Assembly: GCA_025057155.1 (NCBI GenBank)
Contig: JANWYD010000002.1
Coordinates: 248,001-312,000, forward strand
DNA from: Chloroflexaceae bacterium
GTDB lineage: Bacteria; Chloroflexota; Chloroflexia; Chloroflexales; Chloroflexaceae
Direction: 5' to 3'
Length of the DNA stretch: 64,000 bases
Position 1 is the first letter of the stretch. Every line of letters starts with the position of its first letter. The position numbers and the translations under genes are program-made. The notes beneath the pieces were generated by a model that was not told the origin of the DNA, searched no databases, and was given only the letters and a program-made list of their open reading frames with translations. Of this stretch, positions 1 through 64,000 are shown piece after piece.

Positions 1-1016
1 TTGGCTCGGGCTGCTTCTTCCCCGTCGGCAGCGCCGACAAGCGCGGGCGCTGGATCAAAATCGTCCGCCCCAGCGATGGCGCGGTTCTCCAGACCCTCAA
101 CGCGCCGGCCTGCGTCCAGTCATCGCCCGCGGTTGGCGATATAGACAACGACGGGCAACTCGAGATCGTCGCGACAGTGAACGGCGCGAGCGCGATCGGC
201 GGTGACGGACAAAGCCGCATCGTCGCCTGGGATCCCGCCAACCCGCAGCCAAAGTGGTCCACGGTCCCCCGTGACCCGAACTCCGGCTCGAACGACCCCT
301 ACGGCGGCGATGTGCAATCTGCGGTGATCGCCGACCTCGACGGCAACGGCTCGCTGGAGGTCATCGCGGCGAACTTCTGGTCGGTCCACGTGCTGGATGG
401 TGCAACCGGCGCGCCGTTGACCTGCCAGAACCCGCAGTGCGGCCCGCTGCCGACTATGTTCGCCTGGTTTACCTTGAAATCAACCCCCGCCATTGGTGAT
501 ATCAACGGCGACGGCCAGCTCGACCTGGTGATCGGCGGGAGCCATGTGTATAATCCCTCCCGCGGCCATCTCTACGCCTGGACGGGCTTTGCCGGGAGGT
601 TGAACAGCCCCGCGGGCCCGCAGCCTCCCTTCAGGGCCCCCTGGCCGCAGTTCCGCCGTGATGCTCGCGGCAGCGGCGTTATCGTAGCGCCCGGCATCCT
701 GACCTCCACGCGCGACCTTACGGCTATGATCAGTTGTCATCAGTCGCGCAGCGTCATGATCGGAATAAGATCTCAAGACGGCCAGCCGCTCGATTGGCGC
801 GTGGCGTCAATAACCGGTGCGGCAAGCCAGCTCCTCTCGGTTCGAACCGAACGTGACACCCTGCTGGTCAGCTTCAACGGCTGCGGCGCTAATCCGGGAA
901 GCTACACCGGCAGCCTCGAACTTCAGGCCCAGGGCGTGCCCCCGGTCACCATCCAGGTGACAGCCATTGTTGTGGACAGAGTGTTTGAGGTCGCGGCGCC
1001 GTTGATCAGGCGCTGA
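1..1016 (+). CDS. FG-GAP/VCBS repeat protein, 3' part
   Basis: The start lies left of the window; the frame is open from base 3 to the TGA at 1014-1016. Three calcium-loop repeats of the FG-GAP/VCBS type are visible: SSPAVGDIDNDGQLEIV, SAVIADLDGNGSLEVIA and STPAIGDINGDGQLDLV, each with the D-x-[DN]-x-[DN]-G-x-x-[DE] loop. Such repeats build beta-propellers in secreted or surface proteins. The last 110 or so residues are a beta-rich tail (for example LLVSFNGCGANPGSYTGSLEL) resembling an Ig-like or BACON-like module. Substrate or partner cannot be told. The gene converges on the hydrolase at 1149 with a hairpin between them. Confidence 0.8.
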   Translation, partial: GSGCFFPVGSADKRGRWIKIVRPSDGAVLQTLNAPACVQSSPAVGDIDNDGQLEIVATVNGASAIGGDGQSRIVAWDPANPQPKWSTVPRDPNSGSNDPYGGDVQSAVIADLDGNGSLEVIAANFWSVHVLDGATGAPLTCQNPQCGPLPTMFAWFTLKSTPAIGDINGDGQLDLVIGGSHVYNPSRGHLYAWTGFAGRLNSPAGPQPPFRAPWPQFRRDARGSGVIVAPGILTSTRDLTAMISCHQSRSVMIGIRSQDGQPLDWRVASITGAASQLLSVRTERDTLLVSFNGCGANPGSYTGSLELQAQGVPPVTIQVTAIVVDRVFEVAAPLIRR

Positions 1017-1092
1017 GGCCGGGTTCGGACCTGGATGTCCCGCCCTGGCTATTCCCCCACGGGGTCTCACGTCACCAGTATGTGGAGGTGTA

Positions 1093-1136
1093 GAGGTGTG
1101 GAGGTGTGGAGATGTGGAAAAACACCTCCACACCTC
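1093..1136. terminator. Bidirectional hairpin between convergent genes
   Basis: A perfect 15-bp inverted repeat (1093-1107 with 1122-1136, arm GAGGTGTGGAGGTGT) encloses a 14-base loop. The arm is itself made of GGTGTGGA-type direct repeats that begin near 1081. It lies between the stops of two convergent genes, so it may end both transcripts. There is no U-tract. Confidence 0.55.
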
Positions 1137-1148
1137 CACGCGAGCCGG

Positions 1149-1994
1149 TCACCTATCGAGAAACTCCCGTAGCAGGCGATGGTACTCCTCGGGCTTCTCA
1201 ACCATGGGCAGGTGACCGCACTGTTCGATCCACACCAGCCGGCTGTTGGGCGCCAGACGGGCCACCTCCGGAGTGCCGGGAGGGGGCATTATTTTATCCT
1301 GGCGCGCGCCGATCACCAGCGTGGGGCAGCGCACGGCCTGGAGGGCCTGATTGATGTGCGGATCGCCCGCATTGGCCGCGGTCTCCAGGGCCGTGCGGCG
1401 ATCCATCTTCAGAAAATCCTCGAAACTCTCGCGCAGGATGGCGTCGTCGGCAGGGAGGCGATGAAAGAAACGCGAGGCAATCGCCCGATAGATGAAGCGC
1501 CGCCGGGCCATCCAGGGGCGCCGCAGGGCCATCCACAGGGCCAGCACGTTGTGGATCTGTTCGACCACCCGCCGCTCGAACTCGCTGCGAAAGGTGCTCA
1601 TGCAGGTCAGCACCAGCCGGCGCACCCGCTGCGGGTAGCGTTCGGTGACATAGACGGCCACGCTGGCGCAGAATGAATGGCCGTTGAGGTCGAACTGCTC
1701 CAGGCCCATGGCATCGGCAAAGGCGATGACCAGTTCGGCCAGGCGGTCGGCGCTGGCAGGGCCGCGCAGCGGCGGTGACGCGCCGAAACCGGGCAGATCA
1801 GGGGCCAGCACGCGGCGATCAGATCCCAGGGCCGCCAGGGTGGCCCGCCAGTAGCGTGATGAACCGCCCCAGCCGTGGAGCAGCAACAGGGGCGGGCGCG
1901 GCCCCGAATTCGCTTCCCGGTAGAAGACCGGCCCATCCCAGATGGTCACCGGCCCTTGCAGCGCGAAGTTCTCGAATGTGGTGGCTGTATTCAT
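1149..1994 (-). CDS. alpha/beta hydrolase
   Basis: A 281-residue alpha/beta-hydrolase-fold protein. The oxyanion-region motif LLLLHGWGGSSRYW is near residues 36-49, the nucleophile elbow GHSFCA at 105-110 (Ser107), the probable acid Asp233 in GARQDKIMPP and the catalytic His261 in CGHLPMVEKP. The start at 1994 (MNTATTFENF) is preferred over an upstream in-frame codon at 2060 because GGAG lies about 10 bases before it and family homology begins there. No signal peptide is seen, so it is probably cytoplasmic. The substrate is unknown; hydrolases of this type include C-C bond hydrolases, esterases and haloperoxidase-like enzymes. It is divergent from the aminotransferase at 2153. Confidence 0.85.
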   Translation of the reverse strand: MNTATTFENFALQGPVTIWDGPVFYREANSGPRPPLLLLHGWGGSSRYWRATLAALGSDRRVLAPDLPGFGASPPLRGPASADRLAELVIAFADAMGLEQFDLNGHSFCASVAVYVTERYPQRVRRLVLTCMSTFRSEFERRVVEQIHNVLALWMALRRPWMARRRFIYRAIASRFFHRLPADDAILRESFEDFLKMDRRTALETAANAGDPHINQALQAVRCPTLVIGARQDKIMPPPGTPEVARLAPNSRLVWIEQCGHLPMVEKPEEYHRLLREFLDR

Positions 1995-2152
1995 TGCCTT
2001 GCACTCCGTATACGGTACCCGGGCGGAACGGCCTCGCTGCGTTGACTGATTGTAGCACACGCGGGCAGAGCTCTTGACTATGCCTGCCCCGTAGCTACAA
2101 TTGTGGGAGTTTCGGAGGGGGCGGCTCTCCCGACATATTTGAAGGTTGTCGC

Positions 2153-3331
2153 ATGGATTACGACTTCGACACCATCATCCCCCGCCGGGGCGCCGGCAGC
2201 GCCAAGTGGGAGCGTTACCCCGCCGATGTGTTGCCCATGTGGGTTGCCGATATGGACTTTCGTTCGCCCGAACCGGTCATCCGCGCCCTGCGCGAGCGCG
2301 CCGAACAGGGCACGTTCGGCTACACGCTGCCCCCGCCGCGCCTGGCGGAGGTGATCTGCGAGCGCCTGGAGCGCCTGTATGGCTGGAAGGTGACGCCCGA
2401 ACAGATCGTATATGTGCCGAGCCTGGTAGTAGCGATCAATCTCCTCTGCCGCGCTTTTGGTGAACCGGGCGACCATGTGCTGACGCTTACCCCCGCCTAC
2501 CCGCCTTTTCTCAGCGCCCCTGGCTTCCACGACCGCGTCTGCGACACCCTCGAACTGACCTGCGAGGTGCAGGAAGATGGGACGCTCAGGTATCGTCTTG
2601 ACCTCGAGGCTTTCGCTGGCGCGCTCCATGCCCGCACCCGCATGTTCCTCCTCTCAAACCCCCACAACCCCGTCGGTCTGATGTACGACGCGGCGACCCT
2701 GCGGGGCATGGCCGAGGCCTGTCTGCGGAACGGCACGCTGATCTGCTCCGATGAGATCCACTGCGATCTGCTGCTGGGGACGAAGCGCCACATCCCGATG
2801 GCCACCCTCGGCCCCGACATTGCCGCGCAGACGATCACCTTGCTATCGCCGAGTAAGAGCTTCAACCTCCCCGGTCTTGGCTGCGGGTTCATGGTAGTGC
2901 CCGGCGCGGAGTGGCGCGCGCGCCTGGCCCGGGCAGGCGCGGGGATCGTGCCCTTCGTCAATGCCATGGGCTATGCTGCCGCCCTGGCCGCCTACGAAGA
3001 AGGCGATTCCTGGCTGGAGGCCCTGCGCGCCTATCTCGGCGCCAATCGCGATTATTACCTGCGTTACCTGCGCCAGCACCTGCCCCGGCTGCGCACCACC
3101 GTTCCCGAAGCCACCTACCTGGCCTGGATTGATTGCCGCGAAGCCGGCATCGAGGGTAATCCCTACCACTTCTTCCTTGAACGCGCCAGAGTGGCACTCT
3201 CGGATGGAACGGCCTTCGGACCAGGCGGCGAGGGCTTTGTGCGGCTTAACTTCGGCTGCCCGCGGGCGCTGCTGGTCGAGGGCCTGGAACGCATGCGCAA
3301 CGCTCTGGAGGGCCAGGACGCGCTATCTTAG
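2153..3331 (+). CDS. PatB/MalY-type PLP aminotransferase (cystathionine beta-lyase-like)
   Basis: A 392-residue fold-type I PLP enzyme of full family length. The N-terminal signature MDYDFDTIIPRRG followed by LPMWVADMDF is typical of the MalY/PatB subgroup, which cleaves the C-S bond of cystathionine and related cysteine conjugates rather than transaminating. The SNPHNPVG motif sits near residue 165, SDEIHCDL near 200, and the PLP lysine is K235 in SPSKSFNLPG. The start is ATG 2153, and the whole N-terminal motif follows it. It is likely a cytoplasmic beta-lyase in methionine/sulfur metabolism. Aminotransferase activity on another substrate cannot be excluded from sequence. Confidence 0.88.
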   Translation: MDYDFDTIIPRRGAGSAKWERYPADVLPMWVADMDFRSPEPVIRALRERAEQGTFGYTLPPPRLAEVICERLERLYGWKVTPEQIVYVPSLVVAINLLCRAFGEPGDHVLTLTPAYPPFLSAPGFHDRVCDTLELTCEVQEDGTLRYRLDLEAFAGALHARTRMFLLSNPHNPVGLMYDAATLRGMAEACLRNGTLICSDEIHCDLLLGTKRHIPMATLGPDIAAQTITLLSPSKSFNLPGLGCGFMVVPGAEWRARLARAGAGIVPFVNAMGYAAALAAYEEGDSWLEALRAYLGANRDYYLRYLRQHLPRLRTTVPEATYLAWIDCREAGIEGNPYHFFLERARVALSDGTAFGPGGEGFVRLNFGCPRALLVEGLERMRNALEGQDALS

Positions 3332-3409
3332 GCGTTGTTTCTGAAAGATTGATGCAACGGCGCAAAGGCGCAACGTGGTTGCGGTAGACGTCATTCTTGA
3401 CACAATCAT

Positions 3410-3454
3410 TTTTTCGCTGGTGTTGATGCTGTAGACGCCAAAACCAGCGAAAAA
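3410..3454. repeat. 12-bp inverted repeat downstream of the PatB gene
   Basis: Arms 3410-3421 (TTTTTCGCTGGT) and 3443-3454 are perfectly complementary around a 21-base loop. Neither strand has a U-tract after the stem, so a normal Rho-independent terminator is not supported. It could be an mRNA 3'-end stabilising structure or a protein site. Confidence 0.4.
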
Positions 3455-3515
3455 CGCGGGGTTTGGGCCAGGTCCCGGAGCCCTGGCAGCAGCCATGTCG
3501 CGTCGCGCGCGGCGG

Positions 3516-3544
3516 TTGCAAAGCGCCGTCGGGTGTGGTATTAT
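3516..3544 (+). promoter_or_regulatory. Sigma-70-type promoter of the tRNA cluster
   Basis: TTGCAA (3516-3521), a 17-base spacer and TATTAT (3539-3544) place the transcription start near 3551, just before the first base of tRNA-Trp at 3557. Confidence 0.7.
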
Positions 3545-3556
3545 CGAAAGGTGTGA

Positions 3557-3632
3557 AGGCGGGTAGCTCAACTGGCAGAGCAGCGGCCTCCAAATCCGCA
3601 GGTTGCAGGTTCGATTCCTGTCCCGCCTGCCA
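3557..3632 (+). tRNA. tRNA-Trp (CCA anticodon)
   Basis: A complete cloverleaf can be drawn. The acceptor stem AGGCGGG/CCCGCCT closes with G73 and an encoded CCA. The D-arm is GCTC/GAGC, the anticodon CCA is at 3590-3592 and the T-arm is GCAGG-TTCGATT-CCTGT. The anticodon stem has one C-T mismatch at its loop end. It is the first gene of a three-tRNA cluster. Confidence 0.96.
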
Positions 3633-3657
3633 ATTTTTATGCTCGCCGGCACACCAA

Positions 3658-3744
3658 GGGGGCGTGGCCGAGCGGTTGATGGCAGATGTCTTGAAAACAT
3701 CCAGGCGATGAGCCTCGTGGGTTCGAATCCCACCGCCCCCTCCA
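3658..3744 (+). tRNA. tRNA-Ser (UGA anticodon)
   Basis: An 87-base type II tRNA with a long variable arm. The acceptor stem is GGGGGCG/CGCCCCC, the anticodon TGA is at 3692-3694, the T-arm is GTGGG-TTCGAAT-CCCAC, and CCA is encoded. The discriminator base reads T rather than the G common in bacterial serine tRNAs. Confidence 0.95.
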
Positions 3745-3764
3745 GTACAGGTGTTCCACCGCAC

Positions 3765-3854
3765 GGGGAGGTCGCATAGTGGCCTAGTGCGGCGGTTTGC
3801 TAAACCGCTACAGGGGTGACCCTGTCGAGGGTTCGAATCCCTCCCTCCCCGCCA
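3765..3854 (+). tRNA. tRNA-Ser (GCU anticodon)
   Basis: A 90-base type II tRNA. The acceptor stem is GGGGAGG/CCTCCCC with G73 and encoded CCA, the anticodon GCT is at 3799-3801, and a long variable arm (CAGGGGTGACCCTG) follows. It is the third gene of the cluster; the downstream protein gene begins 86 bases later. Confidence 0.95.
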
Positions 3855-3940
3855 CAATCAGGCCTTCGCATGCGACCGGCGCCCTCCATTCGCGGCGCCG
3901 GTCGTGGTTTCAAGGGCTCAACGCGCCTGTAATACCGGCT

Positions 3941-4891
3941 ATGCTCTCATTCCTGCTTATCGGCGCACTTGCCCTCGTTGTTGTCAGCCTCGCCCTGGCG
4001 CCGTTCGAGTCCCTCGGCTGGTGGGCCGGCTGGTTTGGCGATGAACACGCGCTCGAGCCCGCGGCCCGCGCCCTGCGGCAATCCCAGGAACGCGGGAAGT
4101 CCGCCGCGCAGCACTATGTCGTCTTCCTCTCCGGCGTGGGCAGCCCGCGCAGCGGCGAGGCGCCCCTGGAAGAGCGCCCCTTCATCGCCTACTTGCGCGC
4201 GCACCTGCCCGACAGTATCGTTATTGATGGCGTGCTGCCCTACACGGTGCTGGGCCTGAGCCTCGATGACCCGGAACGGCCGCTCGGGCGGTTCTGGCGC
4301 CAGGCTGTCGAGCGCGGCGGGCTCTGGCAGCAGTTCATTAACGCCCGCAACCTCTTCCAGGTGCTCGTCTCGTCTGACCGGCGCTACGGCCCGATCATCG
4401 GTCTGGGGCTGGCGCAGCAGATCCTGGTTGAACTCACCCGCCATGGCTATGTCGCCGGCAGCGGGGCGCCGATCACCATCGTCGGCTCGAGCGGCGGCGG
4501 GCAGATGGGCCTGGGGGCGGGGCCGTTCCTCGCCAATGCCCTGGGGGCTCCCGTGCGCATGGTCTCCCTGGGCGGGGTGATGAGCGGCGATCCCGCCATC
4601 CTCCACTTCACCCATGTTGACCACCTCTATGGAACGAAGGACCCGGTTGCAACCATCCTGCCGCAGATCGTCTTCCCTGGCCGCTGGCCGCTCAACCGCT
4701 GCTCGCCCTGGTGGCGGGCCCGCGAGCGTGGCATCTACCGCGAGCGCGCCATTGGTCCGCTCACGCATATGGGGAAGGGCGGCTACTACGATAGCGGCGC
4801 CAGGTTGCCCGATGGAACAATCCACTGTATCCACTCCGCCCGCGAGGTGATCGCGAGCATCCAGGAGTGGGACCGTATGCCGATGCGGTGA
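3941..4891 (+). CDS. Membrane-anchored alpha/beta-hydrolase-like protein, unknown function
   Basis: A 316-residue protein with one N-terminal membrane segment (MLSFLLIGALALVVVSLALA, residues 1-20). A soluble domain of alpha/beta-hydrolase appearance follows. VVFLSGVGS starts it, and a Gly/Ser-rich elbow, GSSGGGQMG, lies at about residues 182-190, where the serine nucleophile would sit. A late His-containing stretch is LTHMGKGGYYDSG. The start is ATG 3941; an apparent longer frame beginning inside tRNA-Ser at 3797 is not credible. No precise family is recognised. The role may be an envelope-associated esterase or a non-catalytic relative, since the elbow is not the canonical G-x-S-x-G. Confidence 0.7.
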   Translation: MLSFLLIGALALVVVSLALAPFESLGWWAGWFGDEHALEPAARALRQSQERGKSAAQHYVVFLSGVGSPRSGEAPLEERPFIAYLRAHLPDSIVIDGVLPYTVLGLSLDDPERPLGRFWRQAVERGGLWQQFINARNLFQVLVSSDRRYGPIIGLGLAQQILVELTRHGYVAGSGAPITIVGSSGGGQMGLGAGPFLANALGAPVRMVSLGGVMSGDPAILHFTHVDHLYGTKDPVATILPQIVFPGRWPLNRCSPWWRARERGIYRERAIGPLTHMGKGGYYDSGARLPDGTIHCIHSAREVIASIQEWDRMPMR

Positions 4892-5137
4892 AAGATTGTG
4901 CCTGTCGTCCTTGCGAACACGCTCTCTGGCAGTGGCGAACGCGCGCCCCCGGAGGCCCGGAACCGCGTTATAGTCTTCGAGAAAGGCATCCGCTCTGGCC
5001 CGCGCCAGCAGGCTGCGGATCCGCCAGTCCGCAGTTTTAACCGCCGGGCGTGGAGCGGAGAGCGGATTATTCATTCGAAGGCCGTCACCTCGTGCGCTTA
5101 TGCCGGCATTCGCAAACGCTACGGAAAGGAGCAGTTC

Positions 5138-6592
5138 ATGGAGATCGCCATTCGGACGGGGAATGTGCTGGGCGAGCCGGCGGAACTAGCCGTCCTGATG
5201 AGCCTGGAGGACGCCACTCTCCCCGAGCCAATCGCCGCGCTGGTCACACCGTCCGATTTTCGTGGCCGGGCAAAGCAGATCCGGCTGCTGTTCGTGCCGG
5301 GCGCCGGGCCAAAACGGCTGCTCTTGATCGGCCTCGGCAAGGCTGAGAAGTTCACCGCCGATCACCTCCGCCAGGCGGCAGCCACCGCCGTGCGCCAGGC
5401 TCAGGAGTTGCAGATCGCGGCCTTCACCCTCGGCATCAACGGCGATCTGCCGCTTGGCGCGGAAGTCGCCGGGCAGACAATCGCTGAGGGCCTTGAACTC
5501 GGCGCCTATCGTTACCATCGCTTCCGCACCAACCTTACCGAAGAACAGACCTTCACTGTTGAGCGGGCCACCCTGTATGGGGCCGATGCCGCTGCGCTCC
5601 AGGCGGGCGCGGCTGCCGGCCAGACAATCGCCCGCGGCGTCATTTTCGCGCGCGACCTGGTGAACACGCCGCCGAACGTGCTCACCCCGGCGGCTCTTGC
5701 TGACGAGGCTGTCGCCCTGGGCAAGCGGCTGGGTCTGAATGTCACGGTGCTGGACAAGGCGCAACTGATCGAGGGCGGCTTCGGCGGGATCATCGCCGTG
5801 GGCCAGGCCTCGGCCAACGAGCCGCGCTTCATCGTGATGGAGTACGGTCAGGCATCCACGGCAACGCCGACGATCTGCCTCGTCGGGAAAGGGCTGACGT
5901 TCGACTCAGGCGGGCTCTCGATCAAGCCGGCAGACGCTATGACCACCATGAAGGCGGATATGGCCGGCGCAGCGGCGGTCTTCGGCGCGATGCAGGTGGT
6001 GGCCGAGCTCAAATTGCCGCTCCACGTTGTCGGGCTGGCGCCAGCAGTCGAGAACGCGATCAGTGGCAGTGCCTATCGCCCCGACGATGTGATCACCACC
6101 CTCAGCGGCAAGACCGTCGAGGTGCTCAATACCGATGCCGAAGGGCGGATCGTTCTCTCCGACGCGCTGCACTACGCCCAGCGCTACAATCCGGCCGCCA
6201 TCGTCGAGCTTTCGACCCTGACCGGGGCCATCGTTATCGCGCTGGGGCCGCATGCGATCGGCATGATGGCCACTGACCAGGCCCTGGCCGAACGGATCAG
6301 CCGCGCGGGCGAGGCGAGCGGTGAGCGCGTCTGGCAACTGCCGCTGTGGGACGAATACCGCGAGATGATCAAGAGCGAGATCGCCGACATCAAGAATATC
6401 GGCGGCCGCCCGGCCGGCTCGATCACCGCCGGCGCTTTCCTCGCCACCTTCACCGGCGATGTCCCGTTCGTGCACCTCGACATCGCCGGCACGGCCTTCG
6501 CCGAGAAGCCGTCAAAGTCCTACGACGCCCCCGGCGCCACCGGCGTCGGCGTGCGCCTCCTGAGCGCGTTCCTGCGCGCGTATGGGGGGTGA
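5138..6592 (+). CDS. pepA: Leucyl aminopeptidase (M17 family)
   Basis: A 484-residue cytosolic dizinc aminopeptidase that removes N-terminal residues from peptides. The catalytic half carries VGKGLTFDSGG (K251 region), MKADMAGAAAV, and the M17 signature NTDAEGR at about 331-337. AAGQTIARGVIFARDLVNTPP marks the junction of the two domains. The start ATG 5138 has AAAGGAG 7-8 bases upstream; upstream in-frame codons to 4898 give no family homology. The last codons (FLRAYGG-stop) lie inside the first unit of a direct repeat that recurs twice downstream at 61-bp spacing. The C-terminus itself looks normal for the family. Confidence 0.95.
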   Translation: MEIAIRTGNVLGEPAELAVLMSLEDATLPEPIAALVTPSDFRGRAKQIRLLFVPGAGPKRLLLIGLGKAEKFTADHLRQAAATAVRQAQELQIAAFTLGINGDLPLGAEVAGQTIAEGLELGAYRYHRFRTNLTEEQTFTVERATLYGADAAALQAGAAAGQTIARGVIFARDLVNTPPNVLTPAALADEAVALGKRLGLNVTVLDKAQLIEGGFGGIIAVGQASANEPRFIVMEYGQASTATPTICLVGKGLTFDSGGLSIKPADAMTTMKADMAGAAAVFGAMQVVAELKLPLHVVGLAPAVENAISGSAYRPDDVITTLSGKTVEVLNTDAEGRIVLSDALHYAQRYNPAAIVELSTLTGAIVIALGPHAIGMMATDQALAERISRAGEASGERVWQLPLWDEYREMIKSEIADIKNIGGRPAGSITAGAFLATFTGDVPFVHLDIAGTAFAEKPSKSYDAPGATGVGVRLLSAFLRAYGG

Positions 6593-6713
6593 GCGACAAT
6601 GCTGACGCGGAGACAAGGTTTGATCCGCGTTCCTGCGCGCGTATGGGGGGTGAAGCGAGCCGGTGAGCAGCGCGACGTGGTAGAGGCGCGTTCCTGCGCG
6701 CGTATGGGGGTGA
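6565..6713 (+). repeat. Three direct repeats at exact 61-bp period, CRISPR-like, overlapping the pepA end
   Basis: A 28-base repeat begins at 6565, is identical at 6626, and recurs at 6687 lacking one G (27 bases). The core is CGTTCCTGCGCGCGTAT followed by a G-run and TGA. The two intervening segments (6593-6625 and 6654-6686) are each 33 bases and unrelated to each other. A 28/33 layout matches type I-E CRISPR geometry, and the repeat loosely resembles GTTCC...GCGCG...GGGG-type I-E repeats. Against a true array are only three units, coding overlap with pepA and no cas gene in view. Partial duplication of the pepA 3' end is the simpler reading. Confidence 0.6.
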
Positions 6714-6811
6714 GGTTAATAAACGTCCGGGGTTCGCACTTCCGCGGGACGCAGAGGATCTGGAAGGGCCTCAACCCTCCCAGACCCTCGCGTGTCGAGC
6801 CTATGTTCACC

Positions 6812-6985
6812 TCAGCGAGGCCAGCGCGTCAATCCGTACTGCACCAGGCACAGAGCGGCGCCCGCGAGCGCAAGCGCCGCCACTCGCAACCCCCAGCCGG
6901 CCCCGCCTACCCACCGTTCGAGGAGCACGGCCGCGATGCCGATCAACAAGCCCATCACCACAGCGAAGGTGTAGCTTGCTTTCAT
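6812..6985 (-). CDS. 57-residue two-helix membrane protein
   Basis: A small protein beginning MKASYTFAVVMGLLIGIAAV, with two hydrophobic segments (about residues 5-22 and 34-52) separated by a short ERWVGG loop and a basic end (GLTRWPR). Its ATG overlaps the TGA of the upstream methyltransferase as ATGA, so translation is probably coupled. No family is recognised. The coupling and clean membrane pattern support a real gene. The function is unknown; it may be an accessory membrane peptide. Confidence 0.6.
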   Translation of the reverse strand: MKASYTFAVVMGLLIGIAAVLLERWVGGAGWGLRVAALALAGAALCLVQYGLTRWPR

Positions 6986-7866
6986 GGCAACGTTGCACTC
7001 GTTCGTGTTCCCGGAATCCACCATACGATCCCTCCGTAACGTTGTTGCTCCCTGGGCGCCAGCATCCCGTCGTCGGTCGGCGCGAACACCTCGGCGATCG
7101 CCGCGCGGATGCGCGCGTCGCGCTCGGGATCGGGCGTCAGGCGCAGCCGATCGCGCAGATCCACCAGGGCCTCCTCGGCATCGGCGTAGCGCATCATCGT
7201 GGCAGTGGGAACCAGCTCGAGCCGCGCCGGTAGTCCGAGTTGATGGCAGGCGCACAGCGTCTCCAGCGCCGCCGGGAGCGACAGGCGCGGCTGCCCGTGC
7301 ACGCGTTCCCACACCGGCTTCAGCGCCGAAGTCGGATGACGCAACCCCAGGAAGAGCACGCACAGCCGGCGCGCGGCCCGGTCCATCCCTTCAAGAAACG
7401 GCCCGATCTCGCGCACACCATAGACCACGTGGGCCGAGAGGGCCACGTCAACCGCCGGCGGGTCCTCCATGGGCCAGTTGCTGGGGATGATCGTAACATT
7501 ACTCAGACCTGCTTCGCTCACCGTGGCTTCCAGTTGGGCGCGCATCGCGGGCGACGGCTCCACGGCGATGACGTGAGCCACGCAACGGGCCAGATGCGGC
7601 ACATAGCGCCCGGTTCCCGCGCCAATGTCGAGCACCGTGTCATCCGGACGAAGCTGCGGCAAAAGCCATTCCATCGAAGAGTCAGGCTGCGGTTGGCGCC
7701 GCACCGCCGCCGCGAAGCGCCCGGCGCGATGGGCCCAGTAATCCGCGCTGCGTGCAAAAGCCGGATCCATCGCGGCCTCGCCCTGGGCGCGCTCCTGGTC
7801 ATACATCCGCCGCCACGTCTCCAACCAGTCGTAGCCGCCAGCCAGGATTGGTTCGCGTGTCACCAT
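6982..7866 (-). CDS. Class I SAM-dependent methyltransferase
   Basis: A 294-residue protein with motif I VLDIGAGTGRY at residues 78-88, the acidic end of strand 2 VIAVEPSPAM at about 98-107, and a motif IV region DVALSAHVVYGV. These form a Rossmann-like SAM-binding fold. The substrate cannot be deduced; the C-terminal half has no distinctive motif. The N-terminal GGYDWLETWRRMYDQE resembles small-molecule methyltransferases of actinobacteria and Chloroflexi. It heads a two-gene unit with the 57-residue membrane protein and is divergent from the RodZ-like gene. Confidence 0.8.
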   Translation of the reverse strand: MVTREPILAGGYDWLETWRRMYDQERAQGEAAMDPAFARSADYWAHRAGRFAAAVRRQPQPDSSMEWLLPQLRPDDTVLDIGAGTGRYVPHLARCVAHVIAVEPSPAMRAQLEATVSEAGLSNVTIIPSNWPMEDPPAVDVALSAHVVYGVREIGPFLEGMDRAARRLCVLFLGLRHPTSALKPVWERVHGQPRLSLPAALETLCACHQLGLPARLELVPTATMMRYADAEEALVDLRDRLRLTPDPERDARIRAAIAEVFAPTDDGMLAPREQQRYGGIVWWIPGTRTSATLP

Positions 7867-7901
7867 TGTTCGTGCTTCTCCATCGAACTTTCTGCTTTTG
7901 G

Positions 7902-7907
7902 TATAAT
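7902..7907 (+). promoter_or_regulatory. Consensus -10 element upstream of the RodZ-like gene
   Basis: TATAAT lies in the divergent region between the methyltransferase and the RodZ-like gene. No convincing -35 is seen at 16-18 bases upstream. The leader to ATG 8036 would be about 120 bases. Confidence 0.45.
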
Positions 7908-8035
7908 AGGTCGGGCGGTGGTGAGCCGCAACAACCGCGATTTAACTTCTTGCCCCCGCTGTGTGATGGTCCCGCAGCGGTGTGGCGGCCCTGATGCAGA
8001 GCATCTGACCGGCGCAGTAGAAAAGGTGCGCGTAT

Positions 8036-8878
8036 ATGAGCGAGCTAGGGGAACGGCTTCGGCAGGCGCGGGAGCGACAGGGGCTCTCGCTGGCTCAGGC
8101 CTCAGTAGATACCCGTATCCTTCAGGCGTCGCTCGCGGCCCTGGAAGAGGGCGCCTATCAGCGCCTCCCCGGCGATGTCGTGGTACGTGGCTTCATCCGC
8201 AATTATGCGCAGTATCTCGGACTGTCGCCTGACGAGATGATAGAACTCTATCGCCGGGAACGGGGAGGCACCGATCCCATTCGCATCGTTCCCGCCACCA
8301 ATCCTCCCCGGACCCGCACCTATGTCCTGCCGAGCTTCCTCGGCGTCTTTTTTGTGACCATGGCCCTGGTCGGCCTGGCCTATGTTACCCTGAACGCTAT
8401 CGGGCGCATTGGCGATCGCTCCGGGGGTGTCGTAGCCGAGGCCACAGCGGTGGCGCCCCCGCCCTCGCCTCTGCCAACGATGACCCTCGAGGCGGCCCCA
8501 ACGGCGGCGCCCACGGTGCAACCTGCGCCGCCGCTCCCGCCAACGGCTGACGCCCCTGCTGCGGGGGGTGGCATCGAGCCGGTGGAACCGGTGGCGCCAG
8601 AGCTGACGGCTACGCCATCGGCTCCTATCGTGCTGGAGATTGTGATTCCCAACAGCCGCGGCACCGAGAACTCGTGGGTGCGCGTGCAGACGGATGGCAG
8701 CACTGCCTTCGAGGGGATCATGCGCTCGGGCGAAAAACTGGTGTTCGAGGCGCAGCGCCGCGTGTTCATCCGCGCCGGTAATCCGCCCGATGTGCAGGTG
8801 ATCGTCAATGGACTGCAGCAGGGTCCCCTCGGTCAGGCTGCCGGGCAACCCGTTAACTGGTACTGGCCCCCGAATTGA
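8036..8878 (+). CDS. RodZ-like helix-turn-helix membrane protein with DUF4115
   Basis: A 280-residue protein with a three-part layout. An N-terminal helix-turn-helix (GERLRQARERQGLSLAQAS, then LAALEEGAYQRLPGDVVVRG) spans residues 4-65. A membrane helix (SFLGVFFVTMALVGLAYVTL) lies near 100-119. A Pro/Ala-rich linker precedes a C-terminal DUF4115-like beta domain (SWVRVQTDGSTAFEGIMRSGEKLVFEAQ split by typical W and G positions). This is the RodZ/YmfM architecture: a cytoplasmic HTH that binds MreB in rod-shaped bacteria and an outer beta domain. No mreB is in the window, so a cell-shape role is inferred from family only. Confidence 0.82.
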   Translation: MSELGERLRQARERQGLSLAQASVDTRILQASLAALEEGAYQRLPGDVVVRGFIRNYAQYLGLSPDEMIELYRRERGGTDPIRIVPATNPPRTRTYVLPSFLGVFFVTMALVGLAYVTLNAIGRIGDRSGGVVAEATAVAPPPSPLPTMTLEAAPTAAPTVQPAPPLPPTADAPAAGGGIEPVEPVAPELTATPSAPIVLEIVIPNSRGTENSWVRVQTDGSTAFEGIMRSGEKLVFEAQRRVFIRAGNPPDVQVIVNGLQQGPLGQAAGQPVNWYWPPN

Positions 8879-8948
8879 GACCATTTTCGTCCTCGGCAGA
8901 GGCGGGGAATCCCGGGTTTCTTTGCTTTATGCTACACCGTCTGGAGAC

Positions 8949-8975
8949 GTGCGGGGAGGCTGTGTCTCCCCGCAC
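8949..8975 (+). terminator. Hairpin after the RodZ-like gene
   Basis: A perfect 9-bp stem GTGCGGGGA (8949-8957) with TCCCCGCAC (8967-8975) and a 9-base loop, 70 bases after the stop. No U-tract follows, so it is either a weak terminator or an mRNA end structure. Confidence 0.45.
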
Positions 8976-9036
8976 ACTTCCGTTCCGTACCGCCCCCCCA
9001 GACGCGATCGCGTGGTAGTGTTCATCAGGAACGCCT

Positions 9037-9534
9037 ATGGCTACTGAGCACAGCTTTGATATTGTTTCCGATTTCGAGTATCAAGAACTGGTCAACGCGG
9101 TTGATCAGGCCCGGCGTGAGATCCAGACCCGCTACGATCTGAAGGACACGCAGACCACCCTTGAACTCGCAAAGAGCGAACTGGTGATAACCACCGATAG
9201 CGAATTGTCGCTGCGCAGCGTGCGCGATCTGCTCGAGACGCGCGCTCTGCGTCGCCAGTTGTCACTCAAGATCTTCGACTATGGAAAGGTCGAACCGACC
9301 AGCGGTGGACGAGTGCGGCAGGTGGTTGCTCTTCGCAAAGGCATCAACGCCGACCTGGCGAAAAATCTCGCCAGGCTAATCCGAGACGAGTTTCCTAAAG
9401 TGCAGCCCCGTATCCAGGGAGACAGCCTGCGTGTCGTCTCGAAGAGCCGTGACGAGTTGCAAAATGTGATTCGCTTTCTCAAAAGCAAAGAGCAGCAGAT
9501 TGAGGTTCCCTTGCAGTTTACGAATTACCGGTGA
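9037..9534 (+). CDS. yajQ: YajQ family nucleotide-binding protein
   Basis: A 165-residue protein matching the YajQ family along its whole length. It begins [20 protein letters not shown] and has the characteristic [37 protein letters not shown] and [20 protein letters not shown] blocks. The fold is a tandem of two RNP-like ferredoxin folds. Members bind nucleic acid or cyclic di-GMP and act as soluble effectors in some proteobacteria; the role in this organism is unknown. The start ATG 9037 is the only one compatible with family length. Confidence 0.95.
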
Positions 9535-9547
9535 TGCATAGAGGCAG

Positions 9548-9572
9548 GCGGGTCTCCCCCTTACCGACCCGC
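9548..9572 (+). terminator. Hairpin after yajQ
   Basis: A 7-bp stem GCGGGTC (9548-9554) / GACCCGC (9566-9572) with an 11-base loop starts 13 bases after the yajQ stop. There is no U-tract. Confidence 0.35.
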
Positions 9573-9688
9573 GGGGCGCTAAATACTCCGACACCGGGTG
9601 GAAACCTGGTTGCTCCGCTCGCCTGCTTGCCATTCTGTAACGCAATGCGGCGGATTATATGCCTCCGCAGCGCAGGTCGCCGAATTCT

Positions 9689-11089
9689 ATGAAGTACCAT
9701 ATTCTCACCCTGGGTTGCCCCAAGAACGCTGTGGACAGCGAGGGCATGGATAGCCTTCTCGCCGCCGCCGGGCATGCGCCCGTCGCTGCGCCCGAAGACG
9801 CCGATGTGATCATCGTCAATACCTGTAGCTTCATCGCCGCCGCGCGCGAGGAAAGCCTCGGCGTCCTCCATGATCTAAGCGCTCGCAAGCGCGAGGGCCA
9901 GCGCCTGATTGCCGCCGGGTGCATGGCCCAGTCCCACGGCGACCTCCTGGCGGCCATCGAGGGCGTTGACGAGGTGCTCTCCACCCGGCGCTGGATGCAG
10001 ATCGGCGACCTGGTCGCTCTCGACCCGCAACCCCTTGCTTCCCGGCGCCCCGTAATCCCCTTGCAGGCAAACAGCACCGCCGGCGCCGCGGAGCAATATT
10101 CATCCCCTGCGCCGCCGCAGCCGGCCAGCTACGCCGACTGGCGCACTATGCCCATCCGCCGTAATCGCGCCACCCCCTCGGCTTATCTCAAGATCTCCGA
10201 TGGTTGCAACCTCCGCTGCGCCTTCTGCACCATTCCCAGCTTCAAGGGCGACATGGCCTCCAAGCCCATCAGCGCCGTCCTCGGCGAGGCCCGTGAACTG
10301 GTTGCCAACGGCGTGCGCGAGATTGTGCTCGTGGCCCAGCACCTCACCGACTACGGGCGCGATCTTGGGCTGAAAGACGGCCTGGCCACGCTGCTCGACG
10401 AGTTGTGCCAGGCGCTCCCCGAGCAGGTGTGGGTGCGCCTGATGTACGCCTATCCCCACGGCGTCTCTGAGCGTCTGATCGAGGTCATGGCGACCCGCCC
10501 GCAGATCGTGAAGTACCTGGATATGCCGCTCCAGCACGCTCATCCAGCCGCCCTGCGCCGCATGCGTCGCCCGCCCGACACCGAACGCACCCTGGCCTTG
10601 ATTGACGCCCTGCGCTCCGCGATGCCCGACATCGCGCTGCGCTCGACCTTCATCGTCGGCTTTCCTGGCGAAACGGTGGAGGAGTTTCGCGCGCTGCTCG
10701 CCTTCCTCGAGCAGGCTCAACTTGACCGCGTTGGCGCGTTTCGGTACTCGCGCGAACCCGGCACCCCCGCCGCCGACCTGCCCGACCAGGTGCGTCCCCA
10801 GGTGATCGAAAAGCGCTGGCACACCCTGATGCAACTCCAGCAGGGCATCTCACGCGCCCGTACCGCCCGCTGGCTCGGGCGCACCCTCCAGGTGCTCATC
10901 GAGGGCCAGGGCGCTGCTGATGACGGCCGTCCCCTGGCGATCGGGCGCTCGTTCCGCGACGCGCCGGAGATTGACGGGCAGGTGTTTGTCTGGGGTGAGG
11001 TCCCGGTGGGATCGTTCCTAAGCGTTCGTGTGACGCAGACCACCGATTATGACCTGTGGGCCGTGCCCGAAGGCGGAGAAGAAGTGTGA
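9689..11089 (+). CDS. rimO: Ribosomal protein S12 methylthiotransferase RimO
   Basis: A 466-residue radical-SAM methylthiotransferase that adds a methylthio group to an aspartate of ribosomal protein S12. The UPF0004 domain starts MKYHILTLGCPKNAVDSEGM (Cys10) and has NTCSFI near residue 45. The radical-SAM cluster is C173-x3-C177-x2-C180 in DGCNLRCAFCTIPSFKG, and GFPGETVEEF lies in the barrel. A C-terminal TRAM-like domain ends the protein. The start at 9689 is chosen because family homology begins there; an upstream codon at 9659 adds ten unconserved residues. Absence of MiaB-specific features and the LGCPKN/DSEGM wording favour RimO over MiaB. Confidence 0.93.
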   Translation: MKYHILTLGCPKNAVDSEGMDSLLAAAGHAPVAAPEDADVIIVNTCSFIAAAREESLGVLHDLSARKREGQRLIAAGCMAQSHGDLLAAIEGVDEVLSTRRWMQIGDLVALDPQPLASRRPVIPLQANSTAGAAEQYSSPAPPQPASYADWRTMPIRRNRATPSAYLKISDGCNLRCAFCTIPSFKGDMASKPISAVLGEARELVANGVREIVLVAQHLTDYGRDLGLKDGLATLLDELCQALPEQVWVRLMYAYPHGVSERLIEVMATRPQIVKYLDMPLQHAHPAALRRMRRPPDTERTLALIDALRSAMPDIALRSTFIVGFPGETVEEFRALLAFLEQAQLDRVGAFRYSREPGTPAADLPDQVRPQVIEKRWHTLMQLQQGISRARTARWLGRTLQVLIEGQGAADDGRPLAIGRSFRDAPEIDGQVFVWGEVPVGSFLSVRVTQTTDYDLWAVPEGGEEV

Positions 11090-11153
11090 GGGAAGAAGAT
11101 GACCGCGCGAACGGAAGCGCGCCCTCGCGCACGGTGTATGAAAGGGGGAAAGG

Positions 11154-11177
11154 AGTCGGCTTCGGGGCGAGCCGACT
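11154..11177. terminator. Hairpin between convergent rimO and the BlaI-type gene
   Basis: An 8-bp stem AGTCGGCT (11154-11161) / AGCCGACT (11170-11177) with an 8-base loop lies between the two stops and could end transcripts from both sides. Confidence 0.45.
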
Positions 11178-11194
11178 GGTGCACCCCGGCCCGG

Positions 11195-11620
11195 CTATCC
11201 CTCGCCGGTGCGGGCTCGGATGGCCTGCTGCAGGCGTTGCAGCTCCGCCGGATTGTTCTTCGCCAGGTATTCAACGATGTAGTCAATCGCCGTGTCGCGG
11301 TAATCGTCCAGCAGCCCGTCCAGGACCTGGCGCACCACCAGTTGCACGAACTCGGTCTCCGAAATTGCTGGCGTGTAGACATAAGCAAGCCCCTCGCGCT
11401 GCCGGTTGAGTACGCCCTTCTCTGCCAGGCGACTCATCGTGGTCATGACCGTAGTGTAGGCGATCTCGCGCTGCTGCGAGAGACGACGGTGGACCTGCTT
11501 GACTGTGCTGCGTTCGCTCTGCCAGAGAATCTGCATAATCTCCGTTTCCAACGGGCCAAGCACCTTGACCAGGCCATCCTTGGCAGGGCTAAACCGAAAA
11601 CGCAGGTTGAGCGGCATCAT
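11195..11620 (-). CDS. BlaI/MecI/CopY family transcriptional repressor
   Basis: A 141-residue winged-helix repressor. The family core is clear: LGPLETEIMQILWQSERSTVKQVHRRLSQ split by standard spacing, then IAYTTVMTTMSRLAEKGVL (recognition helix and wing) and a C-terminal dimerisation helix region. AGGAG precedes two adjacent ATGs (11620 and 11617); either is possible, and a GTG at 11626 is less likely. In most genomes the partner is a BlaR1-type M56 membrane protease, but none is adjacent here. A GTGTA-N5-TACAC inverted repeat upstream (11731-11745) is a candidate operator for autoregulation, and perhaps for the divergent polyprenyl synthase gene. Confidence 0.9.
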   Translation of the reverse strand: MMPLNLRFRFSPAKDGLVKVLGPLETEIMQILWQSERSTVKQVHRRLSQQREIAYTTVMTTMSRLAEKGVLNRQREGLAYVYTPAISETEFVQLVVRQVLDGLLDDYRDTAIDYIVEYLAKNNPAELQRLQQAIRARTGEG

Positions 11621-11730
11621 GAGCACTCCTTCGTTACGTTGTGGGCTGCGGCTGAAGGCTGGCGCTGCCGGGGCAACGGCGTCGTCGGGTTGGACGTTGG
11701 CCCTGCTCCTACTGCCTTACATATGCAGGA

Positions 11731-11745
11731 GTGTACTAGTTACAC
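11731..11745. promoter_or_regulatory. Candidate BlaI-type operator GTGTA-N5-TACAC
   Basis: GTGTACTAGTTACAC is a near-perfect dyad in the divergent region between the repressor gene and the polyprenyl synthase gene. BlaI/MecI operators are TACA/TGTA dyads of similar size, so this is a reasonable site for the adjacent repressor. This is inference only. Confidence 0.45.
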
Positions 11746-11891
11746 CCGGCGTGCGGCAATGTCTTCAGATTACACTGCGGTGACAGTTGCAGCGAGAGTC
11801 AGGCGTTCTTTCTGGCTCTAAGGAGCGAAGAAACTATGGAACGTCGTACTATGTATAACGGTATTTGTAAGCGCTTTTAGGTGATACGCCG

Positions 11892-12923
11892 ATGACACTC
11901 TCTGATAGCGCGCGACTGATCCGGCAGGCGATGGGCGAAGCGTTTCCAGCAGTAGAAGCGCGCGTGGCGCGCTTCTACCACATGCAGGAGTACCACCTGG
12001 GCTGGCGCGATGAACGTCTGCAACCTGCGACCGCCGATCCTGGCAAACTCATCCGTCCCCGGTTGGTGTTGCTGGCCTGCCAGGCAGCCGGCGGCGACCC
12101 GCAGCAGGCCTTGCCCCTGGCCGCAGGGGTGCAGTTGCTCCACGACTTTACTCTGATCCACGATGACATCGAAGATAACAGCGCGACCCGGCGCGGACGG
12201 CCCACCGTCTGGTCGCTCTGGGGTGTGGCCCAGGGGATTAACGTGGGCGATGGCATGTTCGTGATCGCTCATCTGGCCATCCATCGCCTGGCCGATGCGG
12301 GTGTGCCCGCCGAGCGCGCGCTGCGTGTGCTGCGCCGCTTCGACGAGATCATTCTGCAGGTCTGCGAGGGTCAGTACCTCGATCTGAGCTATGAGGGCGA
12401 TCTGACGATCACGCCGGAGGATTACCTGGCGATGATCGGTCGCAAGACCGCGGCGCTGATCGCCGGGGCCTGCGAACTGGGGGCCCTGGTTGCCGGCGCT
12501 GCGCCTGACACGGCGGCGACTCTGGCCGATTTTGGCCGCAGCATGGGCCTGGCCTTCCAGATCGAGGATGATCTCCTCGGCATCTGGGGCCTGCCCGAAG
12601 TGACCGGCAAACCGGCTGCCGCCGATCTCTACCGGCGCAAGGTCAGCCTCCCGGTGGTGCACGCCCTGGCCACCAGCGCCGATCGGGACACTCTGGCGTC
12701 CCTCTACGCCCGGCCGGAGCTGGATGAGCAGGCTGTGAATGCCGCTCTGGCGATTCTCGACGCCGCCGGTTCACGCGCCTACTGCGCCACGGTGGCCGCC
12801 CAGCACCATGCCGCCGCCGTTGCCGCGCTCGACCGCCTCGGCCCCGGCGAGGCGCCCGAAGCGGCTGCAGCCCGCGCTCGCCTGCGCGCCCTGGCTGAAA
12901 GCCTGATTGGAAGACAAAGTTGA
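11892..12923 (+). CDS. Polyprenyl (geranylgeranyl-type) diphosphate synthase
   Basis: A 343-residue trans-isoprenyl diphosphate synthase. The first Asp-rich motif is DFTLIHDDIEDNSATRRGRP (DDIED) near residue 95, and the second is FQIEDDLLGIWG near 222. KLIRPRLVLLAC gives the upstream conserved Arg region, and GRKTAALIAGACELG helix F. It condenses isopentenyl diphosphate onto an allylic diphosphate. Chain length is not certain; bulky residues before the first motif (LLHDF) suggest C15-C20. The start ATG 11892 is preceded by AGGTGAT. The product could feed carotenoids, chlorophyll side chains, quinones or lipid carriers. Divergent from the BlaI-type gene. Confidence 0.9.
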   Translation: MTLSDSARLIRQAMGEAFPAVEARVARFYHMQEYHLGWRDERLQPATADPGKLIRPRLVLLACQAAGGDPQQALPLAAGVQLLHDFTLIHDDIEDNSATRRGRPTVWSLWGVAQGINVGDGMFVIAHLAIHRLADAGVPAERALRVLRRFDEIILQVCEGQYLDLSYEGDLTITPEDYLAMIGRKTAALIAGACELGALVAGAAPDTAATLADFGRSMGLAFQIEDDLLGIWGLPEVTGKPAAADLYRRKVSLPVVHALATSADRDTLASLYARPELDEQAVNAALAILDAAGSRAYCATVAAQHHAAAVAALDRLGPGEAPEAAAARARLRALAESLIGRQS

Positions 12924-12980
12924 AATAATCCGGAACAACCGGTTTTCTGGCAAGGCTCTGCCGTTGACGATCCATCTCGA

Positions 12981-14147
12981 ATGCGCATCGCCCTTGTGAG
13001 TGGCGAATACCCGCCCCAACCTGGCGGCGTCGGCGACTATACCCGCCGTCTGGCCGGGTCTCTGGTCCAGCGCGGTCATGTCGTTACAGTGCTGACCATT
13101 CAGGATCGGCGCCTGCGCGCGTATCGCAATGGTGACCTGACGGCGCCCCTGCCCTGGCGCTCCTCTACTGATCTCGACTGGTCGCCGCGGTGCTGGCCGG
13201 CCCTGATTGGCGTGCTCGATCACCTGCGGCCCCATTGGCTGCACATCCAGTATCAAACCGGGGCCTATGCCATGCGTCCGGGTATCAATCTGTTGCCGTG
13301 GCGCCTGCGCGCCCTGCCCGGGCGCCCACGGATCGCCGTCACGTTTCACGATCTGCTGGCGCCCTATCTCTTCCCCAAAGCCGGGCCGCTGCGTCGCTGG
13401 GTCAACTGGCGCCTGGCCCGCGACGCCGATGTGGCAATTACGACTACGGCGGCCGACGCGGCGCTCCTCAGAGAGGCGGGGGTGGAGTCCCGGATGATCC
13501 CCATCGGCTCGAACATCCCTGTTGCGCCGCCAGAGGGCTTCGAGCGGGCTGCCTGGCGAGCGCGACTGGGTCTCGGAGCCGCCGATCGGCTGGTCGCCTA
13601 CTTCGGGTTGCTGGCCCCCAGCAAAGGCGCCGACGTTCTCCTCGAGGCCCTGGCCCGCCTTGATCCCTTCTGGCGACTGATTATCATCGGCGGCGCCGCC
13701 ACTGCACCCCAGGACGTGGCCCACGCCGAGGCGGTGCGCGCCCTGGCAGCGCGTCTGGGGCTGGCCTCCCGCGTAACGGAGACCGGCCACCTGCCAGACG
13801 AAGAGGTCTCGGCGTGGTTGCTGGCCGCCGATCTGGTTGTCTTGCCCTTCCGCGATGGAGCCTCATTTCGTCGGGGGAGCCTGCTCGCCGCCCTGGCCCA
13901 TGGCTGCCCGGTGGTCAGCACCACACCCGCCGATGCGGCCACCCTGGAGGCTCTGCGTCCGGCGGCGCTTCTGGCCCCGCCAGACGACCCGGCTGCCCTT
14001 GCTGCGGCAATGGCAGCCCTGGCCGCCGATGCCGCCGCCCGCGCACGGCTTGCCGCCGCCGGTCGCGCGCTCGCTGCTCGCTTCTCCTGGAGCGCCATCG
14101 CCGTCCAGCACGAGGCGCTCTATGAGGAGTGTTCGCGTGTTGGCTAA
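12981..14147 (+). CDS. Glycosyltransferase family 4
   Basis: A 388-residue GT-B enzyme. The N-domain begins MRIALVSGEYPPQPGGVGDY, the usual GT4 opening with the glycine loop. The C-domain has RLVAYFGLLAPSKGADVLLE near 205-225 and ends with a nucleotide-sugar-binding stretch around VVLPFRDGASFRRGSLLAAL, where the E of the usual E-x7-E motif is replaced. No membrane segment is seen. The acceptor and sugar are unknown. It lies 57 bases after the polyprenyl synthase gene and may be cotranscribed with it. Confidence 0.85.
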   Translation: MRIALVSGEYPPQPGGVGDYTRRLAGSLVQRGHVVTVLTIQDRRLRAYRNGDLTAPLPWRSSTDLDWSPRCWPALIGVLDHLRPHWLHIQYQTGAYAMRPGINLLPWRLRALPGRPRIAVTFHDLLAPYLFPKAGPLRRWVNWRLARDADVAITTTAADAALLREAGVESRMIPIGSNIPVAPPEGFERAAWRARLGLGAADRLVAYFGLLAPSKGADVLLEALARLDPFWRLIIIGGAATAPQDVAHAEAVRALAARLGLASRVTETGHLPDEEVSAWLLAADLVVLPFRDGASFRRGSLLAALAHGCPVVSTTPADAATLEALRPAALLAPPDDPAALAAAMAALAADAAARARLAAAGRALAARFSWSAIAVQHEALYEECSRVG

Positions 14148-14224
14148 CCGGGCGCAAAGGGTTTCAAAAGGCGCATCCTCTGCGCCCTCTGCAGGAGATC
14201 TGCACATGCACCCCGGCGCTCTGT

Positions 14225-14253
14225 TTGCTCTTGCAGGCGAGTGTCGTTATAAT
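14225..14253 (+). promoter_or_regulatory. Sigma-70-type promoter before the GAF-PAS histidine kinase
   Basis: TTGCTC (14225-14230), a 17-base spacer and TATAAT (14248-14253). It is about 145 bases before ATG 14397, in the 249-base gap after the glycosyltransferase gene. Confidence 0.6.
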
Positions 14254-14396
14254 ACGATGAATATCAGCGCCGTTCCAGGCGTAGCTTTGCGTTGTCCTGT
14301 GCGGTGCCAGGCCGTCAGAGCCATAAGTGTTCGGAAAGCCGCTGACGCTCGCGGGTGTCCTGCTTCTACGACCGCCGCTCACACGAAAGCAAGCGC

Positions 14397-16607
14397 ATGA
14401 CCGATCACGAGCACCGGATAACCGATCAGTCCCTGCTCGAATTGCGTAATGGAGCTCTGCTGCGCATCGCCGGGGCGATAGAAACGGCTACCAGTCTTGA
14501 CGAACTGCTCTTCCTCAGTCTCAACGAGTTCGCGCACCTCTTCAGTCTGCACAATAGCGGCGTGGTGCTCCTGAGCGAGGATGGTCGCCTGGCCCAACTC
14601 GTCAATACCTATCCGCCCCAGGTGCGCCTGCCGCCGCCTTTCCCCCTCGCCGAAACCACTGTGATGCGCCAGGTGGTCCTTAACCGGCAACCGATGCAGA
14701 TTAGCGATGTCGCCGAACTCACCCAGCTCGTCACCAATCCCAACCTCTCCGGGGTTGCCGCACTGATCAGTGCGGGGCGCATTCGATCACTGCTGCTGCT
14801 CCCGTTAGTGGCCCAGGATGCCTGCATCGGGGTGCTGATCTTTGCCAGTGCGGAGGCGCCGCGCCATTTCTCCGACGACGAGATCGGCTACGTGCGCTTG
14901 CTGGCCGGGCAGATAGCCGCCGCAATCACCGCCTTTCGCATTACCGAGAAGGCGCAGCGCCGCACCGCCGAACTGGAAACCCTGAATGATATCGCCGCCG
15001 CCGTCGCTTCGTCGCTTAATACGCGTGAGGTCTACCATCTGGTGATGGAAAAGCTCAACGAGTATTTTCGCGTGGAGGCCGGCTCGCTCCTCATGCTCGA
15101 TGAAGAGACGGATGAACTTGTCTTTGTGATGACCCTGGAGGCCGGCGAGGAGAAGTTGTTCGGCGTGCGCATCCCCCGCGGTCAGGGGATCGTCTGGAGC
15201 GTGGCTGAGTCGCAGCGCTATGAGATCGTCCACGATGTCGCCAGTGACCCGCGGTTCCTGCGGAATGTGAGCGACTCGGTCGGCTTTGCGGTGCGGAACA
15301 TCCTCTGTGTGCCGATAGTGGTTAAGGGACGCACCATCGGCGTCATCGAATTGCTCAACAAGATTGAAGGGCTGTTCACCGAAGAGGAAGCTCAGCGTCT
15401 GGCGCGTATGGCGGCCACGATCGGCGTGGCAATCGAAAACGCGCGACTCTTCCAGACAGTGACGACCGTTCGCGACCGCTTCGAGGCGATTCTTAATTCC
15501 ACCAATGATGGCATCCTGATGGCCGATATGCGCGGTTTAATTGTGACCGCTAACCCTACCGCGGCCCGGCTGCTGCAAACCCGCCGCGAGGCCCTCATCG
15601 GCCGCCCTCTTGACACCGTGCTGGCCGAACTGAACGCTCGGGCTACGGCGGTGGAACGCCCATCGTGGCTGAATGACGGCGACCGTGCCGAGGCGGTCGT
15701 CGAACTGGAGTTCAGCGGCCCGCCCCGGCGCTTCATCCGCCATTACACACTGCCGGTCCACGAGACCAGCGGCGCCGTAATCGGTCGCCTGGCACTGTTT
15801 CAGGATATCTCGAAGGAGCGCGAACTCGCCCAACTGCGCGAGGATTATACCGGCATGCTGGTCCACGATCTGCGCGCGCCCCTGACCTCGATTATGAACG
15901 GCATCTCGATGGTCCGCCGCGGCCTGGGCGGTCCGGTTACTCCGCAACAACAGGAGTTGCTCGGCATCGCCTATCAGGGCAGCCAGACGATGCTGGAGAT
16001 GGTCAACACCCTCCTGGATATCGCCAGGATGGAACAGGGCCGCATACAACTTGACCGGCAACCGCTCTCGCCCTACGAACTGGTGGACCAGACGCTGGAT
16101 CGCCTCAAGGTCTCCGCGCAGGGGCAGAGGGTCAATCTGGCACAGGAACTGGCCGCGGAGTTGCCGCCAGTCGAGGCTGATCGCGATACAATCGTGCGCG
16201 TGCTGCAGAACTTGCTTGATAACGCGATCAAGTTTTCGCCGACCGGTGGTACGGTTATCCTGGGAGCGGCGCTAGCGCGGGTCGGCGCCGAGGGCCAGGT
16301 GGAGGCCGAACTGCCCGTTAGTATGCCGGCCCTCGCCCCTGGCGACTGGCTCGTCTTCTGGGTGCGCGACGAAGGTCCGGGCATTCCCGCTCAGTACCAC
16401 GAACGCATCTTCGAGAAGTTCGGCCAGGCCCATAGCGGGCGCAAAACCCAGGGTACCGGCCTGGGGTTGACCTTCTGTAAACTGGCGGTCGAGTCGCACG
16501 GCGGTCGGATCTGGCTGGAAAGCATTGAGGGCCAGGGCAGCACCTTCGCTCTGGCATTGCCGCTGACGCTTGATCCCTTGCCAGATGATGCCAGCGGTTC
16601 GCCTTAA
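14397..16607 (+). CDS. Soluble hybrid-sensor histidine kinase: GAF-GAF-PAS-HisKA-HATPase
   Basis: A 736-residue kinase without membrane helices. Two GAF domains are seen at about 15-190 and 195-360 (the second contains GVRIPRGQGIVWSVAESQ and FAVRNILCVPI). A PAS domain follows at about 365-480 (ILNSTNDGILMADMRGLIVT). The HisKA box LVHDLRAPLTSIMNG has its phospho-acceptor His near 490. The ATPase has the N box NLLDNAIKFS, G1 DEGPGIPAQYHERIFEKFGQ and G2 GTGLGLTFCKLAVESHGG. The start ATG 14397 is chosen because the coding pattern is continuous from there. No response regulator gene is adjacent, so its partner is elsewhere. The signal is unknown; small ligands or redox bound by the GAF domains are plausible. 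Confidence 0.9.
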   Translation: MTDHEHRITDQSLLELRNGALLRIAGAIETATSLDELLFLSLNEFAHLFSLHNSGVVLLSEDGRLAQLVNTYPPQVRLPPPFPLAETTVMRQVVLNRQPMQISDVAELTQLVTNPNLSGVAALISAGRIRSLLLLPLVAQDACIGVLIFASAEAPRHFSDDEIGYVRLLAGQIAAAITAFRITEKAQRRTAELETLNDIAAAVASSLNTREVYHLVMEKLNEYFRVEAGSLLMLDEETDELVFVMTLEAGEEKLFGVRIPRGQGIVWSVAESQRYEIVHDVASDPRFLRNVSDSVGFAVRNILCVPIVVKGRTIGVIELLNKIEGLFTEEEAQRLARMAATIGVAIENARLFQTVTTVRDRFEAILNSTNDGILMADMRGLIVTANPTAARLLQTRREALIGRPLDTVLAELNARATAVERPSWLNDGDRAEAVVELEFSGPPRRFIRHYTLPVHETSGAVIGRLALFQDISKERELAQLREDYTGMLVHDLRAPLTSIMNGISMVRRGLGGPVTPQQQELLGIAYQGSQTMLEMVNTLLDIARMEQGRIQLDRQPLSPYELVDQTLDRLKVSAQGQRVNLAQELAAELPPVEADRDTIVRVLQNLLDNAIKFSPTGGTVILGAALARVGAEGQVEAELPVSMPALAPGDWLVFWVRDEGPGIPAQYHERIFEKFGQAHSGRKTQGTGLGLTFCKLAVESHGGRIWLESIEGQGSTFALALPLTLDPLPDDASGSP

Positions 16608-17093
16608 TGCCATCCAGGCGTCGTGGCCTGGCCGGCTGGGACAGTATGTTTCAAAGTCGCTTGACGGGTTCATTGATTGCCTCTCCCAGACAGGTGAACG
16701 CCCGGAGCAATCGGCAAGCTGGAATGTCGGGACGCGAAGCCGGTCATAGCAATATGCCGCTCGCTGACAATGCTGCCCTGTTGTGGCCAGATGATGTGCA
16801 CCGTGGCGTCTTAAAAAAATGTCATACACGATGTGTGATTGTCTAGTCACCAATGTTTTATAATAAAACCGTCCTTCGAGATTGCTACATAGTGTAAAAA
16901 ATGCAGAAGCCCTTCTGAGTCCTGTCGCGGGAAGGCATTGAATGCTGCTGTACAATGCTGTGAAGTCAATAAGAAAGTTTCTCTAAGAGTCGGGTCTTGC
17001 CTTCTTAATCTTCAAGCGGTTCGCTCCTGATGGGCGTAGCTGCGCTGCATCTTGTACGACTGGTCACGCCAGGCTTTCACACGAGTCACGACG
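16608..17093. other. 486-base intergenic region with an AT-rich promoter-like core
   Basis: There is no credible gene. The segment about 16810-16870 is strikingly AT-rich and contains TATAAT at 16859-16864; the best -35-like hexamer (TTGTCT, 16839) is only 14 bases away. An ACACGATGTGT dyad lies near 16826. It probably carries the promoter and regulatory sites of the following kinase gene. Confidence 0.45.
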
Positions 17094-19946
17094 ATGCGGC
17101 AGTTTCTCAATACCTACCGCTCGCAACTCAAGTACACCGTCATCGGTCCGTACCTGGCGCTGATGATCCTGGTGATGCTTGTCGGCTCGTTTATCGCCAT
17201 TACCCTGGTGGCCGATAGCTGGCAGGAACGCTTCAATAATCAACTCGGTCAGGTGGCGCGCAACTTCTCTGAGTCCTTCGCCCAGCGCGAGATCGGCAAT
17301 CTTACCTTCCTCTCCCAGATTATCTTCACCGCGCCGAATGCTGAGACCGGTGCTCCCGCTGTCCCACAGGCCATGCGTGACCGCAACGTCAGGGGCCTCG
17401 AACAGACCCTTGAGGGGTTGTGGCAGCTCGCTCAGGTGAATGACAATGTCAAGCCGGATCGCTTGATTGTCTTTGATCCCCAGGGTCTGGCCCTGGTGGA
17501 TTGGGAACGCGGTCCCGATGATAGCGGCGCCCCTATCCGTTATCTAGGCACTAATCTGGCTGGCATCCCGCTGGTCGAGAGTGTGCTGCGCGGCGAGAGC
17601 ACGCCTATACCCGGCACCGATGAACTCGGTGATAAGTTCAGCGGTCTGGTCTCTTTCCGCGACGGGGAAGGGAAGGATCATCTACACTTCTTTACAGTTG
17701 CGCCGGTGTATGTAAGTAGCCGCACTGGAGAGAACGAACTGCTGGTTGGTGGATTGCTCGTCGCCCAGCGCATTGATGCCCTCCTTGCCGATTTGCAGCA
17801 GCGCAGCCAGTCTGCCATCAGCACGATTTATGACGTCAGAGGCATCGCCTATGCTACAACCGTCGCTGGCGTGGATCTCGCCTCGCTTGATATGAGCGAG
17901 CGGCTGCTGAACCAGCTGCGTGCTCTGAATGCCCCTGGCGCGGGCGCGGAAAGAGCGCGTCCTGCAAGCGCCTCCGAGATGGAGGACCCCTGTCTCGATA
18001 TCGGCATGCTCTCGGGGCGCCTGGTCTCGCCGGTCGAGACGGTTCGCCCGCCCGCTTGCTCCGTTAATACCGTGTCCATGGTGGCCGGACGGGAGTTTCA
18101 ACAACTCTACGCGCCGTTGATGATTCGCGGGGTGCAGTCGGGCTACTTCTCCGTTGGCCTTTCCACCGATTTCGTGGTGAGCGCCTGGTCTTCGAGCCGT
18201 TCCGCCGTGCTTGGCATTACCGCCGCGCTCGCGCTGGCCACAGTGATCGTTGGCGTGGTGGTGGCGCGTCGCATTACCCGCCCCCTGCACAACCTGGTTG
18301 AGACGGCGGAGGCGGTCACCGCGGGCGATCTGGAGCGGCGCAGTACGGTCACGGAACCAAATGAGCTTGGCAGGCTGGCCCTGGCCTTTAACCAGATGAC
18401 CGAGCACCTGCTGCGCTTGTATGTGACCAGCCGTGAACTGAACCGCACCATTGATATTGACCAGGTGCTGACGGTCGCCTCAGAGGCGGCTGACGCGTTC
18501 GTGCCAGGCACGGAAGCCATCGCCCTGCTGGCAACGCGTGAGGGGTTTGGCTATCGCGCTCGCCCCGCGGCGCCGGATAACCTGCGCGCCCTCTCCCGTC
18601 AGTTAATTCCACCTTCCAGTGTTGCGGCATTGAGCAACTTCGAGACCCAAGAAGTGCGCCTGCTGCCCGTCGATTCCGAAGTCGCTCAGGCAACTGGCCT
18701 GGCCCACGCCGGGTTGCAAACGGCCTGCTGGATGCCGATTTTCCGGCAACGCCAGCTCGCCGGAGCGCTGCTGATGGTTCACGCCGAGCCTGAGGCTTTC
18801 GATGAGTCGACCCGGCAACACCTGGCGGTGGTGGCAAACATGGCCAGCGCCGTGCTCGCTAATGCGTTGCTCTACAATCAGGTACAGCAGGATGCCAAAC
18901 AACGCCAGGCCATTCTGGCCTCGATCGGCGACGGTGTGGTCGTCTGCGATGAACTGGGGCGGATCATTCAACTGAATCGCGCTGCCGAAGAAATGCTGGG
19001 CCTGACCGACTGGCGCGAGACGCGCCCGCGCTTCGATGACTTGCCCCTCGAACCGGCGCCGCAGTCGCGTGAAGTGTTTGGTCGCAGCGACCCTCAGTTC
19101 CGCCTGGGCCGCCGCTTTCTGACGCTCACCCGCTCGCCGCTGCTCGCCGACGAAGGGTGCATCGCTGGCGAGGTCATCGTGCTGCACGATGTTACCGAGG
19201 CCGTGGCAATTGATAAGGCCAAGACTGATTTCATTGCGACCATCTCTCATGAACTGCGCACCCCGCTGACGGTGATCCGTGGCTTTACCGAGTTGCTCCT
19301 GCGCGGTACCGGCGGCGAACCGCCCACGCCTGAACAGGCCGAACTGCTCGAACAGGTGCGCCTGCGGGCAATGGATATGACCGATATGGTCAATAACGCC
19401 ATTTTGATTGCCGATATCGAGTCCGGGCGGCTGCGCACCGATCTCCAGCCCCTGGATCTCGATAGTGTGCTTAACCGCGCTCTGGCGCCACTGCTCCCAG
19501 CTTTCGAGGCCAAACATCTCAGCGTTACGGTGGAGATCCCGCCTGATCTGCCTCCTGTGCTCGCTGATCGTGAGCAGCTCCAGCGCGCGCTCGGTTACCT
19601 GCTCGACAACGCTCGTCGTTACACCGATGCGGGCGGCGTGACCATCAGAGCCTTTCCGCTCCACGGGCAGGTGCAGATTGATGTCATTGATACTGGCCAG
19701 GGCATACCGACGGCGATGTTGCCCCGGCTGTTCTCGCGCTTTCAGCGTATTGAGGGCAATAGTTCGAGCCAGCGAGGCGGCGGCCTCGGACTAGCGATTA
19801 CACGGCAGTTGATCGAGCGTCAGGGCGGTACGGTGCGTGTCGACAGCGCGCCTGGACGTGGTAGCACCTTCAGCGTCACCTTGCAGCAGGCCAATGAACA
19901 AACCCTCGCCGTTGCCCAATCCAACGAGTCAACGTCGTCGCCCTGA
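17094..19946 (+). CDS. Membrane sensor histidine kinase with extracellular sensor, HAMP, GAF, PAS
   Basis: A 950-residue kinase. TM1 is near residues 14-38 (PYLALMILVMLVGSFIAITL). The extracellular sensor of about 330 residues may be a double-CACHE-like fold. TM2 is near 370-392 (VLGITAALALATVIVGVVVA), followed by HAMP (RRITRPLHNLVETAEAVTAG). Then come a GAF-like domain, a PAS (ILASIGDGVVVCDELGRIIQ), and HisKA (DFIATISHELRTPLTVIRGF) with His near 719. The HATPase shows LLDNARRYTDAGG, DTGQGIP and GGGLGLAITRQLIERQGG. The start is ATG 17094. Its 3' end overlaps the start of the next gene by 53 bases. No response regulator is nearby. Confidence 0.9.
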   Translation: MRQFLNTYRSQLKYTVIGPYLALMILVMLVGSFIAITLVADSWQERFNNQLGQVARNFSESFAQREIGNLTFLSQIIFTAPNAETGAPAVPQAMRDRNVRGLEQTLEGLWQLAQVNDNVKPDRLIVFDPQGLALVDWERGPDDSGAPIRYLGTNLAGIPLVESVLRGESTPIPGTDELGDKFSGLVSFRDGEGKDHLHFFTVAPVYVSSRTGENELLVGGLLVAQRIDALLADLQQRSQSAISTIYDVRGIAYATTVAGVDLASLDMSERLLNQLRALNAPGAGAERARPASASEMEDPCLDIGMLSGRLVSPVETVRPPACSVNTVSMVAGREFQQLYAPLMIRGVQSGYFSVGLSTDFVVSAWSSSRSAVLGITAALALATVIVGVVVARRITRPLHNLVETAEAVTAGDLERRSTVTEPNELGRLALAFNQMTEHLLRLYVTSRELNRTIDIDQVLTVASEAADAFVPGTEAIALLATREGFGYRARPAAPDNLRALSRQLIPPSSVAALSNFETQEVRLLPVDSEVAQATGLAHAGLQTACWMPIFRQRQLAGALLMVHAEPEAFDESTRQHLAVVANMASAVLANALLYNQVQQDAKQRQAILASIGDGVVVCDELGRIIQLNRAAEEMLGLTDWRETRPRFDDLPLEPAPQSREVFGRSDPQFRLGRRFLTLTRSPLLADEGCIAGEVIVLHDVTEAVAIDKAKTDFIATISHELRTPLTVIRGFTELLLRGTGGEPPTPEQAELLEQVRLRAMDMTDMVNNAILIADIESGRLRTDLQPLDLDSVLNRALAPLLPAFEAKHLSVTVEIPPDLPPVLADREQLQRALGYLLDNARRYTDAGGVTIRAFPLHGQVQIDVIDTGQGIPTAMLPRLFSRFQRIEGNSSSQRGGGLGLAITRQLIERQGGTVRVDSAPGRGSTFSVTLQQANEQTLAVAQSNESTSSP

Positions 19947-21984
19947 CAGCCTTGCTGGACTCGTGCTGCTCGCCCTTTTGCTGGCCTTGCTGCCGATAGG
20001 CTGCATTGCTGAAGTGGCCCTGCGCTTGATTATGCCTGATCACGATCCTTTCAAGGACGTGGGGGCGACGTCGGGGTTCGGCTTCTACCGCCCTTTTCCG
20101 TCAGGCGTTAGCTTCGCAGCAGTTGATCCTGCGATTAGGGACCTGCAAGCCACTGAAGTGGCTCGCCGCGCTCAGACGCCCGTTGGCATCTCGGCGGCCG
20201 TTACGATTGTTCCCCTGGTTGAGGTTGACCCTCCGGTGGCTTCCATCGTTCCTCCCACTCCGACGCCGACCGTCCCGCCAACGCCGCGTCCCACTGTTAC
20301 TTCGCCCCCCTCTGTCACCGCCGTTGCCGGAGGCGCCTCACCCTCGCCCTCCCCAACAACGCTGGTGATTATTCCGGGCGTAACCGCCACGCCTGATACG
20401 GGCGCAACGGTGACCGGTACACCTACCACCACGCCCAGCAGCACGCCCGGCGGTGAGCGCGCTCCCAGCCCCACACCGACGCTGGTGGTCATCATTATTC
20501 AGCCAACTGCCACTGCCACGCCTGTTCCGGCGCCATCCACGCCGACCGCCACCCTGCCGCCAGTGATAGCGCCATCCGTACCCCCGGCGACCAACCTGCC
20601 CACCACGACCCCGGCGCCTACGCGAACCAGCACTCCTCGCCCGAACACGCCCACGCCGTCGGCGACGGCTATCATTGGGCTCACCCCAGTGCCGGCGCCG
20701 CCGACGGCGACGAGTACGCCGGCGCCGCCGACGGCGACGAGCACGCGCACGGCCACCCCCGTGCCGCCTACCGCTACCAGCACCTCCACGGCGACGCCGG
20801 CGCCGCCGACGGCGACAAACACGCCCGTGCCGCCGACGGCGACGAACACGCCGGCGCCGCCGACGGCGACGAACACGCCCGTGCCGCCGACGGCCACCAA
20901 TACGCCGACCCCGACCAGCACGCCGACGGCCACCAATACGCCGACCCCGACCAGCACGCCGACCTCGACGCCGGATAATCTGGTGACGGTCAGCAAATCG
21001 GGTGCGCAGGCGCGACCCAATGAACCGCTGCCCGATTACGATGGATTAACCTGGATCATTGTCATCACGAATCGGTCAGGTCAGACGGTAGCAGTGGAAT
21101 TCGTGGATAGATTGCCGGCTGACACCTTCGGCACACCTGTGGTCAACCCTGCTACCGTCGTGTACAACGCCAGCGCCCAGACGCTCACCTGGAACGGCGC
21201 CCTGCCTCCGGGCGGAAGCATTACAATTACCGTGTATATCATTCTGCCACTCGGCGATCCGCCCCAATGCCGCACCGTTCCTAATCCGAGCTACCAGGTG
21301 ACGGTCAACGGCACGGCCTATCCGCCGGTTACGAACGACGCCCCGGTTCGGATAGGTCCTTGCGACCCCATTACCCCTACTGCGATGTCATTGAGCGGAG
21401 CGGGGGTCAAACGGGCCGAGGAATTGACGCTACCTACTGCAACGACCAGCGTAACGCCGCCGTCGGCCACGCCATCGGCGACGGCAACTCTCGCGCCGAC
21501 CGCAACCGCAACCAGCGCTCTGCCCTCTCCTACCGCCGCGCCGACAGAGCCGCCCTCTCCCACCGCCCCGCCAACGGCGCCGCCGGCGCCCCCAGCCAGC
21601 GGCACTCCGGCGCTAACCCCGCCCGCCGCGACGGAGACCGGCACGGTCGAGCCGCCAACGGCGCCGCCCGCCACAACGGAGACCGGCACGGTCGGGCCGA
21701 CAACGGCGCCGTCTCCGACGGAGGAGCGTGGCACGGTCGGGCCAACGACTGCGCCGCCCGCCACCGAGGTCCCCTCACAGGCCCCGACGTCTATTCCACC
21801 TGGACCCCCTGGAACCGTTGAGGTTCCGGAGTTGCCGCGTCCCACCGAGGCGGTAGGGCCGTATCCGGCGCCGCCCGCCGACAGCGCCGCCCCCACGGTG
21901 ACGGCCCGGAGCTTTGGCGGCGGTGCGCTGGCGCCCTACGTGCTGATTGCGACTATCGTTCTGGCGCTGTTCCGCTGGCGCTAG
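19894..21984 (+). CDS. Pro/Thr-rich cell-surface protein with DUF11-like domain
   Basis: A 696-residue exported protein. An N-terminal membrane anchor or signal (LAGLVLLALLLALLPIGCIA, about residues 20-40) is followed by a long Pro/Thr/Ser-rich stalk. The stalk contains 9-residue repeats of PPTATNTPV type (about residues 265-355). A DUF11/isopeptide-like beta domain of about 130 residues has VTVSKSGAQARPNEPLPDYD and LTWNGALPPGGSITITVYI. A second Pro/Thr stalk follows, and a C-terminal hydrophobic anchor with a basic end (LIATIVLALFRWR). It is probably a surface stalk, heavily O-glycosylatable, anchored at both ends. ATG 19894 overlaps the kinase gene, implying translational coupling. The ligand or role is unknown. 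Confidence 0.8.
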   Translation: MNKPSPLPNPTSQRRRPDSLAGLVLLALLLALLPIGCIAEVALRLIMPDHDPFKDVGATSGFGFYRPFPSGVSFAAVDPAIRDLQATEVARRAQTPVGISAAVTIVPLVEVDPPVASIVPPTPTPTVPPTPRPTVTSPPSVTAVAGGASPSPSPTTLVIIPGVTATPDTGATVTGTPTTTPSSTPGGERAPSPTPTLVVIIIQPTATATPVPAPSTPTATLPPVIAPSVPPATNLPTTTPAPTRTSTPRPNTPTPSATAIIGLTPVPAPPTATSTPAPPTATSTRTATPVPPTATSTSTATPAPPTATNTPVPPTATNTPAPPTATNTPVPPTATNTPTPTSTPTATNTPTPTSTPTSTPDNLVTVSKSGAQARPNEPLPDYDGLTWIIVITNRSGQTVAVEFVDRLPADTFGTPVVNPATVVYNASAQTLTWNGALPPGGSITITVYIILPLGDPPQCRTVPNPSYQVTVNGTAYPPVTNDAPVRIGPCDPITPTAMSLSGAGVKRAEELTLPTATTSVTPPSATPSATATLAPTATATSALPSPTAAPTEPPSPTAPPTAPPAPPASGTPALTPPAATETGTVEPPTAPPATTETGTVGPTTAPSPTEERGTVGPTTAPPATEVPSQAPTSIPPGPPGTVEVPELPRPTEAVGPYPAPPADSAAPTVTARSFGGGALAPYVLIATIVLALFRWR
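20691..20970 (+). repeat. 27-bp coding tandem repeats (PPTATNTPV units)
   Basis: About eight GC-rich degenerate units read CCGCCGACGGCGACGAACAC plus a variable end and encode 9-residue Pro/Thr repeats within the surface protein. Such tracts expand and contract by slippage. They are protein low complexity, not a CRISPR array. Confidence 0.85.
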
Positions 21985-22129
21985 ACGTCTGTACGGTTGC
22001 TCTGTACAGCAAAAGAGCAGGTCTTCGTTCCCGGGACGGCTATGTCCTCCCAGACGCTCCCATGCGGAGCCGGTGTTCACCTCAGGCATCTGCGCGGTTG
22101 CGCCGCGCGGCAGCAGGAATGACAGGACA

Positions 22130-22160
22130 GGGTCCGGGAGAGCGCAGCTCTCCCGGACCC
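22130..22160. terminator. Strong hairpin between the surface-protein gene and topA
   Basis: A perfect 13-bp stem (22130-22142, GGGTCCGGGAGAG, with 22148-22160) and a small loop lie between two convergent genes. It could terminate transcription from either side, though no U-run follows. Confidence 0.55.
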
Positions 22161-22194
22161 TCCCAGGCGGAGTCTGTACTTACGCCGGAGCGCC

Positions 22195-24585
22195 TCACGC
22201 GCTCTTGCGAGGAGCGCGTTTTCTGGGCGCTGGCGAGGGGGCGACCTCGGCTTCGGTCGCGTCCTTGCGGGCCGCTTTTTTGCCGCCCTCGACCACTGCG
22301 GGCGCAGCCGCGGCGGTCTCGGCCGCCGGGGCCAGTTCCTCCAGGCTGTTGGTCAGATAGTCGCACTTCGGATAGCGCGAGCAGCCGAAGAACGGTCGCC
22401 CGAACTTGCCGCGACGCCGCAGCAACTCGCCCTCGTGACACTTCGGACAGGGCACGCCGGTCGGCTCAGGAAGCGGCGCCGGCTTGCCGTCCTTGCCGAT
22501 CCGCCGCGTATTGTTGCACTCCGGGTAGCCCGAGCAGCCCAGGAAAGGGCCAAAGCGACTCTTCTTGATTACCATGGGCCGCCCGCAGACGTTGCAGATG
22601 ACGTCGCTGGTCTCAGGAGCGGAGGCTTTATCAATAACGATCTTGCCTTCGCTATCGCGATGGAAGTCACTGGTAAAATCACACGATTCTGGGCCGCCCT
22701 CTTTGCTATAACGAGTGCAGGCCAGAAACTCGCCATTGCGTCCGAACTTGATCGCCAGGAAGCCCTGGCCGCACTTCGGGCACAGCAGGTCGGTGACAAT
22801 CTCTTCCCGTTTGAGGTTGCGCATCTCACGGCGGGCCTCGTCGAGGGTTTGCTGGAAGGGATCGTAGAAAGCCCGCAACACCGGCACCCACTGCTTCGAT
22901 CCCTCGGCGATGTCATCAAGTTGCTGTTCGAGGGCCGAGGTGAAGTCGTAATCCACAATCTTCGGGAAATGCTCGACCAGCAAGTCGGTCACCACTCGCC
23001 CCAGGGTGGTGGGAACGAGCTTCTTCTCCACCAGTTCGACGTACTCGCGCTCCTGGATCGTCGAGATGATTGAGGCGTAGGTGGAAGGGCGGCCAATGCC
23101 CAGGGCCTCCAGTTCCTTGACCAGACTGGCCTCCGTAAAGCGAGGCGGCGGTTCGGTAAAGTGCTGAACGGGCAGCAGTTGCACCAGCGTGAGGCGCTCG
23201 CCCTCGGCCAGGGGCGGCAGACGACGCTCGCTATCTTCGTCTTCCTCACCCTCGTCAAGACTGACGTTATAAATAGCGAGAAAACCGGGGAACTTCAGGA
23301 CGCTGCCGGTAGCGCGGAAGAGGTAGGGCGCGCTGGCGGCTGCCTGGCTGCCAACGGTCCAGGCGTCAATATCGACTATGGTGCTGTCGAACACTGCGGG
23401 CGCCATTTGCGAGGCGACGAAGCGCTTCCAGATCAATTCGTAGAGACGTGCCAGGTCGCGATCCAGGCGATTGCTCAGCGTTTCGGGGAAGCGGGCGCAA
23501 CTGGTCGGGCGAATGGCCTCATGGGCTTCCTGGGCGCCTTTGGCCCTGGAGCGGTAGATGGGCGGCTTCTCGGGCAAGTAGGCCGCACCATAGCGCGCGG
23601 CGATCACCCGGCGCGCCTCGGCCTGGGCCTCGGCGGCCACGTTGGTGCTATCGGTGCGCATGTACGTGATCAGGCCGACCGGTCCCTCGTCGTCACCCAC
23701 GTCTACGCCCTCGTAGAGCCGCTGCGCCAGGGTCATCGTCTTCTTGGCGCTGAAGCCCAGCTTGCGTCCGGCCTCCTGCTGGAGCGTGCTGGTGATGAAG
23801 GGCGGCGCCGGACTGCGACGCTTGTCTTTGCGCGTAACCTTGCGCACTGTGTAGCGCGCGCCCTCCAGGTCGGCCACAATTGCGCGGGCCTGCTCCTCGT
23901 TCTGTATCGCGAACTTCTCCAGGCGCTTGCCATCGCGCTCTACCAGGGCAGCGCGGAACATGTCGCGCGCAGGAGATTCGGAGGCCTCGCTCTTGAGCAG
24001 ATCGGCCTCGATGCTCCAGTACTCGACCGGAACGAACGCCTCAATTTCTCGTTCGCGTTCAACGATCAGGCGCACCGCCACCGACTGCACGCGGCCGGCC
24101 GACAGCCCGCGTTTGACTTTGTCCCACAACAACGGGCTGAGCTGGTAGCCCACCAGCCGGTCAAGCACCCGGCGAGCCTGCTGCGCGTCTACCAGGTTCT
24201 TGTCAATGCTGCGAGGATTGGCAATCGCCTGCTCTACGGCATTGCGGGTAATCTCCTGGAACACCACCCGGTGTACGGGGGTGCGTGGCGGAACCTTCAC
24301 CGCCTCGGTGATGTGCCAGGCAATGGCCTCACCTTCGCGATCCGGGTCGGTCGCCAGATAGACCGCGTCGGCGTTCTTGATTGCCTGCCGCAGTTCACTG
24401 ACCACCTTGGCCTTGGTAATCTCGTAGACTGGCTGAAAGTCGTGCTCAATATCAATCGAAAGTTCATTCTTGGGCAGATCGCGCACGTGCCCCATACTGG
24501 AGGTCACGCGAAACCCGCGGCCAAGATACTTCTGGATGGTCTTCGCTTTTGCCGGCGACTCAACAATAACGACTTTGTCTCCCAT
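22195..24585 (-). CDS. topA: DNA topoisomerase I (type IA)
   Basis: A 796-residue enzyme that relaxes negative supercoils by single-strand passage. The Toprim domain starts MGDKVVIVESPAKAKTIQKY, with DPDREGEAIAWH near residue 80. The active-site tyrosine is Y308 in GLITYMRTDSTNV. Three C4 zinc-ribbon modules follow the core: CPKCGQGF..., CNVCGRPMVIKKSRFGPFLG and CPKCHEGELLRRRGKFGRPF. A basic Ala/Lys/Arg-rich tail (PRKRAPRKSA) ends the protein and probably binds DNA. ATG 24585 begins the family homology. A consensus promoter lies about 220-245 bases upstream, leaving a long leader. Confidence 0.97.
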   Translation of the reverse strand: MGDKVVIVESPAKAKTIQKYLGRGFRVTSSMGHVRDLPKNELSIDIEHDFQPVYEITKAKVVSELRQAIKNADAVYLATDPDREGEAIAWHITEAVKVPPRTPVHRVVFQEITRNAVEQAIANPRSIDKNLVDAQQARRVLDRLVGYQLSPLLWDKVKRGLSAGRVQSVAVRLIVEREREIEAFVPVEYWSIEADLLKSEASESPARDMFRAALVERDGKRLEKFAIQNEEQARAIVADLEGARYTVRKVTRKDKRRSPAPPFITSTLQQEAGRKLGFSAKKTMTLAQRLYEGVDVGDDEGPVGLITYMRTDSTNVAAEAQAEARRVIAARYGAAYLPEKPPIYRSRAKGAQEAHEAIRPTSCARFPETLSNRLDRDLARLYELIWKRFVASQMAPAVFDSTIVDIDAWTVGSQAAASAPYLFRATGSVLKFPGFLAIYNVSLDEGEEDEDSERRLPPLAEGERLTLVQLLPVQHFTEPPPRFTEASLVKELEALGIGRPSTYASIISTIQEREYVELVEKKLVPTTLGRVVTDLLVEHFPKIVDYDFTSALEQQLDDIAEGSKQWVPVLRAFYDPFQQTLDEARREMRNLKREEIVTDLLCPKCGQGFLAIKFGRNGEFLACTRYSKEGGPESCDFTSDFHRDSEGKIVIDKASAPETSDVICNVCGRPMVIKKSRFGPFLGCSGYPECNNTRRIGKDGKPAPLPEPTGVPCPKCHEGELLRRRGKFGRPFFGCSRYPKCDYLTNSLEELAPAAETAAAAPAVVEGGKKAARKDATEAEVAPSPAPRKRAPRKSA

Positions 24586-25003
24586 ACGTTTTTGCTTACG
24601 GGCAGAGGAAGGTTTGCGCTCCTCGGCCCACTCATCTCTTGCGAACAGCGGTGTCTGGCACCTGCGAGGCGCCGGGGCAACTACCTTCTTGCCTCGACAC
24701 CTCTAGAAAAAGCAAATACTCGCCCTGGAAAGGCATTGCCCTCCCGGAGCCTGCCACCCGGTAGCGGCTGCCGGCCGCGCCAGGTGTGTTGCAATGCTTT
24801 TGCACTATACGCGGGCGACTCTTCCTTGTCAATAGCCATGGGGGGGCGAAGGGGGCATCTGGTTTCCTTCTGACCGGGTTCTTGGGGAACCCAGGTGGGC
24901 GCCACCCTCAGGGTTGCACCCAGGGCATACGCCCGGTAGTTGTCGATGGAGTCTCGGTTTCCCTTCACCTGGACATCGGTGGCAGGGCCGCCCGGGTCTG
25001 CCG
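24586..25003. other. 418-base intergenic region: topA leader and promoter
   Basis: There is no convincing gene. The promoter at 24804-24832 starts a minus-strand leader of about 212 bases before topA. The leader contains G/C-rich inverted segments (for example around 24735-24790) and could fold. The remaining 170 bases (24833-25003) hold nothing recognisable. Confidence 0.5.
24804..24832 (-). promoter_or_regulatory. Consensus sigma-70 promoter of topA
   Basis: On the minus strand TTGACA (24832-24827), a 17-base spacer and TATAGT (24809-24804). The predicted start is near 24797, about 210 bases before the topA ATG. Confidence 0.75.
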
Positions 25004-25468
25004 TCACTCATCAAAGGCATGGACCTCGATCCGCAGATGGAACCTCTGCTCCTGAAGGGCCGGCTCCAGGATAATGGAAGTCAGCACCTGGCAGCGGAGG
25101 AGGTGAGGCGAATAAAAGAGGTGGGAACGGCAACCGCTATCGCGCGCGCCAAAGCCTGGCGCTGGTATGCTCAACGCCGGCATGGCGGCCAGGGCGCGGC
25201 ACCAGCGACATTCAAAACGCTCAGGGCCGCCCACCGTCCAGGCTTCGCGCAGGCGCGCCACGGGGCGTAGATAATCAATGTGCCAGTGGGGGCGAGGTTT
25301 CTCGATGCGCCGGTGATGGGCCAGACGCCCTGCCAGCCCGCCAGCGCCGAAGGCGCTGCCTACGTACAGGTACAACCCGGGGGCGAAGTCAAACACACCC
25401 AGTTTGCCGATCCGCAAGCCGGGCGCTGGGCGATCCAGTTGCAACACCAGAATGTATGTGCCCTTCAC
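25004..25468 (-). CDS. DUF123 / GIY-YIG-like (Uri superfamily) nuclease
   Basis: A 154-residue protein if read from GTG 25468, giving VKGTYILVLQLDRPAPGLRI. Family features are KGTYILVLQL, GVFDFAPGLYLYVGSAFG (the YVGSA in place of GIY-YIG), RLAHHRRIEKPRPHWHIDYL and ECRWCRAL. DUF123 proteins are compact GIY-YIG-fold relatives found in archaea and some bacteria and are presumed DNA-structure nucleases. The start is uncertain: a TTG at 25546 would add 26 unconserved residues. The gene is divergent from purD and upstream of topA on the same strand. Confidence 0.75.
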   Translation of the reverse strand: MKGTYILVLQLDRPAPGLRIGKLGVFDFAPGLYLYVGSAFGAGGLAGRLAHHRRIEKPRPHWHIDYLRPVARLREAWTVGGPERFECRWCRALAAMPALSIPAPGFGARDSGCRSHLFYSPHLLRCQVLTSIILEPALQEQRFHLRIEVHAFDE

Positions 25469-25577
25469 AGCAATCCATGTCAGGGGGGGCCATCGCACTG
25501 AACCAGTCCCGGCGACAAGAGTAACCTGGCCAGCCGATCTGGTCAAGGATGAAGCAGGGAAGGTTAGCCGAGTGTGT

Positions 25578-25583
25578 TATACT
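25578..25583 (+). promoter_or_regulatory. Possible -10 element before purD
   Basis: TATACT in GTGTGTTATACTTTTCC is 40 bases before the purD ATG. No good -35 is seen. Confidence 0.35.
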
Positions 25584-25622
25584 TTTCCCGGCGGCATATC
25601 TCCAACCTTTTGCGACAGCACT

Positions 25623-26873
25623 ATGAACGTTCTGCTGATCGGCTCTGGCGGCCGCGAGCACGCCCTCGCATGGAAAATGGCCCAGTCCCCCCATTTTACC
25701 CGGCTCCTCAGCGTCCCCGGCAACACCGGCACCGGGCAGTACGGCCAGAACGTCCCCTTTCCCCTGAGCGATTTTGACGCGATTGTGGATCTAGCGCAGC
25801 GTGAAGCGATTGATTTGGTAGTCGTCGGCCCGGATAATCCCCTCGCGGACGGTATCGTTGACGCCTTCAAGGCGGCAGGCATCCCCGCTTTTGGGCCGAC
25901 CGCGGCAGCGGCGCGCATTGAAAGCAGTAAATCGTTTGCCAAGGAGATTATGGCGGCCAGAGGCGTACCGACGGCGCAGGCGATGATCTTCGACTCTCCA
26001 GTCGAGGCTACAGCCTTTGTGCAACAGAGCGGGAAGCCCTGGGTGGTGAAGGCCGATGGCCTGGCGCTTGGCAAAGGTGTGGTGGTGCCCGACGATGTTG
26101 AAGGCGCCATTGCGGCGATCGCGCGTCTCTCCGCTACCCGCGCCGGCAGACGCCTGCTGCTCGAAGAACGGCTCGAAGGGCGCGAACTCTCGGTCCACGC
26201 CCTTTGCGATGGCGAACACCTCCTGGTGTTACCCACCGCTCGCGACCACAAGCGGTTTGGCGAGGGCGACACCGGCCCCAACACCGGCGGCATGGGCGTG
26301 ATCGCTCCAGTGGATGAGGTGACCCCCGCCATGCTTGACCGGATTGTCACCACCTGCATGCAACCGGTGGTGGATGAACTGGCCGCTCGTGGCACGCCCT
26401 TTCGGGGGCTGCTCTACGCCGGAGTCATCCTGACCCGTGACGGACCGAAGATCCTGGAGTTCAACGCCCGTTTTGGCGACCCGGAAGCGCAGGCGATCCT
26501 GCCTCTGCTCGAAGGCGATGTGCTGGAAGTCTTCTATGACTGCGCCGTGGGCCAGCTCCATCCCGAGAAGCTCCGCAAGCGCAAGGGCTATGCCGTCTGC
26601 GTGGTGCTCTGCGCCCAGGGCTACCCGGGCAAGCCCCGCGTGGGCGACCCGATCCGCGGGGTCGAAGCCATAGATGACGATCAGGTGCTGATCTTCCACG
26701 CAGGCACGGCCATCGGCCCTGCCGGCCTTTGCACCGCCGGAGGGCGCGTCATCGGCGTCACCGGACTCGGCGCAACTCTGGCGCGGGCGCGAGCGCGCGC
26801 TTACGAGGTCGCCGAGCGGGTGGCCTTTGAAGGCAAATATTTCCGCAGAGACATTGGCAAGGAGAGCGGGTGA
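25623..26873 (+). CDS. purD: Phosphoribosylamine-glycine ligase (GARS)
   Basis: A 416-residue ATP-grasp ligase that joins glycine to 5-phosphoribosylamine in de novo purine synthesis. It begins MNVLLIGSGGREHALAWKMA, has the PDNPLADGIVDAFKAAGIPA region, KPWVVKADGLALGKGVVV (ATP-grasp), and HKRFGEGDTGPNTGGMGVI near residue 205. EFNARFGDPEAQ gives the metal-binding Glu/Asn. The start at 25623 is fixed by the invariant N-terminus. It is followed 233 bases later by purN, the next enzyme of the pathway. Confidence 0.97.
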   Translation: MNVLLIGSGGREHALAWKMAQSPHFTRLLSVPGNTGTGQYGQNVPFPLSDFDAIVDLAQREAIDLVVVGPDNPLADGIVDAFKAAGIPAFGPTAAAARIESSKSFAKEIMAARGVPTAQAMIFDSPVEATAFVQQSGKPWVVKADGLALGKGVVVPDDVEGAIAAIARLSATRAGRRLLLEERLEGRELSVHALCDGEHLLVLPTARDHKRFGEGDTGPNTGGMGVIAPVDEVTPAMLDRIVTTCMQPVVDELAARGTPFRGLLYAGVILTRDGPKILEFNARFGDPEAQAILPLLEGDVLEVFYDCAVGQLHPEKLRKRKGYAVCVVLCAQGYPGKPRVGDPIRGVEAIDDDQVLIFHAGTAIGPAGLCTAGGRVIGVTGLGATLARARARAYEVAERVAFEGKYFRRDIGKESG

Positions 26874-27106
26874 GGGGGGCTGTTCTGGTCGGGGCGTGTA
26901 ACGGCGAAGTCCTCACCAACCATCGATCACCGCCAGCTTGTTAGACTAACAGATTCTCGATAGTGTTTACATCTGCCGAACACGTTCACACCGTAGATGG
27001 CGCGGAGAGACGTGAAGGGCGTCAAAAAACTCTACGCTCCTCTGCGTGTTCTGCGGTGATCGGAATACATACAGGTTCTGAAGTCCCCATCGGGCAAGGT
27101 GCAACA

Positions 27107-27766
27107 ATGTATCGGGTTGCCGTGCTGCTGAGCGGCTCCGGCTCCAATCTCCAGGCATTGCTAGATGCCGAGGCCGCCGGGGCGCTTGAAGCCGAGGTAG
27201 TGCTTGTCGTCAGCGATCGCGCCGACGCCTTCGGCCTGCAGCGCGCCCTGGCCCGCCGGGTTGCCGCTGCGTACGTGCCGCTGCCCGCCACGCCCCGAGG
27301 CGCTGATCGCGCCGCCGTGCGCACGGCGTGGGAACGACGCCTCGCCGACGTGGTGGCGGCCTTCGCGCCTGACCTGGTGGTGCTTGCAGGTTTCATGCGC
27401 ATTCTCTCCCCCGCCTTCCTGGATCGCTTTCCCAACCGGGTGATCAACCAGCACCCCGCCCTGCTCCCCGATGACGGCGGCGACACCTACGTGACCAGCA
27501 CGGGGCTGGTCATCCCCGCGCTACGGGGCGCCCACGTAGTTGCCGAGGCCCTGGAACGGGGTCTGCCTATCACCGGCTGCACCATCCACCGCGTTACCCC
27601 GCGGGTGGACGACGGCCCGGTCCTGGCGCGCGCCGAGGTGCCGGTGCTGCCTGGCGACACCCCCGAAACGCTTCACGAACGCATCAAGGTCGAAGAACAT
27701 CGCCTGATCGTCGCGGTGGTGCGCAGCCTGGCCCTGGAACACGTCGGTTTGCGACAACCGATGTAG
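27107..27766 (+). CDS. purN: Phosphoribosylglycinamide formyltransferase
   Basis: A 219-residue folate-dependent GAR transformylase. It has MYRVAVLLSGSGSNLQALLD, LVVLAGFMRILSPAFLDRFP, and the catalytic N-x-H...D set in INQHPALLP (His) and RVDDGPVLARAEVPV (Asp). The conserved HSLLP region reads QHPALLPDDGGD, a small variation within the family. ATG 27107 is chosen because homology begins there, with AAGGTG 6 bases upstream. It acts one step after PurD, so the two genes are probably coregulated despite a 233-base gap. A hairpin follows 7 bases after the stop. Confidence 0.95.
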   Translation: MYRVAVLLSGSGSNLQALLDAEAAGALEAEVVLVVSDRADAFGLQRALARRVAAAYVPLPATPRGADRAAVRTAWERRLADVVAAFAPDLVVLAGFMRILSPAFLDRFPNRVINQHPALLPDDGGDTYVTSTGLVIPALRGAHVVAEALERGLPITGCTIHRVTPRVDDGPVLARAEVPVLPGDTPETLHERIKVEEHRLIVAVVRSLALEHVGLRQPM

Positions 27767-27772
27767 CCCACA

Positions 27773-27797
27773 CGTGGGAAACGCGGGTTTCCGCACG
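27773..27797 (+). terminator. Hairpin after purN
   Basis: CGTG-GGAAAC pairs with GTTTCC-(G)-CACG around the loop GCGG, a 10-bp stem with one bulge starting 7 bases after the purN stop. No U-tract follows. Confidence 0.5.
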
Positions 27798-28003
27798 CTC
27801 CTGCCGCTGATGAGGGTCGTCAGGCCCCAGTCGCACTCCCTGCGCCCCTCCGGCAACTGGCGCCGGCGCGAGCGCCTGCTAGTATAAAACCTTCGGTAGG
27901 GACCGGAAGAGCAAGGCCCTCTCAGAGAACTACGGGATGCGCTGCATGTTCGGTTAGCCTCTCCGTGGCGCTTTCCTGGCGTGACCGATAGGCGAGCGTC
28001 ATA

Positions 28004-28012
28004 TGCTATAAT
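28004..28012 (+). promoter_or_regulatory. Extended -10 promoter of the adenine methylase gene
   Basis: TGCTATAAT is an extended -10 element about 70 bases before GTG 28083. The -35 region is weak, as is common with extended -10 promoters. Confidence 0.55.
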
Positions 28013-28082
28013 CCTGCTTCAGTATCGCTTGTTGCTCAGGCTGGCGTGATGGTATGCCGGCCCGGGGCACGGGGAGCTTACG

Positions 28083-28949
28083 GTGCCTGCGCGTCCATTC
28101 TTGAAGTGGGCTGGCGGAAAGGGCCAGCTCTTACCGGAGTTGACCCTGCGTTTGCCCGCGCAGTTCCAGCGCTACCATGAACCGTTTGTCGGCGGCGGGG
28201 CGCTCTTCTTTCACCTGTGGAACAGTGGCCGGCTGCGCCATTCGGCGGTGCTGAGCGACTCCAACCCCGAGTTGATCGCCTGTTACGAGGCCGTGCGCGA
28301 CGAGGTTGAAGATCTGATCGAGCTTTTGCTCAAGTTGCGCCCTCATTTTAGTGATCGAGAGTTCTTTTACGAGATCCGCGGATGGGACCGGCGCCCTGAC
28401 TTCCAGCAGCGGCCGCGCGTAGAGCGGGCCGCGCGCACGATTTTCCTGAACCGCACCTGTTATAATGGATTGTACCGGCTTAACAACCGCGGCCAGTTCA
28501 ATGCCCCCTTTGGCGATTACCGCAACCCGCTGATTGTCGATCCCGACAATATGCGTGAAGCAAGTCGCGCCCTGCAGCATGTAGATCTCTTCGTAAGCGA
28601 CTTCAGCGCCGTGCTGCAGCGCGCTCAGCCAGGCGACTTTGTCTACTTTGATCCGCCCTACGTTCCCCTCAGCACCACCGCCTCCTTCACCGCCTACACC
28701 CACGAAGGCTTTTCTGAAGCCGAGCAGCGTCGCCTGGCCGACGTGTTTCTCGCTCTGGCCGCACGGGGTTGCTTCGTCATGCTGAGCAATTCTTATACCG
28801 AGCTTGCCTGTTCCCTCTACGCCGGGCAGCCCGTTCATCACGCTGTTCCAGCCAGCCGGAAGATCAACTGCGATGGGCGGAAGCGCGGGGCCGTTGCTGA
28901 ACTGATTGTTTGCAGCTACGAACCGGCCGCAATGGCCTCGTCGGTGTAG
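28083..28949 (+). CDS. D12-class adenine-specific DNA methyltransferase (Dam-like)
   Basis: A 288-residue N6-adenine methylase of the alpha/D12 class. The SAM motif FLKWAGGKGQLLPEL is at residues 6-20, followed by YHEPFVGGGALFFHLW. NRTCYNGLYRLNNRGQFNAP is typical of Dam/DpnM, and the catalytic DPPY is D190-Y193 in FVYFDPPYVPLS. The start is GTG 28083 with GGGGAGC upstream; family homology begins within six residues. No restriction nuclease is adjacent, so this looks like a solitary methylase, perhaps for GATC or a related site. The recognition sequence cannot be read from the protein. A textbook terminator follows at 29060. Confidence 0.92.
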   Translation: MPARPFLKWAGGKGQLLPELTLRLPAQFQRYHEPFVGGGALFFHLWNSGRLRHSAVLSDSNPELIACYEAVRDEVEDLIELLLKLRPHFSDREFFYEIRGWDRRPDFQQRPRVERAARTIFLNRTCYNGLYRLNNRGQFNAPFGDYRNPLIVDPDNMREASRALQHVDLFVSDFSAVLQRAQPGDFVYFDPPYVPLSTTASFTAYTHEGFSEAEQRRLADVFLALAARGCFVMLSNSYTELACSLYAGQPVHHAVPASRKINCDGRKRGAVAELIVCSYEPAAMASSV

Positions 28950-29059
28950 CACTTGGTGATGACGTCTTGTTCATCAGGGTGGTTTCTTGGTCTTAGGCCT
29001 CTGCCGCCCACGTTGATTACAGTTTATTCATTTTAATAACGCTCGACGCCTGTGATGAG

Positions 29060-29092
29060 ATCCCATTCCAGCGCGCTGGAATGGGATTTTTT
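29060..29092 (+). terminator. Rho-independent terminator after the methylase gene
   Basis: A perfect 28-base palindrome (29060-29087; arm ATCCCATTCCAG, loop GCGC) is followed at once by a T-run. This is the clearest intrinsic terminator in the window. Confidence 0.9.
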
Positions 29093-29160
29093 ATTCTTTG
29101 CAAGATCATGGGCGTAGTTTTTTGATTTTATTTTCACCTCTGCAGCTTACACTTTTTTGC

Positions 29161-29189
29161 TTGCAACTGTCGTAGATAACTGCTATACT
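29161..29189 (+). promoter_or_regulatory. Strong sigma-70 promoter in the long gap before the dehydratase gene
   Basis: TTGCAA (29161-29166), a 17-base spacer and an extended -10 TGC-TATACT (TATACT 29184-29189). The predicted start is near 29196, giving a leader of about 590 bases to ATG 29786 or a separate small RNA. Confidence 0.7.
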
Positions 29190-29219
29190 AAGCTTGCCTC
29201 GCACATCTTGGATCTGTAA

Positions 29220-29269
29220 TTCGGCGTAAAAAACCATGTTTCAAACCTGGCTCCAGGTTGACCGCCGAA
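29220..29269 (+). ncRNA. Candidate structured leader RNA: nested stems
   Basis: The outer stem TTCGGCG (29220-29226) / CGCCGAA (29263-29269) encloses an inner hairpin AACCTGG (29244-29250) / CCAGGTT (29253-29259). It begins about 24 bases after the predicted transcription start. No known riboswitch family is recognised. The call rests on complementarity only. Confidence 0.35.
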
Positions 29270-29485
29270 ATCCTTGTTCATCCATCTCGGTGTCTTAATG
29301 AATAATGCCGGTCTTGATTTTGTATGATGGATTTCTCTTTGAGAGGCTTTCTGCCTCGCCGGACCTGTGCATTCCATTTCCGATGAGCTCCTGAGCAGGC
29401 GAGTTAGGTGCGCCATTCAACCCGTATGCGTAGTGTTGTCCACTACCTGAGGAGTATAGGATTGAGCATGCAACTATAAAGTGCG

Positions 29486-29515
29486 GAGCGGAATGTGTTG
29501 CCGCACATTCCGCTC
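29486..29515 (+). repeat. 12-bp perfect hairpin in the long leader
   Basis: GAGCGGAATGTG (29486-29497) and CACATTCCGCTC (29504-29515) pair perfectly around TTGCCG. No U-tract follows. It may terminate a short RNA from the 29161 promoter or form part of a regulatory leader. Confidence 0.45.
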
Positions 29516-29785
29516 GTAACCACCGCACGATAATTCCAATGCCGGGCAGCAAAGGAACGGTGCCTGGTGGTCGCCTCAGTATACCTCATCTCAACCCTCT
29601 ACGCCAGAAGCGACCGGCAGGCGGCAGAACGGAAATCCTCATCCATACGCCATGTGCTTCAACGGGCCGTTGTAAGCAGTCCGTCACGGCTGAATTGCCG
29701 CGGGGATACGCTGACAGGTGCGTTCAACCATCCTTCCTGCGGGTCTGAGCCGCGCAATTGAGCCAACTAAGGGGGGTCGCTTTCT

Positions 29786-31717
<1,932 letters not shown>

Positions 31718-31766
31718 AAGAACAGCCGGCGCTCCCCCGGCGTCCCCTCACTCCTGTGATCTGCGA

Positions 31767-31795
31767 ACCTCACAGATTTTGCGAACCTGTGAGGT
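31767..31795 (+). terminator. Hairpin after the dehydratase gene
   Basis: A perfect 9-bp stem ACCTCACAG (31767-31775) / CTGTGAGGT (31787-31795) starts 50 bases after the stop. A TGCGAACCT direct repeat overlaps both arms. Confidence 0.45.
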
Positions 31796-31804
31796 CTGCG
31801 TTAT

Positions 31805-31833
31805 TTGACGGGCGCCGCCAGCGCCCGTATAAT
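31805..31833 (+). promoter_or_regulatory. Consensus sigma-70 promoter of the LOG-like gene
   Basis: TTGACG (31805-31810), a 17-base spacer and a perfect TATAAT (31828-31833), with the start near 31840, 64 bases before ATG 31904. Confidence 0.8.
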
Positions 31834-31903
31834 CAGGCAGGTCTGATCCGAAGCACGGCAACGGCTGGTTCAGGCAGTGTAGCCTGTCTATCCTTTTCCC
31901 CTG

Positions 31904-32455
31904 ATGTCAGAACACATCTCCGAGCCAGGTATGCCCCGCGCGCCTCGCGCGCCAGTGATCGCCGTGTGCGGCAGTGGTGTCGAGAACGAGCGTCTGAACA
32001 CCCTGGCCGAAGTTGTTGGCGAACTGATCGCCCGGCGCGGCGCAGTGCTGGTGTGCGGGGGCCTTGGCGGCGTTATGGCCGCGGCATGCCGCGGTGCAGC
32101 GCGCGCGGGCGGCCTGACCGTTGGCATACTGCCCCAGGCTGACCCGGACGCGGCCAATCCCTATGTCACTCTCGCCATCGCCACGGGCATGGGCCAGGCG
32201 CGCAATGTGGTGCTGGTGCAGAGCGCCGACGCGGTCATCGCGATTGGCGGCGAGTACGGCACCCTGAGCGAAATTGCTCTGGCACGCAAGATGGGCCGGC
32301 CCGTGGTAGGGTTGATGACATGGGATCTCGGCGCGTCGCATCTGCACACAGTCGCCGGCCCCGAGGAGGCCGTTGAACACGCGCTGCGCCTGGCAGCCGA
32401 GGCGCGTGATGCCAGGCGTCGGCCCGGCAGCCCGTCACTCGCTCACGAGTCGTGA
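31904..32455 (+). CDS. LOG/TIGR00725-type Rossmann nucleotide-binding protein
   Basis: A 183-residue protein with the LOG-like fold. IAVCGSGVEN opens the domain at about residue 18, GGLGGVMAAACRGAARAGG gives the GGxxGxM motif, and GGEYGTLSEIALARKMGRPV replaces the canonical PGGxGTxxE of cytokinin-activating LOG enzymes. This wording fits the TIGR00725 subgroup (YvdD-related, SLOG superfamily), whose activity is not settled. It may bind a nucleotide or a nucleotide-sugar signal. The gene stands alone with its own promoter. Confidence 0.85.
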   Translation: MSEHISEPGMPRAPRAPVIAVCGSGVENERLNTLAEVVGELIARRGAVLVCGGLGGVMAAACRGAARAGGLTVGILPQADPDAANPYVTLAIATGMGQARNVVLVQSADAVIAIGGEYGTLSEIALARKMGRPVVGLMTWDLGASHLHTVAGPEEAVEHALRLAAEARDARRRPGSPSLAHES

Positions 32456-32610
32456 CAATCGTCATCGAACGGTAACAGTCGGATCAGCATCGTATCAGGA
32501 GCGTGTCAGCGCCCGCCACTAGAATCCAAAGCAAAGCCGATCCGAGCGCCGCGTCGCCCTGGTGATACTAGTCACGCGAGAACGTTGGAAAAGGGACGAT
32601 AGTTTCCCCC

Positions 32611-32646
32611 TGATCGGGAGGGTGTAGGTGATCGGGAGGGTGTAGG
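32611..32646 (+). repeat. 18-bp tandem duplication upstream of the glycosidase-like gene
   Basis: TGATCGGGAGGGTGTAGG occurs twice head to tail (32611-32628 and 32629-32646), about 46 bases before ATG 32692. It may be a duplicated regulator site or simple slippage. Confidence 0.6.
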
Positions 32647-32691
32647 CGCGCTACGATCTTCCAAGACGCTGACATCAAGCTGAGGAGAACT

Positions 32692-34491
32692 ATGAACATG
32701 GCCAGACGGATGCTAGTCCTTCTGCTGCTGGTCGCTACTCTGGCCACCCTGGTTGCCTGGCCGGCGCCCGGGGCGGCCCAGAGCCGGGTCGCCGACACGT
32801 TTCCTCCCTATCAGGCGCGTTTCTTCCCTGAGACCGGGCAGACCGCGGTCAACTGGTTCCTGGAGGCCTGGAAGAATACGCCCAACGCCCTCTTCGTGCT
32901 GGGTTACCCGATTTCGCAGCCCTTTATCGAAGAGAGCTTCACCAGCCCTGGCCAGTTCTACCGCGTGCAGTACTTTGAGCGGGCCGTGCTGGAGGAGCAT
33001 CCGGAGAACTTCGGTCAGCAAGGCAACCGCTACTACATCCTCGGGCGCCTGATGGGTACGCAACTGGCCAGGGGCCGCGAAAATGAGGAGCCGTTCCGTC
33101 CTGTTCCTAATCCCGGCGATGGCACGTGGTTCGCTGAGACCGGGCATACCCTCCGCAACAACCCGGCCCCCTTCCGCGATTTCTGGCTCAACAATGGCGG
33201 GCTGGCCACCTTCGGCTACCCCCTGAGCGAGCAGTTCCAGGAGGTGAACTCGCAGGACGGCCAGGTATACTGGGTGCAGTATTTCGAGCGCCAGCGCATG
33301 GAATGGCACCCCGAGCAACCCGATCCGCGCTACCGCATCCTCCTCGGCCTGCTGGGCAACGAGTACCGTGACCGTTTCCACCGTGACAATCCCGCCTTTC
33401 GCCCGCGGAGCGCCGCCGAGGCTCTGCCGCGTCCGTTCATCTATGGCTTCAATGCCCATCTCTATGGCCAGGGCACGCCGTGGCAGGATCGCAACCGGGT
33501 GCTGACGCTCTCGAAGAATGCCGGGATATTCTGGATCCGCCAGCAGATCCGCTGGCGCGATCTGCACGACCGCTCCGGAGCGATCTACTGGGCCGAACTT
33601 GACGATATTGTGAATGACGCAAGCCGTCAGGGGGTCAATCTGCTGATCAGCGTCGTCTCGGCGCCGGACTGGGCCGGCGGGCCGGGTATGCCCCGCCGCG
33701 AGAACTTCCGCGATTTCGGGTCGTTCATGGGCCAGATGGCCGCGCGTTATCGGGGTCGCGTCCAGGCCTACCAGATCTGGAACGAGCAGAACCGCGCCTG
33801 TGAAAACGGCGGCGACTGCGCTCGCGATGGCGGCGTCGGCGGGCGTGTGGCGAATGCCAACTACTATGTCGATCTGCTGGAGGTGGCATACCAGGCCATC
33901 AAGGCTGCCGATCCCTATGCGATTGTGGTCAGCGGCGCGCCCACGAGCACGGACACGAACCGCCAGGATATCGCCATCAGCGACCTGGAGTATATCCGCC
34001 AGATGGCGGTTAATCCGAAGTTCCGCAACAATGTGGATGCCATTGGCCTGCATCCCGGCGGCCATTACAATCCGCCCGATAGCCGCTGGCCGGAGCGACC
34101 CGGCCCGGGGCCAGGCTGGCGCACCAGCAATGAGTTTTATTTCCGCCGCATCGAAGACACGCGCAACATCCTGGTCGCCAACGGGATGGCCGACCGGCAG
34201 ATCTGGGTCACCGAGTTCGGCTGGGCCACGCGGAACAATACGCCAGGCTATGAGTACGGCAACAGCATCTCCTTCGAGACGCAGGCCGCCTGGTTGACGC
34301 GGGCGCTGGAGATCGGGCGCTACGAGTGGGCCCCGTGGGTGGGCGCGATGTTCATCTGGAACCTCAATTTCGCCATCCCCTGGCGCTACTATGGCAATGA
34401 GTTGCACGAACAGGCGTCCTTTGGCGTCCTGAACGGCGACTGGAGCCCGCGACCGGCCTTCAATGCCATTCAGGCCTTCCCCAAGCGGTAG
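32692..34491 (+). CDS. Secreted clan GH-A glycoside hydrolase-like protein with duplicated ETGH/FGYP modules
   Basis: A 599-residue exported protein. The signal peptide is at about 1-30 (MLVLLLLVATLATLVAWPAP, then AAQS). Two copies of a roughly 95-residue module follow: FFPETGQTAVNWFLEAW, LGYPISQPF, QYFERAVLEEHPE; then WFAETGHTLRNNP, FGYPLSEQF, QYFERQRMEWHPE. From about residue 245 there is a TIM-barrel glycosidase of clan GH-A type (GH39/PslG-like). The probable acid/base is E365 in QIWNEQN and the nucleophile E508 in WVTEFGWAT. The likely role is extracellular polysaccharide trimming or release. AGGAG lies just before ATG 32692. It is paralogous to the next gene. Confidence 0.85.
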   Translation: MNMARRMLVLLLLVATLATLVAWPAPGAAQSRVADTFPPYQARFFPETGQTAVNWFLEAWKNTPNALFVLGYPISQPFIEESFTSPGQFYRVQYFERAVLEEHPENFGQQGNRYYILGRLMGTQLARGRENEEPFRPVPNPGDGTWFAETGHTLRNNPAPFRDFWLNNGGLATFGYPLSEQFQEVNSQDGQVYWVQYFERQRMEWHPEQPDPRYRILLGLLGNEYRDRFHRDNPAFRPRSAAEALPRPFIYGFNAHLYGQGTPWQDRNRVLTLSKNAGIFWIRQQIRWRDLHDRSGAIYWAELDDIVNDASRQGVNLLISVVSAPDWAGGPGMPRRENFRDFGSFMGQMAARYRGRVQAYQIWNEQNRACENGGDCARDGGVGGRVANANYYVDLLEVAYQAIKAADPYAIVVSGAPTSTDTNRQDIAISDLEYIRQMAVNPKFRNNVDAIGLHPGGHYNPPDSRWPERPGPGPGWRTSNEFYFRRIEDTRNILVANGMADRQIWVTEFGWATRNNTPGYEYGNSISFETQAAWLTRALEIGRYEWAPWVGAMFIWNLNFAIPWRYYGNELHEQASFGVLNGDWSPRPAFNAIQAFPKR

Positions 34492-34545
34492 CGTCTCGTC
34501 GGGGCGCCCAGAATAACCGGCACTCCAGGGTTTAGCATACGGCGG

Positions 34546-34570
34546 CAGGAGGCGGGAACCCCGCCTCCTG
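34546..34570 (+). terminator. Strong hairpin between the two glycosidase paralogues
   Basis: An 11-bp stem CAGGAGGCGGG (34546-34556) / CCCGCCTCCTG (34560-34570) with a 3-base loop. It could attenuate transcription into the next gene. Confidence 0.55.
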
Positions 34571-34598
34571 TCCGTGCGTCCAATCAGGAGAGTGAACG

Positions 34599-35864
34599 AT
34601 GATCCTCAACCTCCAGCGTCATGCCCTGACCTTCGTGGCACTGACGCTCATGCTGGCGCTGGTCGCGTGTAGCGGCCCGGCCCGGCCCGGTCCCGACCAG
34701 CAAGTGAGCGCGACCACCTTGCCCGCGCCAACGGCTGCCCCTCAGCCGACAAACGTTCCGCCTGCCACTGCCGTTCCAGCTCCCACCCCCTCCGTGGTCG
34801 CCCCGGTCAATCCAGATTATCTTGAGTTCGGGGTCGTGGTGCATCTCTACTATACTGATCGGGCGCGCGTCATGCAGCTTGTGCAAAATGCCGGGTTCGA
34901 CTGGGTGCGCCAGCAGATCTACTGGCGCGATATTGAAGATCCTGAGAAAGGCATCTGGGCCTGGGACGAGATTGACCAGATTGTTGAGGCGGTCAATGCC
35001 TACAATCGCAAATTGCTGGTGAACGTGGTGCGTTCTCCGACATTCTATAGCGCCACCAATGGTCTGCCCGACGATCCCGAAACCTTTGCCAACTTTATGG
35101 CCGTGCTCGCCGAGCGCTACAAAGGACGTATTCACGCCTATGAGATCTGGAACGAGCCAAACCTGGCCCACGAGACCGGCGGCGTCATTCGTTCCGAAGA
35201 TGTCGGGCGCTACGTGGAGATGTTGAAACGCGCCTATGAACGCATCAAGGCGATTGACCCCGAAGCCCTGGTGCTGGCGGCGGCTTCATCTTCCACCGGG
35301 GTGACCAACGAGAGCATTGCCCTCTCCGATGAAGACTTCTACCGTACTATGTATACTTACAATGGCGGCGAAGTGCGCAACTACTTCGATATCCAGGCCG
35401 TACATCCTGGCGGCTCGGCCAATCCGCCTGATACCCTGTGGCCGGACAATCCAAGCACCGCCCAGGGTTGGACCGACCACCCCACCTTCTACTTCCGACA
35501 CGTGGAGAATGTGCGCCGGTGGATGGAAGAGTACGGGATGGGCGATAAGGAGATCTGGATCACCGAGTATGGCTGGGCTACGGCCAACAATACGCCCGGT
35601 TACGAGTTTGGCAATCAGGTGAGCTTCGAGCAACAGGCCGAATACATCACCGGGGCTATTCGCCGCGCGTATGAGTTGTATCCCTGGGTCGGCAATATGT
35701 TCCTCTGGAACATGAACTTCGCTGTCACCAAGGCTGAAAACGGCCTCGATACCATGCACGAGCAGGCTTCCTTCGGCATCCTGAATCCCGATTGGAGCCC
35801 CCGTCCCTCCTATCTGGCGGTGCAGTCCCTGATTGCGGAGTTGAAGCAGAAGCAAGGACGGTAA
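34599..35864 (+). CDS. Clan GH-A glycoside hydrolase-like lipoprotein
   Basis: A 421-residue lipoprotein. The signal TLMLALVAC-SG ends in a lipobox cysteine near residue 25 and is followed by a Pro/Thr linker. The barrel matches the preceding protein almost motif for motif: DWVRQQIYWRDIEDPEKG, YEIWNEPNLAHETGG (acid/base E186), AVHPGGSANPPD, and WITEYGWATANNTPGY (nucleophile E323). It lacks the ETGH/FGYP modules. It is probably anchored on the outer face of the membrane, where it may cut or process the exopolysaccharide made by the 41-59 kb locus, as PslG does for Psl. The substrate is not known. Good ribosome site AGGAG before ATG 34599. Confidence 0.85.
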   Translation: MILNLQRHALTFVALTLMLALVACSGPARPGPDQQVSATTLPAPTAAPQPTNVPPATAVPAPTPSVVAPVNPDYLEFGVVVHLYYTDRARVMQLVQNAGFDWVRQQIYWRDIEDPEKGIWAWDEIDQIVEAVNAYNRKLLVNVVRSPTFYSATNGLPDDPETFANFMAVLAERYKGRIHAYEIWNEPNLAHETGGVIRSEDVGRYVEMLKRAYERIKAIDPEALVLAAASSSTGVTNESIALSDEDFYRTMYTYNGGEVRNYFDIQAVHPGGSANPPDTLWPDNPSTAQGWTDHPTFYFRHVENVRRWMEEYGMGDKEIWITEYGWATANNTPGYEFGNQVSFEQQAEYITGAIRRAYELYPWVGNMFLWNMNFAVTKAENGLDTMHEQASFGILNPDWSPRPSYLAVQSLIAELKQKQGR

Positions 35865-35879
35865 GGCACTGACTGGAAG

Positions 35880-35965
35880 GATTGATCCACCGAGGACGCC
35901 GAGTCGTGTGGCTCGCTGCGTCGCGCCGCCAACATTACGGGTCAATCATTTCGAGCAACGCTACA
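35880..35965 (+). repeat. Dispersed 86-bp repeat, copy A
   Basis: It begins GATTGATCCACCGAGGAC and ends TTTCGAGCAACGCTAC. It is about 85% identical by eye to 47228-47313, with a shorter relative at 60663-60712. It lies just after the glycosidase lipoprotein gene. The ends contain part of a GCGTTTCGAGAAACGC palindrome. It may be a MITE-like or REP-like element; no coding capacity. Confidence 0.6.
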
Positions 35966-36009
35966 GGGCAATTGACGGGCGCGTAGAGGCTGGCCCCGCC
36001 GGGCCAGTT

Positions 36010-36693
36010 CTACTCGGTGCGTACACGCAAGCCCAGACGGGCAAGCAGGGCCGTGGCCAGGGGCAACGCCGTAGCGGGCGTCAGCCATCCTTCACGGGTA
36101 TGGGTGGCAAAACGCCCGAACAGACGCCGGTGTTCGGGTGGTAAGGGCACATCAGGTAGTCGCCATCCTTCCCCAGCGCGCTCGGCGATGACCGACGCGC
36201 CGCCCTGCCGCGCGACGAGGGCGTACCCCAGGCGCAGGGCCGTCGTTTCGTCGAGCGGTGTCAGCGTACCTCGATCAGCGTAGTAGTAATCAGCAGCGCC
36301 GCGCCCTCTGCGGCGGCGGATGATCCACCCCTCGCGCAAGGTTACGCGGTCGGGGGCAAGGTGAGGAACGGCATGCCAGCCGGGCGGATTGCCGGCGAAG
36401 TAGCTGATCCGTTCGCCGGGCGCAAGCTCGCGCGTGAAGGGTTCGCCCGGAGGCGCGGCGACGGGCAGCGGCGGCAGCGCTGCGATCTGATCGGCCAGGG
36501 TCAGCACGGTGAAGCCCCGGTCGCGCAGCCGCGCGAGAAGTCCCTCGCGGCGCCAGGTGGTCAGGCGGAAACGATCGCCCTCACGCTGTCCCTCGCCGCG
36601 CAACACCGGCCCGGCGGCGGGGTTATGCACCACGAAGAGATCGGGACGAACTTCTTCCAGATCGGCAGGAGCGCCAGGACGCCGTTTTGACAT
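36010..36693 (-). CDS. Unknown protein cotranscribed with ruvC
   Basis: A 227-residue protein that I do not recognise. It is soluble in appearance, rich in Arg/Pro/Leu, with blocks LRDRGFTVLTLADQIAALP, ERISYFAGNPPGWHAVPHL, WIIRRRRGRGAADYYYADRG and LPPEHRRLFGRFATHTREGW. There are no membrane helices and no nucleotide-binding motif. Its ATG follows the ruvC stop by two bases, so it is translationally linked to ruvC. In many bacteria ruvA or ruvB occupies this place. A role with DNA repair is suggested only by position. Confidence 0.7.
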   Translation of the reverse strand: MSKRRPGAPADLEEVRPDLFVVHNPAAGPVLRGEGQREGDRFRLTTWRREGLLARLRDRGFTVLTLADQIAALPPLPVAAPPGEPFTRELAPGERISYFAGNPPGWHAVPHLAPDRVTLREGWIIRRRRGRGAADYYYADRGTLTPLDETTALRLGYALVARQGGASVIAERAGEGWRLPDVPLPPEHRRLFGRFATHTREGWLTPATALPLATALLARLGLRVRTE

Positions 36694-36695
36694 AA

Positions 36696-37187
36696 TTACT
36701 GCCGGAGGCGCTGCAGGGTCGGGGCAGTATAGGCATGACAGATGGCTACGGCAAGGGCGTCGGCGGCATCATCGGGGCGGGGAACAGACTCAAGGCCAAG
36801 GGTCAGTCGCACCATCTCTTGCATTTGTTTCTTGTCGGCCCCGCCGTAGCCTGCGACGGCCTGTTTGACCGCCAGGGGTTTGTACTCGTGGATGGTGAGG
36901 CCGGCCTGCGCCAGAGCCAGCAGGGCCACGCCACGGGCCTGTCCCACTGACAACGCGGTGTTTACATTTTTGCCGAAGAACAGTTCCTCAATTGCCGCGG
37001 CGTCTGGCGCATAGCGGGCGATCAGGTCGCGCAGGCCGTCGTAGAGGAGACGTAGCCGTTCGGCTTGCGGCGTGCCGGCGGGGGTGGTGAGGGCGCCGCT
37101 GCCGATCAGGGCGAGGCGACCATTGCTGATCTCCACAATGCCCCACCCCATGATCGCCGTGCCGGGGTCGATGCCCAGGGTACGCAT
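36696..37187 (-). CDS. ruvC: Crossover junction endodeoxyribonuclease RuvC
   Basis: A 163-residue Holliday-junction resolvase. The catalytic acids are in place: D7 in MRTLGIDPGTAIMGWG, a Glu pair near 67-68 in AAIEELFFGKNVNTALSVGQ, and the C-terminal PDDAADALAVAICH. EYKPLAVKQAVAGYGGADKK gives the DNA-binding loop. It resolves four-way junctions after RuvAB branch migration. It lies 91 bases after yebC and 2 bases before an unknown gene, a yebC-ruvC-X operon. Confidence 0.96.
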   Translation of the reverse strand: MRTLGIDPGTAIMGWGIVEISNGRLALIGSGALTTPAGTPQAERLRLLYDGLRDLIARYAPDAAAIEELFFGKNVNTALSVGQARGVALLALAQAGLTIHEYKPLAVKQAVAGYGGADKKQMQEMVRLTLGLESVPRPDDAADALAVAICHAYTAPTLQRLRQ

Positions 37188-37278
37188 CGCTTCCTTCCCC
37201 CGCTCACCTGCAGGCTGGGGGAAATCCGGGTCGCTTTGTTCCGCCTCCAGGTGTCTGGTCGCGCATCAGGCGTCGGGC

Positions 37279-38034
37279 CTACTCGAATTTGGCGGCGATG
37301 GCGTCGGTAATCAACAGGTTGGAGTAGACCTTCTGCACATCATCAAGGTCTTCCAGTTTCTCCATCAGCCGCATGGCTGCCAGGGCGTCCTTCTCGTCAG
37401 GCTCGATCTGCGTTTTAGGGCGCATCGTCTTCTCGGCGCTGATAATGGGAATGCCCTGGTCGAGCAGCGTCTGGCGCACGGCGTTGAGTTGCGTCCACTC
37501 GCAGTAGATCTCCAGCACGTTGCCTTCGACCTCGACATCATCGGCGCCGGCGTCAATCGCCGCCAGTTGCACTTCATCGGGGTCCATCCTGGAACCCGTG
37601 AGATCCACGGTAATCAAACCCTTGAGTTCAAACATCCAACTGACCGACCCTGGTTCGCCGGGACTGCCGCCAGCCTTGTTCAGAGTGGCGCGGATATCGG
37701 AGTTGGTGCGGTTCCGATTATCGGTGGCCGTCTGGATCAGCAGGGCGATGCCGCCGGGCGCGTAGCCCTCGTAGTACACCTCTTCAAGGGCGGTCTCATT
37801 ACTCTTGCCGAGACCGCGGTCAATCGCGCGCTGGATGCTCTCGCCCGGCATATTGTTCGACTTCGCCTTTTCTACGGCCAGGCGGAGGCGAAAGTTCAGA
37901 TCCGGGTCGCCGCTGCCGCCCTCCTTTACTGCGAGAGTGATATCACGGGCGAGCCTGGTGAACAACTGCCCACGGCGCTGATCGGCAACGCCCTTGGAAC
38001 GTCTGATCGTATGCCATTTGGAATGGCCGGACAT
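37279..38034 (-). CDS. yebC: YebC/PmpR family regulatory protein
   Basis: A 251-residue protein of full family length. It opens [20 protein letters not shown] and contains [37 protein letters not shown], and [20 protein letters not shown]. The family includes DNA-binding regulators and the TACO1-like factors that help translation of proline stretches. The usual linkage to ruvC is conserved here. ATG 38034 has a -10 element 33 bases upstream. Confidence 0.95.
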
Positions 38035-38066
38035 ACTCCCTCCTGAATGCGAGCTGATCTCCGGAT

Positions 38067-38075
38067 ATTATAGCA
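38067..38075 (-). promoter_or_regulatory. Extended -10 promoter of yebC-ruvC
   Basis: On the minus strand TGC-TATAAT (TATAAT 38072-38067). A TTGACC lies upstream (38092-38087) but only 14 bases away, so the extended -10 probably dominates. Confidence 0.55.
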
Positions 38076-38211
38076 TAGTGGGGGATGGTCAACACGATAT
38101 GCAAACATCTGGTGCGGCCTCGTTTAGTATAGTACCCTTTGTAATGGGGGCGCGCCAGCGGGAGTCTTCGTTGGCGTGGGAGACCTTGCGCCTGTGAAAG
38201 GACGCCCGTCG

Positions 38212-40407
38212 ATGTCCATCGCGAACACGCAGCCCGGCGACTCGGAGCGGATACGCAGGTTGCCCAACTCGATCACCGTGGTGACCACTGCGGCCGGTGA
38301 CGTGCTGGTCAACTGCCCGCCCGAGACGCTCAAGTACCTCCTCGCGAACCATATCAGCCCGCCAGCGACGATCCTGATCCCTCCCGATATTCCGCCTGGA
38401 AGTGAGTTAGGCTCCGGCGGTTTTGTGCGCCGGGGTATTAACTATGCCAGCGTTGAGTTTTTGATCTACTCCAACTATTTTGTCAACGGGCGCAAGGCGC
38501 GCCTGATCACGGTGACCGAGGCTCAGGCGCGCCGACTGCGAATGTTGCTCGAGGAAACGATCAACGGTCCGACTGATGCGGCTGCGTATGGCCCTTACAC
38601 CTGGCTTCAGGCCGAATGCGCGGCAGTGGCTTATTATCCGCCACTGGGCCGCGCCCCTACGCTTGAAGATATGGCCGAGGTTGTGAGCCTGGAAGCCGGT
38701 GGCGGTACGCTGGGTCCGGTGAGCATCAACCTGGAGGGTGACGCATTTGTCTTTCGTGAAGGGGCAGTAGAGCTGGCGCGCGTGAGCGCGCGCGTCAGCG
38801 AGGTGGCCCTGCCGCTGACCCTGGCGCCGCCCCGACCATTGCAACGCCAGGAGGTGACGTTGCAGTTCATCGGTGGCAGCGATGGTTTCGATCCTGATGG
38901 CATTACGACCTGTTTTCTGGCCTACCTCGGTTCTTCTGTGGAAACCCAGGCTACGCTCTTCGATGCTGCCGCTTACGCCTACGTGCGTTTGAGCCATCTC
39001 GGCCTTTCCACGAGCCATATTGCCGAGGTCGTGCTCTCACATCTGCATGAGGATCATCTGGCCGGACTACCCGAGTTGATCCTGATGGGCAGCCACCGGG
39101 TGCGATTGCTGACCTCAGATCTGATCTATCGAGGCTTGCTGCGCGTGCTGAGCGCCATGCTCGACCTGCCGATCCCCGACGTGGCGGCGCTCTTCGATTA
39201 TGTGCCGTTGAATCCGGGCACGCCGCTGGAGTTAGAAGGCCGGCGCTTCGAGGCGATCTACGCTGTCCACTCGGTGCCGACGCTGGCCGTGCGGGTCAAT
39301 GGGGTGTGTTATTCGGGTGATATGCGCTACGACGAGGAGTGGTTCGATGAACTGGTCGCCCGGGGCGTGCTTTCAGAGCAGCGGCGCCAGGAACTGGTAC
39401 GCTTCGCCGAAGGCGCGAGCGTGCTGGTGCAGGATGTGGGCGGCGGCACGATCCACAGCACCCTGTCGCCGCGTCTGCTCAAAGCGCTGACGGCCAAGAG
39501 CCAGCGCCTGGTGCTGGCCCATACGCGCACTCATGCCCTGCCGGAGACCAGTTCCGAGATGGCCGGACGCGTCGAGTTTGCCGCCAGCGGTTCGGTGGTG
39601 GGCCTGGGTGCGCCCCTGCCCGATGATGAGCAGATCGAACTGGTCGAGACCATCGCTGCCTGTCCGCTCTTCGCGCGTCTGTCGTCCGCCGAGCGGCTCG
39701 CTCTGGCCCGGCAAGTAGAGGTTGTGAGCTTCTCTGAAGGGGAAGTGATCTTTCACGAGGGTGAACCTTCAGATGGGTGCGCCTACATTGTCCATTCGGG
39801 CATCGTAACCATTAGTATTGGCGAGGCGCCGGTGCGGGTGCTCGGGCGCGGCAGCAGTCTTGGCGAGCGAGGTGCGCTGCTCGGTGGCGCGCGCACCAGA
39901 ACCCTGGTGGCCCGGGGTCAAGTAACACTGTTATGCCTGAGGCCCGAGGTCTTCTGGCCGGCGGCGGAGCGACTGGGGCTGGCGACAGCCTGCGCCCGCG
40001 CTGATTGGCTCGCCGAGACGCCGGTGTTAGGCGCGTTGCCCTGGGCCAGTCTTCTCGACCTGGCGCTTGACTTTGAGCCTCGATCGCTGAGCGTCGGAGA
40101 GCGTTTGTTTGTGAGTGGCGAGCCGGGCTATGAAGGCTACGTGCTTGTCGAGGGCGCTGTGCAATTTTCAACCGCCGAAGGTCTGGTAGTTGACGAACTC
40201 CGGCAACCAGGACGGCTTTTTGGCTACCAGGCCGCACTCTACGGCTCATCGCACCGGCTAACTGCCAGCGCTACCGCGCCGACTGTCGTCTGGGCATTAG
40301 CGGCGCCGGCGCTCGAGCGTTTCAACCTCCTGTACCCCCAGTTGCTCATGCATCTGCGAGCGCTCGGTGCGCCGAGCGCTGGCGACGCAGGTGTTTCGTT
40401 CGCGTAA
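38212..40407 (+). CDS. Metallo-beta-lactamase-fold protein with two C-terminal cyclic-nucleotide-binding-type domains
   Basis: A 731-residue protein of unusual architecture. Residues 1-210 are an unrecognised domain beginning SITVVTTAAGDVLVNCPPET. A metallo-beta-lactamase domain follows with VVLSHLHEDHLAG (HxHxDH, about residues 274-280), GVCYSGDMRYDEEWFDEL and a late AHTRTHALPE. Residues about 483-580 are a cNMP-binding-type domain whose phosphate cassette is LGERGALLGGARTRTL. A second such domain (about 602-705) lacks the Gly-Glu and Arg of the cassette and looks degenerate. ATG 38212 has AAAGGA 9 bases upstream; a GTG at 38176 is less likely. It may be a ligand-gated hydrolase or phosphodiesterase. 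The function is unknown. Confidence 0.8.
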   Translation: MSIANTQPGDSERIRRLPNSITVVTTAAGDVLVNCPPETLKYLLANHISPPATILIPPDIPPGSELGSGGFVRRGINYASVEFLIYSNYFVNGRKARLITVTEAQARRLRMLLEETINGPTDAAAYGPYTWLQAECAAVAYYPPLGRAPTLEDMAEVVSLEAGGGTLGPVSINLEGDAFVFREGAVELARVSARVSEVALPLTLAPPRPLQRQEVTLQFIGGSDGFDPDGITTCFLAYLGSSVETQATLFDAAAYAYVRLSHLGLSTSHIAEVVLSHLHEDHLAGLPELILMGSHRVRLLTSDLIYRGLLRVLSAMLDLPIPDVAALFDYVPLNPGTPLELEGRRFEAIYAVHSVPTLAVRVNGVCYSGDMRYDEEWFDELVARGVLSEQRRQELVRFAEGASVLVQDVGGGTIHSTLSPRLLKALTAKSQRLVLAHTRTHALPETSSEMAGRVEFAASGSVVGLGAPLPDDEQIELVETIAACPLFARLSSAERLALARQVEVVSFSEGEVIFHEGEPSDGCAYIVHSGIVTISIGEAPVRVLGRGSSLGERGALLGGARTRTLVARGQVTLLCLRPEVFWPAAERLGLATACARADWLAETPVLGALPWASLLDLALDFEPRSLSVGERLFVSGEPGYEGYVLVEGAVQFSTAEGLVVDELRQPGRLFGYQAALYGSSHRLTASATAPTVVWALAAPALERFNLLYPQLLMHLRALGAPSAGDAGVSFA

Positions 40408-40412
40408 ACACA

Positions 40413-40444
40413 GGGATGCGGAGAGGCCCGGCCTCCCGCATCCC
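40413..40444. terminator. Hairpin between convergent genes at 40.4 kb
   Basis: GGGATGCGG (40413-40421) pairs with CCGCATCCC (40436-40444), continued by an inner GAGGC/GCCTC stem with a bulged A. It lies 6 bases after one stop and 17 bases before the opposing one, and could serve both strands. Confidence 0.6.
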
Positions 40445-40461
40445 GCTCAGAACTGTTTGCC

Positions 40462-41772
40462 TCAGCGCGCTGCCTTGAAAACATACACGTGCACGGCCAT
40501 CGCTTCCAGCGACCCCTGCAAGCGGCCCGCATTGAAGGTCATCCCTCCTGGACGCCGGTCAAAGACAGGCTTTGCCGGCCCTGACACCGGCGTGGCCAGG
40601 TTGACCGTTACCGCGGACGCCCGATCGGTCGCGTTGACGACCATCACATACACTTCATCGCCGTAGCGCCACTGCGCCGCCAGGAGATCCGGCTTGCCGG
40701 TTGGCAAGGGTGTATAGAGGCCGTCGAGCAGTATTGGCGTCAGCCGTTGCACTTCGGGCGCCAGTTCCCGCAGCGCCCCTAATACCGCCGGATGCTTCTC
40801 CAGCCGCCAGTAGCCGTCATTGTAGGTGTAGTAGATAATGCCACGCACGTTGTTGACCAGCGCCTGGTAGGTCATATTGCGGATCTCAACCGCCGTCGGC
40901 TCACGCTGCTCTGGCCAGGCAAAGGCCTGGAGATTGGCGATAATCGGGCGATTGAAGGGTCGGGCCGCGGCGATTGCGGTTGCAAGCGCGTAGTTCACGT
41001 GCCCGATACGAGCGTGCTCCCAATAGGTTTTACCAATCGGATATGACTGCATCGCGACCGTATCAGCGCTCTGCATGAATAAATGGATGCGTTGGGGGAC
41101 GAAACCGCTGATGTAGGTTGGATGCTGGCGATCAACGCTTTTGACCAGTTGATTGATCCGACTTACCAGTTCCGGGGTGTAGTACTCGCCGTCGTCCACA
41201 TCGTCGGCGATACTGTAGGCCAGCAGCGCCGGCCCGTCTTTGACGTGTCGAATGGCGCGCACAATGCCGGCGTCATCGAGTTCATACGGGTAGATCTCGG
41301 CGATCAGGCGCATCCCCAGCCTTGCCGCATCGGCCTGGAGGTCGGGGTAGTTGAGGCGGATCGGGGCGAGCAAAGTATTAAACCCGCTGGCGGCAATCGA
41401 GCGTAGCGTCTCTGGACGAAACTCTTCGCTGTTGTACTGGGGGTACAGCCCAAAGCCAAAGGGAAAAAAGGGCTGCCCATCCACCAGCAGGGCGCTGTCG
41501 GCGCGGATACGCACCCCCCTCTCGCTCAGCGCGCCCCCGGCGGATGGAACAGCAGTTGGCGGCGTTGTCGGCGCGGTAGGCGACGGCGCCGGTTGCTCAG
41601 CGGGGCGCGTGGGTCGCTCGGTAGCCGGGGGAACTGGGATGGACATTGGCGAAACGCTGGCGACTGGCGGGCTGGAGACAGCCGTTCCGCAGGCCAGCAA
41701 CAGGATGCAGCCGAGCGGCAGTACGGCGCTCCGGCGCAGCATCCAGGCGAGTATGGAAAGTGCATGTTGCAT
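40462..41772 (-). CDS. Glycosidase-like lipoprotein, last gene of the glycan locus
   Basis: A 436-residue lipoprotein. The signal is LRRSAVLPLGCILLLAC-G with the lipobox Cys near residue 28, followed by a Pro/Thr linker to about 90. The rest looks like a TIM-barrel glycosidase: FPFGFGLYPQYNSEEFRPET, IAASGFNTLLAPIRLNYPDL, LLAYSIADDVDDGEYYTPEL, HPTYISGFVPQ and VRGIIYYTYNDGYWRLEKHP. A small C-terminal beta domain ends it. The exact GH family is not clear, and the catalytic acids are not assigned. Start 41772 is favoured over 41742 and over a frame that would overlap the aminotransferase gene. It is likely surface-located and acts on the locus polysaccharide. Confidence 0.75.
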   Translation of the reverse strand: MQHALSILAWMLRRSAVLPLGCILLLACGTAVSSPPVASVSPMSIPVPPATERPTRPAEQPAPSPTAPTTPPTAVPSAGGALSERGVRIRADSALLVDGQPFFPFGFGLYPQYNSEEFRPETLRSIAASGFNTLLAPIRLNYPDLQADAARLGMRLIAEIYPYELDDAGIVRAIRHVKDGPALLAYSIADDVDDGEYYTPELVSRINQLVKSVDRQHPTYISGFVPQRIHLFMQSADTVAMQSYPIGKTYWEHARIGHVNYALATAIAAARPFNRPIIANLQAFAWPEQREPTAVEIRNMTYQALVNNVRGIIYYTYNDGYWRLEKHPAVLGALRELAPEVQRLTPILLDGLYTPLPTGKPDLLAAQWRYGDEVYVMVVNATDRASAVTVNLATPVSGPAKPVFDRRPGGMTFNAGRLQGSLEAMAVHVYVFKAAR

Positions 41773-41848
41773 CGTCGCTGTTCTCTGATCTCCAGAGAGC
41801 GCCACTGGAAGGTTGGGTCTGGGAGGACGCGGCCCTCCGAGACCGACT

Positions 41849-43039
41849 TTAGCCGGCGAGGCAGCGTTGCAGTTGCGTACAGACGTAATCCACTTGATCC
41901 TCACTCATGACACTTGAGAATGGCAAGGCCAGCGACACGTCACCCAGGTGCTCGGTTACAGGCAAATCGCCGCGCCGGTAGCCAAAGCGACTCTGGTAGA
42001 AGGGCTGCAGGTGGATGGGAGTGAAGTAGGGCCGGCTGGGGACGCCCGCCTCTGCCAACTGGCGCATCACCTGGTCGCGGCTGGCGGGCGCCACGATGCG
42101 CACTACATAGACGAACCAGCTCATCGCAGTGGTGGTTGGCGCAATGTACGGGCGTTCGACCAGTTCCAGATCGGCCAGGCGCTCGTTGTACCAGCGCGCC
42201 ACCTGGGCGCGCTTCGCCAGCAGCTCGTCCAGACGCCGCACCTGCACCAGCCCCAGCGCGGCGCTCAGTTCATCCAGGCGGTAGTTATAACCCAGGCGGG
42301 TGTGGTTGAGCCAGGCGTCAAAGACATCACGCCCCTGATTGCGCAGGCTGCGGAAGAGGTCAGCCCACGCCGCGCGGTTGGTGACGATCATGCCGCCTTC
42401 GCCGGTCGTCATTTGTTTGTTAGGATAAAAGGCGAAAACCGCCGCGTCGCCGATGGCGCCTGCGGCGCGACCTTTGTAGGTTGCGCCAATTGCCTCGCAG
42501 GCGTCTTCGATCACGGCCAGGCCGTGGTCGCGGGCCACTCCCAGAATGGGATCCATGTCTGCCGGTTGCCCAAAGGCGTGGACTGGCAGCAGCGCCTTCA
42601 GCCGGCCCTTTGGCGCATGGTCGCGCAGGGCGGGCGGCAGCCAGCGCCTGGCGGCCGGCCCGCCCCGCGCCAGATCCGCAGCCGCTTCCGCCGCCAGGTT
42701 TGGATCGATATTACCGGTTGCCCGATCAACGTCTATGAAGACCGGCACCCCGCGCTCGTACAGAATGCAGTTCGCCGAGGCGATGAACGAGAACGAGGGC
42801 GTCAGCACCAGGTCGCCGTCACCGATGCCGGCGGCGATCACGCAGAGGTGCAGGCCGCTGGTTCCCGAGTTTACGCCTACCGCGTGGGCGACTCCCACCC
42901 GGTCAGCCAGGGCCTGTTCAAAGGCCTTAATCTGTGGCCCGATGCTAAGGATGGGAGTATGCAATACCTCCGTGACGGCGGCAATCTCGGCATCGGTCAG
43001 ATCCGGCGAGGACATCGGAATGGATACCGTTGTGGTCAT
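41849..43039 (-). CDS. DegT/DnrJ/EryC1/StrS sugar aminotransferase
   Basis: A 396-residue PLP enzyme. GVNSGTSGLHLCVIAAGIGD is near residues 54-73, IEDACEAIGATYKGRAAG gives the PLP-ring Asp/Glu region, and the Schiff-base lysine is K208 in FYPNKQMTTGEGGMIVTN. LGYNYRLDELSAALGLVQ is the family dimer-loop motif. The family transfers an amino group from glutamate to a keto sugar nucleotide. With the PglF-type dehydratase at 29786 it fits PglE/VioA-type formation of a 4-amino-4,6-dideoxy sugar. GGAG lies 8 bases before ATG 43039. It is the second-last gene of the minus-strand locus. Confidence 0.93.
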   Translation of the reverse strand: MTTTVSIPMSSPDLTDAEIAAVTEVLHTPILSIGPQIKAFEQALADRVGVAHAVGVNSGTSGLHLCVIAAGIGDGDLVLTPSFSFIASANCILYERGVPVFIDVDRATGNIDPNLAAEAAADLARGGPAARRWLPPALRDHAPKGRLKALLPVHAFGQPADMDPILGVARDHGLAVIEDACEAIGATYKGRAAGAIGDAAVFAFYPNKQMTTGEGGMIVTNRAAWADLFRSLRNQGRDVFDAWLNHTRLGYNYRLDELSAALGLVQVRRLDELLAKRAQVARWYNERLADLELVERPYIAPTTTAMSWFVYVVRIVAPASRDQVMRQLAEAGVPSRPYFTPIHLQPFYQSRFGYRRGDLPVTEHLGDVSLALPFSSVMSEDQVDYVCTQLQRCLAG

Positions 43040-43080
43040 GCTAAACTCCGCGAATGCTGCTAGATGTTGAGGCCGGCCCT

Positions 43081-44034
43081 TTACACGCCTTGCAGGGCCT
43101 CAACCAGTTCCGCGAGACCGGCCGGGTTGTCACCGAAGTTCATGCGCCCGACGCGCCGATCAATGGCCCGCATCAGGCCGGTAAGCACCTTCCCCGGCCC
43201 CACTTCGACCACGGTGCTAATCCCCGTTTCAATCAGGCGACGCATCGAGGCGACCCAGCGCACCTCGCGGGTAAGTTGCTCGCTCAACTCCTGTCGCACC
43301 GCCTCAGCCGAGGCGAGCCAGTCGGCAGATACGTTGCCGAGCACAGGGATCGCCGGCGCCGCAATCGGCGTCGCCGCCAGCACTTCCAGAAAGCTCCCTA
43401 GCGCGGGCTGCATGAGCGGTGTATGGGGGGCCACGCTGACCTTGAGCGGAGTGGGCGGGAGGGCGCCTGGCTGCTCCTGCACCAGCGCCGCGAAGGTCTC
43501 CAGAGCGCGCCGATCACCGGCAACTACGATTTGACCGGGGCAGTTATCGTTGGCAATGGTGATCACTGCGTCGGTGATTTGCGCCGCCCTGTCGCAGAGC
43601 TGGCTCACCGTGTCCCGCGACTGGCCCAGTACGGCCATCATGCCGCCGGGAGCCAGTTCGCCTGCCGCCTTCATGGCCAGGCCACGCGCCCGTACCAACC
43701 GCAGCGCGTCGGCGAACTCGAGCGACCCTGCCGCGACCAGGGCGGCATACAGGCCCAGGCTGTGACCGGCTACTGCGGCCGGCGGCGTCGTCAGGGCCTC
43801 GCGCAGCGTTCTCCAGGCCGCGATGCTGGCCACGAAGATCGCCGGCTGAGCGTTCGCTGTATCATTCAACTCCAATTCCGGTCCATCAAAGCAGAGCGTT
43901 GACAGGGCGAAGTCAAGCACAGCGTCGGCCTCGGCAAAGACTGCCGCCGCTACAGGCGATCCCTCGACCAGCGCCTTGCCCATCCCCACAAATTGTGAGC
44001 CTTGACCGGGAAAAAGGGCCGCGTACATTGTCAT
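43081..44034 (-). CDS. fabD: Malonyl-CoA:ACP transacylase
   Basis: A 317-residue MAT. It has AALFPGQGSQFVGMGKALVE at the start, the nucleophile elbow GHSLGLYAALVAAG (Ser near residue 90), the substrate arginine region RARGLAMKAAGE, and the catalytic His in VSVAPHTPLMQPAL near 205. It loads malonyl groups on ACP. Housekeeping fabD usually sits with other fab genes. Here it lies inside a glycan locus with a KAS III, a reductase and two ACPs, so it probably supplies malonyl-ACP for a dedicated acyl chain, though it might also serve general lipid synthesis. Confidence 0.93.
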   Translation of the reverse strand: MTMYAALFPGQGSQFVGMGKALVEGSPVAAAVFAEADAVLDFALSTLCFDGPELELNDTANAQPAIFVASIAAWRTLREALTTPPAAVAGHSLGLYAALVAAGSLEFADALRLVRARGLAMKAAGELAPGGMMAVLGQSRDTVSQLCDRAAQITDAVITIANDNCPGQIVVAGDRRALETFAALVQEQPGALPPTPLKVSVAPHTPLMQPALGSFLEVLAATPIAAPAIPVLGNVSADWLASAEAVRQELSEQLTREVRWVASMRRLIETGISTVVEVGPGKVLTGLMRAIDRRVGRMNFGDNPAGLAELVEALQGV

Positions 44035-44062
44035 GGTCTCGTTTCGCTCCTTGTGTGCGCCC

Positions 44063-44659
44063 CTACCGCTCCGCGGCTTCTCGCGTAAAAACCGGCCTGG
44101 CGGGATTGCCTACCACCGTCGTATCCGCCGGCACAGAACGAGTCACCACCGCGTTGGCGCCGATTGTAACGTTGTCGCCGATGGTGATGTCGCCAAGTAT
44201 CGCCGCTCCGGCGCCGATGGCGACATTATTGCCAATGCGAGGGGCGCCGATGTTCGAGATGCCAATAACCGAAACTCCAATGGTCACGCTGTGCAGCAGG
44301 GTGACATTGCTGCCGAGGATCGCCCGGTAGTGAATGACCGTTGGGCCGAGGTGCAGCACCTGCAACCCCGGTCCCACCGTGGTCTGCGGCAGCAGTTCCA
44401 GCCCCGAGTACATGCGCACCAGCGGGTAGAAGGCCAGGTAGCCGAGAAACGCCAGGAAAATGAGCGGATTGCGCCGGTTCAGCCACAACCAGTGCCCGAT
44501 ACGGTAGTACAAAACGCCCGCCAGCGCGGGGTGCAGATACGCTGATCGAAGGAAAACCACCAGCAGCGGAGCATCGCGGGAATAGCGGCGCAGGTCTTGC
44601 CGGATGGCGTCAATGGTCCAGGCCAGGGTCTTGCGGGAGGGGAATGGTACGGTGTTCAC
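44063..44659 (-). CDS. Serine acetyltransferase-like hexapeptide acyltransferase
   Basis: A 198-residue protein read from GTG 44659 (GGAG about 10 bases upstream). An N-terminal helical part (SRKTLAWTIDAIRQDLRRYS) carries a hydrophobic stretch (NPLIFLAFLGYLAFYPLV). A left-handed beta-helix of hexapeptide repeats follows: VTIGVSVIGISNIGAPRIGN and AILGDITIGDNVTIGANAVV, ending VVGNPARPVF as in CysE/colanic-acid acetyltransferases. It transfers an acyl group, usually acetyl, from CoA (or possibly ACP) to a hydroxyl or amino group. The context favours glycan O- or N-acylation over cysteine synthesis. Confidence 0.85.
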   Translation of the reverse strand: MNTVPFPSRKTLAWTIDAIRQDLRRYSRDAPLLVVFLRSAYLHPALAGVLYYRIGHWLWLNRRNPLIFLAFLGYLAFYPLVRMYSGLELLPQTTVGPGLQVLHLGPTVIHYRAILGSNVTLLHSVTIGVSVIGISNIGAPRIGNNVAIGAGAAILGDITIGDNVTIGANAVVTRSVPADTTVVGNPARPVFTREAAER

Positions 44660-44713
44660 AACAGGCTCTCCGCGATGCGCTGTGTCCTCGTACTCGAATG
44701 CGATTTCGCTCCA

Positions 44714-44764
44714 GCCTCCCCCCAACGGGGGGGCGCCGGGGCTCTACCCCGCTGGGGGAGGATT
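44714..44764. repeat. G/C-rich imperfect inverted repeat between operon genes
   Basis: CCTCCCCCCAACGGGG-type sequence on the left pairs imperfectly with CCCCGCTGGGGGAGG on the right, with an inner GGGG/CCCC stem. It lies between the second ACP gene and the hexapeptide transferase gene and may be a processing or attenuation structure. Confidence 0.45.
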
Positions 44765-44806
44765 GGAGGGGTAAGGGTTTAGCGAAAAATGTAGTTCGCA
44801 GACTGA

Positions 44807-45118
44807 TCAGGCTGCCTGCTGGTGCTCCTCGGCCAGGAGGCGCACAATGTAATCGGCCAGACTGCCGACGCTGCGGAAGGGGCTGCGCTGCTGCGACATG
44901 GCCCGGCTGTCGGCGATGGTGATGGCGGTGTCCAGCCGAGCATTGATCTCCTGCTCCAGGTCGAGCACCAGGCTCACCAGGCGCAGCGAGTCCAGCAGGC
45001 CCTCGGGGCCATAGAGCCGGGTGCTTTCCTCGATCGGCAGGCCGGCTCTGGCCGGGTCGCCGGCCAGCAGATCCCGCAGGGTTGTCACGATCAGGTCCAT
45101 CACGTCACTGCGGTTCAT
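44807..45118 (-). CDS. Acyl carrier protein, copy linked to the AMP-dependent ligase
   Basis: A 103-residue ACP/PCP-like protein. The phosphopantetheine attachment motif is GLLDSLRLVSLVLDLEQEI with Ser near residue 44. Helix 3/4 positions and the acid-rich surface fit the fold, and a longer loop (RAMSQQRSPFRSVGSL) is inserted before helix 4. AGGAGG lies before ATG 45118, within the end of the ligase gene, whose last 14 bases overlap it. The partner is probably the adjacent ligase, which would load the carrier. Confidence 0.87.
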   Translation of the reverse strand: MNRSDVMDLIVTTLRDLLAGDPARAGLPIEESTRLYGPEGLLDSLRLVSLVLDLEQEINARLDTAITIADSRAMSQQRSPFRSVGSLADYIVRLLAEEHQQAA

Positions 45119-46487
45119 TCGTGATTCCTCCTGTAGCCGCCGGTTGACGGCGCATCTTCTTAAAGCGCTGGCTGTACTGTGCGTTCTCGACGATCAGGAT
45201 CTTGGCCGGGATCTTGAACGCGGCCATGCGGTCACGGCAAAAATCGCGCACCCGCTTGCGGAACTGCGCCGCATCCTCCGGCTCGAACAGGTTGAAGCGT
45301 GCAACGACAATCTGCCCGGTTATCGGATTGGATTCACCGGTCACGGCCACATCGCGCACATTAGGCATCTGGAGCAGGACGCTCTCCACCTCGGCCGGAT
45401 ACACCTTCTGGCCGCCGACATTGATGATCTCCGACGTGCGTCCCAGGATGCGGATGTACTCGCCGTCCACCTCGACTGCATCGCCGGTGTTGAACCAGCC
45501 GTCGGCGTCAAAGGGCGAGGGCGCGTTCAGATAGCCGAGCATCGCGGAGCGCGCCTTGATCCACAGCGTGCCGTCCTGGATCTTCGTTTCGAAATCTTCG
45601 CCGCCAACTTTGACCCAGAGGGAGTCCGAGCTGCGCGACTTGGAGCGCATGATGCCGATCTCCGACAGGCCATAGGTTTGCAGCAGTTCTGCGTGGGGCA
45701 GGATCTCGTGGATGCGTCGGAGGGTATGCTCGGGCATCGGCTCGGTGCCGTAGGTGACCCGTTTGAGCGAGGAGAGATCGTGCCGCTTGTAGGCTTCGGA
45801 GATCAGCAACAGGTTGAGAAAGGTGGGCGAGGTGGGCAACACTTCCACCCGATGCCGTTCAATGGCCGCGCAGACCTTGTCGGGGTCGCGGTCCTCCACC
45901 GTGACGACGCAGCCGGTGTTGGAGAGTACATAGAGCAGGGTGTTGATGCCCCCGATGTGATCAAGCAGGAGGAAGGTCAGGGTGACCATCGAGTGGCGGG
46001 GCGTTTTGAACTTCTCCAGCAGATTGGTGAAGTTGTGCAGCGCGGCTTTGCTCTTGCCGGTCGAGCCAGAGGAGAAGAGCACCAGGCCCGGATCGCCACT
46101 GGCAATCAGTTTACGGGTCAGTTCGTTCGTCACTTCGGTGGGGCGGCGACTGATGCTGCTCTGCTCATTGCGGTCAATTGCAATCACCACCTGCACCTCG
46201 GCGATCTGCTTGAACTCCTCTTTGTGGACCTCGACGCTGGCGGTCAGCGGAACAAGGATCGTTCCCCGCTCGATAAGCGCCAGCATCAGGGCAACGACGT
46301 GGGGCGAATAATCGCCCTCAATCGCCACGACCGTTCCCGGTGCTACATCGGCGGCATCAAGGCGCGTTTCCCACTCGCGGATATGTTCCGTGAGCCACGC
46401 ATAGGTGTAGGGTTGATCGCGCCAGATGATGAAGTTTCGCTCAGGTTCTCTGGCGAAACGCTCGAACAACCACGTCAGGCAACCCAT
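45105..46487 (-). CDS. AMP-dependent acyl ligase (ANL superfamily)
   Basis: A 460-residue adenylate-forming enzyme. The P-loop-like motif LVLFSSGSTGKSKAALHNF is near residue 150. A5 is LLQTYGLSEIGIM, A7/A8 is GWFNTGDAVEVDGEYIRILG then RTSEIINVGGQKVYPAEVES, and the C-terminal Lys region is YSQRFKKMRR. It activates a carboxylic acid as acyl-AMP and passes it to CoA or a carrier thiol. A dedicated ACP overlaps its end, so the carrier is probably that protein. The substrate acid is unknown and may start or cap the acyl chain. ATG 46487 has GGAGGAG upstream; one base separates it from the reductase stop. Confidence 0.9.
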   Translation of the reverse strand: MGCLTWLFERFAREPERNFIIWRDQPYTYAWLTEHIREWETRLDAADVAPGTVVAIEGDYSPHVVALMLALIERGTILVPLTASVEVHKEEFKQIAEVQVVIAIDRNEQSSISRRPTEVTNELTRKLIASGDPGLVLFSSGSTGKSKAALHNFTNLLEKFKTPRHSMVTLTFLLLDHIGGINTLLYVLSNTGCVVTVEDRDPDKVCAAIERHRVEVLPTSPTFLNLLLISEAYKRHDLSSLKRVTYGTEPMPEHTLRRIHEILPHAELLQTYGLSEIGIMRSKSRSSDSLWVKVGGEDFETKIQDGTLWIKARSAMLGYLNAPSPFDADGWFNTGDAVEVDGEYIRILGRTSEIINVGGQKVYPAEVESVLLQMPNVRDVAVTGESNPITGQIVVARFNLFEPEDAAQFRKRVRDFCRDRMAAFKIPAKILIVENAQYSQRFKKMRRQPAATGGITNEPQ

Positions 46488-46488
46488 A

Positions 46489-47190
46489 TCAGGCTCCTCC
46501 CAGATAGATGATCTGGCCGGTAATGTAGTCGCTCTCTGGCCGGATAAAAAACTCCACCACATTGAACACATCGGCTGGCTGACCAAGCCGTTTGATCGCC
46601 AGCCGGTTCACAATTTCCTCAATTTTGTCGCGAGGAACGTTGCGGATCAGATCGGTCTCCACCGGCGTGGGACCGACGGCGTTCACCGTAATGCCAAACG
46701 GCGCCAGTTCGCGGCTCAGGACCCGCGTCAGCGCCTCAACGGCGCTCTTTGAAGCCACGTAAATCGACTCGCCCTCCAGCGACAGCGGAACGGCCACGGT
46801 GGTCAGATTAACGATCCGCCCGTACTGGCGCTTGCGCATCAAGCGGGCGCTCTCACGCGACACCAGGAAGGCGCCGCGCACGTTGATCTCCATGACCTGG
46901 TTGACCGTTGCGGCGGGGATCAGCAGAGCATGGTTCATCGAAGCGACGCCGGCATTGTTGATCGTAACGTCGAGCCGGCCAAAGCGCTGGCGGATCTGGC
47001 TCAGTAACCGTTGCACCTGCTGCTCATCACTGACATCGGCGCAGAGATGCCAGTAGCCCGCGCGTTCCCAGTCGGCAGGCTCGCGGCTGCATCCCACCAC
47101 CTGGTAGCCGCGGTCGAGCAACTGTTCAGCAATAAACTTGCCCAGCCCCTTGCGACTTCCGGTTACCAGCGCGACACGTTGCGGTTCCAT
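46489..47190 (-). CDS. SDR-family 3-oxoacyl-ACP reductase-like enzyme
   Basis: A 233-residue FabG-like short-chain dehydrogenase. The NAD(P) motif is VALVTGSRKGLGKFIAEQLL, followed by the NNAGVAS block, and Y-x3-K is in SIYVASKSAVEALTRVLSRE. The catalytic Ser, 13 residues before the Tyr, is replaced by Thr in IVNLTTVAVPLS. The C-terminal GQIIYLGGA is typical of FabG. It should reduce a 3-oxoacyl carrier intermediate to 3-hydroxyacyl. No dehydratase or enoyl reductase accompanies it. ATG 47190 is preferred over a GTG at 47238 that adds unconserved residues. Confidence 0.88.
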   Translation of the reverse strand: MEPQRVALVTGSRKGLGKFIAEQLLDRGYQVVGCSREPADWERAGYWHLCADVSDEQQVQRLLSQIRQRFGRLDVTINNAGVASMNHALLIPAATVNQVMEINVRGAFLVSRESARLMRKRQYGRIVNLTTVAVPLSLEGESIYVASKSAVEALTRVLSRELAPFGITVNAVGPTPVETDLIRNVPRDKIEEIVNRLAIKRLGQPADVFNVVEFFIRPESDYITGQIIYLGGA

Positions 47191-47227
47191 CTGGTTCGTT
47201 GTCCCTTCTGCTGTTAGAGCGCTGACC

Positions 47228-47313
47228 GATTGATTCACCGAGGACCCCGAGCCGTGTGGCTCGCTGCGCTCGCGCTGCTATCATGACGGGTCAAACTTTC
47301 GAGAAACGCTATA
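47228..47313 (+). repeat. Dispersed 86-bp repeat, copy B
   Basis: It begins GATTGATTCACCGAGGAC and ends TTTCGAGAAACGCTATA, about 85% identical by eye to 35880-35965 with two small indels. It lies within the 212-base break between the acpS and reductase genes of the glycan locus, so it may have inserted into the operon. Confidence 0.6.
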
Positions 47314-47402
47314 GCGCTCTACGGTCTGCGATCAGGAAGAAGAATGGGTTCGCAGGAAGCCAACGCGTCTTCCTCGCTTTCAGCTCTGTGACTAGAGAGG
47401 GG

Positions 47403-47831
47403 TCAAAGGTTATTCTGCGAGTTTTGCGACCTCCTGAAGCCTCCTGCTCCCGGCCAGGCGATGACCATGGCCAGCGCATAGGTGCGCGAGTGGGCGAAAC
47501 TTACCGACCACTCGTGTAACGCCAGTTCAGCGGCGCGGATCCGCGCTGCGCCATGCAACCACACTTGAGACGGCCCGCGCGGGCCTGCAGCGATAATTTC
47601 CATCTCGCGAAGATCGACTCCGGTGGCGGCCAGGTAGTTCAACCCGGTTCCGAGCACCTTGGCGACCGCCTCTTTTGCGGCGAAGAGGCAGGCCAGCAGC
47701 GCCGCCTCCCGACCGCACTGCTTCTGCTCGCGGGGGGTGTAGATGCGGTCGAGGAACCGCGCGCCGTGCCGGTCGAGCAAGCGGGCAAAGGGGGCGATAT
47801 CGGTCAGGTCGATCCCCATCGTAATAGACAT
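47403..47831 (-). CDS. acpS: Holo-ACP synthase (4'-phosphopantetheinyl transferase)
   Basis: A 142-residue AcpS-type transferase. The metal-binding Asp is in MGIDLTDIAPF and the Glu in LACLFAAKEAVAKVLGTGLN, the two family signatures. HEWSVSFAHSRTYALAMVIA ends the fold. It installs phosphopantetheine on ACP serines. Lying three bases after the KAS III gene, it probably activates the two ACPs of this locus. It may also be the only AcpS of the genome, which cannot be judged here. ATG 47831 or 47819 could be the start. Confidence 0.9.
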   Translation of the reverse strand: MSITMGIDLTDIAPFARLLDRHGARFLDRIYTPREQKQCGREAALLACLFAAKEAVAKVLGTGLNYLAATGVDLREMEIIAAGPRGPSQVWLHGAARIRAAELALHEWSVSFAHSRTYALAMVIAWPGAGGFRRSQNSQNNL

Positions 47832-47834
47832 AGG

Positions 47835-48899
47835 TTACTCGTCCGCTACACCCGGCTCGATTGGCGCCTGGACGACTGCAGCGCGTTCGTTCCACTCAAA
47901 CGCCGTCACACCCCACGACAGCCCGTTGCCAAAAGCCGCGAGCAGCACGCGCATTCCCGGCTGGAGCCTGCCCTGGCGCGCCGCCTCGGCCAGAAGAATG
48001 GCCGTTGATGCGCCCGAGGTGTTGCCGAGTTCCTCCATCCAGTAAAAACGCTTCTCCGGCGGCACCTTGAGCGCCCGATAGATCTGATCAACCATCGTCT
48101 TGTTGGCCTGGTGCAGCAACACCAGATCAACATCATCGAGGGTACACTGGAAACGCTCCAGTGCCAGCCGGATCATCTTCGGAACATGCTGAACCGAAAA
48201 GAAGAAGACCGCCGGGCCGTCCATATGCAGGTGCTCCTGCGTGCGCACAATGCCCGTCTCATCGGTCTGCTCGCGGCGCGTCTCGGCCGTGCGGGGCATG
48301 CGTGCGCCCGAAGCGGGCATAATAATACTGCGGTAACCGCTGCCGTCTGTCCCCAGCAGGAAGCCCAGAAAGCCGCCTGACCCATTGATCGGTTCAAGCA
48401 AGGTTGCCGCGGCCCCATCGCCGAAGAGGGGCGCCAGCGCCCGATCCTGAGGGTGAATGTAGGGTGTGAGGGCTTCGGCGACCAGCACCAGGGCCTTGCG
48501 CGCCAGGCCGGCCGCCAGCATGCTGTGGGCCACGCTCAGGCTGTAAGGGTAGCTGGAGCAGCCCATCCCGATGTCGAAGGCGGCGCAGTTCTGGCTCAGG
48601 CCCAGGCGTTCGTGGAGCACGCACGCAGTTGCCGGCACCTGATAGTCGCCGGTCTGGGAGGCGAAGATCAGCAGATCAATGCTCGCCGGGTCAATCTGCC
48701 GGTCATCGAGCAGGCGCCGCGCGGCCCAGTAGGCCAGGTCGGCGGCCGTCTCACCCGGCGCGACGACGCGCCGCTCACGGATTCCCGACATTTTCACAAT
48801 CGCTTCCATGTGCTGCGCGCCGAAGCGCTCAACCAGTTCAGCGTGCGTCAGACGCTGGCGCGGCACACAGTAGTGAACAGCCGTAATCGCGGAGTTCAT
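47835..48899 (-). CDS. 3-oxoacyl-ACP synthase III-like ketosynthase
   Basis: A 354-residue KAS III (FabH-like) thiolase-fold enzyme with a full triad: Cys114 in DIGMGCSSYPYSLSVAHSML, His in LVLLHQANKTMVDQIYRA and Asn in ELGNTSGASTAILLAEAA. AFGNGLSWGVTAFEWNE closes the fold. It condenses an acyl-CoA or acyl primer with malonyl-ACP to give a 3-oxoacyl-ACP. The gene sits between an ACP gene and acpS in a glycan locus, not in a fab cluster, so a specialised short product is more likely than initiation of general fatty acid synthesis. Confidence 0.92.
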   Translation of the reverse strand: MNSAITAVHYCVPRQRLTHAELVERFGAQHMEAIVKMSGIRERRVVAPGETAADLAYWAARRLLDDRQIDPASIDLLIFASQTGDYQVPATACVLHERLGLSQNCAAFDIGMGCSSYPYSLSVAHSMLAAGLARKALVLVAEALTPYIHPQDRALAPLFGDGAAATLLEPINGSGGFLGFLLGTDGSGYRSIIMPASGARMPRTAETRREQTDETGIVRTQEHLHMDGPAVFFFSVQHVPKMIRLALERFQCTLDDVDLVLLHQANKTMVDQIYRALKVPPEKRFYWMEELGNTSGASTAILLAEAARQGRLQPGMRVLLAAFGNGLSWGVTAFEWNERAAVVQAPIEPGVADE

Positions 48900-48961
48900 C
48901 GGGCTATTCCACTTTCATTAGTGCAAGGCGTTTCCATCTCCGTCACGCTGCCGATCTTTGC

Positions 48962-49204
48962 TCAATCGCTTAGCGTGACGCCGTGCCGTTCGACCGCCGC
49001 CTCGATATCGCCGTACCGGCGGAGCTTGCTCGCCTCTTCAGGCAGAATCTTCACGCCCGCCTGCATGTCCAGTTCGATCATTAACGTCAGAACAGCCACC
49101 GACGTGAAGGTCTCGATCTGCGTCAATTCCGTGTCGCTCTGCAACAACTCTGGATCAACTTCGAGCACATCGGCCACAATGCGTCGTAGCTCTGCGCGGG
49201 TCAT
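48962..49204 (-). CDS. Acyl carrier protein, copy linked to the ketosynthase
   Basis: An 80-residue ACP. It begins MTRAELRRIVADVLEVDPEL, and the attachment serine is in ETFTSVAVLTLMIELDMQAG, where the usual DSL is replaced by TSV. The lengths of the four helices fit a stand-alone ACP. AAAGGAG precedes ATG 49204. It lies 62 bases before the KAS III gene and is probably the carrier on which the short chain is built. Confidence 0.82.
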   Translation of the reverse strand: MTRAELRRIVADVLEVDPELLQSDTELTQIETFTSVAVLTLMIELDMQAGVKILPEEASKLRRYGDIEAAVERHGVTLSD

Positions 49205-49243
49205 ACAAAACTCCTTTCAGTCGCGACGAGTTGATTTTTTTCG

Positions 49244-49262
49244 GGAAGGGCTTCGCCCTTCC
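49244..49262. repeat. Short hairpin between the NeuD-type and ACP genes
   Basis: GGAAGGGC (49244-49251) / GCCCTTCC (49255-49262) with loop TTC. On the minus strand it is followed by an A-run rather than a U-run, so termination is not supported. Confidence 0.4.
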
Positions 49263-49363
49263 ACGCCCTTTGCCGTTTGTATGTACTATCTTCCGGCTAT
49301 CAGACCGGTAGTGCTGCATCCGAGTTGGGCCGAACGATTAGCGCGGCCAGTGCTATGGACTGA

Positions 49364-50020
49364 CTATACCTGGCGATGAAACGCTACCCGTGCGGGAACA
49401 CCAATGGCTGTCGCGCCATCAGGGATGTTTGTCATAGCGAAGGAACTGGCGCCCAGGGTGGCAAAGCGCCCCAGGGTGCGCCCCTGGGCAATGACCGCAT
49501 TGGCCCCCAGCAACGCCCCTTCCTTGAGCACGCTGAAGCCGGACACGCGCCCGCCCGGCGCGACCTGGGCGAAGTCTTCGATAACGCAGTCATGCCCAAT
49601 GGTCGTGTGGTTGTTGATCAGCACATAGTTGCCGATGCGCGCTCTGGGCGAGAGGATGGCCCGCGCGCCGATGTAGGTTCCCTGGCCGATCTCGACCTCC
49701 TCGGCGATCATCACCGAGGGATCAATGATGGTTGACGGGATCCAACCCAGGTCGAGCACGCGGGCTACAACTTTCTGTCTGGCCGTGTTGTCGCCAATCG
49801 AGCAGATGAAGCAGGCGGGTTCGCCGAGGGTTGCCGCCACCGCTTCCGGGGCGCCGAGCACCGGGTAACCCATGATTGTCTGCCCGTGTTTCGCGGGGTC
49901 GTCGTCGCAGAAGCCCAGCAGGGTGTAGGCCGCGCGCGCCGCATTGGCGTTCTGAAAGGCCCAGACGACATCTTTGCTGAAACCGCCGCTGCCAACCACG
50001 ATAAGCGGGCGCTGAGGCAT
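49364..50020 (-). CDS. PglD/NeuD-type sugar acyltransferase
   Basis: A 218-residue protein. An N-terminal Rossmann-like domain (PLIVVGSGGFSKDVVWAFQN) binds the nucleotide sugar. A left-handed beta-helix follows (VEIGQGTYIGARAILSPRAR, YVLINNHTTIGHDCVIEDFA) with the catalytic His in TTIGHDCVIED. The end is GVPARVAF. PglD and VioB relatives N-acylate a 4-amino-4,6-dideoxy sugar using acetyl-CoA. Here a locus-made acyl-ACP or acyl-CoA is a possible alternative donor. GGAGG precedes ATG 50020. Confidence 0.9.
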   Translation of the reverse strand: MPQRPLIVVGSGGFSKDVVWAFQNANAARAAYTLLGFCDDDPAKHGQTIMGYPVLGAPEAVAATLGEPACFICSIGDNTARQKVVARVLDLGWIPSTIIDPSVMIAEEVEIGQGTYIGARAILSPRARIGNYVLINNHTTIGHDCVIEDFAQVAPGGRVSGFSVLKEGALLGANAVIAQGRTLGRFATLGASSFAMTNIPDGATAIGVPARVAFHRQV

Positions 50021-50103
50021 GAGCTGACCTCCACACTGGTAACCCTGGCCGGTTACAGGCATCGAACCCGGACGCTCCCGCCGGCCTGTCCGGCCGGGGC
50101 GTC

Positions 50104-50766
50104 CTAGCTGATCTCGCGAACCAGCATAAAGGCCTCGGCGGCCGGCATGCTGACAGTGCCGCCGCGCAGACGGGCCAGCGCCTCCAGCGATTGAAGCGAA
50201 CGGGAGTGCGGTGGCGCCTTGAGCTGGGTGCGATAGCATTGCATCGCCTGTAGCTTCCGGTCCAGATAATCGGAAATATCCACGAACACTGTCGGCGTAA
50301 AGGTGCTGTGCCCGAAGGGAGAGGCCCAGTCGGTCTCTGACAGTGTCTCATAGCAGAGCAGACGCCGCACAGGGCAGCCATTAATGGGACGCGAAGCCAC
50401 CAGGGCCGCCTGATACACTGCCTGGTGGTCAACGTGCAGATCGGCCTGATAGGGCGCGTACACCACCTCGGCCTGCAGGTCGAAGATCAGCTTGCGGAGC
50501 GCGTCAGCCAGGGCGTACCCCGGTACTGTGTCCAGCCGCGGCGAGGGGAAGTCCAGGAAATGGATCCCGGCGCCGCCCAGAAGCCGGTGCGCGGCTCGGA
50601 GTTCGCTGAAAATCTCTTCGACATAGGCCGGCGGAAAGACCGCGGGATCGCCCCGGGTGACCACGGCTACGTGCACCTTGTCGCCCCTGTCGGCGTGGCG
50701 AGCCATCACTCCGCCACAGCCGAGCACTTCATCATCCGCGTGCGTTGCGATCACCAATACATTCAT
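50104..50766 (-). CDS. PIG-L (LmbE-like) family deacetylase
   Basis: A 220-residue zinc deacetylase-like protein. The metal motif is VIATHADDEVLGCGG (H-x-D-D-E) at residues 6-18, and the second site is DLHVDHQAVYQAAL (H-x-D-H) near residue 109. Family members remove N-acetyl from GlcNAc-linked substrates or related N-acyl groups. In this locus it may deacetylate a sugar or lipid-linked intermediate before re-acylation by the GNAT or PglD-type enzyme. AAAGGGGG precedes ATG 50766. Confidence 0.9.
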   Translation of the reverse strand: MNVLVIATHADDEVLGCGGVMARHADRGDKVHVAVVTRGDPAVFPPAYVEEIFSELRAAHRLLGGAGIHFLDFPSPRLDTVPGYALADALRKLIFDLQAEVVYAPYQADLHVDHQAVYQAALVASRPINGCPVRRLLCYETLSETDWASPFGHSTFTPTVFVDISDYLDRKLQAMQCYRTQLKAPPHSRSLQSLEALARLRGGTVSMPAAEAFMLVREIS

Positions 50767-50993
50767 TAGATTGCCCCCTTTCTTATGGTTTCGCTGCGCG
50801 GACGGTCGCTTAACGGTTGGGGGGGCCGCAGGAGGTGGAGTTTCTCTTCAATACCTTCGCTGCGGAGGAGAGCCTGAGGGGGTGAAGCCCTCCCAGGAAA
50901 CCTCACAATTCTAGTTGTACAAATCGTCAACACTTCTGGTCACAATTGCCAGTGAATGGATTCAACTACGCATTCATTACATTGCGATGAACG

Positions 50994-51863
50994 CTAGAAC
51001 ACATCAGAGAGCAATAAACTAAAGCGCATCGTAGGCGGCTGAGCGCTGAGGGGGGCGTAGCACAACCGCAGCCGGTAGTCTCCATGCAGCCTCAGAGTGG
51101 CGAGATCGAAGCCCAGCGCCTGCGCATGCACTCCGCTCATCCGCGCCCTGGTCGCCCCGCTATGGGCAAGCAGCGCGCCGAGGTCGTGGGCGGCGCTTTC
51201 GGGATAATCGGTCTGGGCGTCAAGCACGGTGAGAATTCTGTCATCCGTTAGCTTGTAAATGAGCGCGAGTCGGTCGTTGACCAGTTCCGCCCGGTAAGGA
51301 CAGTCGTAGCTGCGCCACTGGCGGTAAGTGGCGTCGAAGGGGTGGCCGATTTCGTCTCCCAGGCGAAAACGTTCCAGAGGAGTCACCATGACGGAAGAAG
51401 GCGCGGATGGGTGTGGATGCCAGTCGTACAGCCGACTCTCGACCAGGTCGCGCCAGCCGAAGCCGTGCTTGATCAACAGATAGGAGTTGGCATTCGGGAA
51501 CGCCAGCAGGAATGGAACGCCCCGTTCGCGCGCTGCAGCGGTTGCCGCGCTGAAGAGGCTGTAAAACGTGGCGAAGCCCTCCCGATGTCGCGGATCGACC
51601 ATCAGACTGATTGACAGGCTGTAGTCGTATTCTCGGCCACCGGCGTCTACCAGTTTCTGCGGAATCATTCCGCTGTGTCCGATCAATTCACCTGCCTCGT
51701 TGTACGCAAGTGTGACCAGTGGCGGACCATATGGGTTGAGGAAGTAGAGCTGCGACCAGCGGCGGCGGTCGAGTTCACGGTTGAAGCAGACACGGAACAG
51801 CGCCGCCGCTTCATCGAGGATCGCGCGCGCCGCTTCAACTGAATGCAAAACTTCGATGCGCAT
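50994..51863 (-). CDS. GNAT-fold N-acyltransferase-like protein
   Basis: A 289-residue protein. The first 150 residues show GNAT features: RVCFNRELDRRRWSQLYFLN, LVTLAYNEAGELIGHSGMIP, a motif A strand-turn SLSISLMVDPRHREGFATFY and FLLAFPNANSYLLIKHGFGW. The last 140 residues are a less clear second domain with YDCPYRAELVNDRLALIYKL, giving a possible double-GNAT arrangement like the BtrH/FemAB-like glycan acyltransferases. It could move the acyl group made by the locus to an amino sugar. ATG 51863 is chosen; a start at 51884 is possible. Confidence 0.75.
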   Translation of the reverse strand: MRIEVLHSVEAARAILDEAAALFRVCFNRELDRRRWSQLYFLNPYGPPLVTLAYNEAGELIGHSGMIPQKLVDAGGREYDYSLSISLMVDPRHREGFATFYSLFSAATAAARERGVPFLLAFPNANSYLLIKHGFGWRDLVESRLYDWHPHPSAPSSVMVTPLERFRLGDEIGHPFDATYRQWRSYDCPYRAELVNDRLALIYKLTDDRILTVLDAQTDYPESAAHDLGALLAHSGATRARMSGVHAQALGFDLATLRLHGDYRLRLCYAPLSAQPPTMRFSLLLSDVF

Positions 51864-52088
51864 AGGTGACCCCCTGAAAATCAATGATTCCTCACCCTTC
51901 CCCTGCTGACTGCAGCGAGGCGGTGAAGGGTGAGGAGCGGCGCCCCGATGGCAGGCAAATTACGGAGAGTTACACGTGCGGGGAAACGCCAGTCTCCCCG
52001 GCCCCCCGCTCGCCGGGCAAGCGGTCGGAGCAGCATAGAGACAGCTCGTTTCCCGTCTGCGGTTGGCAGAGAGATGTACAGAACAAGG

Positions 52089-52766
52089 TTATGCCGCGAC
52101 CGTCTGGTCGTGTTCCGGCAACCGGCTCATATCCAGCGGCGCGGCTGGCGGCGCAGGCGTGGCTGCCGTGCCCATGAACTCGGGCACTATGCCTTCTGAA
52201 CTCCGGCTTACGCCTTTCCGTCTGATCACGACAATCAGTGTACCGAAGATGATTTTCAGATCCAGCCAGAAGCTCAAATGGTCAACATACCAGACATCCT
52301 GGGCCAGAATATCCTCCCAACTCTGATCATTACGCCCGAACAGCGCCGGGAGGCCGGTCAACCCCGGCATCACCTCGTGGCGCCGGTTCTGTTCAGGCGT
52401 GTAGCGATCGAGATACCTTACCAGCAATGGTCGCGGCCCGATCAGGCTCATCTCCCCGCGGAGCACGTTCCAGAGCTGGGGCAGTTCGTCGAGGCTGGTG
52501 CTGCGCAGGAAGCGACCGAGGGGCGTGATGCGCTGACAATCGGGCAGGAGCCGCCCCTCGGCGTCGCGCTCGTTGGTCATGGTGCGAAACTTGAAGATGC
52601 GAAAGGGTTTCCCGTGCAACCCGGCCCGTTCCTGAGTAAAAATGATCGGCCGGCCCATTTGTTTCCATATCAGCAAGCTGATCACCAGCATGATCGGCGC
52701 AAGCAGGATCAAAGCCGGAACAACCAGGACGAGGTCGAACAGGCGTTTGCCAAAGCTGCGGTACAT
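52089..52766 (-). CDS. Priming phosphoglycosyl transferase (PglC/WcaJ type)
   Basis: A 225-residue bacterial sugar transferase. One membrane or re-entrant helix ([20 protein letters not shown]) precedes the catalytic part: [44 protein letters not shown] and [10 protein letters not shown]. The acidic pair lies in the SLDELPQ region and the D-E dyad is intact. It transfers a sugar-1-phosphate from UDP-sugar to undecaprenyl phosphate. The size without multiple N-terminal helices is like PglC, which uses bacillosamine. An in-frame codon at 52847 adds 27 unconserved residues, so 52766 is taken. Confidence 0.92.
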
Positions 52767-52885
52767 GACCCATTCCCCCCCAGGGTGCGATGTAAGACAA
52801 CAGACGCGCCAACGAACGATGGTGACCGACGTGCAGATGTCAGGCAACTACGCTACGCTCTACCGGGTCGCATTCCTCCCAACGA

Positions 52886-53683
52886 TCAACTCAACTGTCT
52901 TTCAGGCACATCGTTATGCAGGCGATACAGCGCCTGACCAAGATCGTGGTACAGGCGCAGCGGGATAGCGCGCTTCACCAGTTCCAACGTGCCAGCGCGC
53001 AGTCGTCGCTGGCGCAGGTAATGCGCGTCGTGTTGAACGATGCGGGCGAAGAGGCTGAGCGGCATCCCTTGCCAGATCGCCACGCGTTTGACCAGCCGTT
53101 CGGCGTTCACAGTGACAGGTTCGTTCCACCATTCCACCGAGTTGCCCACGAGGGTGTAGCCCAGGTCACGGGCCTGTCGCAGAACGGCGCGGTTGATGAA
53201 GCCGCCAGGTGCGCTCATCGTCGTAACGGGCTTGCCGGTTACGTCTTCAAGCCAGGCTTTACTTTCAGCCAGTTCCGCGCGCGCCCGCGCGGCGTCGAGG
53301 CGCGAGAGAGGCACGTGGGCAACCCCGTGACCGCCGACGGAGCAGAGGCTGGCCAGTTCGCGGATCTCGCCGTCGCGCAGGAAGGCCGGGTTGTGGCGGC
53401 AGAGGTCGCGGGTCAGGAAGAACGTCGCCTGGGCGCCGGCCCGCGACAGGATCTCGGCGGCGCGCAGGTTGCTGCGATGCCCGTCATCGAAGGTCATCAC
53501 AACGTAGCGCTGAGGGAGGGCGCCGCGCGCCAGGCGCGCTTCTAATTCAGGGAATCCCTCGATGACATAACCCTCGGCCCTGAGCCAGGCCACCTGCTGC
53601 TCGAATACTTCGATGGGCAGCGAGTAGCGGTTCGCCGGGTCGCGCTCCAGGTTGTGGTACATCAAGGCCACGAAGCGGCTCAT
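52886..53683 (-). CDS. Polysaccharide deacetylase (CE4-type)
   Basis: A 265-residue NodB-like deacetylase. ALMYHNLERDPANRYSLPIE opens it, VVMTFDDGHRSNLRAAEIL gives the catalytic Asp and metal Asp, and VGGHGVAHVPLSRLD gives the two metal His. SAPGGFINRAVLRQARDLGY is the substrate loop. No signal peptide is seen, so it may act on a cytoplasmic or lipid-linked intermediate. The ATG overlaps the upstream glycosyltransferase stop as ATGA, with GGAGG before it. Confidence 0.88.
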   Translation of the reverse strand: MSRFVALMYHNLERDPANRYSLPIEVFEQQVAWLRAEGYVIEGFPELEARLARGALPQRYVVMTFDDGHRSNLRAAEILSRAGAQATFFLTRDLCRHNPAFLRDGEIRELASLCSVGGHGVAHVPLSRLDAARARAELAESKAWLEDVTGKPVTTMSAPGGFINRAVLRQARDLGYTLVGNSVEWWNEPVTVNAERLVKRVAIWQGMPLSLFARIVQHDAHYLRQRRLRAGTLELVKRAIPLRLYHDLGQALYRLHNDVPERQLS

Positions 53684-54939
53684 TGCGCCACCTCCTCCAG
53701 CGGCGCGCGAGAAGCGCAGATGCGCTCCAGATCATCCACGTAGGCGGGATAAACGCTCTGCGCCGAAAAGCGCTCGGCGAAGACCTGCCGCACACGCTGG
53801 CGACAAAGCGCGGCAAAATCAGGGTCTTCGATCAGGCGCCGCAGCGCGCGCACGAGCGAGGGGACATTCTGCGCTTCGTAGGAGACGCCAAGGGGCTCGT
53901 TGTCAATCAGGCGCTGGAGTTCGCCTTTCAACGAGCTGATCAGCGGCAGGCCGAAGGCCATATACTCGTTGGGTTTATTAGGGATGGAGTACAGATTGCT
54001 GCGAAACGCGACCAGACCGGCAAATGAGCGCGTAAGCAGGGCGCGCAACTGGGTGATGTTCAAAAATCCAAGGAAGGTGATGTTCTGGAGGCCAAGTGTT
54101 TGCGCCCTTGTCTCCCAGGTTTCGCGCAGCGGCCCCTCGCCGGCGAGGAAGAAGCGCACCCGGGGCGCCTCGGAGGCGATAACGCCAGCGGCCTCGATCA
54201 GGGTGTCAATATCGTAGGAGGTTCCCAGGGTGCCAACGAACACAATGTTGGTGGTTTCGGGCGTGAAGCCGCGGGCCAGCAGATCGGGCAACCCCTCGTT
54301 GTCATTACCGTCCACGATGGAGGGGTCATAGCCCAGGTAGTAGACCTGGCCGTAGGCAAATGGCGCGCCGCGACGCTCGGTGACGACGCGCAGATAGTGC
54401 TGGCTCACGGCGACGCAGTGCTCTGCGAGCGTAAACACCTGGCGCGACCGGCGGAACATCGGGGTGAGCGCCAGCCGGGCCGCCCAGCGGAGTTGCTGTG
54501 GCGCCAGGGAGAGAAACTCGTCGGGCCAGATATCCTGCACATCAACCACCACCGGCACGCCGTGGGCGCGCCCGTAGCGCAGGCAATCCAGGGCGGCTTC
54601 GGGCAGCGGATAGCTCACGATGATGCCGTCGGGCGGAGCATTGCGCGCCATCCACCGGCGAACGGCAACGACATAGTCCCGGTGGTTGAGCAGCCGGGTG
54701 AGGGACACGTTCTTGCGGTACGGCCGGGTGTGGATCAATACGGCGCGCAGCCCGCGGGGCAGGTCGTTCAGGGTATCGGTGCGGCGATAGACCTTCGGGA
54801 TATGGAGAAAATCTGAACAGAGCCACGTTACGGTATGACCCCGCCGCAGCAACTCGGCCACCAGCATCTGGTAGCGCATGGGCCTGACGCCCTGGTCGCT
54901 GGGCAGCGGGTCGAAGGGGTTGACCAGCCAGAAATGCAT
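53680..54939 (-). CDS. WcaI/WbuB-type glycosyltransferase family 4
   Basis: A 419-residue GT-B enzyme. N-terminal HFWLVNPFDPLPSDQGVRPM and VVDVQDIWPDEFLSLAP (the GT4 WcaI/WbuB wording) are followed by TNIVFVGTLGTSYDIDTLIE and VRFFLAGEGPLRETWETRAQ in the nucleotide-binding domain. IPNKPNEYMAFGLPLISSLK carries the E-x7-E-like region. WbuB-type enzymes usually transfer an N-acetylated amino sugar onto the lipid-linked primer. It is translationally coupled to the deacetylase. Confidence 0.9.
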   Translation of the reverse strand: MHFWLVNPFDPLPSDQGVRPMRYQMLVAELLRRGHTVTWLCSDFLHIPKVYRRTDTLNDLPRGLRAVLIHTRPYRKNVSLTRLLNHRDYVVAVRRWMARNAPPDGIIVSYPLPEAALDCLRYGRAHGVPVVVDVQDIWPDEFLSLAPQQLRWAARLALTPMFRRSRQVFTLAEHCVAVSQHYLRVVTERRGAPFAYGQVYYLGYDPSIVDGNDNEGLPDLLARGFTPETTNIVFVGTLGTSYDIDTLIEAAGVIASEAPRVRFFLAGEGPLRETWETRAQTLGLQNITFLGFLNITQLRALLTRSFAGLVAFRSNLYSIPNKPNEYMAFGLPLISSLKGELQRLIDNEPLGVSYEAQNVPSLVRALRRLIEDPDFAALCRQRVRQVFAERFSAQSVYPAYVDDLERICASRAPLEEVAQ

Positions 54940-54959
54940 GGGACCGCTCCTTGCCGGTG

Positions 54960-56342
54960 TCAGCCGTTGCCGCCGATGCGCGCTGCGTGCTCGGCGGTTG
55001 CACGGGCGCGGGTCGGAAGGCTGCGAATATTCGGCTGCAGCGCGGGCGTCGTTTCGGGATGCCGCGCGTCGAGGCGTCGCAGCACCATTAGCAGCGCCAG
55101 GATGGACCAGAAGGTGGGATCGAGGTAGAACCCCGAAGCAAAATGCAGGGCGAAGACCATCACGAACATCGGCAGATAAAACTCGCGATTGCGACGCACG
55201 TCAGGACGCAGGACCGCAAACAGCAAGATGAGGTGCAACGCTATGCCGACCCAGCCCTGGGTGACGCGCACCACCGTAAAAATGTTGTGGATAAATGGTT
55301 CGGTAATCCCAAAGCGTCGCAAATACACTTCATCCATCACGGCGGCAAAGTCGGGGTTCTGTCCGAGACCGGTGCCGGTGAAAAAGTGGGGCAGATCCTG
55401 CGGTGGATGGACGAGTAGCGTGAGCGCGGCAAGCACGCGCACGTTAGCCGACTCATCTTCGCCAGCGGCTATCGTATTCAGCCGGTCGGTGACGACCGGT
55501 GCAACTCCGGCATACAAGGCCCAGATGACAACAGCAGTGACGATGATGATGAGCGGGATGGCAAAGCGCCGAAAACGGGCGTTGAGCACGCTGACGGCCA
55601 GCGCCGGAACCGCGATTGCCCATCCCGACAGGGAGAGGGTGAGCAAACTGGCCGTCAGCAACACGAGCACGCTGACCAGCAAAAGCTTGCGGTTCTTGAA
55701 GGAATACACGCTGGTCAGCATCATCAGCAACACGAGGGCGAATGAGAGGGCAATCGAGAAGGTGGAAGGTTCGTATGACAATCCGGCCGGTCGCAGCACG
55801 CCTCCCGTCCGGTAAATATCAATAAGGGGATTCCAGACCACGGCGGAGAACGCTTCTGGCAGCGCCAGCACCACACCGAAGAAGTTGAGCAATACGAACT
55901 GGATGATCCCGAACGAGCCGAACATGATGATCATCACGGCAGCGGTTGCTACCGCCCAGCCAATATCATCGGCGGTGATCATCAATCGCGCCGCGCTTGC
56001 GAAGCACAGCGCATAGATGAGCAGCAGCCCGAATGGCTGGATCCACTCACGATTGGTTGTCAGGCCCAGGACCAGACCAACGAAGATCTGCCAGCCGATC
56101 AACACGACCGCGAGGATCACTGGCGTGTCATCGGCCGGTCGGGGGACGGGAGTAAAGAAGGCCAGGGCCGCCGCTGCGCCAAGGATCAACAGCGGAACAG
56201 TAATGGCGAAGGACTCGCTGATACGCACCAGCGCAATGTTGTTGAAGAGCTGGCCGAGCGCGCCAGCGACCAGCAGCGACAACACGAGGCGCCGCCGGAG
56301 GGTCGTTGGTGATGAGGCCATCTGGGCAAGCGAAGGGTTCAT
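54960..56342 (-). CDS. O-antigen polymerase/ligase-like membrane protein
   Basis: A 460-residue protein with 10-12 predicted membrane helices, for example LVLSLLVAGALGQLFNNIAL and VLLMMLTSVYSFKNRKLLLV. A long non-membrane loop near residues 290-360 (NTIAAGEDESANVRVLAALT, LPHFFTGTGLGQNPDFAAVM) is the pattern of Wzy/WaaL-type polymerases. Sequence conservation in this family is low, so the call is by topology and position next to a flippase. ATG 56342 is preferred; an upstream codon adds a non-conserved basic stretch. It probably polymerises the repeat unit outside the membrane. Confidence 0.75.
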   Translation of the reverse strand: MNPSLAQMASSPTTLRRRLVLSLLVAGALGQLFNNIALVRISESFAITVPLLILGAAAALAFFTPVPRPADDTPVILAVVLIGWQIFVGLVLGLTTNREWIQPFGLLLIYALCFASAARLMITADDIGWAVATAAVMIIMFGSFGIIQFVLLNFFGVVLALPEAFSAVVWNPLIDIYRTGGVLRPAGLSYEPSTFSIALSFALVLLMMLTSVYSFKNRKLLLVSVLVLLTASLLTLSLSGWAIAVPALAVSVLNARFRRFAIPLIIIVTAVVIWALYAGVAPVVTDRLNTIAAGEDESANVRVLAALTLLVHPPQDLPHFFTGTGLGQNPDFAAVMDEVYLRRFGITEPFIHNIFTVVRVTQGWVGIALHLILLFAVLRPDVRRNREFYLPMFVMVFALHFASGFYLDPTFWSILALLMVLRRLDARHPETTPALQPNIRSLPTRARATAEHAARIGGNG

Positions 56343-56346
56343 ACCG

Positions 56347-57672
56347 TTACCTCGCCTCACTTCTCCTGCGGGCCGGCAGCGCACCGATGGCGTGGGCCAG
56401 GATCAGCACCGTTCCGATCAGATGCACCGCCGACGCTGCGATCATCACGATGGCGACCCCGGTCATACCCATCGAGGGGATGAGCCAGACGCTCAGCGCG
56501 GTCAGCACCACAACCTGAACCCCAAACAGCACCACCTGCACGCGTAGGTAGCGCGCGGCCTTCATCCCTTCGCCAATCAGCCAGGAGACGTAACCGATGG
56601 CGGCGGAGACCATGACCCATACGAAGAACCAGGTGTAGGTTGCATACTCGGGCTGATAGATCAGCGTGAGCAGCGGGCGACCGGCGACGAGAGCCACGAC
56701 GACTCCGCCCGCGCCAAGCGCCAGGCCAATGGCCCCCATCTGCAACAGCAGGCGCGAGAAGGCCTGACGGTCGCCCGTGGCGTAGTGCCGCGACAGGCGT
56801 GGCAGGGCCGACTGCCCCAGGGCGCTCACGACGGTCATCCCGGCCACCTGCAAATAGGTGAGGGCGGCGAAGATACCGAGGGTGTATTCGCCCAGGTAGT
56901 GCCCGACGAAGAAGCGCGGCAGGCTGGTGACGAGAGAGATCAGCAACATGGAGATGCCCAGCGGCAGGGCCAGCCATGTCAGTGCCAGCAGGGTGCGCGG
57001 GCGCCAGCGGGGGCGCAGGCTGCGCGCCAGTTGCACGGGACTGGAGGCGCCGGGTGTCGGGCCCTGAATGAGCATGACGCTGCGGAGGTCGTACAGCAGC
57101 ACCACCCCGATCCCGGCGAAGGCCAGGCCCATTACTCCCCAGAAGACGCTGCCGGTGAGGTAAACCAGGAGGCCCAGGGCTGCCAGGGAGAGCAGGCCCC
57201 TGAGGATCATTGACCGGGCGACGCGATCCATGCGTTCGTGATGCTGGAGCATGCCGAAAATGACGTCGCTGATGGCCTCAACCGCCTTGAACAGGCCAAA
57301 GGCCACGACGACCAGGGCGGTTTCCACCGGGTAGCGCAGGGCCAGAACGATCCCGCCGATGATGAGCATCGCCAGAGCGACGGTGATGAGGCGCAGGCCG
57401 AAGTAGTCGGCGAATGCGTATTCCTCCCGCGCGTCGGTCGCCTGGACATCACGCAGTTGAAGGTTGGTCAGCATCAGCACCGGTACGGCGATGGCGGAAC
57501 CGAGCGCGAACTGGCCAACCATCTCCGGGGTGCCGAGCTTTGCCAGCACGATCAGCATGCCCCATTGGCACGCGGCAAAGATGACGTTGCCCAGGAAGGT
57601 CCACGAGAAATTGGCGCGCAGCGAGAGGCGCGATGGGGTGCCTGCCACGGATGGTTTCAAGCTTTCTGCCAT
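56347..57672 (-). CDS. Wzx-type oligosaccharide flippase (MOP superfamily)
   Basis: A 441-residue protein with about 12-14 membrane helices and the usual N-terminal FSWTFLGNVIFAACQWGMLI and GTPEMVGQFALGSAIAVPVL of MurJ/Wzx-like transporters. A cytoplasmic basic loop PTPGASSPVQLARSLRPRWR separates the two halves. It should flip the undecaprenyl-linked repeat unit across the membrane for the neighbouring polymerase. The start ATG 57672 leaves a 166-base gap from the upstream Wzz/kinase gene. Confidence 0.9.
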   Translation of the reverse strand: MAESLKPSVAGTPSRLSLRANFSWTFLGNVIFAACQWGMLIVLAKLGTPEMVGQFALGSAIAVPVLMLTNLQLRDVQATDAREEYAFADYFGLRLITVALAMLIIGGIVLALRYPVETALVVVAFGLFKAVEAISDVIFGMLQHHERMDRVARSMILRGLLSLAALGLLVYLTGSVFWGVMGLAFAGIGVVLLYDLRSVMLIQGPTPGASSPVQLARSLRPRWRPRTLLALTWLALPLGISMLLISLVTSLPRFFVGHYLGEYTLGIFAALTYLQVAGMTVVSALGQSALPRLSRHYATGDRQAFSRLLLQMGAIGLALGAGGVVVALVAGRPLLTLIYQPEYATYTWFFVWVMVSAAIGYVSWLIGEGMKAARYLRVQVVLFGVQVVVLTALSVWLIPSMGMTGVAIVMIAASAVHLIGTVLILAHAIGALPARRRSEAR

Positions 57673-57838
57673 GTTCCTGCCGCTGATATCGTGTTTTCTA
57701 GTCTCTTCTGGGCGGCGTCATCCAGGCCGGGATGAAACTGCTGCGTCCAGGCTGGCGCGGACTGCGACAATCGAAGTGAACGCGTCTTGATCTCAGGGGC
57801 GCCGGCCGGCCTTCCGAACGACCCGCGGCGCCCGTTGA

Positions 57839-59266
57839 TCACTCGGCGATAGCGGGATAGCCGGAAGTAGATGTCGTGCCGCCGGGCTCATCACGGCTAG
57901 CGGTGACGGTCTGGGGAGAACGGGCCGGGACGGCGGAGGGGCGGGACGACCTGGTCTGGTAGTAGCGCCTGTGCTCCCCTTTATGCGCGTTCAACACCAC
58001 ACCGAGAGGTTCGATCTCGAACTGGGCAAGTTGATCGAGGGCGCTGACGAGCGCGTCGCTACGCAGGCGCCCGGAACGCACCACCAGCACGGTGGCGTCG
58101 CAGAGACGGGCCAGGGTAATAGGATCGGCCACTGCCAGGAGGGCAGGGCTGTCGAAGAGCACAATATCGGCGTGTCGCTTCAGTCGCTCGACAAGGCTGG
58201 CCATCTGGGACGAGCCGATCACCTCGGCCGGATTTGCCGGCAGTGGACCACTGGGCAGCAGATCGAGGTTGGTGACGCCAGTGGGCGTGAGATGGCTGGC
58301 CAGGCTGGCGGCGTCACTATAAAGCGCTGTGGTGACGCCGCGTGTATTCGGCTGCTGAAAGATCGTGTGCAGGGTAGGCTTGCGCAGGTCCGTATCCACC
58401 AGGATCACGCGCTTGCCAGACTCGGCCAGCACGACAGCCAGGTTGGCCAGGGTGGTGCTCTTGCCTTCGCCGTCGGCGGCGCTGGTCACCAGCAGGGTGT
58501 GGATGGGTCGCTGTTTCGCCGCATGCTCGATGTGCACGCGCAGACGGCGATAGGTCTCGGCGACCGGCGAAAGAGCGTCGCGCAGCACCACCGGCTTGTC
58601 TGGACCGGCGGCCTGGGGCGGGACGGTGACCAGGGTTCTGGCGCCAGTGAGGCGGGTGATTTGATTGGCGGAGCGCACGCGGTCGTCAAAATACTCGCGC
58701 AGCAGGATGCCGCCAGCGGCGAGCATCGCGCCGACAACCATAAACACGGCGACGTTGAGGGGGATGCGCGGGCTGGCCGGGCGCGTTGCTGGCAGGGCGG
58801 GTTCAACGACATACAGGTTATAGCGGCTGAAGGTTACATCGTTGCCAAGCAGCTCGCGCCCTTGTTGAGCCACCAGATTGACGATTTCGTTGGCGATAGC
58901 GGCTGCCCGTTCGGGATCGGAGTCGCGAACAGTCAACACAATCAACGGAGTATTGCGGGTGAGCGAAACGCGCACGCGCCGTTCAAGCGCTTCGGGCGTC
59001 GTATTGAGCTGCAATCTGGCGATAACGCTCTCCAGGACGGGGCGCTTGCGCAACAGTTCCATGTAGGTGGCGATGGGGCGTTCGTTCACACCCCAGATCT
59101 CGCTGTCGGGTGCGCTTCGACGAGTAACCGTAACGGTCGTCCGTGACTCGTAGGTCGGAGTGATTTGCAGGCTCACTACATAGGCCAGCGCGCCGCTGAG
59201 CAGTGAAATCAGGGCAATCAGCCACGCCCAGCGCCAGAGCAGATTTGCAAACGCCTTGAATTCCAT
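57839..59266 (-). CDS. Wzz-like chain-length regulator fused to a BY-kinase domain
   Basis: A 475-residue polysaccharide co-polymerase. Wzz-like part: TM1 at 13-33, periplasmic coiled region, TM2 at 168-189. The cytoplasmic bacterial tyrosine-kinase domain has Walker A SAADGEGKST at 262-271 and Walker A' VILVDTDLRKP at 287-297. DIVLFDSPALLAVADP gives Walker B. The tyrosine cluster at the C-terminus is small (RRYYQTRSS and one later Tyr), so the kinase may have few autophosphorylation sites. It probably controls chain length and export and is the first gene of the minus-strand locus. Confidence 0.92.
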   Translation of the reverse strand: MEFKAFANLLWRWAWLIALISLLSGALAYVVSLQITPTYESRTTVTVTRRSAPDSEIWGVNERPIATYMELLRKRPVLESVIARLQLNTTPEALERRVRVSLTRNTPLIVLTVRDSDPERAAAIANEIVNLVAQQGRELLGNDVTFSRYNLYVVEPALPATRPASPRIPLNVAVFMVVGAMLAAGGILLREYFDDRVRSANQITRLTGARTLVTVPPQAAGPDKPVVLRDALSPVAETYRRLRVHIEHAAKQRPIHTLLVTSAADGEGKSTTLANLAVVLAESGKRVILVDTDLRKPTLHTIFQQPNTRGVTTALYSDAASLASHLTPTGVTNLDLLPSGPLPANPAEVIGSSQMASLVERLKRHADIVLFDSPALLAVADPITLARLCDATVLVVRSGRLRSDALVSALDQLAQFEIEPLGVVLNAHKGEHRRYYQTRSSRPSAVPARSPQTVTASRDEPGGTTSTSGYPAIAE

Positions 59267-60028
59267 GTGCTTTCCTCCATTGAGGTGGTTGCGGCTCTTC
59301 CATCCTGGCCTATGTGATCCGTTGACGTTGCCCAGGGAAGTACAGGCCTCAGAAGTTCAGCGAATGAACGGTTTTCACAGTAGCGGCGTTGGATGCTTTC
59401 CTGCGCAATAATCGCTCTGCATTTCAATAATATTAGAGATTTAATGGCGAATGTCTTTTTGGCAAGCGAATTGCAACGCTGCCAGACGGTGGCGAAGACG
59501 CCGCGGGATTGTCTGGAGCGCGTGCAGCCTCTGGCATGTGTAGATCGCATCAGCGCATTTCGAGTGCGGCGTTTCTTTTTGTCTTTCTAAAGAGGAGCGC
59601 TGTCACTCGCGAGGCGCTGAAGCCCGGCTGGATGTTATTCGAGAATGTGAGCTGCAACCTGCTTGCGCGCTAGCAAGTATAGCAATTTGAGCGTACTACA
59701 TCAAGAAATAGGGATTTGAAAACATTCATATTGACATGATTGTTAGGTTTCGGTTGTCTTTTTGTTTATTTTCGGCCTGACTACGGCGCTGCTATGCCTG
59801 GCGATATGACGGTTTATTCATCAATTGTCTGTGTTGTGCGAAACCTCCAGGAGGACGCACAGGTTTCTCGGAGGTGCAGCCCTCTCAAACCAGCGCAGGC
59901 GCGGGTGTGTCCCGGAGAGTTCCAGGAACCTTCCAGGCGTTCTCCACCGAAATCTCCATACCTGGTTGCTACAGTGAAGGTGTGATAAGCGCCGCGCAGG
60001 AGCGGAAAGCAAGCACAGGAGGATAACG
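59267..60028. other. 762-base intergenic region upstream of the glycan locus
   Basis: There is no convincing gene. Two AT-rich islands (about 59395-59460 and 59680-59770) lie in otherwise GC-rich DNA and probably hold the divergent promoters of the glycan locus and of the secreted-protein gene at 60029. TTGACA occurs at 59731-59736 on the plus strand but without a good -10. No hairpin of note. Confidence 0.5.
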
Positions 60029-60562
60029 ATGCAACGCCTGATAATGTTCATGACGATGGGCATTCTGGCGGCCGCGCTGGCGCTCGGCGCGCCGGCGGGG
60101 GCCTTCGCCCAGGGGCCTGCTGGCCGCGCGCAGTGGATCCGCGCCCGTCTGGGCGGCCCGGAGCAGTCGCTGGTCGGGACGGCGGCGGCACAGCCTGGGG
60201 TGAGCCGGGTGGAGTTGCTGGCGCAGTTGCGGAGCGCGATGACGCTCGCCGAGGCGCTCAGGGCCGGGGGTGTTGATGTCGCCTCGTTCGCAGACAGCTT
60301 TATCGCTTCGCGCGCCGAGCGTCTCAGCGCGGCGGTTGCTGCCGGCGCCCTGACCCGCGCCGAAGCCGACGCGCGTCTGGACGCGCTGCGGGCCAATGTG
60401 ACCGCACGGCTCGAACGGCCCGTTCAGCGTGGTTGGTCCCGCCGGTCAGGGCGCGCGCACCGCGAGGGACTTCGTGGACGCCGACGGGGACGGGGTCTGC
60501 GACAATATGCCCGCGGGCGGCCGTCAGGCCCGCGGGGGGCCCGGCGCGGCCCGCGCCGGTAG
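60029..60562 (+). CDS. Secreted small protein with a frameshifted C-terminus
   Basis: The 177-residue reading starts with a signal peptide (MFMTMGILAAALALGAPAGA, cleavage near AFA-QG) and an Ala-rich helical domain ending RLDALRANVTARLERP. After about base 60420 the frame turns into an Arg/Gly-rich string. The +1 frame instead gives VGPAGQGARTARDFVDADGD and GVCDNMPAGG, a typical ending of Chloroflexota secreted proteins of this kind. So one base has probably been gained, or misread, near 60410-60430. In the restored frame the stop is at 60672-60674. AGGAGG precedes the ATG. The function is unknown; the helical part resembles YckD/DUF2680-type exported proteins. Confidence 0.6.
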   Translation: MQRLIMFMTMGILAAALALGAPAGAFAQGPAGRAQWIRARLGGPEQSLVGTAAAQPGVSRVELLAQLRSAMTLAEALRAGGVDVASFADSFIASRAERLSAAVAAGALTRAEADARLDALRANVTARLERPVQRGWSRRSGRAHREGLRGRRRGRGLRQYARGRPSGPRGARRGPRR

Positions 60563-60662
60563 CCCGATGTTCACAACGGCGGGCGAGGTGTTTACCCTCG
60601 CTCGCCGTCTGATTGTTTACGATAAGACAAGGGTTTTAGAGCGCCGACGATCAGTGAGGAGA

Positions 60663-60712
60663 CTGAGCCACTGAGGACACGGAGGGGGGCCGGCGTTTCG
60701 AGAAACGCTCTA
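60663..60712 (+). repeat. Dispersed repeat, shortened copy C
   Basis: CTGAGCCACTGAGGACAC and GTTTCGAGAAACGCTCTA match the two ends of the 86-bp repeats at 35880 and 47228, with the middle missing. It lies just before a 5'-truncated kinase remnant. Confidence 0.4.
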
Positions 60713-60713
60713 G

Positions 60714-61292
60714 GAGGTGTACTCTCTGATCCGGGACGAAGTGGCGCGGATCTACGAGGCCAGTCTGGGCCTGAGCCGATTGGTGGACGATCTGCGGATG
60801 CTCTCGCTGGCCGAGGCGGGGCGGCTGGATCTGCAGTGCAGCCTGTGGCGGTGGGGCCGCTGCTGGCGCGCGAGGCGGCGCTCTTCGCCGACCTGGCCGC
60901 CGGGCAGGGAGTGCATCTGCACGTCGAAACCCCCGGCGACCTCCTCGAAGCCCTGGCCGACCCGGAGCGCCTGGCGCAGGTGCTGCACAATCTGTTGAGC
61001 AACGCTCTGCGCCATATCCCTGCCGGCGGCCGGATCATCCTGCGGGCGCGGGCGGCAACAGCAATGAATGGATCGTTACAGGTGGAGGTGGAAGACACTG
61101 GCGCGGGCATCGCTCCCGATGATCTGCCTCATGTGTTTGAGCGTTTTTACGGCCGACCGGGGCCGTTCGCGGGAGCGCGGCGGCAGCGGGCTGGGGTTGA
61201 CGATCGCCCGTGAGTTAGTACGTCTCCGGGGGGCGCGATGGGGGTTGAGAGCGCGTCGGGCCAGAGCGCCCGCTTCTGATTCACCTTGCCGA
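60714..61292 (+). pseudogene. Decayed sensor histidine kinase (C-terminal half)
   Basis: Fragments of one kinase are spread over three frames. VYSLIRDEVARIYEASLGLS and LVDDLRMLSLAEAGRLDLQ are the end of a HisKA domain. After a frameshift near 60833-60842 come PVAVGPLLAREAALFADL and LAQVLHNLLSNALRHIPAGG (N box), then VEDTGAGIAPDDLPHVFERF (G1). After a second shift near 61150 comes ADRGRSRERGGSGLGLTIAR (G2). A third shift gives GVESASGQSARF and an in-frame stop before FTLP. The phospho-acceptor His and all sensor parts are missing. It cannot make a working kinase unless there are many sequence errors. Confidence 0.8.
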
Positions 61293-61411
61293 GGGCGCGG
61301 AATGCCGAAGCGGGTTGTAATACGCCAGGGGCGACAGGCATCTAAAAGATGTTTTATGAGGGCGCTGACCGGAATGCTTGATCCACGCACGTTGCAGAGA
61401 AAGGTGCTGCT

Positions 61412-61834
61412 ATGCGCGCAATATTTCGTCTGGTTCTGCTGGCGCTGGCGGCGCTGACGCTGGCCGCCTGCGGTATGGCGACGCGCCCGGCGGGGCCCGT
61501 AATGGCGCCGGCAGGCTACGCCAACATCTCCGTCGCCGAACTAAAGGCCCGTCTCGACGCCCGCGAGCCGCTCATCCTGCTGGACGTGCGCTCGCCGGAG
61601 GAGTACGCTCAGGACGGGCATGTGGCCGGAGCGGTGCTCATTCCCCTCCCTGAACTGGCGCGGCGCATAGGGGAGCTTGATCGCCAGCGCCCGATTGTCT
61701 GCATCTGCCGATCAGGTAACCGCAGCCGTACCGCCTGTGAGCAACTGGCGCTGGCTGGCTTTACCCGACTAGCGAATGTCGAAGGCGGAATGCGCGCCTG
61801 GGCTGCGGCCGGGTACGCGATTGAGCGACCGTGA
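61412..61834 (+). CDS. Rhodanese-like lipoprotein
   Basis: A 140-residue protein. The lipoprotein signal (MRAIFRLVLLALAALTLAAC) has the lipobox LAAC-G near residue 20. The single rhodanese domain has LLDVRSPEEYAQDGHVAGAV and the active-site Cys in VCICRSGNRSRTACEQLALA (C-R-S-G-N-R-S). It ends VEGGMRAWAAAGYAIE. It transfers sulfane sulfur or binds persulfide outside the cytoplasmic membrane. It lies 9 bases before a CoA-disulfide-reductase-like gene and near a sulfide:quinone-oxidoreductase-like gene, a sulfur-handling group. Confidence 0.92.
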   Translation: MRAIFRLVLLALAALTLAACGMATRPAGPVMAPAGYANISVAELKARLDAREPLILLDVRSPEEYAQDGHVAGAVLIPLPELARRIGELDRQRPIVCICRSGNRSRTACEQLALAGFTRLANVEGGMRAWAAAGYAIERP

Positions 61835-61843
61835 GGGATGCAT

Positions 61844-63190
61844 ATGGCAAAACGAGTAATCATTGTCGGGGGAGTGGCGGCGGGGATGAGTGCGGCGGCG
61901 AAGGCGCGACGCAGCGATCCCGGTCTGGAAATCGTGGCCTATGAGCGTTCGGGGTACGTGAGCTATGGCTCTTGCGGCTTCCCCTACGCGATCAAGGGCG
62001 AGATCCCCCGGGTCGAGGACGTGGTGGTGCGCACGCCGGAACGCTTTGCGCAGCAGGGCATCACCGCCCTGGTGCGCCACGAGGTGCTGGAGATCGATCC
62101 AGCGGGCGGGACGGTGCTGGTACGCAATCTGAACAACGGGACAGAGTTCCGGGATCGCTGGGACGCCCTGGTGCTGACGACTGGCGGCGTGGCGAGCCGT
62201 CCGCCTTTTCCGGGTGTGAACCTGCCAGGCATTTTCACCCTGCGCACGGTCGAAGACGCGCTGGCGATCCAGCAGTGGATCCGCGAGCATCGTCCCGCGC
62301 GCGGGGTGATTATCGGCGGGGGGTACATCGGGCTGGAGATGGCCGAGGCCCTCGCGGCCCATGGCATTCGGCTTGCGCTGGTGGAACGGTTGCCGCAGGT
62401 GTTGCCGAACCTGGATCCTGAGATGGCCGGCCATGTGCAGGCCGAGCTGGCGCGGCAGGGCGTGGAGGTGCGCCTGGATCAGCCGGTTGAAGGTTTCGGC
62501 GGCGATGAACGGATACGCGAGGTGGTAGCCGGAGGACAGCGCATCCCCGCCGATATCGTGATCCTGGCCGTGGGAGTCAGGCCGAATGTAGAACTGGCCC
62601 GCGCCGCGGGCATCGCCCTGGGGCCGACCGGGGCAGTGGCGGTGGACGATCACCAGCGGACGAACCTGCCCGGCATCTGGGCGGCGGGCGACGTGGCCGA
62701 GGCCCTGCACCGCGTCACGGGCAAGCCGGCCTGGGTGCCGCTGGGCACCACAGCCAACAAGCAGGGCCGCGTGGCCGGTGAAAACGTCGCCGGTGGCGAC
62801 GCGCGCTTCCCAGGGATTGTTGGCACCGCGGTGGTGAAGGTTTTTGACCTGGAAGCGGCGAGCAGCGGCCTGTCCGAAGCCAGGGCGCGGGTTGGCGGTT
62901 ACGAGGTCGAGACGGTCAGCGCCACGGCGAACTCGCGGGCGCACTACATGCCGGGACACCAGCCCATCCACGTGAAGCTGGTCTACGAGAGCGGTTCGCG
63001 CCGGCTGCTTGGCGGCCAACTGGTAGGCGCCGAGGGGGTCGCAAAGCGGATTGACATTATCGCCGCGGCGCTGCACCAGGGCTGGACGGTGGACGAACTG
63101 GCCGAGTTGGATTTGAGCTACGCCCCGCCCTTCGCGCCGGTGTGGGACCCGATCCTGGTGGCGGCCAATCTGGCGCGTCGCGAGGGGTGA
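61844..63190 (+). CDS. CoA-disulfide reductase/NADH oxidase-like flavoprotein
   Basis: A 448-residue FAD/NAD(P) disulfide-reductase-family enzyme of the single-Cys type. The FAD motif is RVIIVGGVAAGMSAAAKARR, the redox Cys is in GYVSYGSCGFPYAIKGEIPR near residue 43, and the NAD motif is GVIIGGGYIGLEMAEALAAH. PGIWAAGDVAEALHRVTGKP is the second FAD motif. The dimerisation domain ends YAPPFAPVWDPILVAANLAR. Family activities are CoA-disulfide, CoA-persulfide or polysulfide reduction, or NADH oxidation. The rhodanese partner favours persulfide/polysulfide. ATG 61844 has GAGGG at a good distance; ATG 61838 is too close to it. Confidence 0.88.
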   Translation: MAKRVIIVGGVAAGMSAAAKARRSDPGLEIVAYERSGYVSYGSCGFPYAIKGEIPRVEDVVVRTPERFAQQGITALVRHEVLEIDPAGGTVLVRNLNNGTEFRDRWDALVLTTGGVASRPPFPGVNLPGIFTLRTVEDALAIQQWIREHRPARGVIIGGGYIGLEMAEALAAHGIRLALVERLPQVLPNLDPEMAGHVQAELARQGVEVRLDQPVEGFGGDERIREVVAGGQRIPADIVILAVGVRPNVELARAAGIALGPTGAVAVDDHQRTNLPGIWAAGDVAEALHRVTGKPAWVPLGTTANKQGRVAGENVAGGDARFPGIVGTAVVKVFDLEAASSGLSEARARVGGYEVETVSATANSRAHYMPGHQPIHVKLVYESGSRRLLGGQLVGAEGVAKRIDIIAAALHQGWTVDELAELDLSYAPPFAPVWDPILVAANLARREG

Positions 63191-63194
63191 GACC

Positions 63195-63306
63195 TGGGAT
63201 TTGGGATTTGGGATTTGGGATTTGGGATTTGGGATTTGGGATTTGGCGCCGACCGCGTCAGGACGCGGCGTGTCAGATCCAAAATCCAAAATCCCAAATC
63301 CAAAAT
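63195..63306. repeat. Heptamer arrays in inverted orientation between convergent genes
   Basis: Seven exact TGGGATT units (63195-63243) are followed by a central hairpin CCGCGTC-AG-GACGCGG (63253-63268) and then by about four degenerate units of the opposite orientation (ATCCAAA/ATCCCAA, 63277-63306). The whole can fold into a long imperfect stem. It may act as a bidirectional terminator; it is also a slippage-prone microsatellite. Confidence 0.8.
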
Positions 63307-63310
63307 GGCA

Positions 63311-64000
63311 TTACATCCGCCCGCGCAGCATGCCGTTCCAGTACATCGCCGGGAGGCCGTAGGCTTTCAGGGCGTACATGCTGTAGCGCTCCTGGGCCTG
63401 GTCGAAGGGGAAGGTCTCCTTCGGCTCGAGGGCGTAGTCGAACTCCGCCAGAATCAGGCGCCCGTAGCCGGTCACCAATGGGCAGGAGGTGTAGCCGTCG
63501 TAGACGGCGGTCATCGGCTGCCCGGCGATCAGGGCGCGCAGGTTCTCGACCACCACCGGGGCCTGTTTGCGAATCGCTGCGCCGGTCTTTGAGGTGGGCA
63601 GGTTGGCGCAGTCGCCGAGGCTGAAGACGTTGGCGTAGCGCTGGTGCTGCAGGGTGTACTGGTTCACGTCCACCCAGCCGGTTTCGTGGGCCAGGGGGCT
63701 GGCCTTAATCACATCGGGCGCGCTCATCGGCGGCGTGACGTGCAGCATGTCGAAGTGAACGGTGACGGGTTCGCCGGTGGCCAGGTTGTGGAAAATCGCC
63801 TCGCGGGCCTCGCCGCGCACCTCGACGAGTTCGTGCTGAAAGTGCAATGCGATGTCTTTGCGAGCGACCACCTGTAGCAGGGCATCGGCATACTTCTTGA
63901 CGCTGAAGATCGAGGTCCCGGCGTGGTAGAACTGCACCGTGCTGCGCTCGCGCACCCCGGAGCGGCGGAAGTAGTCGTCAGCCAGGTAGGCGATCTTCTG
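63311..64000 (-). CDS. Sulfide:quinone oxidoreductase-like flavoprotein, 3' part
   Basis: The frame is open to the right edge, so the N-terminal part is missing. The visible 230 residues are the C-terminal half of an SQR/NDH-2-type enzyme: [60 protein letters not shown] (FAD/ubiquinone region) and [20 protein letters not shown], with the conserved Cys of [17 protein letters not shown] is the end, which in SQR helps bind the membrane. It oxidises sulfide to sulfane sulfur, passing electrons to quinone. It converges with the CoA-disulfide-reductase-like gene. Confidence 0.85.

Follow-up and report, generated by a model that had tools for sequence, protein, structure and literature searches.

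A conserved Chloroflexaceae protein, a proposed cyclic-nucleotide-regulated metallo-β-lactamase phosphodiesterase

Dictyostelium GbpA and GbpB carry a phosphodiesterase domain of the metallo-β-lactamase type (MBL, class IIb) with two cyclic nucleotide monophosphate (cNMP)-binding domains (CNBs) downstream of it, and both are activated by cGMP or cAMP (PMC11988041). Apyc1 is a cNMP phosphodiesterase whose active site is complete only with residues contributed by the opposing protomer, and YhfI prefers cAMP and cGMP as substrates (PMC9117128). In ELAC2, the human long-form RNase Z, the active site lies in a channel between two halves (PMC11649783). Long-form RNase Z has been described as exclusively eukaryotic (PMC11649783, PMC3161902), and the motifs PxKxRN, GP and HEAT are diagnostic of tRNase Z (PMC3161902).

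The gene analyzed here is located in a window of 64,000 nucleotides, the whole stretch of DNA that was analyzed, from the 5.1 Mb genome of a photosynthetic Chloroflexaceae relative of Chloroflexus. The open reading frame is as given in the preliminary description and encodes a protein of 731 aa. The mechanically called frame opens at GTG 38176, but the start codon ATG 38212 is favored because orthologues start there and because an AAAGGA box is found 9 nt upstream. The gene and this box are positioned as follows.

38197..38202, plus strand: AAAGGA box resembling a ribosome-binding site, read from the sequence
38212..40407, plus strand: whole gene, with 24 orthologues free of frame breaks

Genes yebC and ruvC (window 36696-38034) are divergently oriented from the MBL-CNB gene, here at a distance of about 180 bp. 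This head-to-head arrangement is kept in several genera and missing in Chloroploca and some Oscillochloris-type genomes; a functional link to the MBL-CNB gene is not evident and no functional inference was drawn from it. Inspection of the gene neighborhood revealed no cyclase adjoining the gene. Elsewhere in the window (41849-47238), genes for a DegT aminotransferase, an acyltransferase and a hexapeptide transferase are clustered with carrier-protein-like and AMP-ligase-like genes, the latter two labels being assigned by eye, in what resembles a pathway for modifying acyl sugars or lipids.

Orthologues sharing 55-88% identity over the full length are present in 20 of the 23 genomes sampled from the same family, and in one genome from another Chloroflexota family. 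In the neighboring families f2 and f3, no sampled genome scored above threshold. Nitrospirota yielded 0 of 148, a count that is uninformative as the search had no positive control. Plasmids gave one partial MBL match, and none with the proteobacterial query, while the viral fold library gave partial matches only. On a contig binned as Rubrobacter (L036:2-1507), a relative with 56% identity is interrupted by an in-frame stop that separates the MBL from the CNBs; either the contig comes from Chloroflexota and was misbinned, or the copy is broken. A 5.8 Mb metagenome-assembled genome labeled Gracilibacteria (L033) contains an orthologue of the Chloroflexaceae type, full-length and with yebC-ruvC in synteny, and this label is probably wrong. 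In Candidatus Chloroploca mongolica, the gene occurs twice, on separate contigs (L012 and L022) and with identical protein products, perhaps through duplication in the assembly.

Within the 731-aa protein, Pfam detects Lactamase_B_2 (E 6.6e-8, above cut-off) and cNMP_binding (91.9 bits) in two stretches. These matches and the 24 orthologues confirm the earlier observation that an HxHxDH-type MBL and two C-terminal cNMP-type domains occur in one chain. The features of the catalytic domain are listed below.

38848..39612, plus strand: catalytic MBL domain, residues 213-467, based on Pfam and on similarity to the Apyc1, RNase Z and YhfI folds
39040..39057, plus strand: HLHEDH metal motif, residues 277-282, with E280 invariant in addition to its metal ligands and HxHxDH in 24/24 orthologues
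39268..39270, plus strand: metal ligand H353
39319..39321, plus strand: bridging metal ligand D370, in SGDM
39454..39462, plus strand: H-S-T motif, residues 415-417, of the RNase Z/phosphodiesterase type, in 24/24 orthologues
39520..39522, plus strand: metal ligand H437

H277, H279, D281, H282, H353, D370 and H437, together with H415 of the H-[S/T]-T motif, are unchanged in all 24 aligned orthologues. As the remaining MBL ligands and the RNase Z-like H-[S/T]-T are thus kept beside HxHxDH, the active site looks complete. This is the pattern of class II MBL-fold zinc phosphodiesterases, HxHxDH with further His, Asp and His ligands, and the predicted fold lies nearest to those of phosphodiesterases and RNase Z, with Z 20-21.5 across 214-232 residues. 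Among proteins of known structure, Apyc1 is the best match in sequence (E 8e-6), with weak and partial similarity.

The C-terminal part comprises two CNBs that, by fold comparison, resemble the tandem CNBs of PKA regulatory subunits, the match extending over model residues 470-731.

39625..39978, plus strand: CNB-A, residues 472-589, intact-looking, based on Pfam and PKA-R/PKG folds
39862..39894, plus strand: CNB-A phosphate-binding cassette GERGALLGGAR, residues 551-561, with GE...R in 24/24 orthologues and 0/18 proteobacterial relatives
39997..40368, plus strand: CNB-B, residues 596-719, with a degenerate cassette in a PKA-R-like tandem fold

The presence of G551-E552...R561 in every orthologue suggests that CNB-A may bind cNMPs. 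On the other hand, GE...R is found in CNB-B in none of the 42 sequences aligned. The proposal that the first CNB has a plausible cassette and the second lacks it is therefore borne out among the orthologues, and across 55-88% identity such a contrast, as read from the alignment, is not chance. The T/S following R561 does not settle the choice between cAMP and cGMP. Class III cyclases are encoded in this genome, as in all 31 family genomes searched. One of them, an FHA-GAF-class III cyclase (L094, contig C8:81343-81885), contains DKYTGDG and EYTAIGDTVNTASR, which we read as residues of the adenylyl-cyclase type, and open reading frames similar in length recur in most Chloroflexaceae genomes. 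This cyclase is a likely source of cAMP, making cAMP the most likely nucleotide.

Residues 1-210 have no Pfam match in the window protein, only scattered weak matches in its relatives, and nothing credible among PDB sequences. A first AlphaFold2 model, for which the input was 24 close sequences, turned out poor (pTM 0.60). Following addition of distant relatives to a total of 42 sequences, a second model reached a pLDDT of 86 and a pTM of 0.87. The top VIA-align row obtained with this second model is human ELAC2 (Z 21.7, 368 residues, rmsd 3.9), covering model residues 11-467, and is tied with the next rows, Apyc1, RNase Z and YhfI, which cover residues 213-468 with Z about 20-21.5 (20.4-21.5 for Apyc1 and YhfI, both among the best folds). 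PhnP-type and RNase enzymes are also fold neighbors, with comparable Z. For several ELAC2 entries, the alignment begins at residue 11 and covers about 140 residues more than for single MBLs, and the best interpretation of the N-terminal domain is therefore one half of an MBL in degenerate form. In the second model, its predicted order of three strands, a helix, a strand, a loop, two helices, a strand, a long helix and then further strands is similar to that in the initial portion of the active MBL domain. Internal sequence similarity between both halves was not detected (z near 0), and ELAC2 is missing from the top 50 folds of the poorer first model.

38245..38826, plus strand: N-terminal domain, residues 12-205, predicted degenerate and truncated MBL half without metal motif, based on the ELAC2 alignment and the strand/helix order

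Rather than being an unrelated new domain, this region is thus probably a degenerate, truncated MBL half, as far as the predicted model can tell.

The likeness to ELAC2 consists of a predicted inactive N-terminal half joined to an active C-terminal MBL, a tandem arrangement seen in the structural alignment of the better model and not in sequence. It raises the question whether the protein is a cyclic-nucleotide-regulated RNA 3′-end nuclease, that is, a bacterial long-form RNase Z. Besides the predicted fold match, which spans the two halves, the protein has HxHxDH and H-[S/T]-T in common with RNase Z, and there is a weak match to NCBIfam TIGR02651. That match, however, scores 32.7 against a curated cut-off of 292.95 bits, and PxKxRN, the GP-motif flexible arm and HEAT are each found in 0 of the 24 orthologues; on these grounds, membership of tRNase Z was rejected. 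ELAC2 has an exosite and tRNase Z motifs, which the Chloroflexaceae protein lacks, and no CNBs; the Chloroflexaceae N-terminal half is shorter. The MBL domain also has no insertion the size of the arm, and a better RNase Z-like gene, likewise below cut-off, is located elsewhere in the genome. We therefore consider an RNase Z function improbable.

Apyc1 and YhfI share the MBL fold and the metal motif with the Chloroflexaceae protein, but they are short homodimers of about 245 aa devoid of CNBs and of an N-terminal half (PMC9117128). The protein is not a member of the Anti-Pycsar Apyc1 family: at 731 aa, the window protein gives no PF23023 match at E 1, and relatives score 17.7-21.2 against a cut-off of 50. 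The order of domains, an MBL catalytic domain with two CNBs downstream on the same chain, is that of GbpA/GbpB, which are likewise intracellular and in which nucleotide binding controls catalysis (PMC11988041). GbpA/GbpB are eukaryotic and were compared by description alone, and the Chloroflexaceae protein has one intact CNB cassette only. Layout and likely activity are known from Dictyostelium, so the layout has a precedent, and the refutation foreseen in the preliminary description, a known family of this architecture and function, applies as regards layout.

Taken together, Apyc1 as the nearest sequence relative of known function, the GbpA/GbpB layout and the presence of class III cyclases favor a cNMP-regulated cNMP phosphodiesterase. 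With somewhat better than even confidence, we propose that the protein is a soluble MBL (class IIb) enzyme of this kind, composed of a pseudo-MBL half, an active MBL, a ligand-binding CNB-A and a structural CNB-B. We infer that a cyclic nucleotide, most likely cAMP, would bind CNB-A via E552 and R561, and that the resulting movement of CNB-A would be passed on to the MBL active site, where it would raise rather than inhibit the rate at which cAMP, or a comparable cNMP, is hydrolyzed to the 5′-NMP. Like GbpA/GbpB in Dictyostelium, the enzyme might in this way clip signal peaks. The inactive N-terminal half could serve as a built-in partner of the active half, as in ELAC2, replacing the homodimer of the Apyc1 type. 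The suggestion made in the preliminary description, a hydrolase that is gated by a ligand and has cyclic nucleotides as substrates, remains the best reading. For GbpA/GbpB, however, the reported effect is stimulation and not the suggested product feedback, and lactone or cyclic-dinucleotide hydrolysis found no specific support.

Using a profile of the N-terminus and the MBL, relatives were found in 43 of 299 Pseudomonadota genomes. The best of these show the same N-MBL-CNB-CNB order, in most rows with a core of about 727-736 aa, at 19-24% identity over the full length. Profile comparison matches residues 205-726 (99.9%, E 6.5e-31), and MBL, CNB-A and CNB-B are each significant when compared separately. 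The N-termini are similar by eye (LVNCPPETLKYLL / ILCGCPADSVKHLM), but as the profile match spans only 23 weakly scoring columns, their kinship is likely from position and not proved. While domain order, length and metal ligands are thus shared with the window protein, these unnamed proteins have lost the cNMP cassette, GE...R being present in neither CNB (0/18), and 11 of the 15 scanned carry added domains: a receiver in 6, SBP_bac_3 in 2 and hemerythrin in 3. Several loci (L118-L132) adjoin receiver/CheY-like and CheC-like genes, the CheC-like label being a reading of the sequence by eye. These fusions and neighbors suggest that the core is an output module of sensory proteins, possibly an unnamed signaling output family. 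In some cases, paralogues of the module lie next to each other, with a receiver or SBP_bac_3 as the input.

These relatives weigh against the proposed cNMP phosphodiesterase, as the catalytic module may generally act on another substrate; the weak and partial similarity to Apyc1 and the lack of an adjoining cyclase also count against the proposal. Other inputs in the absence of a cNMP cassette leave room for a substrate other than a cNMP, and PhnP-type and RNase enzymes are fold neighbors at similar Z. CNB-A would then read cAMP and gate a phosphodiesterase for another nucleotide signal, an RNA end or a small phosphodiester. Against this, the best sequence relative, Apyc1, is a cNMP phosphodiesterase, and the sole characterized proteins with the same layout hydrolyze cNMPs; we regard a different substrate as unlikely. 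The receiver and CheC-like neighbors and the occasional hemerythrin domain are also reminiscent of a non-catalytic metal sensor, comparable to diiron oxygen-binding MBL-fold chemotaxis sensors. Flavodiiron and oxygen-sensor MBLs carry HxExD. In all 42 sequences, however, the second ligand is His, as in zinc hydrolases, and receiver or CheC-like context is missing around the Chloroflexaceae protein, rendering a sensor role very improbable indeed.

A cNMP phosphodiesterase of this layout, known already in Dictyostelium, would be new in several respects: a conserved bacterial version, the asymmetry of its CNBs, a possible bacterial long-form MBL, and relatives acting as signaling outputs. A literature search covering few subscription journals returned no paper on the MBL-two-CNB layout in bacteria. 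Tentatively, and with somewhat less than even confidence, we put forward a bacterial long-form MBL phosphodiesterase in which a pseudo-MBL is fused to an active MBL gated by tandem CNBs, the same core being used in Pseudomonadota as a so far unrecognized output of two-component and other sensory proteins, with cNMP gating swapped for other inputs. If true, a tandem pseudo-MBL/MBL in bacteria would bear on the origin of the long RNase Z form, and an unnamed output module would be indicated in bacterial signal transduction. With the protein itself, a type of enzyme that degrades signals in slime-mold chemotaxis would have its counterpart in bacteria, and control by cAMP in filamentous anoxygenic phototrophs would become testable.
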